Assembly: GCA_028753945.1 (NCBI GenBank)
Contig: JAPNXP010000009.1
Span: forward strand, 3,162,001 to 3,226,000
Length of the DNA: 64,000 bases
Direction of reading: 5' to 3'
From: Hexactinellida sp. DTS-2022
Lineage: Eukaryota > Porifera > Hexactinellida
Of this stretch, positions 1-64,000 are shown piece by piece; positions within the stretch are counted from its first letter, which is position 1; the number at the start of each line of letters is the position of its first letter. The position numbers and the translations under genes were made by a program. The notes under the pieces are model-generated. The model saw nothing but the letters and a program-made list of their open reading frames with translations. It was not told the DNA's origin and did no database searches.

Positions 1-301
1 ATAATAGTTCATTGTCAATCTAATGCACAAAGAATTTCTATAATACGGAATCTTTGGGGCAGGTATTTGGATATTTTATTTCATTCTCATCCATGGTCCA
101 ACAATTATAATATCTAATATCAATCGACCTAAACAACAATTTAATTTGGGTATATACCGATATTTTCGGAATTATTATTATATTATATATATACAGATAA
201 ACATATTATCCGTCTCTGCTATTGTATATTTTGAAATCTATCTATAGTCTTCAATTTAGAATTTTCTTGCGTCGAACGAATACTACACCCTAAGTTATTA
301 G

Positions 302-896
302 CAGTGTTTGCCAGAAAAGACCACCCCGGAAAAAACCCCATGGAAAAGGGCACTAAATTTGGAAAAAACCATTTATGACCATATATGGCAACACTGCATG
401 CCCATCTATGGTATGCTTCTATATGCAAGAGACAAATTTTCTAATGAGATTCTACACTTCTAGTGCACCGATTGTTAAATTTGGGACTTTTGAGAATGGG
501 TCACTTCCCTAATGTTAAACTATGGTTAGTGGATTAACCACTGAATACACTGATGATAATAAGTCTGATATACTTATATGATATGTTTACTAATACGAAG
601 TACCAAAGGTGCTAGGTGAACGCTGATAAGTGTGGTATACAGGAATTCTTCGATACCAAATAATCATTTAAAAGTAATCTGACCATATGAAAGATATCAA
701 ATTGTGGAATATGCATTTACTTACTATAGACAGTAAAATAGTAACCGCACTGTCACCGAAATATATTAATCATGCGTGGGCCAGTAAATAGAAAAAGGCA
801 GAAAAGTCCAGAAAAGGGCGATTTTTTCCGGAAAAAACCGGTTTTTTCCACCTGCCCCGATCTTTTCTAGAAAAGGGCGGTTTTTTCCGAACACTG
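302..896. mobile_element. hAT-type non-autonomous element, TSD GTTATTAG
   Basis: The element begins CAGTGTTTGCCAGAAAAG and ends CCGAACACTG. It is flanked by a perfect 8-bp duplication GTTATTAG at 294-301 and 897-904, the hallmark of hAT insertion. Both ends carry GAAAAGGGC / GGAAAAAACC blocks in opposite orientation, which could fold back. A second terminus-like sequence (GGCAACACTG) lies at 387-396, so a short copy may be nested at the left end. No coding capacity is seen. Confidence 0.75.
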
Positions 897-904
897 GTTA
901 TTAG

Positions 905-1756
905 GAGCCCAATGACAGTATTCCGTGCGTATACCTCGACTCTCTTGTTTCTCTACCGTCACCCAGCTGTTAGTTCTCAACTAACTTGTTCCTGACGCTT
1001 CTCCCTGTCTTACACCATATCACGGGAGACCAATGACAGTATTCCGTGCGTATACCTCGACTCTCTTGTTTCTCTACCGTCACCCAGCTGTTAGTTCTCA
1101 ACTAACTTGTTCCTGACGCTTCTCCCTGTCTTACACCATATCACGGGAGACCAATGACAGTATTCCTTGTGTATACCTCGACTCTCTTGCTTCTGTACCG
1201 TCACCCAGCTGTTAGTTCTCAACTAACTTGTTCCTGACGCTTCTCCCTGTCTTACACCTTATCACAGGAGACCAATGACAGTATTCCTTGTGTATAGCTC
1301 GACTCTCTTGCTTCTGTACTGTCACCCAGCTGTTAGTTCTCAACTAACTTGTTCCTGACGCTTCTCCCTGTCTTACACCTTATCACAGGAGACCAATGAC
1401 AGTATTCCTTGTGTATAGCTCGACTCTCTTGCTTCTGTACCGTCACCCAGCTGTTAGTTCTCAACTAACTTGTTCCTGACGCTTCTCCCTGGCTTACACC
1501 TTATCACGGGAGATCAATGACAGTATTCCTTGTGTATAACTCGACTCTCTTGCTTCTGTCCGTCACCCAGCTGTTAGTTCTAAACTAACTTGTTCCTGGC
1601 GCTTCTCCCTGTCTTACACCTTATCACGGGAGACCAATGACAGTATTCCTTGTGTATAGCTCGACTCTCTTGCTTCTGTACTGTCACCCAGCTGTTAGTT
1701 CTCTACTAACTTGTTCCTGACGCTTCTTCCTGTCTTACACATTATCACGGGAGACC
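905..1756. repeat. 121-bp tandem satellite, seven units
   Basis: Seven head-to-tail units share the anchor AATGACAGTATTCC at 911, 1032, 1153, 1274, 1395, 1516 and 1636. The period is 121 bp, with one unit of 120 because of a single deletion. Units differ by a few substitutions; the first two are nearly identical. Each unit holds the short palindrome GTTAGTTCTCAACTAAC. The array abuts the duplication of the preceding hAT element. No open frame is conserved across units. Confidence 0.95.
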
Positions 1757-1816
1757 TTATCAAAGATGAACATTAGTTAGTTCAATTGAAGAATACTTAG
1801 TTCAATTTTATTTATA

Positions 1817-2235
1817 CAAGGGTGGGGTTGGCTAACCGATCTGAAGCAACGGTTACAATTGATTACTCGCAACGGTTAACCGGGTAACCGCCCATCCTAC
1901 ACAATACTATAAATCCTATATACAAATTTGATTATACTACAGAATAAGACTCAGGTGTATAAAGTATAACTGCATAAGTATATTAACTGATACATCTCGT
2001 GCTTTAGGCAAATTTAAATCAATGTTGTCCAATAATATTTATTAAGTGGTGTTGAGAAATGGATTTAGGACTATATATTCTGATAAAATTAAAAGTTTTT
2101 TAATACTTTATACATTAATTTCCCAATAACTCTGCTGTTATTTAACAGACCGGCTAACTGGTTAATAAAATCTCTAACCGTTAACCGATGTCAGCAACGG
2201 TTAACTGGTTAACCGGTTAACCGAATCCAGCCTTG
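1817..2235. mobile_element. hAT-like MITE with TAACCGGTTAACC subterminal motifs
   Basis: The left end CAAGGGTGGGGTTGGCTAAC and the right end, whose reverse complement is CAAGGCTGGATTCGGTTAAC, form imperfect terminal inverted repeats. Inside both ends lie clustered GGTTAACCGGTTAACC palindromes. The flanks ATTTATAC / ATTTACAA agree at 6 of 8 positions, suggesting a decayed 8-bp duplication. The same family recurs at 19489-20078 and 20092-20513. Confidence 0.65.
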
Positions 2236-2413
2236 ATTTACAAAACTCGATATTACAAATTCTGAAATTGCTATCTCGTCATGCTATACTAAATTATTTG
2301 AACAACGTATGCTTTGTATAATGTGCTTTTCATGAGCTATAATAATATCTAGCTTGGCAACAAGCCATCTGTTCTTTGTTTATTTATGCATTGCACTGTA
2401 ATCTAGGTTGGAG

Positions 2414-3244
2414 CGTGACCTTCGATATATAAGGCCTGAGTGCTAAGCGAAAATTTGTGTACCATGGATTACTTAAAGTGCATTGAAAAATGGAGAATTG
2501 TTCTTTATCCCAATAATTAGCAATGATAGAGCTGAAAAGTGTATTATAACTATATAGGAATATGGTACCCAGGTATACATAGCACTCTCCAGAATTGTGA
2601 TGTCATCATCTGATGACGTAATGGTAATTTTGGTTGCGAATTATCTTGTTTTTCTAGCATACTTTTAACATAGTTAAACGCGTTATAAATGTTCAAAATT
2701 GGAACATGGTTATACCCATAACTAGTTGAAAAAAATATATCGAAATTATAAATGGAATGTTGACACATTCCTCGGTTGCCATGGAAATGTATATTTCCTA
2801 AAATGTGTCATAACTCAAAAACTATGAATGTTATGCAAACTAGGCTGGTACTGATCTGTCCGGAATAGGTAACTTCCTATTCATTGATAATACATTTTAT
2901 ATGCCTAACTTCAATCATCTTTCGATATATTTTTTTCAACTAGTTATGGGTATAACCATGTTCCAATTTTGAACATTTATAACGCGTTTAACTATGTTAA
3001 AAGTATGCTAGAAAAACAAGATAATTCGCAACCAAAATTACCATTACGTCATCAGATGATGACATATCACAATTCTGGAGAGTGCTATGTATACCTGGGT
3101 ACCATATTCCTATATAGTTATAATACACTTTTCAGCTCTATCATTGCTAATTATTGGGATAAAGAACAATTCTCCATTTTTCAATGCACTTTAAGTAATC
3201 CATGGTTCAAACCAGCACTCAGGCCTTATATATCGAAGGTCACG
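2414..3244. mobile_element. Foldback element, ~320-bp arms, TSD GTTGGAG
   Basis: Two long arms (about 2414-2744 and 2924-3244) are near-identical inverted copies starting CGTGACC and ending GGTCACG. They are separated by a spacer of about 180 bp. The element is flanked by a perfect 7-bp duplication GTTGGAG (2407-2413 and 3245-3251). Apparent short ORFs in the arms are mirror images of each other and not genes. A second member of the family lies at 32290-32973. Confidence 0.85.
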
Positions 3245-3303
3245 GTTGGAGTTATTATTCGAGGTAGTAGACTAGTGTTCATGTTTAGATAGTATTTATC
3301 CAT

Positions 3304-5389
3304 TTAGGGATCCCGGATGTTCTTTCGGTGGCATTGATGTTCCGGATCGGTTGGAATGGCGGGTATGCAGTTAGTGATGAATACTACTTGTTTGTTCGTC
3401 GTACGATACTTCTTATCCATCCAAACGAGTAAGCACACCGGCTCTTCCGCCACAAGTTTCCTTTCTTCACCTTGCCTTGTACTATGAGTGAAGTTGACCT
3501 TATAGCTGTACCATTTGTATGCCCAGGTTAGAGGGTGCATTTGGTGACCACGTATTTCAGATCCTGCTCGAGGGAGGTTATGTCTGCTGTTCCAACCATG
3601 CCGGTTTGTCGTGAGCGAAGATAGGCAGCCAGGTCGAGATGCGAGAAGAACATATCGCAATAAATGACATGACCCTTTTCGAAGTAGGGTTCAGCTAGTT
3701 GTAGCACAACATCACGCCCTCCCACTGACTGTACACTGCTGCCGAGATAGATGTTCTGGGTGAGGGAGTATCCGCAACAGGCACAGCAGATGGCCCATAA
3801 CTTTATTCCGTATTTATTCGGCTTAGCGGGCATGTATTGACGCAGCACACTCCTCCCGTAGAACTTTACCATCATTTCGTCGATGGAGAGTGCTCTAGCT
3901 GGCGTGAGAAGTTTCGCGGAGTTATGATTGACATCAGTGAGCTGGTTGGCGAATTTTGCCTCAAAGCGTCTGGCTGTGCCGAGGTCCTGAGGGATGTTTT
4001 AATTGTCCATGAAGTGCAACATGGTTAGTAGCTGCTCGAAACGATCTCGCGAGGTGTGTGCTGTGAAATGTGGCAGATTGTAGATTGCGGATTTATGGAA
4101 ATATGCTCGACGATTTGGAAACTGCCAGCGATGTCCAAAGGAGGAGTCCTATGAAGCAGCGCATCTCGTTGTAGGTGGGCACTTGCCAATTTTGTAGCCC
4201 CTTTTGGTTGCGGTAGAGTATGGTCTGATGGAGAAGGCACTCTATTTGGTGTGGGCTGTAGATTGCGTCGAAAAAATCCACCGGTTCTTCGCAGTCGATT
4301 AGGTACCGTCCTTGTTGAGACAGTGTGTGCTGCTGAGATGGTGGATCAGGGTGTAGCTGATTGAGTGGTTCTGGAATGGCTGGTGCTACCTTGGAGATAT
4401 TATCTAGTGAGTTTCTGTCTACTGATAGAGCATTTTCATATGGCTCCTTGAAGAAAGGCTGTGCTTGGAGAAATTCTGTGGATTGGATCTTACTCCCTAT
4501 GAGCTGTTTGTGCTCTGCGTCCCAGATCTCAGGATAGAATCGTTCAATGGGCGTGTTTCTTAGGGTCAAGCGTCTGCGATACTTTTTCTTTTCACATTTT
4601 GTCCTGGTTTCAGTGTTTGCATCAATCGCGTATACATAGAGATCTACACGTGGTAGTCCTGTGGGTGATTTTAGATTGGTATCGGGCTTGAAGATGGGCC
4701 GGTTTTCCCAGATTTTGTAATTGTCGGGATATTACTCGGGAATCTTGTCTTTAGGAATGGGGGTTCTCATTGTGAATATTTGTGGGCTAGTTTGCAGTTG
4801 CATCTGTTCAGCGATGTAAGTGACAGTTGTAAGGGGTTTGACTTGTTGAGATTCTGGATTGTAGCGAAAGTCAGTACGTTTGGTTCTGCTGTTGAGTATG
4901 GATGGGCTTGAGCTACGTTTTCCTGTTGATCGTGTATCGAGTGATGTTTGAACTGGAGGAGGAGAAGGAGGAGGGGCTAGGTAAACTGTTGTGTGCTTGC
5001 TAGTATCTCTGTCTGAGAGGACGAGTGAATGTGTAGTTGTGGGAAGGCCATTCCAGCTAATTGGCTAGCAGGACTGGACAAGGGGCTGCTAGTTGTAAAT
5101 AAAGTATCCGACACGTCCTCGCTAGCTGTTGAAGGACCGAGTGTCGGGTTAATTGTCGAGGCGGTAGGCGTATTAGTTGAGCCAGGCACTGGGTTAGTTA
5201 AATAGTCTGCCTGTAGTAGACCGTAAAGTCCATCGTCGTCCCCATCATCCTCCGACAGAGCTCATCGTCGGAATCGTTCTGATATTGGGTTGGAGCAGTG
5301 CCTGCTGGGTGAAGAGTCTGATTGTTATCAGTCTGCAGCTGATCGTCTTCCGGATCCACAGTTGTGAGTGTGGGAAAATTAGTTGCCAT
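3304..5389 (-). pseudogene. piggyBac-type transposase, broken and C-terminally truncated
   Basis: This is a DDD transposase remnant of the piggyBac superfamily, which normally moves DNA between TTAA sites in the nucleus. The N-terminus at 5389 (MATNFPTLTTVDPEDDQ) is acidic and Ser/Thr-rich. A core domain follows with YNEMRCFIGLLLW near 4150, SIDEMMVKFYGRS near 3870-3900 and YCDMFFSHLDL near 3640. The Asp in SIDEMM and in YCDMFF correspond to the first two catalytic aspartates. Several frameshifts and stops break the frame. The sequence ends after KLVAEEPVCLLVWMDKKY, before the third aspartate and the C-terminal Cys-rich domain. No TTAA-flanked termini were found; a hAT element (5493-6182) sits just upstream of the start. 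Confidence 0.85.
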
Positions 5390-5492
5390 CTGAATTGACA
5401 GAGTTGTGCTTTTGAGTGTTGTGTGTGATTGAATAGTTGAATGATTGAAATTGGTAACATTTGCACAAAATAATCGTCTATATATAGGAGCT

Positions 5493-6182
5493 CAGTAGCG
5501 GATCCAGGGGGGGGATGGGGGGGATGTATCCCCCCCCACCAGATTTTCAGATATATAATTTTGGTAAAACTAATAAAATAAACTCAATCAAAGCAGATGT
5601 TATTCGACCTTTGGTATTGTTCATACTAACCTATCTCCAGTATACCTATCATCACATGCGATTATTGTCACTATTCTGCAATTTAGCATTAATTCGTAGA
5701 TTTCGTAGACCCTCTACATTGATGCACCTCACTTACTTTGAATGATTTTGGTGAATATCTTTTTAATTTCTGGCATTTACAGTATATATCTTAGTTTTGA
5801 TCAGGTGAGGTCGCAGGATCTGGCCAGCCCGGGGCAAAAGAGCAGCTTTTAGTATAAATCCGGGGCATGCTCCATGTAATTATACTACCAATTGGGCTGG
5901 AATCCGGGGGACGCCCCCCCTGGGACCGCCACTGGTTTTGATACCTTAGATTTTGTTATCTAGCATTAACAGTGTACGTCATATATTCTGTTCTCACTCC
6001 GCAGGAACTTGGTCGGCACCTAGACCTTATTGAAGGTTTATATCAAACGGTCGATATCGATATTTGAGCCCATCCGAGTAAAGAAAAAATCCAGGGGGAA
6101 TAAACCCCCCATGACCCCCTAATGATCGCTCGCTACGCTCGCTCTAAATCCCCCCCACCAGAAATTTCTGGATCCGCCCCTG
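5493..6182. mobile_element. hAT-type element with GGATCCAG termini, TSD TAGGAGCT
   Basis: The left end is CAGTAGCGGATCCAGGGGGG and the right end reads, in reverse, CAGGGGCGGATCCAG, a terminus widespread in animal hAT elements. A perfect 8-bp duplication TAGGAGCT flanks it (5485-5492 and 6183-6190). Runs of G/C occur just inside both ends (5506-5540, 6098-6160). The interior shows another GC-rich segment at 5810-5930 that may be a further small insertion. No transposase is encoded. Confidence 0.85.
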
Positions 6183-6208
6183 TAGGAGCTGGGTACCACA
6201 TGGACACA

Positions 6209-6556
6209 ATGAAGTGGCTAAAAATAGAGAATGGAAATTCCATCATCAGTGACGCAAAAGGAATCCTATTTCAAAGCTGATCGTATTACCATATGTGGCA
6301 GTAATGGTTTCTCCATCAAGCCAGCAGCAGTGAAGTGGCTAAAAATAGAGATTGGAAATTCCATGAGCAGTGACGCAAAAGGAATCCTATTTCAAAGCTG
6401 ATCTTATTACCATATGTGGCAGTAATGGTTTCTCCATCAAGCCAGGAGCAGTGAAGCTGGTTAAAAATAAAGAATGGAAATTCCATCATCAGTGACGCAA
6501 AAGGAATCCTATTTCAAAGCTGATCATATTACCATGTGTGGCAGTAATGGTTTCTC
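6209..6556. repeat. Tandem array, three units of 121 bp
   Basis: Three units are anchored by GAAGTGGCTAAAAATAGAGA at 6211, 6332 and 6453, giving an exact period of 121 bp. Units differ by few substitutions, and the last one decays after TTTCTCC. The sequence is unrelated to the satellite at 905-1756 although the period is the same. No coding pattern is visible. Confidence 0.9.
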
Positions 6557-7580
6557 CTCACGTATTGATTATTTGAAAAATTTGAATGGCAGCTATTTTT
6601 TTTAATGTATTCAATGATGAAGTACTAATTCTTAAAATTATCATGAGCATATTACAATCCTATCTCAATTGCTTGTTCGCCCTGATAATTCTCATAATTG
6701 CAAAACACCTCAACTACTACTAATGCTCATATGATAACATATGTTGTAACCGCATGGTATTTTTATTTTTATCCTTGAATTTGTATATTATTCTTTCTCC
6801 TGCCCTTCTTATCGTGGAATAGTTTGAATTTCATTCGTTATACAGTATATGTGTATATTCCTGTTTGTATCCACGTACCTGTCTCCCATTTTTGAATTGC
6901 TAGCATGATATGACAATTTGAATTTTTTTCTTCCACAACCAGACTATTTATTGTATGATTTCTCTCTGTTGAGAATCTTGCAAAAGTATTACTGAGAAGT
7001 TTCATTGTTTGTATCAACATATTAGTATTCCAAGTTCTGTATTGCTACCTTCGAAATGGCACACTCTGACATTGTTTTCTGAAAATGCAAACTAATATTT
7101 TAATTAATTGAGCTTTGTTTAGTACCTTGTAAAGTATTACCGAAAAGGATCCTTGTCTATTGTCGGCTGTGCACTGTGCACTACCCAGCCTCATTAGTGC
7201 TTCCACTGACAGCATTCAGTAGTCACACACCAGACACTTCCTCATCCATCATGACCGGATTGTTTGTGAGTTATTGCTTACTATGCACTCAGCTTTCAAA
7301 GCCTGCTTGCCCCATGGTTATTTCGGCTCAAATAAGTTGGAAATGTACTGAATACAAATTTATGCACTTTGGTGAGTTTGTTTTTCTAAGCTTCTCATAA
7401 TTGACCTAGGGCAAGCATGCCTGGCTCTATTTTCTAACCTGTGTATGATGCTACTATAGTATGAGCTTGGAGTACTTTCAACTCCACTAACCATAGATCA
7501 ATTATACCATATAATGTACACTGCGCCCAGAGAAACAGATGCAGTTATAATTATAGCTGCAGATAGCGAGATATATTTAA
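6557..7580. other. AT-rich stretch, nothing recognised
   Basis: No inverted-repeat boundaries, conserved coding segments or tandem structure were seen. Short open frames here lack any recognisable domain. Confidence 0.5.
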
Positions 7581-7581
7581 A

Positions 7582-8211
7582 ATGAAGAAAAGATTGAAAT
7601 ACTACCAAAGATACTGGTTAGAACAAATAGGCTCTTCGAGACTTTCTGTATTCCAGAATAACAAAAGCACGACCAATGACCTGGAGAGCTTTCACGCAAA
7701 TTTGGAAAGGAAATTCAGTTCTCACAATCCAAATTTTTGGAATTTTGTTAAGAAGATGAATAAAGTTATTAAAACTACATGGAAATAATTGATAACAATA
7801 TCCCAATCCGACGTACTCCACTACCCATTTCACAGCATAAAAAGCAAGTTATCCATGAACTTCAAGGAAAATTAATACGCGGTGAAATCAATTCAATTGA
7901 TTATTTAGAGTGTATTCGTTATCAATACAAGACAGAATTCATGCAATTAGGAAACTTAGGTCAATGTACGAATGAAAATGGAATGATGGAATTTCAGAAG
8001 ATGAGGATTTACCAAACGTAGAAGATACGGCATATATAAGAATATGTCGGGTGAGTCTTGTCAAAGAAGTTGATACTCTCATTAATCCGTGTCAACACGC
8101 GCAATAGTTTCAGTGCACAACTGCACTGAAACAATTGCCTAGTCTGAAGAGCTGAACAACTGCCCAGTTTGTAGAGGGCCAATTCAAAGTTTCCTCCGAA
8201 TATTCTTATAA
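7582..8211 (+). pseudogene. MULE transposase C-terminal fragment with RING finger
   Basis: The fragment corresponds to the C-terminal third of a Mutator-like transposase. NKSTTNDLESFHANLERKF near 7665 matches the GTNNGAESYHRQLKARI block of the better copy at 60616-61958 and contains the candidate third catalytic Glu. A frameshift near 7788 continues into HKKQVIHELQGKLIRGEI. Further downstream the frame around 8044-8211 shows CRVS, NPCQHAQ and finally CPVCRGPIQSFLRIFL followed by a stop at 8209-8211. This is a decayed C3HC4 RING with one Cys changed to Ser and internal stops. The N-terminal catalytic aspartates are absent. An imperfect hairpin near 8101-8139 interrupts the RING. Confidence 0.7.
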
Positions 8212-8826
8212 ATCTGTTTAGGATTTGACTGGGACTTCATTTTTTGTTATTTTCATTTTTATTATTATCATTATTTCTGGTTCTTTTTCCATCTAAATCT
8301 TATTATATTAAATCATAGAAAGATGGGAAATATGTTTCAATTTATTCCAATTTTGAAATTCAGCCTTATTCCACTTTTGAAAATCATACTGCCTTATTCC
8401 AATTTCCAATTCGGCTTTATTCCATTCGGGCTTATTCATCTTTTCCCTCGAGATTAGATTGTTTTGGATAGTACCCTATAAAGTATGACTAGTTGAAAAT
8501 TTCAAGTGAATCTAACCAGTATTTCCTGTAGAGACCATTATAAGATCCAGAAATGTGAAGGTCATCATGGAAGATCACTTTTAAAAATGAAGTAAATGTT
8601 TGTGGGCGCACACTGTTTAATTTGATGCCAAATCCGTTGTTATTTATACTGTACAATATTTGCACATATAATTGCGGATAAAACCAAAATTTCACCATTC
8701 CAATACAAATATTCAGTGTTATAGGCATTTGAAGTCAGATATCGGCTGCCAAGGTGCCAAATCTGACTTCATAGGGCTGTTTCATCGTACTTTACACGCA
8801 TTGTAACTTGACACACTTAGCTTAGT

Positions 8827-8850
8827 CGTGACCTACGGTCTAAGGTCACT
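8827..8850. repeat. 24-bp remnant of the CGTGACC foldback family
   Basis: The sequence CGTGACCTACGG...GGTCACT keeps only the terminal bases of the foldback family seen at 2414-3244 and 32290-32973. It is flanked by 7-bp direct repeats GCTTAGT (8820-8826 and 8851-8857), the family's duplication length. It looks like an element reduced to its two tips. Confidence 0.5.
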
Positions 8851-8994
8851 GCTTAGTTAATCTAGTCAGTTTCTTGTAATTTTCTTGTTTTCACAAACAT
8901 TTAGTCGCCAGTAAACAATATAATTTTCCGAAAACCAATAACCTATAATTTCTGATCATATTTCTTATATTTTATTACAAATAACTTATATAGA

Positions 8995-9140
8995 GCTCAG
9001 CTCTAGTAGAGTTCAGTTTTTCAGTATGTGTATTCAGGCACTGAGAAAGGTCAGTTTTTCCAAGAGTTTGAAATTGACCTTTAGAAAGTAAGGCTGGGCT
9101 TTTGGTATGGGAAAAAATCTGAACTCTACTAGAGCTCAGC
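8995..9140. mobile_element. Short MITE, 22-bp terminal inverted repeats
   Basis: GCTCAGCTCTAGTAGAGTTCAG at the left pairs with its inverted copy at 9119-9140 with one mismatch, enclosing about 100 bp. Flanks are TATATA-rich, so the duplication cannot be read. Confidence 0.6.
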
Positions 9141-9321
9141 TATATATAAGGATTCTCATTTTATTATGTGTGCGATCATGATTGTTTCTCGTATATAAAT
9201 TGATTATAATTGTTAATTTTAGAGTAAACAAAAAACATCCCAATTAGATTATCTAATTGCCACTTTGCAATATACTTCATGAATTGAAATGTAAATATAA
9301 AGTGTAAACATAAATAAACTA

Positions 9322-10290
9322 CTATAAGACAATATCATCAACAATTATATGTGCTTTAAAAGTTTCATATCCTGAATTCATTAATCTGGTGACGGGCTCG
9401 TAATATAAATCTGAGTTAGAAATGTACAGGCAGACTGCTCCTGAATTTGTAAGTTTACAGCCTGAATAACGGTGCCACTCTATTCTCTTCCAGGTTTTGC
9501 TTGTATCATACCTATGTACATGGGCGCCGAAACTCTCAAACGCTAGGGGGGGTGTGACGTAATATTCAAATGTAAAAGTTCAAAAAACAATGCGTATGGG
9601 GATAAAATCCATGTTGGATGGGCATAATTGTAAAGATATATACATCATCCACTGATATTTATACAAACTCATCATGGAATCAATAATTTTCCATTTTTCT
9701 TCCCTGACTTCTCCTCGGCCAGGGGGGGTGACACCCTCCCTGACCACCCCCACTTTCGGCGCCTATGCCTATGTAGCAACATAAATCACTGAATCGAGCA
9801 TTGAAGACATGGCCAGTGTTTCCACATCTGTTCCCAATATGATCTCCATCCATGCAAGATTCTTTTAAATAGATACCGGGGACTTTTTTTGGTATAATTT
9901 AGTTTTCAAGTATCTGTCAATTAATGGATTGCCTTGGGTAGCCATTAAACGACAGACTTCCGCTCTTAGTTTGCTATGATAATTCTGTGTTCCAGATACC
10001 ATTTTAGAAATACACCTGAAAAAGCAATTTCCATCCTTTCAATCTTGGCTGTTTCGCAAGGTATGCATTTTGAGAGAAGTTGTCCAGTCAGAACTGACTC
10101 TTGTTTCTAATTGTTTAGTGAAATCAATACCAAAACTTTTAAAGAAGCTTCTCTGCCATTGTTCCGTGATAGGACAGATACATGGAACTTCGTCAGATAT
10201 GAAATTATATGACGTATCTTCTTGCTTTGATCCAAATAGCCTTTCTATCATATTTGTTTCAAGATGCTCGCATATCTATTTAGGAAAAAA
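9322..10290 (-). pseudogene. OTU-like cysteine protease domain, C-terminal part of a Ginger1-type transposase
   Basis: On the minus strand an apparent acceptor at about 10286 opens a frame running through DWTTSLKMHTLRNSQD to a TGA. In the same frame it continues KDGNCFFRCISKMVSGTQNY, the OTU catalytic D-G-N-C motif (about 9990-10040). It goes on with HSKLRAEVCRLMATQGNPLI, then after a frameshift GHVFNARFSDLCCY. A hAT MITE (9519-9767) interrupts the domain. It resumes with TWKRIEWHRYSGC and ends CLYISNSDLYYEPVTRLMN, stop at 9322-9324. OTU proteases normally have His before the Y-E-P segment; here it is Tyr. Known Ginger1 transposases carry an OTU or Ulp1 protease after the integrase, and the integrase core lies upstream in the same orientation. 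An independent host OTU gene is the alternative. Confidence 0.7.
9519..9767. mobile_element. hAT MITE, TSD CCTATGTA, inside the OTU domain
   Basis: Termini CATGGGCGCCGAAA and TTTCGGCGCCTATG are inverted copies. The duplication CCTATGTA is perfect (9511-9518 and 9768-9775). G-rich and C-rich runs lie inside the ends. It splits the OTU coding sequence, so insertion postdates that exon. Confidence 0.85.
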
Positions 10291-10556
10291 ACAATAAAGA
10301 TAACTATTCCATGAAATTAAGAAGGCAAACGCAGTAAGAGACGTCGATATTTACGATCACGATAAATACCAACTTACAACTGGATATAGAACTTTGTGTG
10401 TATATTCAATACAATGTCTACTCTGTAAATCAGGATTCGAGTAATTCTTTTCGAATGCTACTTTGCACCATTCTAACAGTATGTTCATCATACCTTCTCT
10501 ATACAACCAAAAAACTCTCATAGAAATAATTTAAAATAATTACATATACATGTACG

Positions 10557-10767
10557 TGAATATGAACTGAGAATCATGAGAATCAAGGACTTTGTCCTTC
10601 ATATGGACAAAGTCCATATAAAGACAGCCCCCTGTGTTACTTCCATCTTTTTGAACTTGTATGTCAAGACCATTGTCACTCGTAAATTGTAATACATCAG
10701 TATTATTAAAACTCGATTGTTGTGGAAATGTTTGTCCGGATTGCAATAAGTGATAGGGAAATATCAC
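10557..10767 (-). pseudogene. Putative linker exon of the Ginger1-type gene
   Basis: An open segment reads LQSGQTFPQQSSFNNTDVLQ to KDKVLDSHDSQFIFT and ends at a possible donor GTACAT (10551-10556 on the minus strand). An intron of about 270 bp would join it to the OTU exon. No domain is recognised. The assignment rests on position and frame only. Confidence 0.3.
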
Positions 10768-10802
10768 TTTAATAATGCATTGTTATAATAGCAAAATAAG
10801 TA

Positions 10803-10985
10803 CAGTCGAGATCGGGGTTTTTCGCCACGGGTTTTTTTGCCTCTCCGGGTTATTTTGCCTCCTTGATTCTTGTTTCTTCATAACCTCATAGCACTGTCTA
10901 ATGTTAAATACAGTTTTTTTGGCTTATCGGCTTTTTTTCCTCTTTTTCCATGCATTTAGGTGGGCAAAAAACCCGATTTCGACCG
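10803..10985. mobile_element. pogo/Tigger-like MITE, TA duplication
   Basis: The termini CAGTCGAGATCGGGGTTTTT and, inverted, CGGTCGAAATCGGGTTTTTT flank about 140 bp. TA dinucleotides lie at 10801-10802 and 10986-10987. Ends starting CAG with a TA target fit Tc1/mariner-pogo non-autonomous elements. Confidence 0.7.
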
Positions 10986-11244
10986 TATGCTGATTCCGAA
11001 TAACAAATTTCTAATATGAATATTTTGTTGTTGTTATTGTTTGCAAAGTAAATACACAAACTAGTGAAAATCAAAATGAATCTGGAAACTAGCTTCTAAA
11101 TATCAAGTATGCTGAATTCGAATTTCGCCTTTATAAGTTCCAATGAGACATTTTATTTTAACCCTTCGACGACTAGGTAAATGAAATTTAAACTGAAAAT
11201 AAATTCACTTTCAATTGAAACTGAAAATGAGATTTTTCTATTTA

Positions 11245-11660
11245 CCTTATTATAGGAAATTAACGCGCCATGTAATTAACGCGAAGGAAATTAACGCTCC
11301 ATGAAATTAACGCGAATTGGAGCTGAACATTTTCAAATTCATGAAATTAACGGGAATAAATTTTATAAAAAAAATTCAGGATTATTAATCTCATGATTTA
11401 ATACTATTATTGTGCCCAAATAGGCTTCCCATCTACTTGATAGACATGGTATATCCTTTCAAACTAGTTGCACTCCTGAAAATATGTAGCTCGGAGGTTT
11501 GTCCATCCATTGTATAATTTTGCTAAATAGCAGGAAATTAAGGTCATGGAAATTAACGCTCCATGAAATTAACGCTCCATGAAATTAACGCGAATGGAAA
11601 TTAACGCGATTTGGAGAAATTCGCGTTAATTTCATGCCGCGATAATTTCCTTTAATAAGG
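11245..11660. mobile_element. TA-flanked MITE with repeated ATGAAATTAACGCG
   Basis: CCTTATTATAGGAAATTAAC and its inverted partner ending TAATAAGG are bordered by TA at 11243-11244 and 11661-11662. Both halves contain multiple copies of the motif CATGAAATTAACGC. It lies in a predicted intron of the Ginger1-type gene. Confidence 0.7.
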
Positions 11661-12344
11661 TATACCTTTTACCCCGTGTGCAACGAAGGGATAATTATAT
11701 AACTTATAGTTGTCTCACAATTCTTTAAAAGCTCGTTATATAGCTACTATTTATTATATTATACCATGTCGAAAGGGCTGACATCTTTGAGAACATAACA
11801 AATTACTGTAACTGTCGGACACAGTTGTTTCTTTTCTAAACTATCCAAAGTCTGATGCAAGGGAGAAATATGTGTCTTACTCTTTAATTTGGAGATAACA
11901 TCTTCCTAGGTAATAGTTAGGTCCAAATGTGAATCACAACCAATGGCATACCGTGATCAAATGCGGACTGGGCATGAATAAAGAATGACGCCCCAAGGTG
12001 TGAAATATTTAACTTAAATTTTGTGATTCAATTATGCATTACTTTATTTTGCTAAACAATATTCTAACAACTCACAACAAATAGTAAAATCTAATATTAT
12101 TTTACTATAGCTAATAGGCTATATAGGCTATCACTATTATAGGTTTTGATTTCTGAAATTCAAGTCATTAACACTCATTTTGTAAGAATAATTATTAATT
12201 ATTAACTGTAGCTGTACGATTATCAATTGATATTTGTGAATTGAAAATAGTGAATAGTCAACAGACAATACACTGAAGAATTTAATTAAATATTGGATTT
12301 CTATCTGCAGAATGTATATGGAAAAGTAACTATTTTTTATATGG

Positions 12345-12395
12345 AGGCACAGTTCACAACCACCAAATATAGTGCCTCCAAAGGAAAATGCAGTC
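12345..12395. repeat. Fragment of the R1 hairpin
   Basis: GGAGGCACAGTT...ACCACCAAATATAGTGCCTC is one arm and loop of the hairpin found complete at 26489-26603, 28164-28278 and 47228-47341. Confidence 0.5.
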
Positions 12396-12604
12396 GGTTA
12401 TAAATTTTTATAAAGATAGTATGTTCTGCTCCACTGGTTATAAGAATAATCAAGGTTTCCTTAACTAACATGTATTGAATTTAATTAATCCAATATTATC
12501 TCCCGTGAAATACCATAAAGATACTTTTCTGATAATTCCAAAACCTAGATTGAAATAGAGTTGAACTTAAGATAAAATAAATAATTACACAGGAGTTATA
12601 TTTT

Positions 12605-12860
12605 GTTACCTTGCGTCTTTTGCATTGGGAATGTTGTTGCAAAATTTGAGCGTTTTTTCTTGGATAAAGATGAAGAACTATTTGTTTGCGATGATTGTCT
12701 TAGCGGAATGATCTCTGTCGGAGATCTTTGTTTTCGAAGCATATAATTTGAGTGGACTTCTTTTGCAGAGTATTGTACTTTTTCAGAAAGGATGTTTTCT
12801 TCAAATTGGGGCTGTAGACCAATACAAACGTATCTATTTGTTATTATATTCAATAACTTT
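12605..12860 (-). pseudogene. Putative Ser/Lys-rich linker exon of the Ginger1-type gene
   Basis: The minus strand is open from a possible acceptor (TATAAAG near 12860) through QPQFEENILSEKVQYSAKEV and SSSSLSKKKRSNFATTFPMQ. It ends at a CAAG|GTAACA donor-like site near 12605. The low-complexity basic Ser-rich sequence resembles an inter-domain linker. No conserved domain is recognised. Confidence 0.35.
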
Positions 12861-14425
12861 ATAAAGATATATATATAGGTTTGTATGCGTATGTTTTTGG
12901 TGATTTCAAAATAAATATATTTTTAATAAATACTTTCCAAAGTAATTGACCCAATCATTAAAATCATTCCCTTGAATTATCCTGGAAGTATTTTTTGATA
13001 GATGTATGGGGTATTTTACAGTATGCTGTGTATTGCCTTTTGTTGTCCATATATGGCTTGCTGTTAGTTCTTTTGCGTCGAAAGGTCCATTATATTTTGG
13101 TTGTCTTGAAGTATTTGTTTATTTTTTATCTCTTTGAACATTTCGAACAAGAAAGTTATCACCTTGTTGAATGTTTGATCTAAGTATGATAATCCATTAT
13201 TGGTAAGTGAGAAATTCAAATAATGATCTAAAATATCAACCCAAATTACCTATTCTTCTTTACTTTTGCATCATAGATTCGTTTTTGTCTCGATTGTTCA
13301 ACTTTAATATTCATACGTGCCTGGAATACATTCTCTTGACGAATAGAATTTAGCTCATTACACCAATAATCGGTGGATTCGAAAACAACGGCGAATGGAT
13401 CTTCATGAGCAACATCACTATCGTCATCAACATCAACATCAACATCATCACCATCATCATCATCATCATCATCAACAGACAATTCATCGTTTGTTAATTG
13501 TGGGTAAGCATCGAATTTATTACTAAGTTTTAGTAAGCGAACAGAATCGCATTTGCGCCCAAACATCAACTCGAAAGATGTAAATTTGATGGCTCTCTTT
13601 ATTTTGGTATTTGTAGCCAAACAAGCGAAGGGTAACTTTTGGGCCAGTTCCCATCTGAGTTGTGCTTTAATTTCTCAATCTTCCAATGGTAGATATAAAT
13701 AATGAATCTTGAATCATACATCATAATTTATAAGAGCTGAATAGTAAGACACTTATGGATGAGTATTAGAAAAAACTGTACTAAGTATCTTCTTCCCATT
13801 ATTTATAATGTGTTACATTGTATTAGTAGATCAATTAACATGGAATTTGTTTCTATAGTTACAAATATTTTGATTAGAAAACCTATAATAAGTGATAATT
13901 CGAACGTTTTCAATATCTTGTTGTGGGATTCCACAAGGCCATTGCTCTGCGGATGGTAGACAGTTGTATGTCTGTTCTCAACTCCGAGTTGTTGGCGGAA
14001 CGCATTGAATTCCTTTGATTAAAGATTATTATTTAAGAGTAGAATTAATTTTGATACACTATTATTGGTAGAGGAGCACCCAGTAAAACTAACTGCAGCT
14101 CATTTTGATGTCGAAATAATTGCTTACACAAAAATGAACTTTAGCTCGTTATACAAAACAATATAATTATCTGTTGAATCATCAGTATTTTTATCAGACT
14201 ATTTGGTTTCATTTAGGAAATTGTACGCAATGATATTGTGCAAAGTAATTTAGCACAATAAATAGTGTCACGATAGTTCGATAAATAATCAAGTTAACTC
14301 ATAGATACAGTTTCATAATTTTGGCTTTCGTAAGATAAAAGAAACTAATAGGAAGCCCAAACGTTAATTTGAATTCATCACAAATACTAACCATCACTTG
14401 GATGATATCATATTACATCATAATA

Positions 14426-14616
14426 CAGTCACGTTCTTTTATTATGAACATTCAATTTACCAAAAATTGTGTTCATAATAGAGACTTCATAATAAGCGAA
14501 CTCAATTCAATACAAACCCTATGTAAGTTGTTAAATTGGGACCATAGGGCTTGTTCATAATAAAAAATCTCATATTAAGCATACGAAATCTTGTTCTCAA
14601 TAAGCAGACCTGACTG
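14426..14616. mobile_element. pogo/Tigger-like MITE, TA duplication
   Basis: The termini CAGTCACGTTCTTTTATTAT and, inverted, CAGTCAGGTCTGCTTATTGA are flanked by TA (14424-14425, 14617-14618). A related copy is at about 50212-50415 inside the 3-kb hAT; both share the internal sequence AATACAAACCCTATGTAA. Confidence 0.7.
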
Positions 14617-15369
14617 TATATATTAATCAAAGTATGTTTACTGTCTTTCAAGTAATTTAATTGAATTGGGTATAGCATACAAGAAATATCAAATATTCAA
14701 TTCCCAATATAATTCATTTTATTGATTAAGAATTATTGACTAAAGGTTAGCTTTAATTAATTGATAAAACTTTAGTGGATTTTTAATGATTTTTTAATGA
14801 CACCCGAAACACACAAAATACCCCAATAAATGACTCACCTTGCTCATGAATTCTCTTCCTTGATCGTGTTGTATGATGTTTGGAACTCCAAATAAGAGAT
14901 AAACACTTAACAACTAAGAAATAACTTCGGAACTTGTTTTTGTTTTGAGAGGTCGAGTAAAGACGAATTTGCTGAGATAGCATACAATTACGAGGACGTG
15001 TTTGTAACTGAACTCATTCTCAGGCATATCTGTGAATACATCCACCCAACATAACAACCAACATATGTTGCCATGGTATCTCGGGTGGAATAATTGGCTG
15101 GAGTTCTCGTTGTGGTTGGGGAAGCTTAGCAGAAGTGATCTTACATATATGACAAGATCTTACCTATTTGAAGAGTATGATATAATTAATTGGATTGCAA
15201 CAATTGCCCAATACTTTAGGCCAGTAATAAATTGTTGTGGTTTTTTTCCGGTGAATGAAAAGTCTAGTTTACTTTTAATTTGTTTATTAAAATTTAAATT
15301 AGTAACCTTGTTTCAGGAGTTTCTCTGAGGAGGCATGACGCGGGTCTCCTTATCATTATTCCATAATAT

Positions 15370-15593
15370 GCCCACCATACACGATGCAACATTGTATAAT
15401 GCAACTGACCAGTGTGCATCGTGTATATTAAGATGTTGCATGCCAACTGTTGCACGGTGGAAATAGAGCAGTATTCGCATTTAATGGAACATGTTGTACG
15501 AAATCGCAAGATATTACAAGCAACATTGTTGCAACTTGTCTTTACCTTGTGCATGCAACAAACTTGCATCGTGTATGGTGGGCTTTAATCATT
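15370..15593. mobile_element. MITE with GCCCACCATACACGATGCAA ends
   Basis: The first 20 bases GCCCACCATACACGATGCAA are repeated inverted at 15574-15593. Further copies of CATCGTGTAT and TGTTGCAT motifs lie inside. No clear duplication is visible in the AT-rich flanks. Confidence 0.65.
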
Positions 15594-16287
15594 ATTTCTA
15601 TAAAATTGCAAACAATTACAATAAAGTGCGGTAGGAAACATACGATAGGGGTAATAGAGCTGAAATAAGTCTATCACTAACAGCTGACTAAATTACATTT
15701 GGGATTCATATTATTTACCATTTAGAAAGAACTACAAACTAATTATTCTCGACATAATTAAGTGAATTATCTAAGAAAAGTCAATATTTTGAGTAAAATA
15801 AACTGTTAAGAAAATCTCAAAACAACTCGCGTATTCTTCGATATCCTTGTACATATTATCCCAAAATACTGTTGTCTGATTGAAGCTTGCATAGCGTTGA
15901 TGCCTGGATGATCAATATGATTGTCATCTTTATCTTTTGAATTTCAGAACTTGTATGAGGGTATTCTAAACTTTCTGGAACGCCCATTTTATTAATTATG
16001 ATCTAAAAGAAGGAGAATAGAGTATTATCTTCTACATGTTAAATTCGTTATATTATTGATTTGCAAACCTTGTATAACTTTTGATCTTTCACTCGAAAAT
16101 GTGACGCTCTTCTGCGGGAATTAGCCTGTGCATATCGTCCTTTTTCTTGAACATCGAGTGGGTAGGTTCCAGCGGATAGATATTGCACTAGATTGTCGTA
16201 TTCGATATAATTCATAGAGATGAAATATAACAACGAACGAGGGGTAAAAGAGAAATAAACGTATATTTAATTAAGTGAATCTAAAGC

Positions 16288-16453
16288 GTGTCTCTTAATG
16301 TCACATTCAGGGACATATTTTAAAAGTTTGGCTTTTTTTCAACACAATTTAGGTAAAAAAAGCTCAATTCCCTATAGGAAATTCACCATAAAAGTGTGTT
16401 TTTATGGAGTATTTTTCATAAATATGTCCCTGAATGTGACATTTAGGGACACG
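16288..16453. mobile_element. Short MITE with ~35-bp inverted repeats
   Basis: GCGTGTCTCTTAATGTCACA through GGGACATATTTT at the left matches the inverted right arm (CGTGTCCCTAAATGTCACAT...). It lies just upstream of the Ginger1-type start codon. The TG...CA-type ends leave open that it derives from Ginger termini. Confidence 0.6.
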
Positions 16454-17392
16454 ATTCCGTCAGTATCCAAATATCTATATATCTATATACATATATACTA
16501 TATATATGTTGTAGGCGAAATTGAGTACCAGGCGAGATTGAGTCTCAATTTCGCCTGAAACTCATTCTCGCCTAGGCGAGATTGAGTACCAGGCGAAATG
16601 GAGTCATATTACTTATAGAAAATTTTTAACTAAATATTATGGGTTATTGTAAATTGATTATATCCAGATCTAATCCCGCTATTTGTTCACTTCCAAATGT
16701 TAAAATACTAGGTAATCAAGTATGCTGAATACGAATTTGACACTCACAAATTTCTATTATGTCTATTTATTGTTGTTATTTACAATATAGTAAAGACTTA
16801 CAACTGGAATTTGAAAACGATTGACCCATTTACAAATTTATATTACCTACAAATATTTATTCTTGTTATTGTTCTGGTTGTTGTTATTGACAATATAGGT
16901 AACAAGTTTGTAGAATATTATAATTGAACTAGAGACTAGCTTAAGACGGTTATTTTAAGTAATTGCACATGCTAAATACGAATTTAGAATTAACTACTTG
17001 CAAATAAGGGCTGTTTGTTGTTAAACTTTGGGAATTAATTACTAAGAATAAGATTGAGATTTTAAAATATAACTAAGTAAGCAAACTAGTATCATATAGT
17101 TACGTATATAGATTAATATTGAAGACTTGACAAAATGAATACGAATCCTTTTGTAAGTTAATTATATTGCGTTGTAAAGTGTAAATTATACATGATAATT
17201 AATTAAGTGGAATAGTTAAGTATTCCCTAGCAAAAGCGAACGAGATTATACTGTAGGCTCGTATTTCCTCCTAATAAATATTTATCCTAATCTACTCGCG
17301 AATTCAAACCATTTAACTTAAGCCACCAGTTTAATCTCCAATACATATAATTTTCAATACATTCACCATAAACAGAACATAATTAATCGCGA

Positions 17393-17510
17393 CACATTCT
17401 CAAATTAATGTTGAGTTTATTGATAAGCTGGTTGTGTTGTTAGTTGGTTTAATAGCTGGTTTTGCTGTTAAATCAGCTTATCAATATCACTCAGTTGAGA
17501 ATGTATAGTG
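17393..17510. mobile_element. Hairpin MITE with ACATTCTCAA ends
   Basis: ACATTCTCAA and TTGATAAGCTG blocks recur inverted at 17465-17510, giving an imperfect hairpin of about 115 bp. Confidence 0.5.
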
Positions 17511-19488
17511 AGTAAATGAGTAATTACCTTCTAATTATGTAGTAAATGTGTTTAAATGTGCATCTAAAAATTAACAATACAAAGGCGTAGGCTCTGGTAT
17601 GGTTGGTAGGGCCATGGACATACAAAAGTTTGCCAATTGAATCACCAATGTGCAATGGCCTCCCAATGTCACCGTAATGGACTAACCTATGGGGCCTACT
17701 AATCCCATTCCGAGACTACGTCAAACTCCGTATCTGGGAATTCTCCGAATCTAAGATGTTGACATTTTTCAGACTACTTTCTCAATATTGGAAAATAGTC
17801 TAAAAATAACAATTGTTAGAATATGCAACCAGAGATGGGGCCAAATCCCTATGGAAATTATAGTTTTAAAGATTTTAAGATTAATCCCAGTCCATTCAGA
17901 ATGGGATTGGGAATTAATCAGAAAATCTCAAACTCAAGGTCAGTGTGTGGGAATTAAGGAACTTCTAAATGATATTATTTCGAAACTGCTCTGAATTGGT
18001 GAATGACAAATACGAATGTTAATCCAAGTTATTTAATTTAATTCTGCAATCTACACCAATTTGCATGTCTACAGGGTCTGAAAGTCATTTCGTTTCTCGT
18101 ACCTTCAAACAAACAATAAATGTGTATTGTAATTATATGTAATATAAATTATATAATTGATAATAAAAATTATTTAGAAGCTTCATTACATTTTACTTTC
18201 ACTAAGTAATATAATCTTTGGACAGGTGCGAAGTCAGCCCTAACTATAGTGGGTGTCAAGTGCGTAGGAGTGAGTATAGCCAGCGACCCTAATGGGTGCT
18301 CAGCAGAAAACCTCTTACACACTAAGAGGCCTTGTTAAATGTTAATTCAGGAGCACTTTCTATAAAAAAGGTGCTATGTAACGACTGAAAAAGAAATAGC
18401 ACAGTAACACATATTGACTGTGAAAGCTAACTAATATGATTACATTCTTGACTGAGCTTAGCTAAAAAGAGCACAAGCCTAGTATATTGATTATCTTTCT
18501 TTTGGATACAAACGACTTGTGACCTTCATATGTTCTATATTTTGAACAGCGATTTTATTTATATTGAGCCAAAGTAAAATCCATGTTAATTTAAATATCA
18601 ATTACTAAATAGCATTAATATATTTATTATACGTATTCTATTATTAGCCAATATATCATGTTTAAATAAAACACAAGATCTGAAAAGTACATATATCAAC
18701 AAAAATTGTGTTGAGCGAAAACATAAATAAATTTCAATTGTTATTGAATACTCACATTGCGATACTTAATAAACAGTCGGAGAAATGCCAGCATAAACAT
18801 AGAGACAAAGTAGTCGGAAAATTCTAAACATTTGATATTTGGAATTTTTGACAAATGCCGACATACGGAGCCGGACAAATGCAGGCCTCTAGTTAGTTTT
18901 TATCTCAAATAGAGATGCGTTTTTTTATCTCCGAATTACTTTAATGTAATCCGGACAAACACATACCTACTCACACACACACACTCACAAAGAACTATTG
19001 TGCTTTTCATATATATATTATTGTGGTCTGCTTAAGCACTGCCGGATTTGGTAGCCCGCGAGACCATAGGCGGGCTAACAATAGTGCATTCTTTAGGATA
19101 AGGTTATCCACCAGTTGTAATTCTGGTAGTTCAATAATTGTTTTGCTATCTCGTAACCTATCTTATTCAAGAGGTTTTGATCCGGGGTCCCGGCTGTCTA
19201 TTAACGGCCACCCCAAATAATATTATGAGGGGCGAAACGATACCTACAGACTAGACTCAATTCACAGGTCTAGACTAAATTCGGTTAGCCGGGTGACCGC
19301 TTAACAGCTGCTAATATTGGTTAACTGTTACAGATTTAATTGAGCAGTTAACCGCTCTGTTAATCTAGTTAAATAATATCAATGTAATTGCGTATATAAA
19401 ACACTAATTTAAATTATATTAATTTTGTTAGAATATGGTAATCTTAAATAAATGCAATTCCATATGTATGTAGTAAATTCCTATAAAC
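17511..19488. other. AT-rich interior, nothing firm
   Basis: No gene is recognised. A hAT-terminus-like sequence (CACTGCCGGATTTGGTAGCC) occurs at about 19036, but no matching right end was found. TAACCG-rich sequence at 19280-19360 is a degenerate piece of the TAACCGGTTAACC MITE family. Confidence 0.45.
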
Positions 19489-20078
19489 CAAGGGTGGGGT
19501 TGTTAACCGTTCTGAGGCTACAATTATTATTCGTTTTGTTTATACTACAGTGTAGGACTCAGTATTATAAAGTATTACTCCATAAGTAGTCATTAACTAA
19601 TACATTTCGAAATTTGGGCATGTTAGAAACAGTGTAGTTACAGAAAATATATAATGGGTCATTGTAGTGATGATGGATTTATGATCATCATTTTCAACAA
19701 AATTCAGATATTTTATTTATTTATACTGTACTTCCTCGCTAATCCCAACAGAGGTGTTCAGATTTAAAAATTTCTGTTCCGATTAGTGAAGTAATACATT
19801 TTCTATTGGCCTCTATTACATGAAATTCCGATAATTTGGATCAAACTTGTCCAAAGCATTGTAATCCAAATAAACATGTAGTATACTACCTAATTTATTG
19901 TAGACTTATTAATTTAGGATTCCATTGTAATATACGTTGGATCTCCTGTTCGGACTAGCGAGGATGTACTGTAAGATAATTTCCAAATAATACTGCTAGC
20001 TGCTGATTATCAACAGGCCGGCTAACTGGTTAACGAAATATGCAACCGCTAGCCAGCTGGTTAACAAATCGAGCCTTG
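19489..20078. mobile_element. TAACCGGTTAACC-family MITE copy, TSD TATAAAC
   Basis: It starts CAAGGGTGGGGTTGTTAACC and ends GAGCCTTG with subterminal GGTTAACC motifs. TATAAAC(C/T) occurs directly on both sides (19482-19489, 20079-20086), supporting a 7-8 bp duplication. It is longer than the copy at 1817-2235. Confidence 0.65.
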
Positions 20079-20091
20079 TATAAACTATAGT

Positions 20092-20513
20092 TAAGGGTGG
20101 GGTTGGTTAACCATTTTGAGGCCACGGTTACGATTATCTTCACACTACGGTTAACCGGTTAACCGCCACTGAAAGTTATAACAAAATATATAGACATTTC
20201 TCAGAAAATATCTAAATTGTAGTAACGAAAAACACATTCTTTTAGCCAAGTACTCTATTAGTACTATTAACTGCGGTACAAGTTTATCACTTCAGGTTAC
20301 TTCTACACTGTGTTGTCACCAAAATATATCTGTGACTATGGGTAATAAGATAAACAATTATTATATTCTGAACAAAATGCGTGCAAATTCACACTGTTAT
20401 CCAATAATTTGTACTTCTAATTGTAAATTGTAATATTAACATATCGGTTAACTGATCACTAAAATCCGTAACAGTTAACCGGTATTAGCGGCTGTTAACC
20501 GAATTCAGCCTTG
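20092..20513. mobile_element. TAACCGGTTAACC-family MITE, adjacent second copy
   Basis: TAAGGGTGGGGTTGGTTAAC at the left and the CCGAATTCAGCCTTG end match the 1817-2235 element closely in length and sequence. Another degenerate inverted left end lies at about 20620-20690. Confidence 0.65.
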
Positions 20514-20771
20514 ATTTAATATTTTCTGAAGGACGAAATGTAGCAGTAGTAAGGAATAAAAACAAAGCTGAACCTTACTATTTATGTAGTGTAAATAATG
20601 TTCTACTGTGGTGATCAGCATGGGCGGTTGACTGGCTAACCGTGGCGAGAAATTGAATCGTAACCGTAGCCCCAGAATTTACCATTGAATAAAATATTGG
20701 GAACAACAAGATACTCTCCCCTGACTTGAGGGTGGGGTCGACACCTCCCTCCTGACGCTATACAGTAAGTG

Positions 20772-20926
20772 CATAGGCGTCGTAAATGCAAAGGTCAATC
20801 CTTCGGGCAGCCAGGAAATTCCGGGGAAACTCCGGGTATAGTATTAGTAGCATAAGGGCAACCCTTCTGGGCCGCCCGGACATTTCCGGGCACCCGGGCG
20901 AGTAACGACGCCTATTAGTAACTTAG
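20772..20926. mobile_element. hAT MITE of the CATAGGCGTCGTAAA family
   Basis: It starts CATAGGCGTCGTAAATGCAA and ends CGACGCCTATT, with GGCCGCCCGGACATTTCCGG inside. Flanks AGTAAGTG / AGTAACTT match at 6 of 8. The same family, with a perfect duplication, is at 28775-28941. Confidence 0.7.
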
Positions 20927-21114
20927 TAAGTGGCTTAGAAATTAGTATGTATCTCAAATACAAGTGTCACTAAGTGTCTCTTTAACAACAAACAGCACTT
21001 ATTTGCAAGTACATATGTAGTTAATTCTAGACTAAATTCGTATTTAGTATACTATGCAATTACTTAAAATAACCGCAAGTCTCTATGTTAATTTGGAATA
21101 TTCCTTAATTTTTA

Positions 21115-21904
21115 GTGTGCTTCTTCTAGTAAAAACGTTATAGTAGGGTCCTACTATAGTTTTATACTATAAGTGCACACTATTGAATTTACGTCTGTCG
21201 GACTTCCGGCCGGCTGGCCGGCCGTACGCGATGGTCTGACTAAACCATAAGGGATAGAGATTTATAATTTGGACAGTAGATATAGAATTTTCTGGAGATG
21301 ATCACCTCGAAGCCTGATTTCTCAATTTCGCTTTTGTTCGTCAGTTATATCGAAATTTGTATTCTGGTCCAGTGACTCTTTAATAATTCGAATTAGTAAT
21401 TGAAAATATAGAGGTTGTATTCTCCTAAGGATGTTCTTTTTATATATCAATTAAAATTATTAGGTCGCTAATCAATTCTACGTTTTATTAACGTTTATTT
21501 ACATAAATCAGCCATCTTCTCCATATTGTAATTACTCTATAGTATACTCAATACAATAGAACATATTACATAAGCCTACTATCTGCTAGGATAATGACTG
21601 TTATTGGATTGGTTTGTAAGTGAATATGTGTTTCATACAAGTGCAATTAAAACACTTGGAAGTTGGAATATTTTACAAGTTGATGATGATGTCAATTATT
21701 ATTCAAAATAGTAACGTAAATACTAGCACGTATTCCTAATTTCTATTTATAATAATTAATCTTTAATTAATTTAATTAAACATTTGAAGTCTTCACAATT
21801 CAAACATTAATTAAATTGTATTACACTAAGATGAAATGTAATTTGAATATTGAAATTCTAGTTAAATTAAACATTGGGGAAGTGTAATCAGAAGGAGCAC
21901 ACTC
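21115..21904. mobile_element. Inverted-repeat element with AGTGTGCTTCTTCT ends
   Basis: The left tip AGTGTGCTTCTTCTAG and the inverted right tip AGTGTGCTCCTTCTGAT bound about 790 bp that interrupt the right arm of the large element. The same sequence occurs at 36993-44335, split by later insertions. No coding capacity is seen. Confidence 0.6.
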
Positions 21905-22218
21905 CCATCCCGTCTGTGAGGGTTTTTTTTTAACCTATATTGTAAATAACAACAATAAATAGACATAATAGAAATTTGTGAGTGTCAAATTCGTATTCAG
22001 CATACTTGATTACCTAGTATTTTAACATTTGGAAGTGAACAAATAGCGGGATTAGATCTGGATATAATCAATTTATAACAACCCATAATATTTAGTTAAA
22101 AATTTTCTATAAGTAATATGACTCCATTTCGCCTGGTACTCAATCTCGCCTAGGCGAGAATGAGTTTCAGGCGAAATTGAGACTCAATCTCGCCTGGTAC
22201 TCAATTTCGCCTGCGACA

Positions 22219-23440
22219 TATATACTGTATAATACAGAATTACAAACGAAACAAGGGATTGGTTTGAGATAATCAAATACATACACAATAAGTGTGTCAA
22301 GTTACAATGGCACATGTATATCCATGGTGTGTGTCAAGTTACGATGCGTGTCAAGTTACGATGAAACATGGCTATAACTTTGAATGTTTACATTGTAAAG
22401 TTTAGATCAAGGATCATTCCCTAATTAGATATGTATTTTTTCTTTTATAACTTTGTTTCAAACAATTTGGAGCAAATCTGTGATCCCTACACTCAACAAA
22501 CTTTTCAGTTAATAATTTTCCTTCATCACATTGGGTGTTCCTTCTACTTTTCCAATTTTGATACTCATACCAGGTTTTCATCTATACCCCCCCTGAAATT
22601 ATTTTTTGAGAAAAAAGACCTTCCTGAGATTTTTTCTGACCCCCCTCTCTTGGGGGGGGGTTAATTAACTATAGCGAAATGTAAATTACCCCCCCCCCCT
22701 GACTTCAATTGGACTTAGTTACCCCCCCCTGAGGTAAAAGTCTAGATCCATCACTGATCAGACAGCCGTGCATCTATAATTATATTTTGTGCAAAATGCT
22801 CGCAATAACCAACTTCCTATTCGACCATAATACATTTTGTGACCCTAACTCATACCGTTTTCAAAATGACCATATATGGGCATAGTAATGTGCCAATTTT
22901 TGATGATGTAGAATTTTTATATCTTCTAAACTATAAACTCTAGATCTTAGCAGTAAATTACCTTGCACATCCACATACTATTACAAACTCATTAAAAGAA
23001 CAATTGAAACCATTATCCTATTGATAGCTATCCTATAAATTTACATGATTATATTAAAATAGTGGTAAAAAGTAAAAATAACTTCCCGGGAGGTGCATGG
23101 GCCACAAAATTGGTCCCAATTGGTTGAAACCAAGTGTAAACTAAATATTACATTTGTTGTAAGGTAAGGATCCTTGATCCAGCCTCTACAATTCAAACTT
23201 TCAAAATCCCAGCCCTTTGAAGTCAGACTTTGACTACCAAGCCACAAAATTCGTCAAAATTAACAAAAATGGAAGTCGAAGTCTAACTTCAAAGGTCTGT
23301 AAATTTGAAGGTTTCCAATGTAAAGGTTAGATGAAGGATCATTACTTGTGCAATCCAAAAACACTCTTGTCTCAATTTCCATCTTGACTACAGACGGGCC
23401 TCAAGATTAGAATGGCTGTATTTGGTCTATATTGTATATT
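22219..23440. other. Intergenic, mostly unassigned
   Basis: Homopolymeric C/G runs at 22580-22740 are followed by GTCTAGATCCATCACTG (22739-22755), which resembles a hAT right terminus; no left end was paired. GTGTCAAGTTACGATG repeats at 22280-22360 echo sequence at 8790-8820. A diffuse inverted pair of AAGTCAGACTTTGAC-type motifs occurs at 23220-23300. No genes. Confidence 0.4.
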
Positions 23441-23449
23441 AAATCACAA

Positions 23450-23640
23450 TGTTTTTGTGTTTGTTTGTTTGTTTGTTTGTTTGTTCAGAATTGATTGAAG
23501 AACTGGTAAAAGCTACAGAGTTGAAATTTTGCAGGGGTACTGGGGATACTGTATGTACAAACAAATTTAATATCTACAAAAAATATTCATAAAGTTCCAT
23601 CACAAAAGGTGTCGAAACCTTGAGCCAATTAAATTATAGG
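23450..23640 (+). repeat. Helitron-like 5' fragment
   Basis: A (GTTT)n run followed by GTTCAGAATTGATTGAAGAA, then a GAAATTTTGCAGGGGTACTG-type segment, matches the start of the repeats at 25166 and 25741. This arrangement resembles the 5' end of non-autonomous Helitron-type elements known in invertebrates. Confidence 0.4.
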
Positions 23641-23752
23641 GTTGTTCCAGTTTCGATTAGCAACTAGATTCAATTAGTATATTTGAATGCTTTAGTGTCT
23701 GTCAAATGTTAAGTGTGCATTATAGAACACTGAGACAGTGATCTAATTAGTC

Positions 23753-23947
23753 CAGGCCTTCATCTAGCCCTAAGAGATCCGCGCACCCTAGGAAATCTTT
23801 ATTTTACAATCGCACCCAAATAGACCAAAAAACACACCAAATTTAGTATTAAAAACACTCTGGGTGCGCATTGCGCACCCAATTAATTCCAATTTCACTC
23901 ACCCTTCCAGCATTTTGCTTCAAATCGCGCACCCAGATGAAGGCCTG
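23753..23947. mobile_element. hAT MITE, TSD AATTAGTC
   Basis: The termini CAGGCCTTCATCTAG and AGATGAAGGCCTG are inverted copies. AATTAGTC is duplicated perfectly (23745-23752, 23948-23955). GCGCACCC motifs repeat inside. Confidence 0.88.
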
Positions 23948-24129
23948 AATTAGTCGAGATGAAATTCAGGCATCTAATCGGTTATTTGTGTTCTGTCTGT
24001 CTAGCCATGCATTTCTAACATTACATTGTGTTATTTGATATCGAATTATTATTAATCAATACAATAACTTCTCCACATCCCAAAGTTTGGGGTCCACTGA
24101 TACAGTTGTTAGTGATATTTAATTTTAGA

Positions 24130-24282
24130 ATTTACTTATCCACCGATCTTCGGCGTTTCTATTAAATAACCTCGCTACTTTCTACCGATGGTGTTTTATA
24201 TAAACATAAAAAAACAATCGGTAGAAAGTTGCGAGGTTTTTTAATACAAACACCGATGATCGGTGGATAAGTAAACTCTTAA
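24130..24282. mobile_element. Hairpin MITE with TTTACTTATCCACCGATC ends
   Basis: About 60 bp from TTTACTTATCCACCGATC to ACTTTCTACCGAT are repeated inverted after a short loop near 24200, giving a nearly complete hairpin of about 150 bp. Confidence 0.75.
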
Positions 24283-25165
24283 TTTTATATTTGGAGTTGG
24301 TATATTACTATACACGGACAAGCTTTAAAATATCTATAAAATTATCTGTTCAAATTAGCATAAATATCCAAATTGTTCACTCTGTCCTTATATAGCTAGG
24401 ATCCAAGGATATATATAGACAGCCTGGGGCCACTCATCAAGAACGACATTTAATCTGAAAAGAACATGCTTGAAATATAGGCGAGGGCCGCAGCCCCGAA
24501 TACAAGTTGTATGGACGCGCGTAGAGCAGACGAGAAGCTTGTACTAATAAATATTATTGGTTGGAGCACCATACTTGTTTCAATAATCCAATAAAACTTG
24601 TGCATATTTGGAATAATCCAAAATAATTAGCATATTTGGTATAATCCAATAAAACTTGAGTATATTCAAATTAGTAGAGTTGAGTTTTGTCGAGTTATTT
24701 GGAATTTTCAAAAAAATTATTATTTTTGGAATTTTCCCATTAGTATATCATACATTCACAGTTTAGTGTTTACAAATGGTCATTTATCATGGTTTGATCA
24801 ATAATCTAAAGCTATAAAAATGTGATTTCCATCACAAGTTCCTATTTTTGTCACAATCATCTTTCACTTTGTATAAACAGAAACATACGAGAGCATTTCT
24901 CTATTAATTATTTAGTCTTATTGGATATATACTTCATTTATGTGATAAATTACTGAAAATATACTTCAAATTAATATATTACACTCCTTCGCTATCAATA
25001 TCGGTACGTAGAGGGCATTGATTGTGATTGCCGGGGAAAACTATTGGGGTGGGGAACATTGATGGTGATTGTGTGGGAGAACTACTGGGAGAGGAACTTT
25101 AGAGGGAGAGATTGAATGCGATGATCTAGGAAAGTATGACGATGAAGAGAAGGAATCACTGCAAA

Positions 25166-25740
25166 TCTATCTATCTATATATAAAAAGAGGAATTGTTGT
25201 TTGTTTGTGTGTTTGTTTGTGTGTTTGTCCAGAATTAATTGGAAAGACTACGAGTCCCAGAAAGCTGAAAATTTGTATAGAGGGGTAATTTTGTACTGCG
25301 ACAACGATCTATTGGTTTTTGAAGAGAAATATTCACATTTGAAGGTGTCAAAATTTGTTAGCCAATTAAATTCGAGGGTTTGTTAGTATGGATTAGCAGA
25401 TTTCATCAATTAGTATAAATAGATTGTGCATAATAGAAATATATTCTGAGGCTCCAATTTGATTGATTGAAAATAAATTCATTTAACCAATCAATCATTA
25501 GTCTATTCTGTTGCCTGTTTTTCTTTTAGTATTATTTTGATTCGAGCTTTCTTATCGTGCAACTGAAATTTATTGAGCTACTAAAACTCATTATTAATGT
25601 GATTGCTTTTGGGGAGGGAAAGGCCGCGAAGCGGCCGTTAATTGTATCGCGTAGTGCCTAACACGAACAAACAAAAGTCGCGAAGCGACTTTTGTGAGAG
25701 AGTGATCCGTCGCGAAGCGACCGAGACCGAAGGGCTCGTA
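25166..25740 (+). mobile_element. Non-autonomous Helitron-like element (putative)
   Basis: The left end TCTATATATAAAAAGAGGAA is followed by a GTTTGTGT run and GTCCAGAATTAATTGGAAAG. The right end has small GC hairpins (GCCGCGAAGCGGC, AAGTCGCGAAGCGACTT, GTCGCGAAGCGAC) and stops near GAAGGGCTCGT. A second start of the same family follows immediately at 25741. An inverted copy of the 3' end at 56985-57060 shares sequence only as far as GGGCTCGT, which defines the boundary. No inverted termini or duplication are seen, which suits rolling-circle elements. No Rep/helicase is encoded. Confidence 0.45.
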
Positions 25741-26060
25741 TATTAAAAGAGGAATTGTTGTGTGTGTGTTTGTGTGTTTGTCCAGAATTGATTGGAAAGA
25801 CTACGAGTCCTTTGTACTGCGACAACGATCTATTGGTTTTAAACGAAATAATGGGATTATGACGTCAGAAACGCACATATTTGGGAATAACTCTTTCAGT
25901 TATTATTCGATTCGCCCACAATTTTAGATGGTAACACAACATACAATGAGACACACGTATACCGATTTATGGGATTGTGACGTCACGTCAGGAACTAATT
26001 TGGATACAGCTCTTACACTTTTGGTTCAACCGACAAAAATTTTTGTCACATTATAAAACA
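25741..26060 (+). mobile_element. Second Helitron-like copy, 5' part
   Basis: TATTAAAAGAGGAATTGTTG and GTTTGTCCAGAATTGATTGG repeat the 25166 start. GACAACGATCTATTGGTTTT is also shared. Sequence beyond about 25850 is unique here. Confidence 0.4.
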
Positions 26061-26379
26061 GAATGTATTGCATGTCTCTAGATATTTTTAGAATTTTCTC
26101 ATTTATTCTGAGCCAGGCAATAACAAAAATGTAACCTCCAATTGCTGCGTCATTGCACATATTGAGGTTTGACGATTTAATCTTCACCTACATTAATTCC
26201 GAAATTGCAGATTTGAATAATACAGTTTGGCTTCTATCAGTATATTTTCAGTGGTGAAATTTGATGTATTTTAGCTTACGTCAATCGAATAATTATAGCA
26301 TTATTCTTATATTAGTATATTTATAATTAGAATGAGCCTTGATAAGCTTAATTATGTGTTAAAATTATTTGATCAAAAA

Positions 26380-27060
26380 TCGTAACCCCAGGTGCAAATT
26401 TGACGGTAACACCGATTCTTCATGCCAAATTTCAGCCTAACAACTATAAAGCTCTGGCCAGGGCACCGTCTACGTAGAAAAAAAAAAATCCAAAATTGCA
26501 GCCTGTGCCGACGCATGTTCTTTTGGTGGCACTATATTTTGTTGGTGGTTTATTGATAGTGCCTCCAAAGGAACATGCTGTCGGCGCAGGCTGCAATTTT
26601 GGATTTTTTTTCGCCAAGTCATCAGCAACCACGGTGTGAAGAACCATTTGTTAACTGGTCGGAGTCACAAGGAACGATTGTTCAATTTGAAGTTTGTTTC
26701 TATCGTAAACCATCTTGAGTTTAATGCCATTCATTCATTATGTATTGATAATAAATTATATTATTAGTTATATATTTTAGCAATGTTATCCACGGTGATT
26801 TGAGTTTAGTCAACAAATTCCTTATATTATTATATTTTATTTAATCCATTGTATAGTAATACTACAATTAAATAGAACCCAGCTGGAATTTATAAGTTGA
26901 ATCAATATATTTATCGCAAGTTGAAACAATAGAGTTAAGATTTAACAAGTGAATTCAATATAATTATTACAAGTTGAAACAATGGAATTAGATTCAACAG
27001 TTTACTGAAATTGAGGTGTGAGTAACCAATAATTTTTCCAATAATTTTGTGACCACACAA
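26380..27060 (-). repeat. R1 dispersed repeat, minus-oriented copy
   Basis: Read on the minus strand, this contains in order the segments found at 31577-33134 plus 47188-47345. These include TTGTTTCAACTTG motifs, AAGGAATTTGTTGACT, ATGAATGGCATTAAACTCAA and the hairpin at 26489-26603. No protein is recognised. It is the uninterrupted reference that shows where the P-like element landed. Confidence 0.65.
26489..26603. repeat. R1 hairpin, ~50-bp arms
   Basis: TCCAAAATTGCAGCCTGTGC through CCTTTGGTGGCACTAT is mirrored by ATAGTGCCTCCAAAGGAACA through GCAGGCTGCAATTTTGGA. The mismatches between arms are few, so a long stem-loop could form. Confidence 0.85.
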
Positions 27061-27414
27061 ATTTTCGGGGAGACATTTAAGCGGCGACATCTATAGGAGC
27101 GGCATAATGGTATTTGTAAACACAACTGCTACAGGTGTTGCATAGGTGCTGCTGCAACCTCCAAACTGTTCGGTACCATTATAATGTATCGTATTTGTTA
27201 CCATTAGATTATTTAGCAAGCAACTCTTGCTAAGCTTCAAAAAAGAATATGAAATTTTAATAGTATGTATGTATTTTTTGTATTTCCCTTCGTTGGGTAA
27301 CTTAAACATAGAGTGAAAGCGCGTATAAAGTATATAGGATTCATGTCTGTTTATATTAAATATAGTGATGTCACTATGCCGCACCAATAAATGTTGGCGT
27401 GCTACGGGCCTGTA
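27061..27414. other. Spacer between inverted R1 halves
   Basis: This segment separates a minus-oriented R1 piece from a plus-oriented one. An open minus-strand frame of about 98 codons (27387-27091) has no recognised domain and I do not call it a gene. Confidence 0.4.
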
Positions 27415-28340
27415 ATTCTATTGTTTCAACTCGTTATTATTATATTGATTCAACTTGTGAGATCGAGTAGGCTTCTATTTTCCAATTGAAAAAAAAGATT
27501 ATATATTTCATAACAACGACAGATTATGTGATTATATTTACTTCTGCGAGAATATTATTGCACTGAAATATACTGACGTAATTAATTATAATTAATTCAG
27601 TCAGTATATGGCTTATATAGATGCTTCCAATTTGTTTATTTGGGGTTATCGAGTGTGCGGAATTGAAATTTGATAGCCAAATTAATTAATTAATTATTTA
27701 TGACAAAATAATTAAACTTAATAAATATAAGTTGACATTGAAATTGGTGTTAAATTATATATAATATTAATCATTATTTATACTAATTAATTAAATATCA
27801 TAAATCTCAGAGATCATGGAAGATAGAAACAAACTTTCAATTTATCAATTGGTCCTTATGGTACGTAACACCTATACAAGTGGGTGTTGACACCTTGAGG
27901 TGATGATGACATCGTTAAAAAAATGTCTTTACAATTTTGTGAATTCTATATTTAAAATGGGTTGGTTGATGTTGGGTGATGACCCAACACTCACATAAAA
28001 AATGCTGAGTCATCAGCTAATATATTCTACTCAAACTTGAATATCTCTAAAATGAAGTGAACTAAATAGAAACTTCCACCACTCTAAGGGTCGATGCCTT
28101 CTGAAACACATTTTTTGAAATAATTTAACACCTTCATAGCGATGATGACATGGCGAAAAAAAATTCAAAATTGCAGCATGTGCTGACAGCTTGTTCCTTT
28201 GGAGGCACTATCAATAAACTACCACCAAAATATAGTGCCACCAAAGGAACATGCGTCGGCACAGGCTGCAATTTTGGATTTTTTATTTTCCATTGAATTC
28301 ACCATAAAATTCTGCGTCCGATGGGTTTATAAATACTTTC
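27415..28340 (+). repeat. R1 dispersed repeat, plus-oriented copy with hairpin at 28164-28278
   Basis: ATTGTTTCAACTCGTTATTA, GGGGTTATCGAGTGTGCGGA and ATGGAAGATAGAAACAAAC match 47850-47895, 50900-51140 and 33060. A second R1 hairpin spans 28164-28278 after the shared context GATGATGACATGGCGAAAA. Confidence 0.55.
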
Positions 28341-28752
28341 AGGGTTAATGTACAAGCTCAATTGTTAACCACCACTTAAACCTGAACTCAATGGACTTTG
28401 ATTTTTCACGGATCTATCACCTTAGGCTTAGGGTAATACTAAATACAGTCAACATCCGGTAACTCGAACCCTCAGGGGAATGAAAATCCGTTCGAGATAA
28501 CGAATGTTCGAGTTAATTAACGGGCATTCGTGTTACCGGATGTTGACCAGGCTTGTCAAAAGGTCCCGCATTGTCAGGTCAGGTCTTACATACAATATTT
28601 ACGGTCAGGTCTTGGTGGAAAAAAATTCATACAGGTCAGGTCAGGTCAGGTCTTTCACATTCTCAGGTCATTTTCAGGTCATTTTCAGGTCATTTTCAGG
28701 TCAATTTCAGGTCATTTTCAGGTCATTTCAGGTCATTTCAGGTCAATTTCAG

Positions 28753-29066
28753 CAGGGCTTTCATGAGTCACCGACATAGGCGTCGTAAATGCAAAGGTCA
28801 ATCCTTCGGCCCGCCCGGAAATTCCGGGTAATGTCCGGGTAAACTCCGGGTAAACTCGGAGTTTAGTGTTAGTAGCATAGGGACAATCCCTTCGGCCCGC
28901 CCGGACATTTCCGGGCACCCGGGCGGTTTACGACGCCTATGGTCACCGAGTCAACTGACTCGCGTCACCGAGAAATCTGACTCGTGACAAAATTCAGTGA
29001 CTCGAGTCTGAATCGATGACTCGTGGTGACTCGCGAGTCATCGAGTCAATCAAATGAAAAGCCCTG
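28753..29066. mobile_element. hAT MITE rich in GACTCG, TSD AATTTCAG
   Basis: It starts CAGGGCTTTCATGAGTCACC and ends AAATGAAAAGCCCTG. AATTTCAG is duplicated perfectly (28745-28752, 29067-29074). GAGTCA / TGACTCG motifs repeat inside. Confidence 0.88.
28775..28941. mobile_element. Innermost hAT MITE, TSD GTCACCGA
   Basis: Ends CATAGGCGTCGTAAA and TTTACGACGCCTATG flank GC-rich GGCCCGCCCGG motifs. GTCACCGA is duplicated perfectly (28767-28774, 28942-28949). It is the same family as 20772-20926. Confidence 0.9.
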
Positions 29067-29364
29067 AATTTCAGGTCATTTTCAGGGCAATTTCAGGTCA
29101 ATTCAGGTAAAAAAAGTTCAGGTCAGGTCAAAATCATGCAAGATTAGGTTCAGGTCAGGTCAGGTCAGGTCAAGGCATTCAGAAAATAGGTTCAGGTCAC
29201 TCAAAGGTCAGGTCAGGTCAGGTCATGACCTGACCTTTTGACAATCCTGATGTTGACTAAGGGGAAATGAAAATTCGTTCGAGATAACGAATGTTCGAGT
29301 AATGGGCATTCGAGTTACCGGATGTTGACTGTAATAGTACACTTATAATCTAGCTTTCGTAAAT

Positions 29365-29754
29365 ATGGCAGATCGTGTCACTCAGCTTCAACAAGCTATT
29401 CATTTGCTCGCGGATCATTTCTACAATAGCATAGGAATACTACAACAAGTTGCTGAATCTGTTTCATTACATATGAAATCTGATGAAAATGATATCAGTC
29501 AATTGCCCAATAAATATTCTCGATTTGTATCTAGAACATCATACGATATATATACAATTATAGATTCTCTTCCTACTTATGAATTATCACAAGAAAACCA
29601 TAAATCTAGATTGGATTTGGCAATTAAGAATAATCATATGGCGGCCGAGGAACTTAAAGGTATTATTTTTACGGCAAAGCTTTCTCTTCTTAATATTCGT
29701 CATGCACAAACTATAATTTCTAATCTCCAGTTGAAAATGTTGAAAGAAATATGA
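29365..29754 (+). CDS. MED21: Mediator of RNA polymerase II transcription subunit 21
   Basis: The 129-residue protein starts MADRVTQLQQAIHLLADHFY, which matches the conserved N-terminus of animal MED21 almost residue for residue. Further on it keeps SRTSYDIYTIIDSLP and LSQENHKSRLDL, the family's second conserved block. The C-terminal half is a predicted coiled coil, as expected for the partner of MED7 in the Mediator middle module in the nucleus. Human MED21 is 144 residues, so this one is slightly short, mainly in the variable middle. The frame is uninterrupted and appears to be a single exon; the ATG at 29365 is chosen because homology begins exactly there. It is a rare intact host gene in this window. 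The nested MITE stack ends at 29331, so promoter or 5' UTR lies within or next to transposon DNA. Confidence 0.93.
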   Translation: MADRVTQLQQAIHLLADHFYNSIGILQQVAESVSLHMKSDENDISQLPNKYSRFVSRTSYDIYTIIDSLPTYELSQENHKSRLDLAIKNNHMAAEELKGIIFTAKLSLLNIRHAQTIISNLQLKMLKEI

Positions 29755-29951
29755 TTAGCAAATCAATATTTTTATCAAATTTGTTTTCTGTTTGGAAGTG
29801 AGCAATTAATGTATGTATGTTCTTGTACAGGTGGTATATGTACAAGAAATTCACTATATTCATACTTCAATATATGCTCAAATGCAATCTCATGATAAAT
29901 TGGAGTTGATGCAATAGTTATTTGTAGTGTTGTTTAATTTAACGTCATATT

Positions 29952-29957
29952 AATAAA
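29952..29957 (+). terminator. Polyadenylation signal AATAAA for MED21
   Basis: This is the first canonical AATAAA downstream of the MED21 stop, about 200 bp after it. Confidence 0.5.
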
Positions 29958-30322
29958 CCGATGTCTTTTGTAGTAGTCAAAATACATTTAGGAAAGCATA
30001 AATTATGCTTATGATCCGACATCTTGTATTAATTATACTTGATTTTATTCATTCGGCCATGCATTAATTTGGGTAATCTAAGATTGTTTTACCTTAACAA
30101 AGCCAATAATATCTTTTGCTACATAAATTATTTTGTTTAGAGTAAACCAGATTGATTTGAGTAGTATTTCTCTCCATACTCAGTGCCATAATGAATTTAA
30201 TGCAATTCTACTCATTGATATTAATCTTAACCCACACTCAGTTTCAGTTTTACTGTGCCGACTATTATCGTATAGTGGCCCAGTATTGAAATCACTGCCT
30301 TTATTATTATTACTGTGCCGAT

Positions 30323-31577
30323 TAGGGTTTGGAATTATCCGTAATTCGCAAATATCCGGATACCGGATACTCTTTCATTTAGCTATCCGGATATCCGTTT
30401 ATTAGCATTGCACGTTGTAATATTTAGCACAGTTGGTTATTTGTCTCAATATATATAAATAATTCCGTGAACATGATGTTTATGATAAGGCATCTAAATA
30501 ATACTGTATGTAGAAATGGAATATATTAAGAACTAAATCAATGTACTCTAAGTCTCTAACTAACAATCTAATTCTTTAGCTTCCTAAAGTAACTTTTCAG
30601 AAAACATATGCTATCTAAGGTATCATCACCCAGCCTAGATCTTATTTTGGTTATAAACAAGCCAACAGTGCAAAGGGTTCTCTCAGATTCGACGCTTGTT
30701 GGAGGTATCGATTCTAGAGCTTCTAAGAGTAATGTGAAATGTTTTGACTTTGTGCCAGTCTTTAAAAAAGGTCTTTATCATTCTTTATAATATGATGTAG
30801 ATTTGTTTGGATCGGAATATTAAATCTAGCTGTTGTCGATCGATAAATAGCATTTTCCAGTTCACCTAGAATGATTTCAGTTACTTGCATGCGATTTGAT
30901 TATGTTATTTCGCCAATTTCAAAGGAAGTCTCTTGTTCAACCTGGATTTCATCTGAACTTTCTCCATTATTAAATGTTTCACAATCAACAAGCACTGCTA
31001 GGAAATAATCTCACTAGTAATCTTTATCTGTTTTCTTACTTACTGTTTCTATATTCTCGTTGAAACTAACTTGGTGCATAAAACGGCAATGATTTCGCAT
31101 TGCACTGGTACATCCTCCTTTACAACAAATTGAGGCATTGCAAATGTTGCATTTCGCTAGATCGCCCTCTCGCAGAAAATGATCCCAAACTTCTGATTTC
31201 TTCCCCATGTTAATCACATTAACTATTTCGGAAAATTATAACTATTAATTAGCTACTCCAATATACACCAATAGAAACATCTATGCATATGTCGAAAGTG
31301 TTTACTGTTTAATAAAAAACAATTATTATCTGACGATTGAAGCAATTCAATGACAGTGCAAGTAGATTAATTAATCGTATCAAAATATTATTGGATTAAT
31401 GATTACCACATGATTCCATTGAAAATATTTAATTTGAAACTCAAGAGTAAAATACATATAAGCTTCTTAATTAAATCATGCGGATATCCGACTAATCATT
31501 ATCTGGGTATCGGATAATTGTGATCGCTTTAACATCCGGATAATATCCGGTTATTACTATCCGGATTCCAAACTCTA
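30323..31577. mobile_element. hAT element, deletion derivative, TSD GTGCCGAT
   Basis: Ends TAGGGTTTGGAAT and ATTCCAAACTCTA are inverted copies, with CCGGATATCCG motifs inside both. GTGCCGAT is duplicated perfectly (30315-30322, 31578-31585). It keeps only the BED finger of a transposase. Confidence 0.85.
31014..31208 (-). CDS. BED-type zinc finger, remnant of a hAT transposase
   Basis: The 64-codon frame reads MGKKSEVWDHFLREGDLAKC, then CNICNASICCKGGCTSAMRN and H...H. It has the Cys-x2-Cys and paired His of a BED DNA-binding finger at the N-terminus of hAT transposases and ZBED proteins. It ends at KKTDKDY without RNase H fold or dimerisation region, so it could at most bind transposon ends. 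The start at 31208 is the Met directly before the domain. Expression is unknown; a spliced exon of a longer lost protein is equally possible. Confidence 0.6.
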   Translation of the reverse strand: MGKKSEVWDHFLREGDLAKCNICNASICCKGGCTSAMRNHCRFMHQVSFNENIETVSKKTDKDY

Positions 31578-32069
31578 GTGCCGATTATAATATGTATAGT
31601 GGCCCAGGTCTAAAATTACTACCTTTAATATATTTGTTTTCTCCGTTGACGGTGCCCTGGCCTCACCTTTATAAATCAAGAGCTGAAACTTGCCATGTAG
31701 ATGCGGAATGACCGTCTAATTTGCACCTCGGGTTACGATTTTCGATTAACAAATTTTGGACACATTTTTGAGACCTTTCCAAATTTGTCTAGTTCAGAAC
31801 TCAAAAAATGTTATTAAAACCCCAAATTTTTATTTCACCATTGGATTCATCATAAAATTTTTAATAAAAGTTTTAATTCATGCCATAAATGGGCTTTGAA
31901 ATTTCTTTGTTTACTCACACTTCTGTTTCAGTAAACTGTTAAATCTAATTCTATTGTTTCAACTTGTAATAAATATATTGCTTTAACTTGTTAAATCTAC
32001 TCTTTTGTTTCAACTTGTGATAATTATATTAACTTATGAATTTGAGCTCGCTTCTATTTAATTGTACTA

Positions 32070-32253
32070 CAGGTAAACCTCCCAAAGCGGCACCCATCGG
32101 GAGAATGATTTTGTGCCGCTACTCGGAGGTTGCCGCTTTGGGAGGTTGCTCGTAAGGTAAAACTCCCAAAGCGGCACCCATCGGGAGAATTATTTTGTGC
32201 CGCTTCTCGGAGGTTGCCGCTACTCGGAGGTTCCGCTTTGGGAGGTTTACCTG
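32070..32253. mobile_element. MITE with CAGGTAAACCTCCCAAAGCGG ends
   Basis: CAGGTAAACCTCCCAAAGCG is inverted at the right end. TA precedes the left end, but TT follows the right one. The interior is an approximately tandem duplication containing CCCATCGGGAGAAT twice, so it may be an internally duplicated pogo-like MITE. Confidence 0.7.
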
Positions 32254-32289
32254 TTTAAATTAATAAGGAATTTGCTGACTTAACTCAAC

Positions 32290-32973
32290 CGTGACCTACG
32301 TTATATAAGGCCTATGCACCAACTTTGCTGAAACTGGACCATTGATTAAAGGAAGGCTATTGATAAATAGGTTATTTATCGTTATCTAATTAACTAGTAG
32401 TGATTTTTGAGAAAATAAGATAATTAGCACTTAATTCCTTATGAGGTAATACACTCATTATCTCAAATATTATTGTAGTTAGGCATATATAATGTATTAT
32501 CAATGAATAGGAAGTTACCTATTGCGGATAGATCAGTACTAGCCGGGTTTACATAAATAGATAGTTTTTGAGTTATGGCTCATTTTAAGAAATATGCATT
32601 TCCCTGACAACCGAGGAATGTGTCAACATTCCATTTATAATTCGATATTTTTCATTCAACTAGATATGGGCATCATCATGTTCCAATTTTGAACATTTAT
32701 AACGCGTCTAACTATGTTTAAAGCAGGCTATAAAAACACGATAATACCCACCAAAAATAGCGATTACGTAATCAAATGATGACATAGCTCAATTCTAAAG
32801 GATGCTATGTATACCTTGACACCATTTTCCTATATAGTTATAGAACATTTATGAGGTATATCACTACTAGTTAATTAGATAACGATAAATCACCTATTTG
32901 TCAATGGCCTTACTTTAATCCATGGTTCAGTTTCACAAACTTGGTGCATAGGCCTTATATAACGTAGGTCACG
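32290..32973. mobile_element. Foldback element of the CGTGACC family, TSD ACTCAAC
   Basis: The termini CGTGACCTACGTTATATAAG are inverted at the right end. ACTCAAC is duplicated perfectly (32283-32289, 32974-32980). Long inverted arms resemble 2414-3244, including GCGTCTAACTATGTT and CCAATTTTGAACATTTATAA. Confidence 0.85.
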
Positions 32974-33530
32974 ACTCAACTTACCGTCGATAACATTGCT
33001 AAAAAAGCTAACGATTCATATAATTTATTATCTATATATAATGAATGAATGGCATTAAACTCAAGATGGTTTAAGATAGAATGAAGTTTGAAATTTATCA
33101 ATCGTTCCTTTGTCCCGTAACAAATAGATAAATGCATAACCTACTCTATATATGGCCTGACAGTAGATATACCAGGGATGCACAAGAAGATGGGAAATTT
33201 GAATTTTTTAATGTTTTCTATATTGAACTACTAAGTTCTTTAACGTCTCTATGTCGTAACATAACTCGTCCCTGCTAGCCCGTAATTAGTATTAGCTGTA
33301 TTGAGAAGGGTGATTGGATTTTCATAATTTAATTTTTAATAATAAACACAAACAATACAATTTATAATATTAATACTACAGTAAATAATAGACAATTATT
33401 TATTTATTTCCTCTCTCCTCTTTCTCTCTCTGGCTCTAGCAGTGACACACGACACACTGAACTACATAATAGAAATAAGAACTTACAGAGTAATACAAAT
33501 CATGGTAAATACAAATAAGTAGACACATAA

Positions 33531-33911
33531 TTAAGAGAATTTCTTTAATTTACGCTTTAATATACTTTTTGAAAGAACCAGTGTGTTATAATTATTAACT
33601 TTGTTTGCAAGAAAGCAATTCGCTGCGGTAAAGACGAGCTTGGATAAGATATTCCAACTAAACACACCACAGCTAATACAATTAGACTTCCAAATACTTG
33701 GATCACGTTTATCACTATCTTCCAAATGCATCAACGTGAGTTCAACTAGTATTTTTCTAGAAGGTTCACTTACATTCTTCGCCAACAGGTCTTTATTGTT
33801 TTCGATGGAACTAAAGGTCTTCCATAAAACAAGTTTGGAATTCAAAACTGGATCAGATGGATAATTTAGTTTGCCACTGTCCGTTAGCTACAGAAGTTTA
33901 TACTGAGAGTC
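33531..33911 (-). pseudogene. P-like transposase, C-terminal fragment (copy A)
   Basis: The frame KILVELTLMHLEDSDKRDPS, then NILSKLVFTAANCFLANKV, ends at a stop at 33531. It is almost identical to 54684-54998 in copy B. It is separated from the rest of the transposase (44786-46926) by the Harbinger insertion. No catalytic residue is expected here. Confidence 0.6.
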
Positions 33912-34154
33912 CAGGGCCCGTATTCACTAAGAAGTTAAGTACGTACTTAAGTCGTATTCACTAAGATTGGTATTCACTAAGATTTAAGTGTGTACTTAAG
34001 TACAAAACTTAAGTAACCTACTAAGTTGACTTAACTTATAAGAATTTTATTTAATTGACCCTGAGACGTTGGTGTTTAATTAGAACATTGTATTATATAT
34101 CTAGTAGTACTTGCTTTACTTTTGGGGAAGTTTTTATTCTATTTTCAACAATTA

Positions 34155-34877
34155 TTACTTTAGTTGTTTTTTTCTAAAAGTTTCTGTTTTTTCAGCCGAT
34201 AGTATTCCCTCTGCTCCTCTATTAAGGCTAATTGTGCTGAAAAACCTCCATTTGTTTGCAGAGAACCTCTTGCTGTAGAGGAAGTAGATCAGAGGCTGAT
34301 AATGACCTCCCTGAAGATTTTTCGGCGCTCCTCTTACGTTTGCGGGTACGTATTCCAACACTGAACTATTTTTTACAAGAACTTCTGGTGCGTCGAGGAT
34401 CATGGAACTTGATTCAATGACAAGTTCTTCAGGTAGGGAATTTGATGGTCCTTCGAACAAGTCTATACTACCCGTAATTCCACTAAATGCTGGTGTACCC
34501 TCTAGCATATCTGTTACCCTCTCCGTTGCAGTGGTTGACAAGTCTTTGTCAGCAGAAAGGATAAGTATATCCTCGTCATTTATCTCTCCAACTGCATTTG
34601 GTCCTCCTGTCTGTCTTGATTCTCGACGACTACTATCCACATGAGACTTTGCAGCTCCCTTGAGATTAGTCCATTTTTTCTTCAAGTCTTTAACATCTCT
34701 ATTGTTGCCATGGATCGAGTTAACCTTTCCTACCATATCACTCCACAGTTATTTCTTCTTCCTATTGAGGTCAGCGCAGTGCCCAGTACCTCTGAGTAAA
34801 TCACCAGCGGATTGAATTGCGTCAATGAGTGTATACTCTTCCTCTTTGGACCAGTTACTTTTTCGAGGTTTTTCCAT
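34155..34877 (-). pseudogene. Myb/SANT-like DNA-binding protein of the Harbinger element
   Basis: The reading frame starts at 34877 with MEKPRKSNWSKEEEYTLIDA, a Myb/SANT-like trihelix start. It has one nonsense codon (TAA after NRKKK, about 34764), then WSDMVGKVNSIHGNNRDVKD and KKWTNLKGAAKSHV. In active Harbinger elements this partner carries the transposase to the nucleus and binds termini. The C-terminal 120 residues are acidic and unconserved. One stop is the only lesion I see in the DNA-binding half. Confidence 0.7.
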
Positions 34878-35236
34878 TTTCTTTAGCTGAAGTTCAAATA
34901 TTCACTTTAATTTATACTTTGCAATAACAACAGCCGATGCAGGTGTACTCGACGGTATTTCTCAAGGACGCAAATCGCAGGAACTTCAAAGAGAATATTC
35001 TTTTTAAAGTTAAAAGAATAAAGCAAGCTAATACAATAGCATTCCATACATATTATGATATGCTATTACATCCCATGTTGCATTACATCCCTAACTTAAT
35101 TCAAATGCGTTTAGACCTAGAGTCACCTCGGGACAGGGTTAATTTGACGGTGAAATCTATTAACAGTGGCTCTATTAAGCGGATAATACTGTATTAACAA
35201 TATAATATGTCAATATACAATACTGTTATTGAAATA

Positions 35237-36750
35237 TTAGCTGAAATTATGAATGGAGAATTGATCTCGATAATGTTTGGCAGCCATATGGCCAGTATCC
35301 TCAACCTCAAACAGCTCACTCGGATTAGTTACATTGGAGAATTCGTCATCTAATAGAGGTTGTTTCCACATGATTGCCATATTATGCAATACTGCACAAG
35401 CAACTATTATCATGCATACTTTATCTGGAGTCATCCGAAGTTCGCCATGAAGCAGGGTTGTATCAACTCATTTTGAGTTGGCAGAATCAACTCATTTTCT
35501 TGAATGAGTTGAATGAGTTGGTGACAGTAAAATGAATGAGTTGAATGAGTTGGTAACAGAAAAATGAATGAGTTGAATGAGTTGGTAGACAAAAAATGAG
35601 TTGATACAACCCTACTTCCGACCATGGCCAGACAACTTTGACTTTGTCGTAACATTAATGCGTAGGGAGATCCAAATTTGGCCGGATCACTTTTGAGAGC
35701 CGACCGACGCAGCTGTAAATGTATTATTAAACTGAAGATTTAAGATATACGTTAGTTACAATTAGTTTAATAAAAAATGAGTTGGCAGAATCAACTCATT
35801 TTCTTGAATGAGTTGAATGAGTTGGTAACAGCAAAATGAATGAGTTGAATGAGTTGGTGAAGGAAATTTGAACGAGTTGGTAGACAAAAAATGAGTTGTT
35901 TTGCCAACTCAAAATGAGTTGATACAACCTTGCCATGAAGACAATGAAATCTACGTTTCCATCTTCCAAATGTTTGCTCAATTATAACACGTGTTTTCTT
36001 ATGAGCATAGTTATAATTGGATTGGGGAGTCGAGGCTGGTTGTCGATAGGGTGTCAGTAAGTAGGGCTTTAGCATGTAACCACTATCCCCTAATATGTGC
36101 TCCCCGGTGAATAAGTTGTTTTCAACATATATTCCAGCCCGGGAAAGCTTCCAAATGCGAGAATCGTGAACAGATCCAAGAAAACGAGCCAACACATCAC
36201 TAAATACCTACCGATCGACATATAACTTGGACATTAATTGAGTGGTAAAAATGTCGGTTCACGTAATCTGCTTCATTTTCAGATGGTTTTTTAATGCGTA
36301 TATGTGTCCCGTCAACTAGTCCAAGGACGCCTGGAAAATGAGCAATTTCGTAAAATTTGTTCTTGACTTCTGCCTTCTCAGCTGAGCGTGGCATACTAAC
36401 ATACTGGTTGTATATATCCTGAAAACCTTGTGAAACATCATGAATATAGGGAGAAGCTGAAGACTGGCTTACATTAACTCCATCTCCACAGATTATCTGG
36501 AACGTTCCAGAAGCAAAAAACTGAAGTGCAACACAAACCTGTAAATGTGGGGAGCGGCATGGGAACGATCTGTAAAGTTTAAACGATGAGCTATTAACTC
36601 AGTGATTCTTGAAATTGATGATCTAGAGAAGCGGAAACGTTGAACAAGTTCCAAATCATCATAACAATCTAAGGGATCAGTAATATCCCTAAAATTCTTG
36701 GACGTGCCATAGATGAGAGTTTTCTTCTTTGCTAGAAATAGTGGAATCAT
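35237..36750 (-). pseudogene. PIF/Harbinger DDE transposase (HARBI1-like)
   Basis: Coding blocks run from MIPLFLAKKKTLIYGTSKNF (36750) through LQFFASGTFQIICGDGVNVS and VLGLVDGTHIRIKKPSENE (first Asp). They continue with GEHILGDSGYMLKPYLLTPY (second Asp), TRVIIEQTFGRWKRRFHCLH (Glu) and MTPDKVCMIIVACAVLHNMA to a stop at 35237. All three catalytic acids are present. Lesions are a frameshift near 36540, another near 36200 and a 480-bp hAT MITE (35453-35932) inserted after FHCLHG. Removing the MITE and one duplication leaves the frame continuous at that point. Confidence 0.8.
35453..35932. mobile_element. hAT MITE rich in ATGAGTTG, TSD CCATGAAG
   Basis: It starts CAGGGTTGTATCAACTCATT and ends TGAGTTGATACAACCTTG. 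CCATGAAG is duplicated perfectly (35445-35452, 35933-35940). It holds two copies of a tandem GAATGAGTTGAATGAGTTGG block around a unique middle (35613-35774), so it may be a composite of two MITEs moved as one. Confidence 0.85.
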
Positions 36751-37640
36751 TTGTGCCTTTTGTAGGAATTTTGTGAAATTGAATGAATCAGATTTAAATC
36801 AGATTTATACTTAATTGCGTAATCAGTTATCAACAAACAATAGATGGATTTATGGTTACTTGGAATGTTAATTTAACGTTAGAATGCTAGATACAAATTC
36901 AAAATAATAATTAAGTTCTCTATTTGAATAAATAATAATGCATGCATTCCTTTGCAACTAGCAATTGTGTAGTGAAAAATATTCACCATCATGCTGTGCT
37001 TCTTCTAGTAAAACCGTTATAGTAGGGTCTTACTATAGTTTTAGACTACAAGTGAATTGAATTCGTTCTGATAGAGTTCCGTCCGGCCGCATAGGCGCCG
37101 AGGTTTGATGAATCCAGGGATGGCCATTGAAAGAGAATTTATTTGGCATAGTTTTAGCTAAAGGAAATATTTAAATATCCATACATAGTAAATTTGGTTA
37201 TGCGCAGGTTCTATCCAGTGGCACTGAGTGTCTATTTTATCATTTAGCATAGGCTATTTTAGCGTGTATTAATAGACATTTTGTGTATTTTATATTTCAA
37301 GTGTGTATTATTTAATTTTAATGTGTGTATTTTTAATTAGTAGATTATTCTTTCTGAGAGTGTAATGTCTGGTGAACTTGAAAATTTGATATATCTAATC
37401 AAAAAATGTTTTTGCGGGTTTGATCCATGAAAAAATTACTAAGCTCTTACGTTAAATTTGATTGTATGGTATCAGCTCTTAGAGTCCTGTGTTCTTAGTT
37501 CCTGTTTTTTTGCTAATTTGCCCTAAACATTTATATTTGGTTATTTAAATTGTCTCTGCTTTGTATAACTAAATTAATTGTATCTTATTCAGTTATTCTA
37601 TATTACATTTCTTGTACTTAAAGAAATTAGCATAATACCA

Positions 37641-39895
37641 ATGTCAAAAAGAAAAATAACTAAAGATACAAACAGCTACTGTTCCAAAAGTCCAAAATGG
37701 ACACTAGATTCAATTTTCTCTAAAATAACGACTCAACTTGGAGAAGAGACTGGAGACACTTCAATACTGAGCTGAATATTGATATACCAAAATTTAGTGA
37801 AGTTTCTCATGAATGTAAATCTGAAACTGGCATTCTATCAAATCTATTATCAAAACTAATAAGTGTATTGTAAATGTTTCAAAATCAGGCAGATCAAGAT
37901 ATGTATGTGAACTATGTTTTAAGTTCAAAGATACTATCGCAAAAACAATGTCATACCGAGGCAAAATTCCAGCCATTTGTACGGTGAATGGAACCATATT
38001 GCGACTTTCAGAACTGCAAGAACATCTTTACTCTGAAATTCATAAAAAATAATGCAGTGCTGAAAATGTTTCGAAAATGTCTAATGTTGAAAAGACAACA
38101 AAAACAGAAATCGGGATGTGTATTTCAAATTAGAATGCAGCTCTTTGTAATATAATTGGCAGTCTAATTATTGAAGTGTTCAATAAATGTAAACGAGGAA
38201 CAATATCTGCATGGTCCTGGCCAAGTATTCATATCTCAAATACTATGATCAGTGAGTTTGACATGGGATCTCCGCATGTCACCTATAACCCATCGCCGGG
38301 CATTTTCTCCTATGACGCCAATGCAACATACTGATTCATTGTATATATTGTTACTGGACACAAACCTGAGTTATTAACCAAAATCAAATCTGCATTGGCA
38401 GTTTAATTGGCAATAGATGGTTCAGTAGATCCTTTTCAATTGGATAATAAGTATGTGAAATGTAAGATTATTACTTCTGAAGGAGAACAAGAGGATCTTT
38501 TTTTGGGATTTTCGGAGTCAACGGAAAGGAAAACAAAGGGGTATGTATCTGCAGTCAAGGAAGCAGTATCTTTTACAATTACTTGGAAAGATCTGTTTGA
38601 CAACATTACATGTATTGTAACAAATGCTGAAAGTCTGAATATTGGAGAACACAACAGCTTGTGGAAAGTATTACAAGATGAACGTTCATATTCTAACTCA
38701 AATCCAACTCTTCAATTAATAAAAATATGGTGCGCTGCCCATAGGTCAGACCTTGCATTTGGAAAAGTGTCAAAAACAGTAAAAGAAGTAAATTTACTAA
38801 TTTCAGATGCCTGTGGGTTGTCAACATTCTTCCACACATCTGCTGTTAGAACTAAAGAACTAGAAATGACAGCAACCCACCATGAATTAAAAGTAAAACA
38901 CATTCCAAAATATTTTGAAGTTAGATGGACCGAATTTTCCTACAGTTTATTCAGTAGCATTCTATTTTCTTGGCAAGCTATTGTAATATATTTGCAGCAC
39001 ACAGAAGATAGATCTGCTCAGGGTCACATAAAATTCTTGACAGATAGGACAAAACTTCGAACCATGTGTTGTGTTGCTGATGTTCTACAGATATATTCTA
39101 GATTTCAGAAAGCTATTCAAGATAACCGTGTTACATATTTTGATTGGGGCACCAGGGTTTGTAATTTGATTGAACAACTTAACAAAATGAAGTCTACAAT
39201 GCTAGTAGGAGGGTGGGAATATAACTTCAATTAAAACTACAATGAAGAAGCATCTACTTTCTTTGGTGTGAATTTAATATATAAGCAGAGGAGAACAAAC
39301 CATACACTTGTCTCTGTGAAAAGGGATTTCTCCACAATTTGTTTTGAAATTATTGAATCTCTTATAAAATTTTTAGAGGAAAGATACCATCTTGACTCAG
39401 ATAGAGTAAAACAACTACACCCATTGAAAAAATTAAATTCTGAAGTAACTGATGAAGAATTGAAAGAATGCTATGAGATTATTATACCAGAATTAGACCT
39501 TGCATCTTTTGCATTACAATACAGAGATGCTTGTGATGCATTTGGTAATGCCAATATGGCACCAATTGAAATTGTAAAATCCATAATTCAATCTGGATTA
39601 TTAGCGGATCACAAAGAACTTGTAACCGAATTTGCACGGATTGTCGCAGCAAAACCACATTCAGCTGATGTTGAAAGGCTGATAAAATCTCATAAAAACC
39701 GAAGATCGGGCTAATCTATCATCTATTACACTGAAGAATTATTTATACATTCGACACAACATGCCCCTGGTTTCTGAGTTTAATCCTCGCCCCTGTGTAT
39801 TGAAGTGGTTAAATGATAAAGAACGTCGAGATGTACTTCCAAAAAAGAGTAAAGAACAACCCTGGTTTGCTTCAATGTTCAAAGAAGCATATGAA
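37641..39895 (+). pseudogene. hAT transposase pseudogene, KIAA1586-like type
   Basis: From 37641 (MSKRKITKDTNSYCSKSPKW) blocks continue with frameshifts. LDNKYVKCKIITSEGEQEDL and DNITCIVTNAESLNIGEH stand where the catalytic TDGAxSM motif lies. Then come IKIWCAAHRSDLAFGKVSKT and KHIPKYFEVRWTEFSYSLF. The C-terminal hAT dimerisation stretch is RIVAAKPHSADVERLIKSHK, followed out of frame by TLKNYLYIRHNMPLVSEF. The WCAAHR and RWTEF motifs place it with hAT transposases related to vertebrate KIAA1586/ZNF862-like proteins. At least three frameshifts and stops make it inactive. Confidence 0.7.
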
Positions 39896-40136
39896 TAAAC
39901 TAAGAAAAAAGCAACTACACAATCAGAAAAAATTGGTTTCTGAGAAAATACTATTTAGTCGGATTGTTGATAATATAATTGATATAGTAGAATAGTGTGT
40001 TTCGATCATATACAAAATAAACATCAAGTTTACATATCTAGAATCGTGTACTTTTAGATTTTCCTTAGAATAGCCTATGTCATTTAGAATTCTTATTCTA
40101 TAGTATGTTTTGGTGTTTCTGTTAGCATAATCTGAC

Positions 40137-42952
40137 ATGTCCGCGAATATAATTAACTCAGGACCTCCAGCTTTGAAAAAGGCAAAGACGGATGGAAGTA
40201 CTCCCTCAATTCTCGCGTTCTTCGGGAAGAAAGCCCCAGTTGCACCTTCCACGGAAAGTGAGCTCTCCTCTCTTGCTCCTCGTGCCCATACAGCTGCTGA
40301 GGCTGTATCTCTCACCGAACTGGAGTCTCCCGCTTGTCAAAGGCTAGACGCTGTACTGGCCCCAACTAAAGCTACTATTCATGTTATCGGTGGCCCGAGA
40401 AGGGCACCAGGAAAGGCATCCGACCACTCTGCGTTCGCTGCAAGGCGCTCCTGGGCAGAATACAGAGAAGACTCCGACAGTATCATATGCATATGCTGCC
40501 AGTGGGCTGTGGAGAACCAGAAGATCCCTAGGTATGTAGAGTCCAGGAAGGTGGTTGGGATTAAGTTGGTTACACTAGGCTTCAACAACTGGAAGGGGGG
40601 TTAGCAAGCGCTGGACAAACATGAAGCTGGGCAGGAACACAAGGCGTGTTACGGAGCTTGGCATGCGCACTTCTCTCAGGAGGCGCATACTAACTACATC
40701 ACCGCTGCGAGGACAAAGGAGAAGTCCAATAACCGGAAGTCCCTTGAGGCGATGCTGGAGGGCATGCTCTACCTGGGACAGCAAGGATTGGCCATAAGAG
40801 GTCATGAACCCTCTTGGGGCAACTACAAGGAGCTTCTTTTGTTCCTGAGAAACAGGGATGCCAACTTCGCCGAGTACTTCAACGAGAGAGAGCTAAAAAA
40901 TGACTAAAGCGGGTGGTCATGTCAGAATGAGATGCTAGGACTCCTTGGGAACCAATTAATCGACAGCATTGTGAAGAACGTAAAGGATGCGAAATTCTTT
41001 TCAGTGATTGCTGATGAAACCACAGACAAAGGTGTCACTGAGCAGATGAGCCTTTGCGTTAGGTATGTGACGCTGAAGCCCATCAAGATAGTGGAGAAAT
41101 GGCTGACATTCAAGGACCTGAAACAAACTAGCGCCGAAGTGATCGTTGAAGCGATCAAGACGGTTATCGGTAGGTACGGACTCTCGATGGACAACTGCCG
41201 CGGGCAAGCCTACGACGGGGCTTCGAACATGCGGGGAATGAGGACTGGTGTCAAGACTCGGATGCTACAGGAATATCCCAAGCCACCTTCACTTATAGGC
41301 CAGGGTTGATAAAAATCATGATTTTTTTAAAAAAATCAAAAAAATCAGATTTTTTTGATTTAAATCAGAATTTTGTTTTTAATTGTTTTTTTAGCAATCT
41401 ATATCACACTGGCGTATATTATTTGGCTAATAGATTAATTACATTGTTAATGACTCATTATCAATGTAATTTGACTCATTATCAATGTATTTCTTTTTTT
41501 TTCGCAAAAAACAATAGACATAAAAAATCTGATTTAAATCAAAAAAGTCTGATTTAAATCAAAGAAGTCCGACTTTTTTCATTTAAATCAGACTTCTTCG
41601 ATTAAAATTCGATTTTTGATTTAAATCATGATTTTTATTAATAAAAATCATTGATTTAAATCATGATTTAAATCAATGATTTAAATCAAACAACCCTGCT
41701 TATAGCTCGGGGCACAACCTGAACTTGGTAGTCAAAGATGCTAGTTGCTGCCATGAGTGGCTTCTCGAAGCAATAGGTTGCCTGGAGCAGTGTGTGAACT
41801 ACATCAAGTACTCCCCTCGCAGGAAGGTTTCATTTGCGCTGTTTATAACGCACTTCAACGAAAAGAGCCCCTGTCCAAATGCTTCGAACCTTCGATCCCT
41901 CTGCCCCACAGATGGACCATGAGGGACCCCGCCATATCAGTTTTCCTGCAGCAGTACGGTGGGATCATCGACTGTTTGGTTGAACAGACTGAGGATCGGA
42001 CTGTTTCGGCTGGAATGTCCTCAAAAGCCCGCTCTCTAATCAATTAGATGCACAAGTTTAAGATTTACTTCGGTATTCGGCTACTGGACTCCCTGTACAT
42101 GGTGACCAACCCACCGCACACTCGAATGCAGGCTGAGGATGTGTCGGTGCAGTACGTTAGGCGCCTGTTAGAGGGCATCTGCGAGGCTCTCTCCATCAAG
42201 ATGTCAGACCAACCGGAGGTGGACTTCTACACAGAAACCGTGGTGGCCACGATTGAGTTAGAGATTGAGCAACCTCGAGCTCCCAGAGGAAATGCAATCC
42301 GCCGCAGGCGGGGCCCTATGGTTGAGTGCGAGGTGGAAGAAGAATTTATCGCCAACACCTACACAAAGCTGTGCAAGGAATTCTACAACAAAGCGATCAC
42401 TAACCTCATTGAGAGGTATCCGAGTGACGAGTTGGAAGAGCTGGAGAAGCTCGAAAATGTCTTATGCAAGCCTTGTTCTGAGGATGTTGCTCACGTCTTC
42501 GAATAGTACAAGGATGACCTGCCCCGTTGCTGCACGATCGAGACCCTTACTCACGAGATAAAGCAGATCCACCAGTTTGCCAAAGCCACACGCATGGTCA
42601 TGGAGCGCTTGTCTGTGGAGAACCTGGCCACCCTATTTGATGTCGACTATCTGGAGGTGCTGTGCCCTGCAGCCCTCACTCTGCTGACCCTTTATTTGGT
42701 TGTGGCTGCCACCACCTGTTCTGCTGAGAGATCTTTCACTCAGCTGCGCCGCATTAAGGATTATCTACGGCTACAACAGGCCTTGATCGTCTGAACCATT
42801 GCGGTGCCCTTTGCATCCACAAAAAGATGGTGCAGAGCAGTATTATCAATATCCTAAAGGCGGCAGACCTTTTCATCAAAAATACTCAACGGGAGAACAT
42901 TTTCGGGAAGCCTATCAAACCTCCGATGTACTGGGCTGCTAATGACTACTGA
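40137..42952 (+). pseudogene. hAT transposase pseudogene, ZMYM1/DUF4371 type
   Basis: The N-terminus MSANIINSGPPALKKAKTDG includes a QxxxxxFF-like nuclear tail (STPSILAFFGKK). A TTF-type finger region follows (CICCQWAVENQKIP, VTLGFNNWKGG). After a frameshift come QGLAIRGHEPSWGNYKELLL, then KDAKFFSVIADETTDKGV, LSMDNCRGQAYDGASNMRGM and SSGHNLNLVVKDAS. The C-terminal domain reads CPAALTLLTLYLVVAATTCS and AERSFTQLRRIKDYLR. Codon use is more GC-rich than the surroundings. Several frameshifts, an in-frame stop near 40904 and a hAT MITE (41301-41698) disrupt it. Confidence 0.8.
41301..41698. mobile_element. hAT MITE with GATTTAAATCA repeats
   Basis: It starts CAGGGTTGATAAAAATCATG and ends AAATCAAACAACCCTG. 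CTTATAG(G)C / CTTATAGC flank it, an 8-bp duplication with one extra base. The interior is dominated by palindromic GATTTAAATC. It sits inside the ZMYM1-like transposase pseudogene. Confidence 0.85.
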
Positions 42953-43366
42953 TTAGGAGTTTGGTTTTATTTGAACACTGTTTTCTAGGTAACTGCTAAA
43001 GAGTATAAGCTAATTATTTCTATAAAGTAATACTTAATATTTATTAATTGTTTGTGGAAGGGTTAATGTATAAAAACATGCTATAGAAATGGAATAGCCA
43101 TCCCAGTCCAATTCCTGGGATGGAATAGCCATCTCAGTCCAATTCCTGGGATGGAATAGCCATCCCAGAATGCATGCCTCGGCGCCTATGGCCCGGAAAA
43201 AAATATAGAAAATAAAATATATATATAGAGGAAAATATAGAGGTTGTATTCTCCTAAGGATGTTCTTTCTATATATCAATTAAAATGAATAGGTCGCTAA
43301 TCAATTCTCCGTTTTATTAACGGTTTTCTTATACGTAAATCAGCCATCCTCTCCATACTCTTATTA

Positions 43367-44091
43367 GTTAGGGAATTTTACATCAAATTATAGGTAAACC
43401 TTGAAAAAAATTGTTACCAAACAATTTCTACACTAGAGTCTTCTTCTGGACCCAAATAAACATAGAAAAAAAGTTGCAAGCCCAAACCCGTGAGGAAAAT
43501 ATTTTACACGGGTTGCAGTTTCTGATTTTCCATAGTAAATCGCCGACATTTCTGGAGCTAACTTTCTCAAAATTATACACATACCGACACTATAAAACGT
43601 GATTTTATAAAATTATTCGAGATTTACAGTTAATCTCGAAAATCTCGAATAATTTTATAAAATCACGTTTTAGAGTGTCGGTATGTGTATAATTTTACTC
43701 ATGTAGCTGAATGGAGTCGAATGAGGGGTCACTTGATAAAGTGGGAACACAATTTGATAATGGAGTTTTTACACATTCCTAAGACATTCCAGCGTTGCTA
43801 TGGAAAATTCTTCCAAATATGGACATGTGATATATCAAATTGCTGGAAATTTTACTCAGAGTTCCAATATGGTGATAATAAGTTGATTGGAGCTGATTTG
43901 AGAAAGTTAGCTCCAGAAATGTCGGCGATTTACTATGGAAAATCAGAAACTGCAACCCGTGTAAAAAAATTTCCTCACGGGTTTGGGCTTGCAACTTTTT
44001 TTCTATGTTTATTTGGGTCCAGAAGAAGACTCTAGTGTAGAAATTGTTTGGTAACAATTTTTTTCAAGGTTTTGAGTTAAAATTCCCTAAC
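43367..44091. mobile_element. Foldback element with TA duplication and a central hairpin
   Basis: Arms 43367-43577 and 43895-44091 are inverted copies beginning GTTAGGGAATTTTA. TA lies on both sides. A second perfect-looking hairpin (ACACATACCGACACTATAAA and its complement) occupies 43577-43695. Mirror-image ORFs in the arms are not genes. Confidence 0.75.
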
Positions 44092-44521
44092 TATATGGTA
44101 GACTGAATACTATAGAATATATTACGTAACTATACTGCTCGATAATGACTGTTATTGATTGGTTATAGCTTCAAAGTGAATTTGTGTTTCATACAGTGCA
44201 ATGAAACACTTGGAACATTTACAGTCGATGTTGATGATGACAATTCTACTATTCAAAATAACAAAGTAAATACTTCACTAAGATAAAATGTAATTTATAT
44301 ATTGAATTATCAATACTACGTTGAATATTACGTATAGTCAATTCCAAAAGAATGAACAGTGTACTATAAATATGATTGAAAAATATAAATTTATTTTCGT
44401 ACTTAAGTACGTATTTAGTTAAGTATGTACTTAATGACAACAATATTTCTTAGTGAATACGACTTAAGTATGTACTTAACTAAGTACGTACTTAGAACTT
44501 AAGTATATAATTAGTACTTCA

Positions 44522-44748
44522 CAGGCGCGGCAAGTCCTTTAGGAAAGTGGTACGGCGGAGAATTTTACAGTACTTGTATGTGGTCCGGCGACGCTGCACC
44601 AGTTATTTGAATATCATTCGGCTATTATTAATTCATTAAATCATTAAATTATCAATGAATTGTTAATTTAGGTGGTGCAGCATAGCTGACCATCCTGAAA
44701 AGTGGTACGGCGCTCGCCGCACCAGCCGTACCGGGTATGCCGCCCCTG
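44522..44748. mobile_element. MITE with CAGGCGCGGCA ends and 5-bp TSD CTTCA
   Basis: The left tip CAGGCGCGGCAAGTCC pairs with the right tip GGGTATGCCGCCCCTG. CTTCA occurs directly on both sides (44517-44521, 44749-44753). GTGGTACGGCG motifs repeat inside. A 5-bp duplication is unusual for hAT but known in a subgroup. Confidence 0.6.
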
Positions 44749-44785
44749 CTTCAGTACTAAGTAATCTTAGTGAATACGGGCCCAG

Positions 44786-46926
44786 GTATACATCAAACAG
44801 AAATTATTTATCAACTGTTAGCATATGTAGACAGATATGACACGGTTTTGTTTGTTTCAGGTACTGATGGACAGTATAGCCTGCAATAAAGGCTAATGTT
44901 TGAAGCAACTGTGAACCACAATCAATTGTTCCTAGATGATTAATCTCATCAAAAAATGGCTCCAAATTGAACTCACCATCAGTAGTGGAATACGCTAGAC
45001 GAAGAAGAAAATGACTGAATAGATTAAAAGGAAGTGTCTTGTTGGTCAGTAAATATGTTTAATATGCTAGAAAGTTCAAGTCGACGCTCTGTTCAAGGAT
45101 TTGAAGATAGATGTGATAATTAGAACCCGACATCATACGGTATATACCGAAATAGTGTTCCAAGGGATCCGTCTGTAGAATGGAGGACAACAACATATGT
45201 AAAGCCACATGATTGAGTCAAGTGGTTGGTAATCTGTGGTAAGGCAATATAAGCATGTCTAAAACTGGTGTATGTTTGTTTACTCAGTTTGCCTAATTTT
45301 TCTGGTAAAGTTTGCCAAGCATCTAACCAAAAACTACACAAGTCAAAAATAGAAATCGCTCGTCATTAAAAGTCAAAGGTCTACAGAAATTATCTTTCAA
45401 ACGTATTCCTTTAAATGGTGTGTTAACGTTGAATAATTTCCAAACAGTAAGAAGGGTATCAACAAACTCCTGAGTATTCTGGATACCGTAATTCGTTCAG
45501 GATAGTTTGCGCAGATATTGTTAATTAATTTGTTAACGACTTTCAAAACCAGTTTGACATTTTGACGCTCTGCTAGAAGGAAACATGACTCCATAGCCAA
45601 ATGAGGAGCTAACCTTGGCTAAACTTGTTCTTTCTGAATTATATAATTGACGTACATCTTCAAAGGATGCACAACCGAACTTAAGGGGATAATCACAATA
45701 AGAACTAGAGTTGTATTTTAAAGCAAGTTCCTGCAAAACAGATTCAATTTCTCGGATGTCACTAAGCAATGGGAACGGATATACACTAACCGGCCAAAAG
45801 TATTTGAACAGCAATAATTTGTATTCAGACATTTGAGGTTATACCAGTATAATAACATTAGCAGATGCAACAAAATGGCTATTTACATGAAACGACATGT
45901 AAAGTATAATAAAACAGGAAAATTTTGGAATTTATATTTTTATGGAGGCGTTAAACTCATTAAATATTTAATTAGCTAATTAAATATTTAATTTATGATC
46001 ATTAAGATGCAATGTTAAGATATTAATTCTGATAGCAGATTTGAATTCCTCATGGTTAAATCACTCTAAGTGCAAAATTTCAAATCAATCCGAATATTTT
46101 CTACAGTGATACAGTAACATTTCAATTTGTGCCACTTATGCCACAAGTGGCACGTGGCAGAAACACTTATGCCACTTCAAGGATATTTTATAAATTAAAT
46201 TGAAATCATAATATTTTGTGATGTATATCTATAATAAGATAATTATAGTAATTTCAGAGTAGTTTAGATAGCCGTTAATAAGTTACTAGACGAGTATTGT
46301 GTGTGCATTGAAATCTCTAATGTTCAAATACTTTTGGCTGGCCAGTGACTCTGTCAATTAAAATGGGCTGAGGTGGATATATAAGCATTGATTTCAAGGT
46401 ACAAATCTACTGAGATATTATTTTCAGCCATTTTAGCGAGAACAAACGTTATGTTGCTCTCATTAAGGAAACCACACCAACCAACTATTAGGTAAATAAA
46501 TCAAGGTTAACTTATCTTTCAAGTCCTGTAAGAGTTGACCACAAACTTCTCTTTCTCTTGACTCTCGGATCTCAAGCTGAGTTGTAGTGTTTGGTTCATC
46601 AATTCTTCCTCTTTTGCATCGTATGACAAGCGATTCCGTTTTGTAAATAATACGCTGGGCAGCCGGGCAGTAAACTTGGTACAGCGCCTTCCTTCAGCTT
46701 TGGCTTCGCCCGCGGTACTTCAGTAAAAGTACCATCTCTTTGGGACTTTGAGAGTATAGTCTATGTCTTCTTTCTGAAAATGGTTGATACATACATAGAC
46801 CACCTTCAGGTCACCGATATCCTCGCGACGAAGAGCGCATGTCCATGTATGATTCAGGGTTGGTGGATTTTGAGGCATATTGAACACAGGAACATGGTCA
46901 TCCGGGGACGAACAAGCGTTAGGCAT
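44786..46926 (-). pseudogene. P-like transposase with THAP domain, N-terminal and central parts (copy A)
   Basis: The start MPNACSSPDDHVPVFNMPQN (46926) is a THAP zinc-finger region with TWTCALRREDI and VCINHFQKEDI. It continues out of frame into GTFTEVPRAKPKLKEG and AVPSLLPGCPAYYLQ (about 46640). After a mariner MITE come ESVLQELALKYNSSSYCDYP, LKFGCASFEDVRQLYNSERT and SLAKVSSSFGYGVMFPSSRA. These match the region of P transposases around the GTP-binding insertion. Remaining pieces extend to 44786. The catalytic RNase H segment present in copy B is missing between about 45840 and 46350. Many frameshifts. Confidence 0.7.
45784..46347. mobile_element. Tc1/mariner-type MITE in the P-like element
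   Basis: CACTAACCGGCCAAAAGTAT and the inverted right end CACTGGCCAGCCAAAAGTAT share TTTGAACA beyond. The uninterrupted copy B at 58960 reads GATGTACTCTG at this position, showing insertion at a TA. The right TA is eroded to GA. No transposase. Confidence 0.75.
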
Positions 46927-47187
46927 GAATAGAAGCTAATATAAATAAAATACCAGAGCAAAATTTTTTAAAGGATGAGATTGTACGTCAATAGAAGAGT
47001 TTGGAATAAAATCTGATCAATAGTTGTATATATTTCAAGAATATTTCTAATTAATGTGGTTGATTATTATTGTTATTTTTGAAATTAAATATTGTGGTTG
47101 GATAAATATTACCATCTTCTCCTTCATCCTTGGTCCATATTTTCTAGGTTACTGTCAGGCCATATATAGAGTAGGCTATGATAAATG

Positions 47188-47902
47188 GTTGTAAACACCG
47201 TGAAGCATTCATGACATGTCGAAAAAATCCAAAATTGCTGCCTGTGGCGAAAGTATTTCCTTTTGGACGCACTACTAGTTACCCAACCATCAAATGTAGT
47301 GCTCCAAAGGGATATGCGTCGGCACAGGCTGCAATTTTGGATTTTTTATCCAGGCTTACTTTTGCCCGAACTGGTGACCCTATCGATTATCTCTACCAGG
47401 GGACCGAACATGCAACATGATCGGGGCAGCCATCTGGTAAAGAAGCTCCAAATAATCTCAACAAGTTAGCGCATCGCAATCATTTTTCTGTGCCGACTAT
47501 ACTATAATTTAGTGGACTAGTTAAAATCGACTTGATTTTTGATGATGCTGACTATACTATAGTACGTATAATGGCCCAGTTCTAATCTACTACTTTGGTA
47601 TATTATTATTGTGCCGACTATACTTTAGTATCGTGGCCCACTTCTAATCTTACTGCCTTGGTATATTATTATTATTATTATTATTAATATTATTAATACT
47701 GTGTCGACTATTATATGCATTCGATAGAGAATTTATTCTACACCCTGTAACAGTGCACGACTTTTTACTTTTCGCTTGGTTTGTGCAACAATTGAGTTGC
47801 AAATTTATTTGTTTACTAACCCTTCAGCCCAATTAAAAGCGTTAAATCTAATTCTATTGTTTCAACTCGTGATTATTATATTGATTCAACTTGTGAGAAA
47901 AC
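47188..47902 (+). repeat. R1 repeat, continuation beyond P-like element A
   Basis: It contains the R1 hairpin (47228-47341), several CTGTGCCGACTATAC...GTGGCCCA units at 47490-47710 with an (ATT)n run, and the TTGTTTCAACTCGTGATTAT segment. It continues at 50901 after the hAT element. Confidence 0.55.
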
Positions 47903-48231
47903 CAGGGTTGCCTATCCAATCCAATCGAGAAGATTATCGATTGCCGATTGCTGCATTTTTCATCGATTGGATTGCTGCATTTTTCATCGATTGGATTGTC
48001 GATTGGATTGCAATCGATGAATTATCATTGATTTTTATCGAATGTTTGTTTTTTTAAATCTCTACATAATCCCAAAATCTAAAATGTTCAATTGCTTGTC
48101 AATTAAACCCAATAATATATGTTTTAAGTTTGAAACACTACTGTTTTAAGTTTGAAACACTACTGTTTTTGATATAAATATAGAGGAGTAACTATACTGT
48201 GTGTAAACTGTAAATGAATCTAAATAAAAAA

Positions 48232-50160
48232 TTAGACATTACAACGCAATAACATTATTGCGTCGACGACTTCAGGAGCTATCTTCATTCTAAGATTATT
48301 TAGTATATATTTCAAGCCGCTGAATGTTCTCTCGACTGATACTTGGGTTACGGGCAAAGCAATAACGAGGAGGCAGAGTTGTCGTAAATCTTGGTTAGAA
48401 TGGTTTGCCCAATATTTGATTATGTCTTCAGCTTTTGGAAGACGGGGAGCATTAGATAGTCCTTCGATTGCTTCAATCATCATTTCAGATGTGCTATACT
48501 CACGGTACTTTGATGGTACTTGATTGTCCTTCTGAACGAGGAAAGCTTCCAAGGGATCATCTAGATTAGATCTAGCAACAAAGTCGGAATACATATCCTC
48601 TGTAGAGGAGTTGCATTCTTCGGTTTGAGGTTTATCCAAACTTTGCTGAAGAACAATCCTTTGCCATGTTGAGAAAAGGTGTTTTTTCGCACATTCTCTC
48701 TGCTCAGGAGATAGTAGTCGATGGTACCGGAGGTCCACGTATACCGCTCCGAGAAAGGCATTATTTTCTACAACTGAATTCTTTCGAGCTTGAAGCGCCT
48801 CTTTTAGGCAGAGCGAGAAATATGATCCCTCTTTGCCCTGACGCAGAAACTCCATCAATTCCCATTCAGCAAGGAGAGCACCAGCAGTTATTAATCGACC
48901 CTGGATGCGGGTGGTAGCATTCCTTGGAGCCTCCATATCTTTTTTTAACTGCTCGATTGCAACCCATTCTTCTCCTATCAATGCAATATTTTCGTTGAAA
49001 GTACCAAAATCATGGATTATCGGCTTAAGAACAAGCAATCGCTCGAGCATATCATAGGTAGACCCCCACCTAGTAGTAACATCAAGAATTGGTTTAGAAG
49101 CACCCCTTTCTCTTAGTTTTAGCATTAGGTTTGGAGTTCTTAGCTTCTTTACTACTCTTCTTGCTTGATCCAAGGTCTTCTTGCTGTCTACATCTCTCTT
49201 TAAAGCATCTTCGATCGCAAGCGCTAGAGTGTGCGCACCACATCGATTTATGTTAAATATGTTCATATCAAGCTGCTTGACAGCGTTGGCTACGTTTGCG
49301 TCAAGCGTTGTTTCCAAAAGGAAGTCTTGTTCATCACGATCCTGTTCCAATTCATGATCCAAAGCCTCTCCTATCTCCTCGTACATAAGCTGGCCGCATT
49401 TCACCATATTTGATGCATTGTCCGTAGTGATTGAGTAAACTTGAATCGAATTTACTCTAAATGACTTCAACACATCCAGTATACAACGTTTAATCTCCTT
49501 GCCAGTGTGGCGTTCGAACATTTCTTTTACCGCCAGGGTCCGTAATTGTAAGTGTCCCTCTTGAAAATACTGAACATTTATTCCGAGGAAACTGCGTTCG
49601 TTCCGGGAGGCGATATCAACCTTAAGACAGATATGCTTACCCTCAACCTCAGCAGCTATTACTTGACGCAATTTATTAGCTTGAAGTAGTACCCGATCTT
49701 TCATGCTTGAACGATTTAAAGTAATGTCTTATTTATCCAGCATCGACTTGAGAAGCTGGCACAGACCAGTTTTCTCAAATACCGATAATGGCAAACCATT
49801 GCTGGTCACGGATTCGACAGCTGCTCTTTCAAATTCCTCTTTAGATAGTTCTATCTCGAAGATTTTTTTCTTTGGGATTTCAGTTGTAAAATTCATAAAC
49901 GAATCCATAGCTGTTTGAATTCCAATTGCGGATGCCTCCTGTCGAGTACGCTTTGCCTGTAGGAGATCGTACCGTCCAGGGTGCTTTCTTTTCAAATGTG
50001 CTGCTAAATTCCCCGAGTGAAAGTATGACTTACCAGTACCAGATTTATTTGGAACTTTTCTTGCCTTGAATGTACAGCCCTAATGACTACACGTAGCTAT
50101 ATCGCTTCCATCCTCCAATACAATAGAAAAATCATCTTTCAATGATGATTCTAAAGCCAT
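48232..50160 (-). pseudogene. hAT transposase (ZBED type), two in-frame stops
   Basis: A single 643-codon frame runs from ATG at 50160 to the stop at 48232. TAG at codon 27 and TAA at codon 144 are its only visible lesions. The BED finger reads GCTFKARKVPNKSG...YFHSGNLAAHLKRKHPGRYD. Catalytic-domain motifs follow: HICLKVDIASRNERSFLGI, VYSITTDNASNMVKCG, NINRCGAHTLALAI and LDVTTRWGSTYDMLERL. The C-terminal dimerisation region reads LPVTQVSVERTFSGLKYIL. Absence of frameshifts in 1.9 kb indicates recent activity. The TAG falls between the first Cys of the finger and its partner. The product would excise and reinsert elements with CAGGGTTG ends. Confidence 0.88.
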
Positions 50161-50211
50161 TTAGTCGAATTAGCTAGTGTTGGATAGCGAAAAATTAAAT
50201 GCAAGGATATT

Positions 50212-50415
50212 TAGTCAGGTTATTCTATTATGAACAGTCAAGGGACGAAAATTGTGTTGATAATAGAGAGACTTTTTAATAAGCGAACTCAACTAAATAC
50301 AAACCCTATGTAAATAGTTAAATTGGAACCATAGGGCTTGTTCATAATTTTTAAAAACTCAAAATAATTAATTAATTAAGCAGAAGAAAAATTGTTCACA
50401 AAAAAGATTTGACTG
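50212..50415. mobile_element. pogo-like MITE copy inside the hAT
   Basis: TTAGTCAGGTTATTCTATTA to AGATTTGACTG resembles the element at 14426-14616 and shares AATACAAACCCTATGTAA and ATAGGGCTTGTTCATAA. Its left CAG is mutated. Confidence 0.55.
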
Positions 50416-50514
50416 TATATCACAATGAGTTATGAAAGTATAAACTAACCATAACAAATATAATCTGGTTGACTATAAACTATAGTATACATAGTGTTTC
50501 ACTAAGTAATAACA

Positions 50515-50700
50515 CTATACAAAAACAATCGAAAAGATTCGAAGAAACAATCAAAAAATCCAAGAAATACTCGAAAAAAATCCAAGAAACAATCGAAAAA
50601 AATCCAAAAAACAATCGAAAAAAATCCAAGAAACAATCGAAAAAAATCCAAAAAACAATCGAAAAAAATCCAAGAAACAATCGAAAAAAATCCAAAAAAA
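50515..50700. repeat. Subterminal tandem repeat of the hAT element
   Basis: Roughly nine units of ACAATCGAAAAAAATCCAAR (22-23 bp) run up to the right terminus. They cause Lys-rich and Phe-rich spurious ORFs on the two strands. Such arrays are typical transposase-binding regions. Confidence 0.85.
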
Positions 50701-50900
50701 ATCGATGATATTTTTGGATTATCGATTTTGATTGGATTGCCATCCGAATAATCTATCGACAAAATTTGGATTGTCGATTTCGATTGGATTGTTATCCGAA
50801 TAATCGATTGACGAAATTTGGATTGCCGATTGTCCAAAAAGGGCTCGATTGGATTGGATTGTCGATTGGATTGGATTGGATTGGCAACCCTGGAGAAAAC

Positions 50901-51180
50901 TAAGATTTTACATTCCATAACACCGACAGATTAAGTGAATAAATTTCATACGGCAAGAATTGTCTTGAACTATTAATACTGATGTATTTAATTATAATGC
51001 ATTCACTCTTTATTCCAATTTGTTGTTAGGGGTCAACGAGTGTGCGGAAGAGAAATATGGTAGCCAAATTATTTAAATTACTCTTTATGACAAATAATTA
51101 ATAAATTTAAGTTACATTGAATTTTGTGAAATTTATTAATAATTTTAATAATAATTTATTATACTAATTTGCTATATAAG
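50901..51180 (+). repeat. R1 repeat, segment after the hAT element
   Basis: ACACCGACAGATTAAGTGAA, GGGGTCAACGAGTGTGCGGA and TTATGACAAATAATTAATAA match 27510-27720. Confidence 0.5.
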
Positions 51181-51580
51181 GCCTGTGTATACCAGAAATC
51201 TCTTGAAAATTTGAGCAAATTCTAAAAAAATAATTTTACATTGTATTGCATTTTTAAACAAGTTGATTTGTTGAAACACGTTCTACTTTTGTTAAAAATT
51301 TATTATTATTCTGTGCTTCATAGATTTGTATTAAAGGCCGCGAATTATGTGCGAATAAGTGAATTTTCAGGGTTCACGAAATGTGACAATGGCGTCATAA
51401 CTTGTCGAGGTGTGAAAAATTTTGAGTGGAAACCTCAACTTGTTGGCGGGTGCCAAAAGTTATTGTTATTATAATTATTATTATTTAATTATCATGTTGT
51501 TCTTATTAAGACTTGAATTAAGCCAAGTTTGTTTACAGTCGGGCCTTCACTAGTTTGTAATGAGACAACATACATATATA

Positions 51581-51703
51581 CATTGCCGGCGCCACGTATT
51601 ATGAGGCGTGGGTGTAGTGGGTGTCACTGTCCAAGGACCACTTCATTTCCTTGAGGCAGTGGGTGTCCGGACACCCAGGACACCCCCGGTGGCGCCGGCC
51701 CTG
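51581..51703. mobile_element. Small hAT MITE with GCCGGCGCCAC ends
   Basis: CATTGCCGGCGCCACG at the left and GTGGCGCCGGCCCTG at the right are inverted copies enclosing GTGGGTGTC / GGACACCC repeats. Flanks CATATATA / ATATTATA are too AT-rich to prove a duplication. Confidence 0.65.
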
Positions 51704-51911
51704 ATATTATAGCAAAAATAAATATCAAGAGGTAATTTGAATATGCAAAACAAAAGCCCTAAGGTCCCAAGACTCCCAACTTAAAAACTTCCGTAGATTT
51801 TTGTTTTGTTGAGACCGATTATTGTTATGTCTATAATTAACAAAATTACTTTGTTATTATAGCATTTTGATTTGTCTTTGCTTGTCTTACTTGGTTGAGT
51901 TTTCTGAATTA

Positions 51912-53756
51912 ATGTCTTCATTCGCGTTTCCTCATATTGCTTCATTTAATTTTGTTATAAATAATATTGTGGATCTTATGGTCAAAAATTTACCTAGTCT
52001 GGAATTCAAAGGCCCCAGACATGAAAGAATTTCGCTATTTATTGAGGAGTTAAAATTTTGTAGTTCTTTTGAAGATGATCTCAATTCAATTCCCAATTTA
52101 CATTCTACTTCAATGTTGCCTATGGAATGTAAGCTTAGAGGACAATCTTATTTCGGTGTACTTAAGTTAATATGGTGCCTTAGCCAAGATGGCGTTATTA
52201 AATGCCAGACAAGTAACAAAATTGACCATATGCCAATTATGGTTATGTCTAATCTTTGTAAACTTTATAAACTTACAGATTTCGAACTACATAAGTATGG
52301 TCAAGAAATGAATGAATCCGGTGGTTATTTTATCGTTAATGGTCAAGAAAAACTAGTGCGTTTATTGTTGGTTCAAAGACAAAACTTCCCAATTGCTTTA
52401 ATTCGTGATGTGTGGATACACAAGGGCGAATCTTTTTCTGATAAGGGAGTAATTATCAGATGTGTAACTCAGGACTTTTCAGTTTCCCTTATGACCTTAC
52501 ATTTCCTGATAAATGGTTTTTGTTCAATATCAATTTCAAGGGCCGGGCATGCTTTCTCAATTCCATTGATATATATCCTCAAAGCGTTAGTTGAAGCTAG
52601 TGATTTCGAAATATTTCAACAGTTAATGTTTGCAAATCCTATCGATACCTTCCTAGAGGGTTGTGTGGTTGCAATGTTGAGATCTTCTATACAAAGTGGG
52701 CTACTAACTCAAAGTGATTTTCTTTGTTATCTTGGAAATATATACCGCATAAAATTTGATTTTCCAGAATGGTATAATGATATTGATATCGGGCGTTTGT
52801 TTTTGACCGAATGTGTTTGTATTCATCTTATTGATCAAGTGGAAAAATTTCATCTACTCATTGAGATATGCCATAAACTTTATTCGCTTGCTCAAAACAC
52901 TATCCTACCTGATAATGCAGATTCACCAATGTTCCAAGAAGTCCTTCTCCCTGGTTTTGTTTATCTGTCCGTATTGAGATCTGCAGTAATTAATTGGTTG
53001 AAAATTATTCGTTCTGAATTCGAAAAATACTTGTCTTTACATCCGCAATTAAACTACAAAGACTTTGCATACACTTTTAAAGGAACTCATGATTTTTCTA
53101 CTAGTATTTCAAATCGATTAATAAATTTTATTGCTACCGGAAATACTACTCGAGATGTGTTGGGTCTTCCTCAATTTAAAGGACTTACAATACAAGCTGA
53201 TAGGGTTAATTATCATAGATACTTTTCACACTTTTGTAGTATACATAGGGGACACTTTTTCACTGAAGTTAGAACTACAACTGTGAGAAAACTCTTGCCT
53301 GATGCGATGGGTTTTATATGCCCCGTGAATACTCCTGATGGTACTCCATGTGGACTACTTACACATCTGACAAAATCTTCTTTCATTACAATTGGGTATG
53401 AATCAATTGTAAATTTGAAACAAATTTTGTTATGCCAAGGTATGGTTCCCGTCAAGGAATTTTCTCGGCTTTGTTTTTTACATCAAGAAGCGAGAAACCT
53501 TGTTAGCATATTCCTTGATGGAAGTATGATTGGTTATTGCTCTTGTATTGGATCATTAGCATTGGTCAATGCTCTCAGACATTGGAAAGTTATGATTGAC
53601 CAAACAATTTCTCCAAACCTTGAGATTGTATTTCCTTCCCTAAAGTTCAACAGCATTTTTCTTGGTATCTTTATATTTTCTTCTCCCGGCCGCTTTATGC
53701 GTCCTTTATATAATATTTACGAACAAGCTATTGAAATGGTTGGATCATTTGAACAG
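51912..53756 (+). CDS. POLR1B: DNA-directed RNA polymerase I subunit RPA2 (RPA135), large N-terminal exon
   Basis: The 615-codon frame encodes the N-terminal half of the second-largest Pol I subunit, which forms the active-centre wall and protrusion in the nucleolus. Recognisable blocks are HIASFNFVINN, MNESGGYFIVNGQEKLVRLL, RRNFPIA-like QRQNFPIALIRDVW, NRLINFIATGN and IHRGHFFTEVRTTTVRKLLP. Then come MGFICPVNTPDGTPCGLLTH, the hallmark Pol beta-subunit motif, and GRFMRPLYNIYEQAIEMVG. The frame stops being homologous at GSFEQ, exactly at CAG|GTTAGG (53756|53757), a phase-0 splice donor. The C-terminal half with the zinc ribbon is not in the window. The start at 51912 (MSSFAFPH) is a choice; an acceptor-like TTATTATAG at 51862 allows an upstream exon instead. 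No disabling mutation is seen. Confidence 0.92.
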
Positions 53757-53762
53757 GTTAGG
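53757..53762 (+). other. Splice donor of POLR1B exon
   Basis: GTTAGG follows CAG where homology ends (after GSFEQ). R1-type repeat sequence begins within 20 bp. Confidence 0.75.
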
Positions 53763-53774
53763 TGATTATTGATT

Positions 53775-54285
53775 GTTACTGTGCCGACTACTACATTAGT
53801 GGGCCAGTATTGAAATCACTGCCTTTATATATAATTTCTCCGTTTACGGTACCATTCCCACCGTTTTATTGATTTAAGGCTGAAAATTGGCATGTAGGTG
53901 CAGTATGACCGTATAATTTGCATCTCGCGTACGATTCTTGATTCGACAATTTTAACAACTATTGAAACTAATTATGACTCCTAACATGAAATAATGAATA
54001 TAAGTTTGATTAAATTAACATGTTTAGATGGAGAATTGGATAGAGAACACCTTTTGAAAGGTTTCGAATTTAAAATTTGTCCGCAATTTTTGCCATTATT
54101 GGGTACCAATCTCTTGTATTTCCGCACACTTAAGATTCAGTAAAATTGTTAAATCTATTTGTATTGTTTTAACTTGTAATAATTATATTGTTTCAACTTG
54201 TTAAAACTTACTTCATTGTTCCAACTTTCAACTAGCGATAATTATATCAATTCGTTGTGAATTCCAGCTGGCTAATACATCTATA
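53775..54285 (+). repeat. R1 repeat in the predicted POLR1B intron
   Basis: ACTGTGCCGACTACTACATT, TCTCCGTTTACGGTACC and ATTGTTTTAACTTGTAATAA correspond to 31578-32060. The second P-like element begins where R1 would continue after AATTCCAGCTGG. Confidence 0.55.
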
Positions 54286-54683
54286 CATAGCCTACTCTAT
54301 ATATGGCTTAACAGTAGATGTACCAGGGATGCACAAGAAGATAGCAAATTTTAATTTTTTAATGTTCAATATTGAACTACTAAGTTCTTGTTACGTATAG
54401 AGGTCGTAAACATAACTCAGCCCTGTTAACCCGTAATTAGTATTAGCTGTAATAAGAAGGGTGATTGGATTTTCATAATTTAAGAGTAATAATAAACACA
54501 AACAGTTCAATTTCTAATATTAATACTACAGTAAATAATACACAATTATTTGCTTTCTTTCCTCTCTCCTCTTTCTCTCTCTCTGGCTCTAGCAGTGACA
54601 CACGACACACTTAACTACATAATAGAAATAATAATAAACAGAGTAATACAAATCATGGTAAATACAAATAAGTTGACACATAA

Positions 54684-56603
54684 TTAAGAGAATTTCTTTA
54701 ATTTACGCTTTTCTATACTTTTTGAAAGAACCAGTGAGTTATAATTATTAACTTTGTTTGCAAGAAAGCATTTCGCTGCGGTAAAGACGAGCTTCGATAA
54801 GATGTTCCAACTAAATATACCACAGCTAATACAAGTAGACTTCCAAATACTTGGATCACGATTATCACTATCTTCCAAATACATCAACGTGAGTTCAACT
54901 AGTATTTTTCTAGAAGGTCCACTTACAATCTTCGCCAACAGCTCTTTATTGTTTTCGATTGCAATAAAGGTCTTCCATAAAACAAGTATGGAATTCAAAA
55001 CTTGCTCAGATGGATATTTAAGTCTGACAGTCCAGCTCTAAATCAAGGAGAAATACTTTATCAACTACTAGCATATGTAGACAGACATGACACAGTTTTG
55101 TTTGTTTCAGGTACCTATGGACAGTATAGCCTGCAATAATGGATAATGATTGAAGCAACTGTGAACCACAATCTATTGCAGATAGATCATTAATCTCATC
55201 AAGAAATGGCTCCAAATTGAACTCACCATCAGTAGTGGAATACGGAGAAGAAAATGACTTGACAAAAAACTGAATAGATTGAAAGGAAGTGTCTTATTGG
55301 TCAGTAAATATGTTTAATATGCTATATAAAGTTTAAGTCGACGCTCGGTTTCAAGGATTTGAGATGTGATAATTAGAACCCGACGTCATACGTATAGACC
55401 GAAATGGTGTTCCAAGGGATCCGTTTGGTAGAAAGGAATACAACACAGAAGTAAAACCACAAGATTTAGTCAAATGGTTGGTAATTTGTGGTAAGGCAAT
55501 ACAAGCATGTCTAAAACTGGTGTATGTTTGTTTACTCAGTTTGCCAATTTTTTCTGGTAAAGTTTACCATGCATCTAACCAAAAAACTACACGAGTCAAA
55601 AATAGAAATCGCTCGTCATTCAAAGTAAAAGGTCTAGAGAAATTATCGTTCAAACTTATTCCTTTAAACAAACAGTAAGAAGGGTATCAACAAATTCAGG
55701 AGTATTATTCCTATATTCTGGATAACGCAATTCGTTCTGGATAGTTAGCACAGATATTGTTAATTCGTTAACGACTTTTAAAACCAGGTTGACACTTTGA
55801 CGCTCTAGCTCTATGCTAGACGGAAAAACAGGACTTCATATCAAATGCGGAGCTAACTTGACTAAACTTGTTCTTTCTGAATTATATGATTGACGTACAT
55901 CTTGAAAGGATGCACAACCGAACTTAAGGGGATAATCACAATGATCTACTTTAAAATTTACCAAATTTGGAAAATGAAATGTATTGTCAAAATCTTTTTG
56001 ATTTACCCAGTTATTACGAATACTTTTTAATATGTGTACAAAATCAAATGTCAGAAAGAGTATTCTATTGATATCAAAATGGGTGAGATTCATTGGTCTC
56101 CAACTTTCCATTAGAGGAAAATAATTTAAACAGATTCACATTTAATTAAAGGATAATTATCATTTGAAATGACTTGCACCTTTAGACCGCAATGCTCGAT
56201 ATCTATTATGCAAGATTTAATGATTGGGAATATCTTTTCAGCAGAGATGGATGCACAGGGTAATAAACGAGAGATACAAGACCTTTTTATGTAAACTAGA
56301 GACCATAATCGCGAATACTGTTCTCGTTGGATCATCAGGTGTTAAGTTTGGACCATATATTCTTCCACCCTAATAAGAAATATCAGATCTAACATGAATT
56401 TCATCCATTTGAACTGTGACATTTCTTTCCTCTGGACTAAAAAAGCAGGATGTGGCATGGCGAAGATATGTACACAAATCGTTTTCAAGACCAAATGAAG
56501 CATACAGTTTCTCTAATGTATGAACATGAGGAAGAGAGATACAGTTTAAACTCTGAAGATACTTATAACAAGCAGGAGAAATCAAATGAGTTTTAATCGC
56601 CAT
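54684..56603 (-). pseudogene. P-like transposase, catalytic and C-terminal parts (copy B)
   Basis: From 56603: MAIKTHLISPACYKYLQSLN, HVHTLEKLYASFGLENDLCT and NVTVQMDEIHVRSDISY, whose Asp in MDEIHV is the first RNase H-fold catalytic residue. After stops come ISAEKIFPIIKSCIIDIEHC and GLKVQVISNDNYPL. Then FLTFDFVHILKSIRNNWV matches the conserved F-D-x-V-H-x-x-K-x-x-R-N-N motif, followed by CDYPLKFGCASFQDVRQSYN. Fragments down to 54684 equal copy A (PSRKILVELTLMYLEDSDN). At least five stops or frameshifts. This copy preserves the catalytic part that copy A lacks. Confidence 0.75.
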
Positions 56604-56984
56604 GATTTGTGCTATAATTTAGTTACCTTCGTCTGTTTTTGGAAATAAATGTATTTTCTAATTGACCCAGTATGAATTGCAAAGCGCTAAAATTACTGAG
56701 GTTAAATTATTATGTTCATAATTAAGTAGTAAATCATTGATAACCTCCTTAATGAATGGCGGATGTTTCGTCGTCGGAGGTTTCGTCGCCGGACTATTCG
56801 TCGCGGATGTTTCGTCGCTTGGATGTTTCGTCGCAGGAGGTTTCGTCGCTTGGATGTTTCGTCGCTATTACTCTATTATAGTGCAAGTTTAACTCTACTC
56901 TATTAGTATAAGGGATTATGCCACACATAATTTACAATATCGATATACATGTAGCAACAAAATCTCAATACTTTAATGTTTATA

Positions 56985-57060
56985 AATACACGAGCCCTTC
57001 GGTCTCGGTCGCTTTGCGACGGATCGGTGCTACGCACCTCAAGTTAACGGGCGCTATGTG
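56985..57060 (-). repeat. Helitron-like 3' end fragment inside the MULE
   Basis: ACGAGCCCTTCGGTCTCGGT and GTCGCTTTGCGAC are the inverted form of the 25700-25740 terminus. It may have caused loss of the MULE transposase C-terminus. Confidence 0.5.
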
Positions 57061-57453
57061 GCCTTACACCCCGCTAATTTTATTTTGTTGGTTTGGTATT
57101 TTTGGAATTGACGGTACCAGGAATTAGTACTGTTAACTTTGGTATCTTTGTTATTTTAGAATAGAGAATTTCTGGAACCAATAATCAGTTAATTAATACT
57201 TTAGACATTTTTTCAGATTAGTTTAATAGAATTGTTTATCTCCTTTAATAAACCACAATAAGAAAGGTTCACATTACAAACACACAAGTGACACAACAAT
57301 CCAGTTATATTAATGTAGATATACGTATTGAGATTATTATTTAATTCTATAACCTGTATTACTGAAAATGAAGCTGAAATAAATATTATAAAGAAAAATT
57401 ATGTGCGATACCTCTTAAATATATAAGTATATCACGATTAGGATAATCTGCAA

Positions 57454-58482
57454 CTAAATTGTATCACATTGGGGGAAATTCGCCATGAGTATTGTGAAAG
57501 AGTCGGATACATCATGTTCTGGAACAAAGGCCAGACTTGGGAGCATTCTCATAGTAATGGCAAATTCAGGATCTTCAAGGTATTGATTTGTTAATCCTTT
57601 TGATTGGATCTTCCTAAAAATATTTTGTGATAAGTGGAAGAAGCATCCAGACACGACAGCCAAAAAGTGTTCTTCGAGTACATTGAGTGAAGCTTTCTCG
57701 AAATCTACCATGATGTGAGAAGGGTTTAATGCGGGTTCTATTTGTAAAAGCTTTCTGAATACTCTGTTGTATGTGGTTTGATTTTTGTTGATAGTTAGTA
57801 TATAAATACAAGGAAATGTATAGCCATCTTTGTCAGCGTGGAGGGTGTAGAGCTGATAGAACTGTTGGGGGACAACTTTGAACGTTCCATCTGCGTACCA
57901 ATTTTGAGATTCCCTTAATATCGAAAGCATTTTTGGTGTAGCGAAGATGATAATTCTGCTAATATCTCCCACACCAGAATCAAATAGTAGGAATGGTTCC
58001 CCCTTAGGAGTTACACGATATCTCTCCAGAATATGTATTTCTGAAGCCGATGCTGAGTTAATGATTCTATCAGGTCCATTTTTATGTACACGGATCATCC
58101 TCTTAATTGATTCTGTCTTTGGAAGTTGATTAATACTTGAATCTGACATTGTTTCAACTCCGGAAGCAAATATAGCCCTTGTACTTTCATCTGAAATGTG
58201 ATCAGCACGTTCTCTCATCAAATCATAGCCTTTGAGCATTTCGATGCGTGACATATCAGGCCCATGAGTATGAGTGTCTATGATTTCGTTGGAATCTTTT
58301 GGTTTTACGATAGATAAGTTAATTTTGGTGCTTAATCTCGCTTTGCAATGACCACGATTCTCACAGACCCAGTAATATAATTCATCATTTGATTTATTTA
58401 ATGTATAAATGAATCCTAGGATTACAAGTTTATCTTTACCTCGCTTGCTTCGGATAGTTTCTGCTAATAACGGAGTTGCCAT
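57454..58482 (-). CDS. MULE transposase with N-terminal FLYWCH finger, C-terminally short
   Basis: The 342-codon open frame from 58482 has a FLYWCH zinc finger at residues about 20-75 (LGFIYTLNKSNDELYYWVCE, CKARLST, THTHGPD). A Mutator-like transposase core follows: SQNWYADGTFKVVPQQFYQL with the first catalytic Asp, PSHIMVDFEKASLNVLEEHF with the second, and SGCFFHLSQNIFRKIQSKGL (Cys-x2-His block). It stops after FTILMANFPQCDTI, before the expected third acid (Glu). It is therefore probably non-functional despite a clean frame, unless a spliced downstream exon existed. The element ends bound it closely. The C-terminus probably eroded when the Helitron-like fragment arrived. Confidence 0.82.
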   Translation of the reverse strand: MATPLLAETIRSKRGKDKLVILGFIYTLNKSNDELYYWVCENRGHCKARLSTKINLSIVKPKDSNEIIDTHTHGPDMSRIEMLKGYDLMRERADHISDESTRAIFASGVETMSDSSINQLPKTESIKRMIRVHKNGPDRIINSASASEIHILERYRVTPKGEPFLLFDSGVGDISRIIIFATPKMLSILRESQNWYADGTFKVVPQQFYQLYTLHADKDGYTFPCIYILTINKNQTTYNRVFRKLLQIEPALNPSHIMVDFEKASLNVLEEHFLAVVSGCFFHLSQNIFRKIQSKGLTNQYLEDPEFAITMRMLPSLAFVPEHDVSDSFTILMANFPQCDTI

Positions 58483-59050
58483 AGTTTGAATAAATATAAG
58501 TTATGATAATTCGGATACAGATATGCCATTTATACTTTTCTGACCTACTGTTTAGAAATGACAAGTATTGGCGTGAATATAAAGCCAAATAATAACAATA
58601 TGTGACAAAAAATACTTATTAGAAACCATACGTGATATACAATAACATTAGAAACGGCTTAAAAATTTTTGGAGTAATTAATAATCTTAATCGAAGAGAC
58701 AGCGACGAAACACCCGGCGACGAAACCTCCGGCGACGAAACATCCAAGCGACGAAACTTCCGCGACGAATAGTCCGGCGACGAAACCTCCGACGACGAAA
58801 CATCCGTTTACCCCTCCTTAATATGCTCTTTGGCTCGAGGCAGATGAATCGACTCCTTAGTATTTTTAGAACTAGAGTTGTATTTTAAAGCAAGTTCCTG
58901 CAAAACAGATTCAATTTCTCAGATGTCACTAATTGCAGTAAATGCCAGTAATGGGAACGATGTACTCTGTCCATTAAAATAGGATGAGGTGGATAAATAA
59001 GCATTGATTTCAATGTACAAATCTAGGGAGATATTTTTCGGAGATATTTT

Positions 59051-60326
59051 ACAAACCAGGGCATTTTTATTATGGGTAAATTTTGTGCATATAATTCAAA
59101 CAAATGTTCAAAATTAGTGTAACTAGTACAGTTTACTGTTAATTGAGGTGTAAGAGATAAATAGTTCATTATCTAGATAATGAGGAAAATTACCAGAAAA
59201 ATTGGATATCATTATAAGAACTGAAATTTAGCTCTAAAATCCCGCAAACTAGAGATGTAGAGATTTGTAATAAATTGATTGCATGTAAGGAGTGAGATCC
59301 GAATTTGGCCCAAACTATTGTAAATATAATTGAATGGTCAAATACTTTTGCCCATTGACTGTAGATATACATCGAGATCTGCATGGATGGATGTCGAGTT
59401 TTTGTCATATTCATGGATACTATGGACAAGCATTTCAAAATTTAACTTTGAAAATATTTCAAACCAGGGTTCTAAAGATGACTGTAAAATTTAAGGGGCC
59501 TTTTTGTTTATTTCTTAATTTTTTCCATCTAAAAAATTATTTACTAGCCTTAATATTTGTCTTCACTCCTAAATAATTTGACTTGCCTTAATTATTGTAT
59601 TAGCATTTTTCATTTATATACTTGTTATACTATTTTCCTTAAAAATTAACGGAAACTTAAAATTAAGACTGATAGCGATATTGATGAACTTTAAGTATAC
59701 AGTAAAACTTTAAGTTGATAGATATGCATAACTTAAACAACCACATCTTCTTGATTAATTGTTGATTTACTCAAACCTTCGACTCCCGGACCTCTCAGTA
59801 CGGTCACCTCTCTAATCCGGGCAGCCTTATTGGTGTGAAGTCAAGCTAAACTCAGTTTTCATTGTCCTCATTCCACTCACTTGGATTGATTTCAATTTAT
59901 TGAAAATATATTTACTGATGGTAACGCTTCCGAATTTCATGCACATCCACGTTCAACTTCACTTGTAACAAGTGAAAATGTTTTTGATAGATATGTCACT
60001 TTAGAAATTAATTTCCAATCAGGAGATGTCAGCATATGATCGGACTTTTATCTCTTAGTCATCCCCACATCTACGAATTGCGCGCTTCTGTTGTTGCAAT
60101 GTCAAAAGCTTGGGATAGTACTATCCACCGTGTTTGTTCACCTAAGATTAAATTATTCTAATTTCCCTAAATTCATTGTCCAAAACTTTTTGATGCATGT
60201 GTAGAATTTGGCCTAGCTTGAAATATGACACTAATCTGTTGGCCCTGGTCATCATAATCTGAACTCCGCTTTGTTCAAAAGTGGAATTAATGGGGCGCAT
60301 GCATTAGTCTGAATTTCCATGTAGTC
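59051..60326. other. Unassigned AT-rich stretch
   Basis: A short R1-like piece (TTACTGTTAATTGAGGTGTA, 59130) and a mariner-terminus-like segment (GGTCAAATACTTTTGCCCAT, 59336-59355) were seen; neither gives element boundaries. No gene recognised. Confidence 0.4.
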
Positions 60327-60500
60327 GTTATTTCGAATTTCCTATGTAGTCGTTAGTTCGAATACAATTTCGGGTATGTATCGTTAGTTCGTATTAAAAT
60401 GTGGCCATGTAGTCGTTAGTTCGAATTAAATGTGGGCATGTAGTCGTTAGTTCGAATCGGAATTTGGATATGTAGTCTTAAGTTCGAATTGGAATCAGTC
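60327..60500. repeat. Tandem CATGTAGTCGTTAGTTCGAAT repeats
   Basis: Five degenerate units of about 30-37 bp share TGTAGTCGTTAGTTCGAAT. They lie just beyond the 3' end of the MULE-RING gene and may be one terminal region of that element; the other end was not found. Confidence 0.65.
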
Positions 60501-60615
60501 TAAACTGAGAATATTTAATTAATTTAATCTTATATACCATAGAGAATGTGAAAATAATGAATATTAAATGGTTGTGAAGAAGAATAAAGGATAATAAATA
60601 ATGAATAATAAATGG

Positions 60616-61958
60616 TTATTGAAAAATCTGAAGTCTACTCTCTATGGAAGTACGACAAGTTGGGCAGGGCTGATTAAGTTGCTCTAACAGCTCACTACAA
60701 TTTTGACAACAATTTGCATGTCTACATGGCAGAAATAGGTAAGAACATCCCTTATTTGTAGACATACTACACATACTGGATTTCTGACCTCAATTTCTGT
60801 CTCATCGGAATATTCAGAATCATCAGTTATGTCAGATAATGTAGGTTTTTCCACATGGTTTGTATCACTCAAAGAATGACTTACGTTCTGGAGATATTGC
60901 AGGGGAGAATAATTTCCAGATATAAGCTTTACCTTCGCTAGAGTAAGGCGTTTATCATTCATAACGTCTTTCTTTTTTCTTTGTCTTGTAATTTCCATAC
61001 CCTGTTGCAATCTGGCAATTTCTTTGTCAGTGTCTACTATTATATCATTCAATATCATCAAAAAATTCCAAATTCTAGGATGACCACACTTGATTCGTGC
61101 CTTCAGTTGTCTGTGGTAAGATTCTGCTCCATTATTTGTCCCTTTTACAAGGTCAAAAATTGACAATTCCTCTGGATGAACTATAATTAACCATTGCTTC
61201 TTAAAATATTTTAAGATTTGCTTTAGTTTATGCTCCTCATTAGTAGGTAGGGATGGAATTTGTAGAAACGAATATGTTGGTTTGATGAGATCAGGTGGAA
61301 GAAAAGGAATGCCCATAATATTTTGCATGAACGATGCAAATACTTTATTTACTTGAAACTCATGCGCAAGCCCAGCCTTTTGGATTCTTCGCCAAATCGC
61401 CTCAGTATAATGAAACCAACAACCATTCATTCTAGTAGTAGGATATTGTTGTTTGAGAGCGTTTCTGGCACCTTGCTCCCAATCTGACATTGCATTTGTT
61501 GGATTTAATTGGGGAATCATGTTTGCGATCTTGCTTAAAACAGCGTTGTAAAGTTCCTCTTCTTTGGAGTTTAGGAGGCAATGGATAACTGGAAGAACGT
61601 GTTTCCCAACAGAGAAAAATATTGTCCAAAGCTGATAAAATAGTTTAGGGACAGTGTAGAATGTTCCATCAAATTGGATGTTACTAATATCTGCTGCAAT
61701 TTCATATAATTTATCAGAGAAAAAAATTACTCCAATTAAATCTCCCAATATAACTGTGGCTTTTAAATTTACTGCGAATTCTGTAAAAGTTGGCAAAATC
61801 TCACAGAATTCCAAGGATGTACGAGGAATTCGTGGTTGAAGCAATCTCCGTGAACGAAACATAGCTGATTCGCATTCATTGAACGAGATATGAGAAGTTG
61901 ATGGATCTGATCTTGTAACATCATTAAATACTTGCCTCAAGCTAAGTATTTGCCACAA
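60616..61958 (-). pseudogene. MULE transposase with C-terminal RING finger, N-terminally truncated, one frameshift
   Basis: The frame covers about 425 codons. ISNIQFDGTFYTVPKLFYQL holds the first catalytic Asp, PTNAMSDWEQGARNALKQQY the second, and MNGCWFHYTEAIWRRIQ the Cys-x2-His block. DLVKGTNNGAESYHRQLKA holds the candidate Glu. After an acidic linker (DITDDSEYSDETEIEV) comes NPVCVVCLQIRDVLTYF. A one-base frameshift near 60735 moves the RING remainder into the next frame: LPCRHANCCQNCSELLEQ, then PCPTCRTSIESRLQIFQ and a stop at 60616-60618. This is a C3HC4 IAP-type RING, suggestive of a ubiquitin ligase. The N-terminus is cut at 61958 by a foldback element, removing any FLYWCH finger. There is no real ATG at the frame start. 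Confidence 0.85.
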
Positions 61959-62726
61959 GTATTTGCTTTTTTATTTCCAGGCCAGTGTTTACTTTTTTAT
62001 TTCCAGGCCAGTGTTTACTTTCTAATTGCTCGTAAAATAAATTACCTATTGTCATGGAATAAACTAAACTTAGGTTTTCAAATACGCTGGAAACATGTAA
62101 AATACTTTTGAGAATGATTTCTCATCGAATTTAACCACAATGACGTAATCAAATATACATACCCATATATGATAATTAAAACTAATTATGAAGTAGAGAA
62201 TTGAAGTGGAGATTGAAGTAGAGATTCAGTGAACATTGGCTAAATAAGTCACAAGAACGGTCATTAAACTGACTGGGCAACATGTACATCGTCAAACAGC
62301 ACTTTTAACACTTAGATTAAAATCTAACTATACATTTCAAAAACTACAAAATATATGGTTTGATAACAATAGTATAATTATTTACTTACATCGACGTTGA
62401 AAAGAATTTGAGTGAAAGGAATGACATAATTTGTTACTGTAGTTAATTTTTATCAAGAAAAATGCCATTAGGATAAAAACGGCAAAGTTAGATTCTCAAA
62501 TTATCTAAAAAATTAACATTTATTTAACATAATTTCCATATATGGGTATGTATATTTGATTACGTCATTGTAGTTAAATCCGATAAGAAATCATTCTCAA
62601 AAGTATTTTAGATGTTTCCAGCGTATTTGAAAACCTAAGTTTAGTTTATTCCATGACAATAGGTAATTCATTTCACGAGCAATTGGAAAGTAAACACTGC
62701 CCTGGAAATAAAATGGCAAATACTTG
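61956..62726. mobile_element. Foldback element with ~200-bp arms
   Basis: CAAGTATTTGC(C) begins both arms. The left arm (to about 62175) and right arm (62525-62726) share ATTTCCAGGGCAGTGTTTAC-type sequence, TGGAATAAACTAAACTTAGG and ATACATACCCATATATG. The left tip carries an extra tandem copy of TTTTTTATTTCCAGGCCAGT. The sequence left of it also reads AAGTATTTGCC, so a short duplication or terminal repeat exists. It interrupts the 5' end of the MULE-RING gene. Confidence 0.75.
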
Positions 62727-62759
62727 ACTTATCTAGCCATATAATATAGTAGGCCATGG

Positions 62760-63991
62760 TATAACCAATTTAATATACTAAATAACAATATTTTATGTAA
62801 TAATATAGATAACGCCAACATGCATTACCAGGCTTATTGCATATACGTTCCTGAAATTATTTAAAGCTTTTTGACTTTGAAAAGCACTTGACAATGTTGA
62901 CATGTACATGCCCAGGGGTTTATCTAAGATTTTCTTGGCCGGCAATTCATTATGGAGGTAAAATTTACGGCACTCTAAAGGTGTTAGCTATAATAAATAA
63001 TTCGGTATAATAAATGATGAGGCATTTTAGAAAGATTTATAATGTGTACGCAACCCAAACAAGGATTTCTCCAGGGATTTCTGGGCCAGAAAGTCATGCC
63101 GGATCAGGGATTCATAGGGGTTTGGGGGGAATGGCTCTCGCTATCCCTTGTTTCTAACTCACCTCACCTTGCAATTTGCAACCCTACCTTACAGCGTGCG
63201 AAAGCACGCGGTCACCACCTCGCCATCCTTTATTCTTGAGGCCCATAATTTTCCCTCCCTTGAGTCAATGTCTCATAGACTACTTTAATATAGGACTGTA
63301 GGCTGCCAGCTCGTGTCCTGGAACTTGGGTCCATTGTGTCTTATTGATATCTCGTAATTCGCTGATGTTAGACACAGGAAATGTATTATTATCGTGTAGA
63401 AAGTCATATTTTGGAGTGCATTGGTCATTTGCATTATCTCAAATATTTGTGGAATGTGAGTTTTGCGGTTTTACACCTTTTCCATATATGGTAACAATCT
63501 CAAATTATCTACTTCAGTTAGAGTTAGACATAAGAAATATATTATTGTCGAATAGGAAGTCATATTTAATGAAGCTATTCACATTTTGACTATCACTAAT
63601 TAGTTTAGAAACTCATAGTATCATAGATTTACCTACATACGTATATTACAACTCCAGATATGGTCCAAGTTATTTTCCCCGTGTAACGAGTTATAGAGTT
63701 CATACTTTTCATATACGTACTTAGAAAGACCAGTTATGATCATCATTCTTTTTGTTGTACACATCACATTATCTTCACAAAAACGAACCTACTATCTACA
63801 AGTTCTTGTGAGAAGACATACAGAGGGGCTTAGGGTGGGTGCCTGCCCACTTCTAGATCCGCTACTTAAATAGGATAAATCGAAGAGTGTACAATTGAAA
63901 GTAATTATTTGGTTAAATTTATTTATAGTATAGTATATGTTATAAGTAGAAATTATAAAAGAGCCAGAATGATTATTTAGCATTGATGCGT
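62760..63991. other. Unassigned end of window
   Basis: No gene or element is recognised. Two degenerate copies about 155 bp apart (GTTAGACACAGGAAATGTAT at 63367 and GTTAGACATAAGAAATATAT at 63522) suggest an old tandem duplication. Confidence 0.4.
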
Positions 63992-64000
63992 AAATGGGAA

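Follow-up and report, generated by a model that had tools for sequence, protein, structure and literature searches.

RING fingers are domains that often attach ubiquitin to proteins, and they have been found before in the company of DDE transposases and recombinases. The closest known counterparts of the element that we report here are the animal MULEs Phantom, Ghost and Rehavkus, which resemble it in their PF10551 DDE core, long terminal inverted repeats and target duplications of 8-10 bp, and perhaps in a FLYWCH-like N-terminal finger. According to excerpts of a 2019 study, one Ghost MULE of the aphid Myzus cerasi contains a 420-bp RING ORF that is separate from the transposase ORF, one Phytophthora MULE, 37_Pi, has a C3HC4 RING, and Rehavkus has a PHD finger and a minisatellite before its 3' TIR (PMC6446971). 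A DDE transposase or recombinase joined to a RING is likewise found in RAG1 and in Chapaev/Transib, and the RING of RAG1 has ubiquitin ligase activity, as set out in the available part of a 2015 article (PMC4411706). The initial annotation of the locus studied here knew of no described RING fusion, which was too strong a statement given the Myzus cerasi Ghost MULE and Phytophthora 37_Pi (PMC6446971, in part), as well as RAG1 and two Chapaev subgroups that also have RINGs (PMC4411706, in part).

The family described here is nevertheless distinct from each of these systems. Judged by the published descriptions of Phantom, Ghost and Rehavkus, it differs in that the RING is within the transposase frame, is C-terminal and occurs in many subfamilies of one genome, and in that one group of the family has an MDM2-like RING. 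RAG1 and Chapaev/Transib belong to another transposase superfamily and carry their RING in the N-terminal part, whereas the RING here is at the extreme C-terminus and is of the IAP/MDM2 type, with a tail. In this respect it resembles the RINGs of IAPs (cIAP1/2, XIAP and BIRC7) and of MDM2/MDM4, which are also C-terminal and have a short aromatic tail, although the partner domain here is a transposase. In the literature that we searched, with partial coverage, we met no account of a MULE family whose transposase frame ends in a RING, and neither RING nor C3HC4 occurs in the available portion of the main text of a 2026 survey of arthropod MULEs (PMC13359780). Since precedents exist and an in-frame C-terminal MULE RING was not found described, we regard the RING fusion as a variant on a known theme.

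A broken copy in the window

The window is a stretch of 64,000 nucleotides of Hexactinellida sp. DTS-2022, whose genome comprises 112.4 Mb in 18 contigs; eukaryotic genes are present in the window (Table 1). On the minus strand, at ~60292-61944, lies a MULE-RING relic, a broken copy that by its sequence is a dead, 5'-truncated DNA transposon of the MULE type (Mutator superfamily), from a family that has multiplied in this genome. The preserved transposase frame matches PF10551 in Pfam with an E-value of 1.3e-12 (48.5 bits against a cut-off of 27.6), and the third acidic residue of the core is the E of NGAESYH, which is downstream of the PF10551 match in the same frame. A second minus-strand frame, 60789-60616 (57 aa), matches zf-C3HC4_3 (PF13920; E-value 2e-9, 37.5 bits, cut-off 27). 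The first Cys pair of the RING and the residues following it are encoded in the transposase frame, down to ~60732, and the remainder of the RING, its tail and the stop codon are encoded in the second frame, from ~60753. With this change of frame within the RING, transposase and RING cannot be read as one continuous frame in the window copy. Much of this had been anticipated by the initial annotation, which proposed a transposase-RING fusion interrupted by a frameshift, with an acidic linker before the RING and a short tail after it; the linker and the tail, of 12 residues after the last Cys, are borne out, the frame switch falls within the RING, both Pfam domains score above their cut-offs in the window, and relatives have the fusion in frame. 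It had placed the element at 60616-61958, however, and the element extends further, to a 3' terminal repeat at ~60292-60490.

This 3' repeat has the terminus GGGGCGCATGCATTAG at 60292, followed by ~2.4 copies of 25-bp units (60304-60363) and ~4.7 copies of 31-32-bp units (60343-60490), and its inner end is ~126 bp past the RING stop codon. Relatives also possess an N-terminal domain and, at the 5' end, a terminal repeat, neither of which the window copy retains. We also considered whether the palindrome next to the broken 5' end might be the MULE's own terminal repeat and rejected this; the palindrome is a separate repeat, for which the 40 candidates scored out of 339 include 39 long matches outside the window, 91-95% identical to it, and the termini of the family are different arrays.

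The window contains a second MULE, of another family (FLYWCH and MULE), at 56760-58806, whose minus-strand frame 58500-57454 ends early. It is flanked by 90-bp inverted arms, 98% complementary, that consist of 15-bp GACGAAACATCCG-like units, and no RING was seen downstream of it.

Table 1. Positions of features in the window
Feature	Position	Strand	Remarks
DDE_Tnp_1_7, transposase remains	4093-4731		presumably piggyBac-like
Mediator subunit 21 (Med21)	29338-29754		likely host gene
DDE_Tnp_4, transposase remains	35791-36207		which we take to be Harbinger-like
hAT dimerisation domain, transposase remains	48232-49728		
RNA polymerase I subunit RPA2, long exon	51837-53765		Rpb2 domains and Rpa2-specific domain; likely host gene
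3' terminal inverted repeat	60292..60490	-	similar terminus and array at both ends of related copies
C-terminal RING finger, in two frames	60616..60773	-	PF13920
Acidic serine-rich linker	60776..60860 (approximate bounds)	-	between transposase and RING
Preserved transposase open frame	61970-60684	-	428 aa; similarity to relatives stops at ~61944
MULE catalytic domain PF10551	61407..61679	-	D of FDGTF and D of SDWE
Palindromic foldback, MITE-like repeat	61956..62729	.	774 bp, 200-bp arms; adjoins broken 5' end of MULE

The RING fusion across the genome

The RING fusion is real and a trait of the family, not an oddity of the window. We queried the source genome with the transposase, scoring 98 of 2140 candidates and listing 100 rows, and with the RING segment, scoring 150 of 525 candidates and listing 150 rows. 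A same-strand RING row is found downstream of at least 46 of the 100 listed MULE rows, and among the matches listed no RING row is found upstream of any of the 100, on either strand. When two more RING queries and a PF10551 search were added, at least 94 of 218 MULE loci had a RING row no more than 2.2 kb downstream and one had a RING row upstream, and at least 93 of 301 RING loci were paired with a MULE. The best-scoring loci among those RING loci without a listed MULE partner that we examined (L041, L043, L044 and L046) contain transposase pieces in all four cases.

We also made a count that was blind to the RING, in which we took the 35 transposase rows whose match is free of stops and whose open frame is 500 aa or longer, 31 of which are readable to the C-terminus; a 574-aa frame at C4:3012950 was excluded because it belongs to a copy that is listed in two pieces, the other of which contains a stop codon. 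An intact in-frame RING ends 25 of the 31 long open transposase frames, which are not 31 independent cases because several copies are near-identical. The ligand pattern of these 25 RINGs is C-x-H in 19, H-x4-H in three and both patterns in three. An intact RING is absent from the other six (L017, L033, L034, L067, L080 and L084), with a remnant visible in all of them except L033, and for the remaining four of the 35 long frames there are RING matches that lie in frames of equal length. Many copies with MULE and RING in one frame are what the initial annotation had suggested looking for; it had also named two outcomes that would count against it, namely other members without the RING and a separate host exon found at this locus only. 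The 25 of 31 frames speak against the former, and the latter is at odds with the position of the RING inside the transposon, which follows from the 3' terminal repeat and the target duplications lying outside the RING. We note that L033 (C18:1563892-1568025), which is 99.7% identical to L026 over 1823 bp, has tandem 31-bp units, read in frame, in place of the RING, and that its transposase frame is otherwise open.

The termini of the family are GGGGCGC..TGCATTAG or close variants. They are typically built of an outer 25-bp unit, repeated ~2.5 times, and of an array further in with units of 31-32 bp; inner units are 25-26 bp in one subgroup, and the terminal repeat sequence differs by subfamily. 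Repeat arrays are present on both sides in 39 of the 48 loci examined. Target duplications of 8-10 bp were found for 18 of 39 copies as compared with 16 of 1482 mismatched end pairs, and 17 of the 18 are perfect, L025 having a mismatch and doubtful ends; this terminus-based scan supersedes an earlier one, in which five of 24 loci had duplications, those of L029 at ends that are not termini of the family. Copies of the family therefore show terminal inverted repeats, and target duplications within the range of 8-11 bp, by which MULEs are recognised. L018 and L023 lie on different contigs and have different target duplications (that of L023 was identified by eye from its ends), yet over 1695 bp the two copies share 99.9% identity, which shows recent movement together with the RING. 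Searches with the family alignment gave no confirmed relatives among 64 pattern matches in viral contigs or among 19 in bacterial and archaeal genomes, as would be expected because the element is eukaryotic.

Origin, type and conservation of the RING

Unbroken copies encode a protein of ~520-570 aa. We aligned 12 near-full-length proteins, chosen for showing both transposase and RING, and PF10551 (E <= 0.01) and PF13920 are each found in 12 of the 12, PF10551 scoring 45.6 bits in L010 (cut-off 27.6). In L010 numbering, D185 and D247 of the DDE triad are present in all 12 and E367 in 11, with Lys in L036. The match to FLYWCH (PF04500) is weak, reaching E <= 0.01 in six of the 12 with a best value of 2e-4, and in L010 it scores 19.7 bits, under the cut-off of 23.6. 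A probable role of this putative FLYWCH-like finger, at the N-terminus, is to bind the repeated units in the termini of the element.

RING-less MULEs of the same genome (L085, L086 and L088) stop just after a YLxGIAYNF-like motif, and the RING family runs on from the corresponding YLxAISxTIG point into an acidic linker and then the RING. In a tree made with IQ-TREE, 25 RING-family rows, including L033, which lost its RING, are separated from five other MULE rows with a split support of 100/100, at a split where, according to the program's own warning, long branches meet; the tree omits eight of the 38 rows because they covered too few columns, and the H-x4-H rows, six in number, are all among these eight. 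Three of the five other MULE rows were seen to their end, and the RING-less state of L087 and of the window's second MULE rests on there being no RING nearby, since their frames end early. From the tree and the ends of the RING-less MULEs, a single gain is probable, in which a RING was added at the C-terminal end of a MULE transposase. The host genome itself has seven matches to BIR (IAP), five of which are clustered at C5:4489675-4500492 of G000, where no RING rows were seen among the matches listed.

The type of the RING varies within the family. Against PF13920 (cut-off 27 bits), C3HC4 forms (window, L010, L076 and L083) score 37.5 to 47.8 bits and two H-x4-H forms score 37.3 and 31.5 bits. 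The initial annotation labelled the RING IAP-type, and for the C3HC4 form L010, searched as a single sequence, the label holds: cIAP2 (E-value 7.2e-7), BIRC7 and cIAP1 are the best matches, with values ranging to 5.2e-6, and the match runs to the last residue of all three. A profile of the 12 proteins places MGRN1, which is neither an IAP nor MDM2, just above cIAP2, with cIAP1 and XIAP also among its best matches, and the H-x4-H group, MDM2-like rather than IAP-like, matches MDM2 (E-value 6.3e-6) and MDM4 (3.5e-5) best. The third zinc ligand would be His in this group (C2H2C4, MDM2-like) as opposed to Cys in the other (C3HC4, IAP-like), a difference that probably arose by a change of ligand within the family. 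Ten of 11 loci of the H-x4-H group retain both His, whereas the intervening position holds Cys in four of the 11 and Tyr or Phe in seven. In MDM2, as described in excerpts of PMC7010608, His452 stands in place of C3 and one RING Cys is not a ligand; retention of the His while the middle residue varies is what would be expected if the His is a ligand, as it is in MDM2.

To describe conservation we used 29 non-redundant open C-termini that were selected by zinc-ligand pattern, so that the invariance of the ligands among them is partly by construction. A V/I between C1 and C2, a Pro between the last two Cys, an Arg after the last Cys and an aromatic residue in the short C-terminal tail are each present in 29 of 29. 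The V/I and Pro sites are E2 contacts and a positive residue after the last Cys is also named, and in the tail Phe490 of MDM2 and Phe495 of XIAP are needed for dimerisation or autoubiquitination (PMC7010608, in part). All 29 sequences thus have the tail aromatic and the Arg after the last Cys that characterise a dimeric RING of the IAP/MDM2 type. Pairs of sequences are on average 47.6% identical over the RING, 40.5% over the core next to it and 15.6% over the linker, which is found in relatives but is variable and is the least conserved part. Median dN/dS is 0.28 for the RING, 0.38 for the core and 1.0 for the linker, values that are rough because synonymous change approaches saturation (median pS 0.67-0.77) and because dS is finite for just 164 of 406 pairs for the RING (229 of 406 for the core and 267 of 406 for the linker). 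The RING has accordingly been kept, in all probability, under purifying selection since it was gained.

Possible roles of the RING

Taken as a whole, the explanation towards which we lean, if not strongly, is that the window element is a relic of a RING-bearing MULE family whose RING would act as a dimeric E3 of the IAP/MDM2 class on the transposase or on nearby proteins. An alternative that assigns the RING to an adjacent host gene, or to chance juxtaposition at this locus, could appeal to the different frames of the two domains in the window copy and to the host's own IAP-type genes, as indicated by the seven BIR matches. It is hard to reconcile with the single frame that holds both domains in 25 of 31 long open frames elsewhere, with terminal repeats and target duplications that lie outside the RING, or with the transposase pieces at L041, L043, L044 and L046, the RING loci without a listed MULE; given these in-frame RINGs, repeats and duplications, and the downstream-only pairing, we reject the host-exon and chance readings as exceedingly improbable.

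Two further alternatives accept that the RING is part of the transposon. The RING might be an E3 directed against host defence, recruiting E2s so that host silencing or chromatin factors at the element are marked and repression is escaped; its retention and conservation across a varied family, some of whose copies are near-identical and moved recently, would fit such a role, as would the other MULEs with SET or ovarian-tumour domains that appear in a table in the available part of PMC6446971. We consider this role unlikely, however, because no substrate-binding module was identified beyond the transposase and the linker that might select substrates, at 15.6% identity, is poorly conserved. It could also be that the RING is a zinc-dependent module for dimerisation or binding that has no ligase activity and contributes to transpososome assembly. 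IAP and MDM2 RINGs do dimerise (PMC7010608, in part), and the conserved tail here matches the end of IAP RINGs; yet the residues for E2 binding and ubiquitin activation (V/I, Pro and Arg) are kept in 29 of 29 sequences, which makes pure dimerisation doubtful because dimerisation alone would not need them.

If the RING is instead a dimeric E3 module of the IAP/MDM2 class, as we favour, its tail may aid dimerisation, and transposase subunits that pair at the two ends of the transposon would place their RINGs side by side and raise E3 activity. The paired RINGs would then recruit E2-ubiquitin, and ubiquitin may be attached to the transposase as well as to chromatin or repair proteins in its vicinity, an outcome of which would be to limit the dose of transposase and to help dismantle the post-transposition complex. 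Here we proceed from observed sequence, architecture, conservation and mobility to zinc binding, tail dimerisation, E2 recruitment and ubiquitination, which we infer. The initial annotation had proposed that the transposase could ubiquitinate itself, host silencing factors or histones where it integrates, and such a mechanism is plausible. In a more specific form, which we offer tentatively, a large cut-and-paste transposon family would have a transposase that serves as a dimerisation-gated E3 ligase, with two ligand versions of the RING that arose within the family; the pairing of ends would switch on ubiquitination where transposition takes place and so couple the catalytic step to dose control, to disassembly or to the local disarming of host chromatin.

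The RING of RAG1 has ligase activity, and the immune system is a difficult setting in which to ask why a DDE recombinase needs one. A RING and a DDE transposase that were joined separately, in a family with many unbroken and some recently moved copies, offer a comparative system for this question, and MULEs would become a case of transposons that come equipped with ubiquitin machinery.
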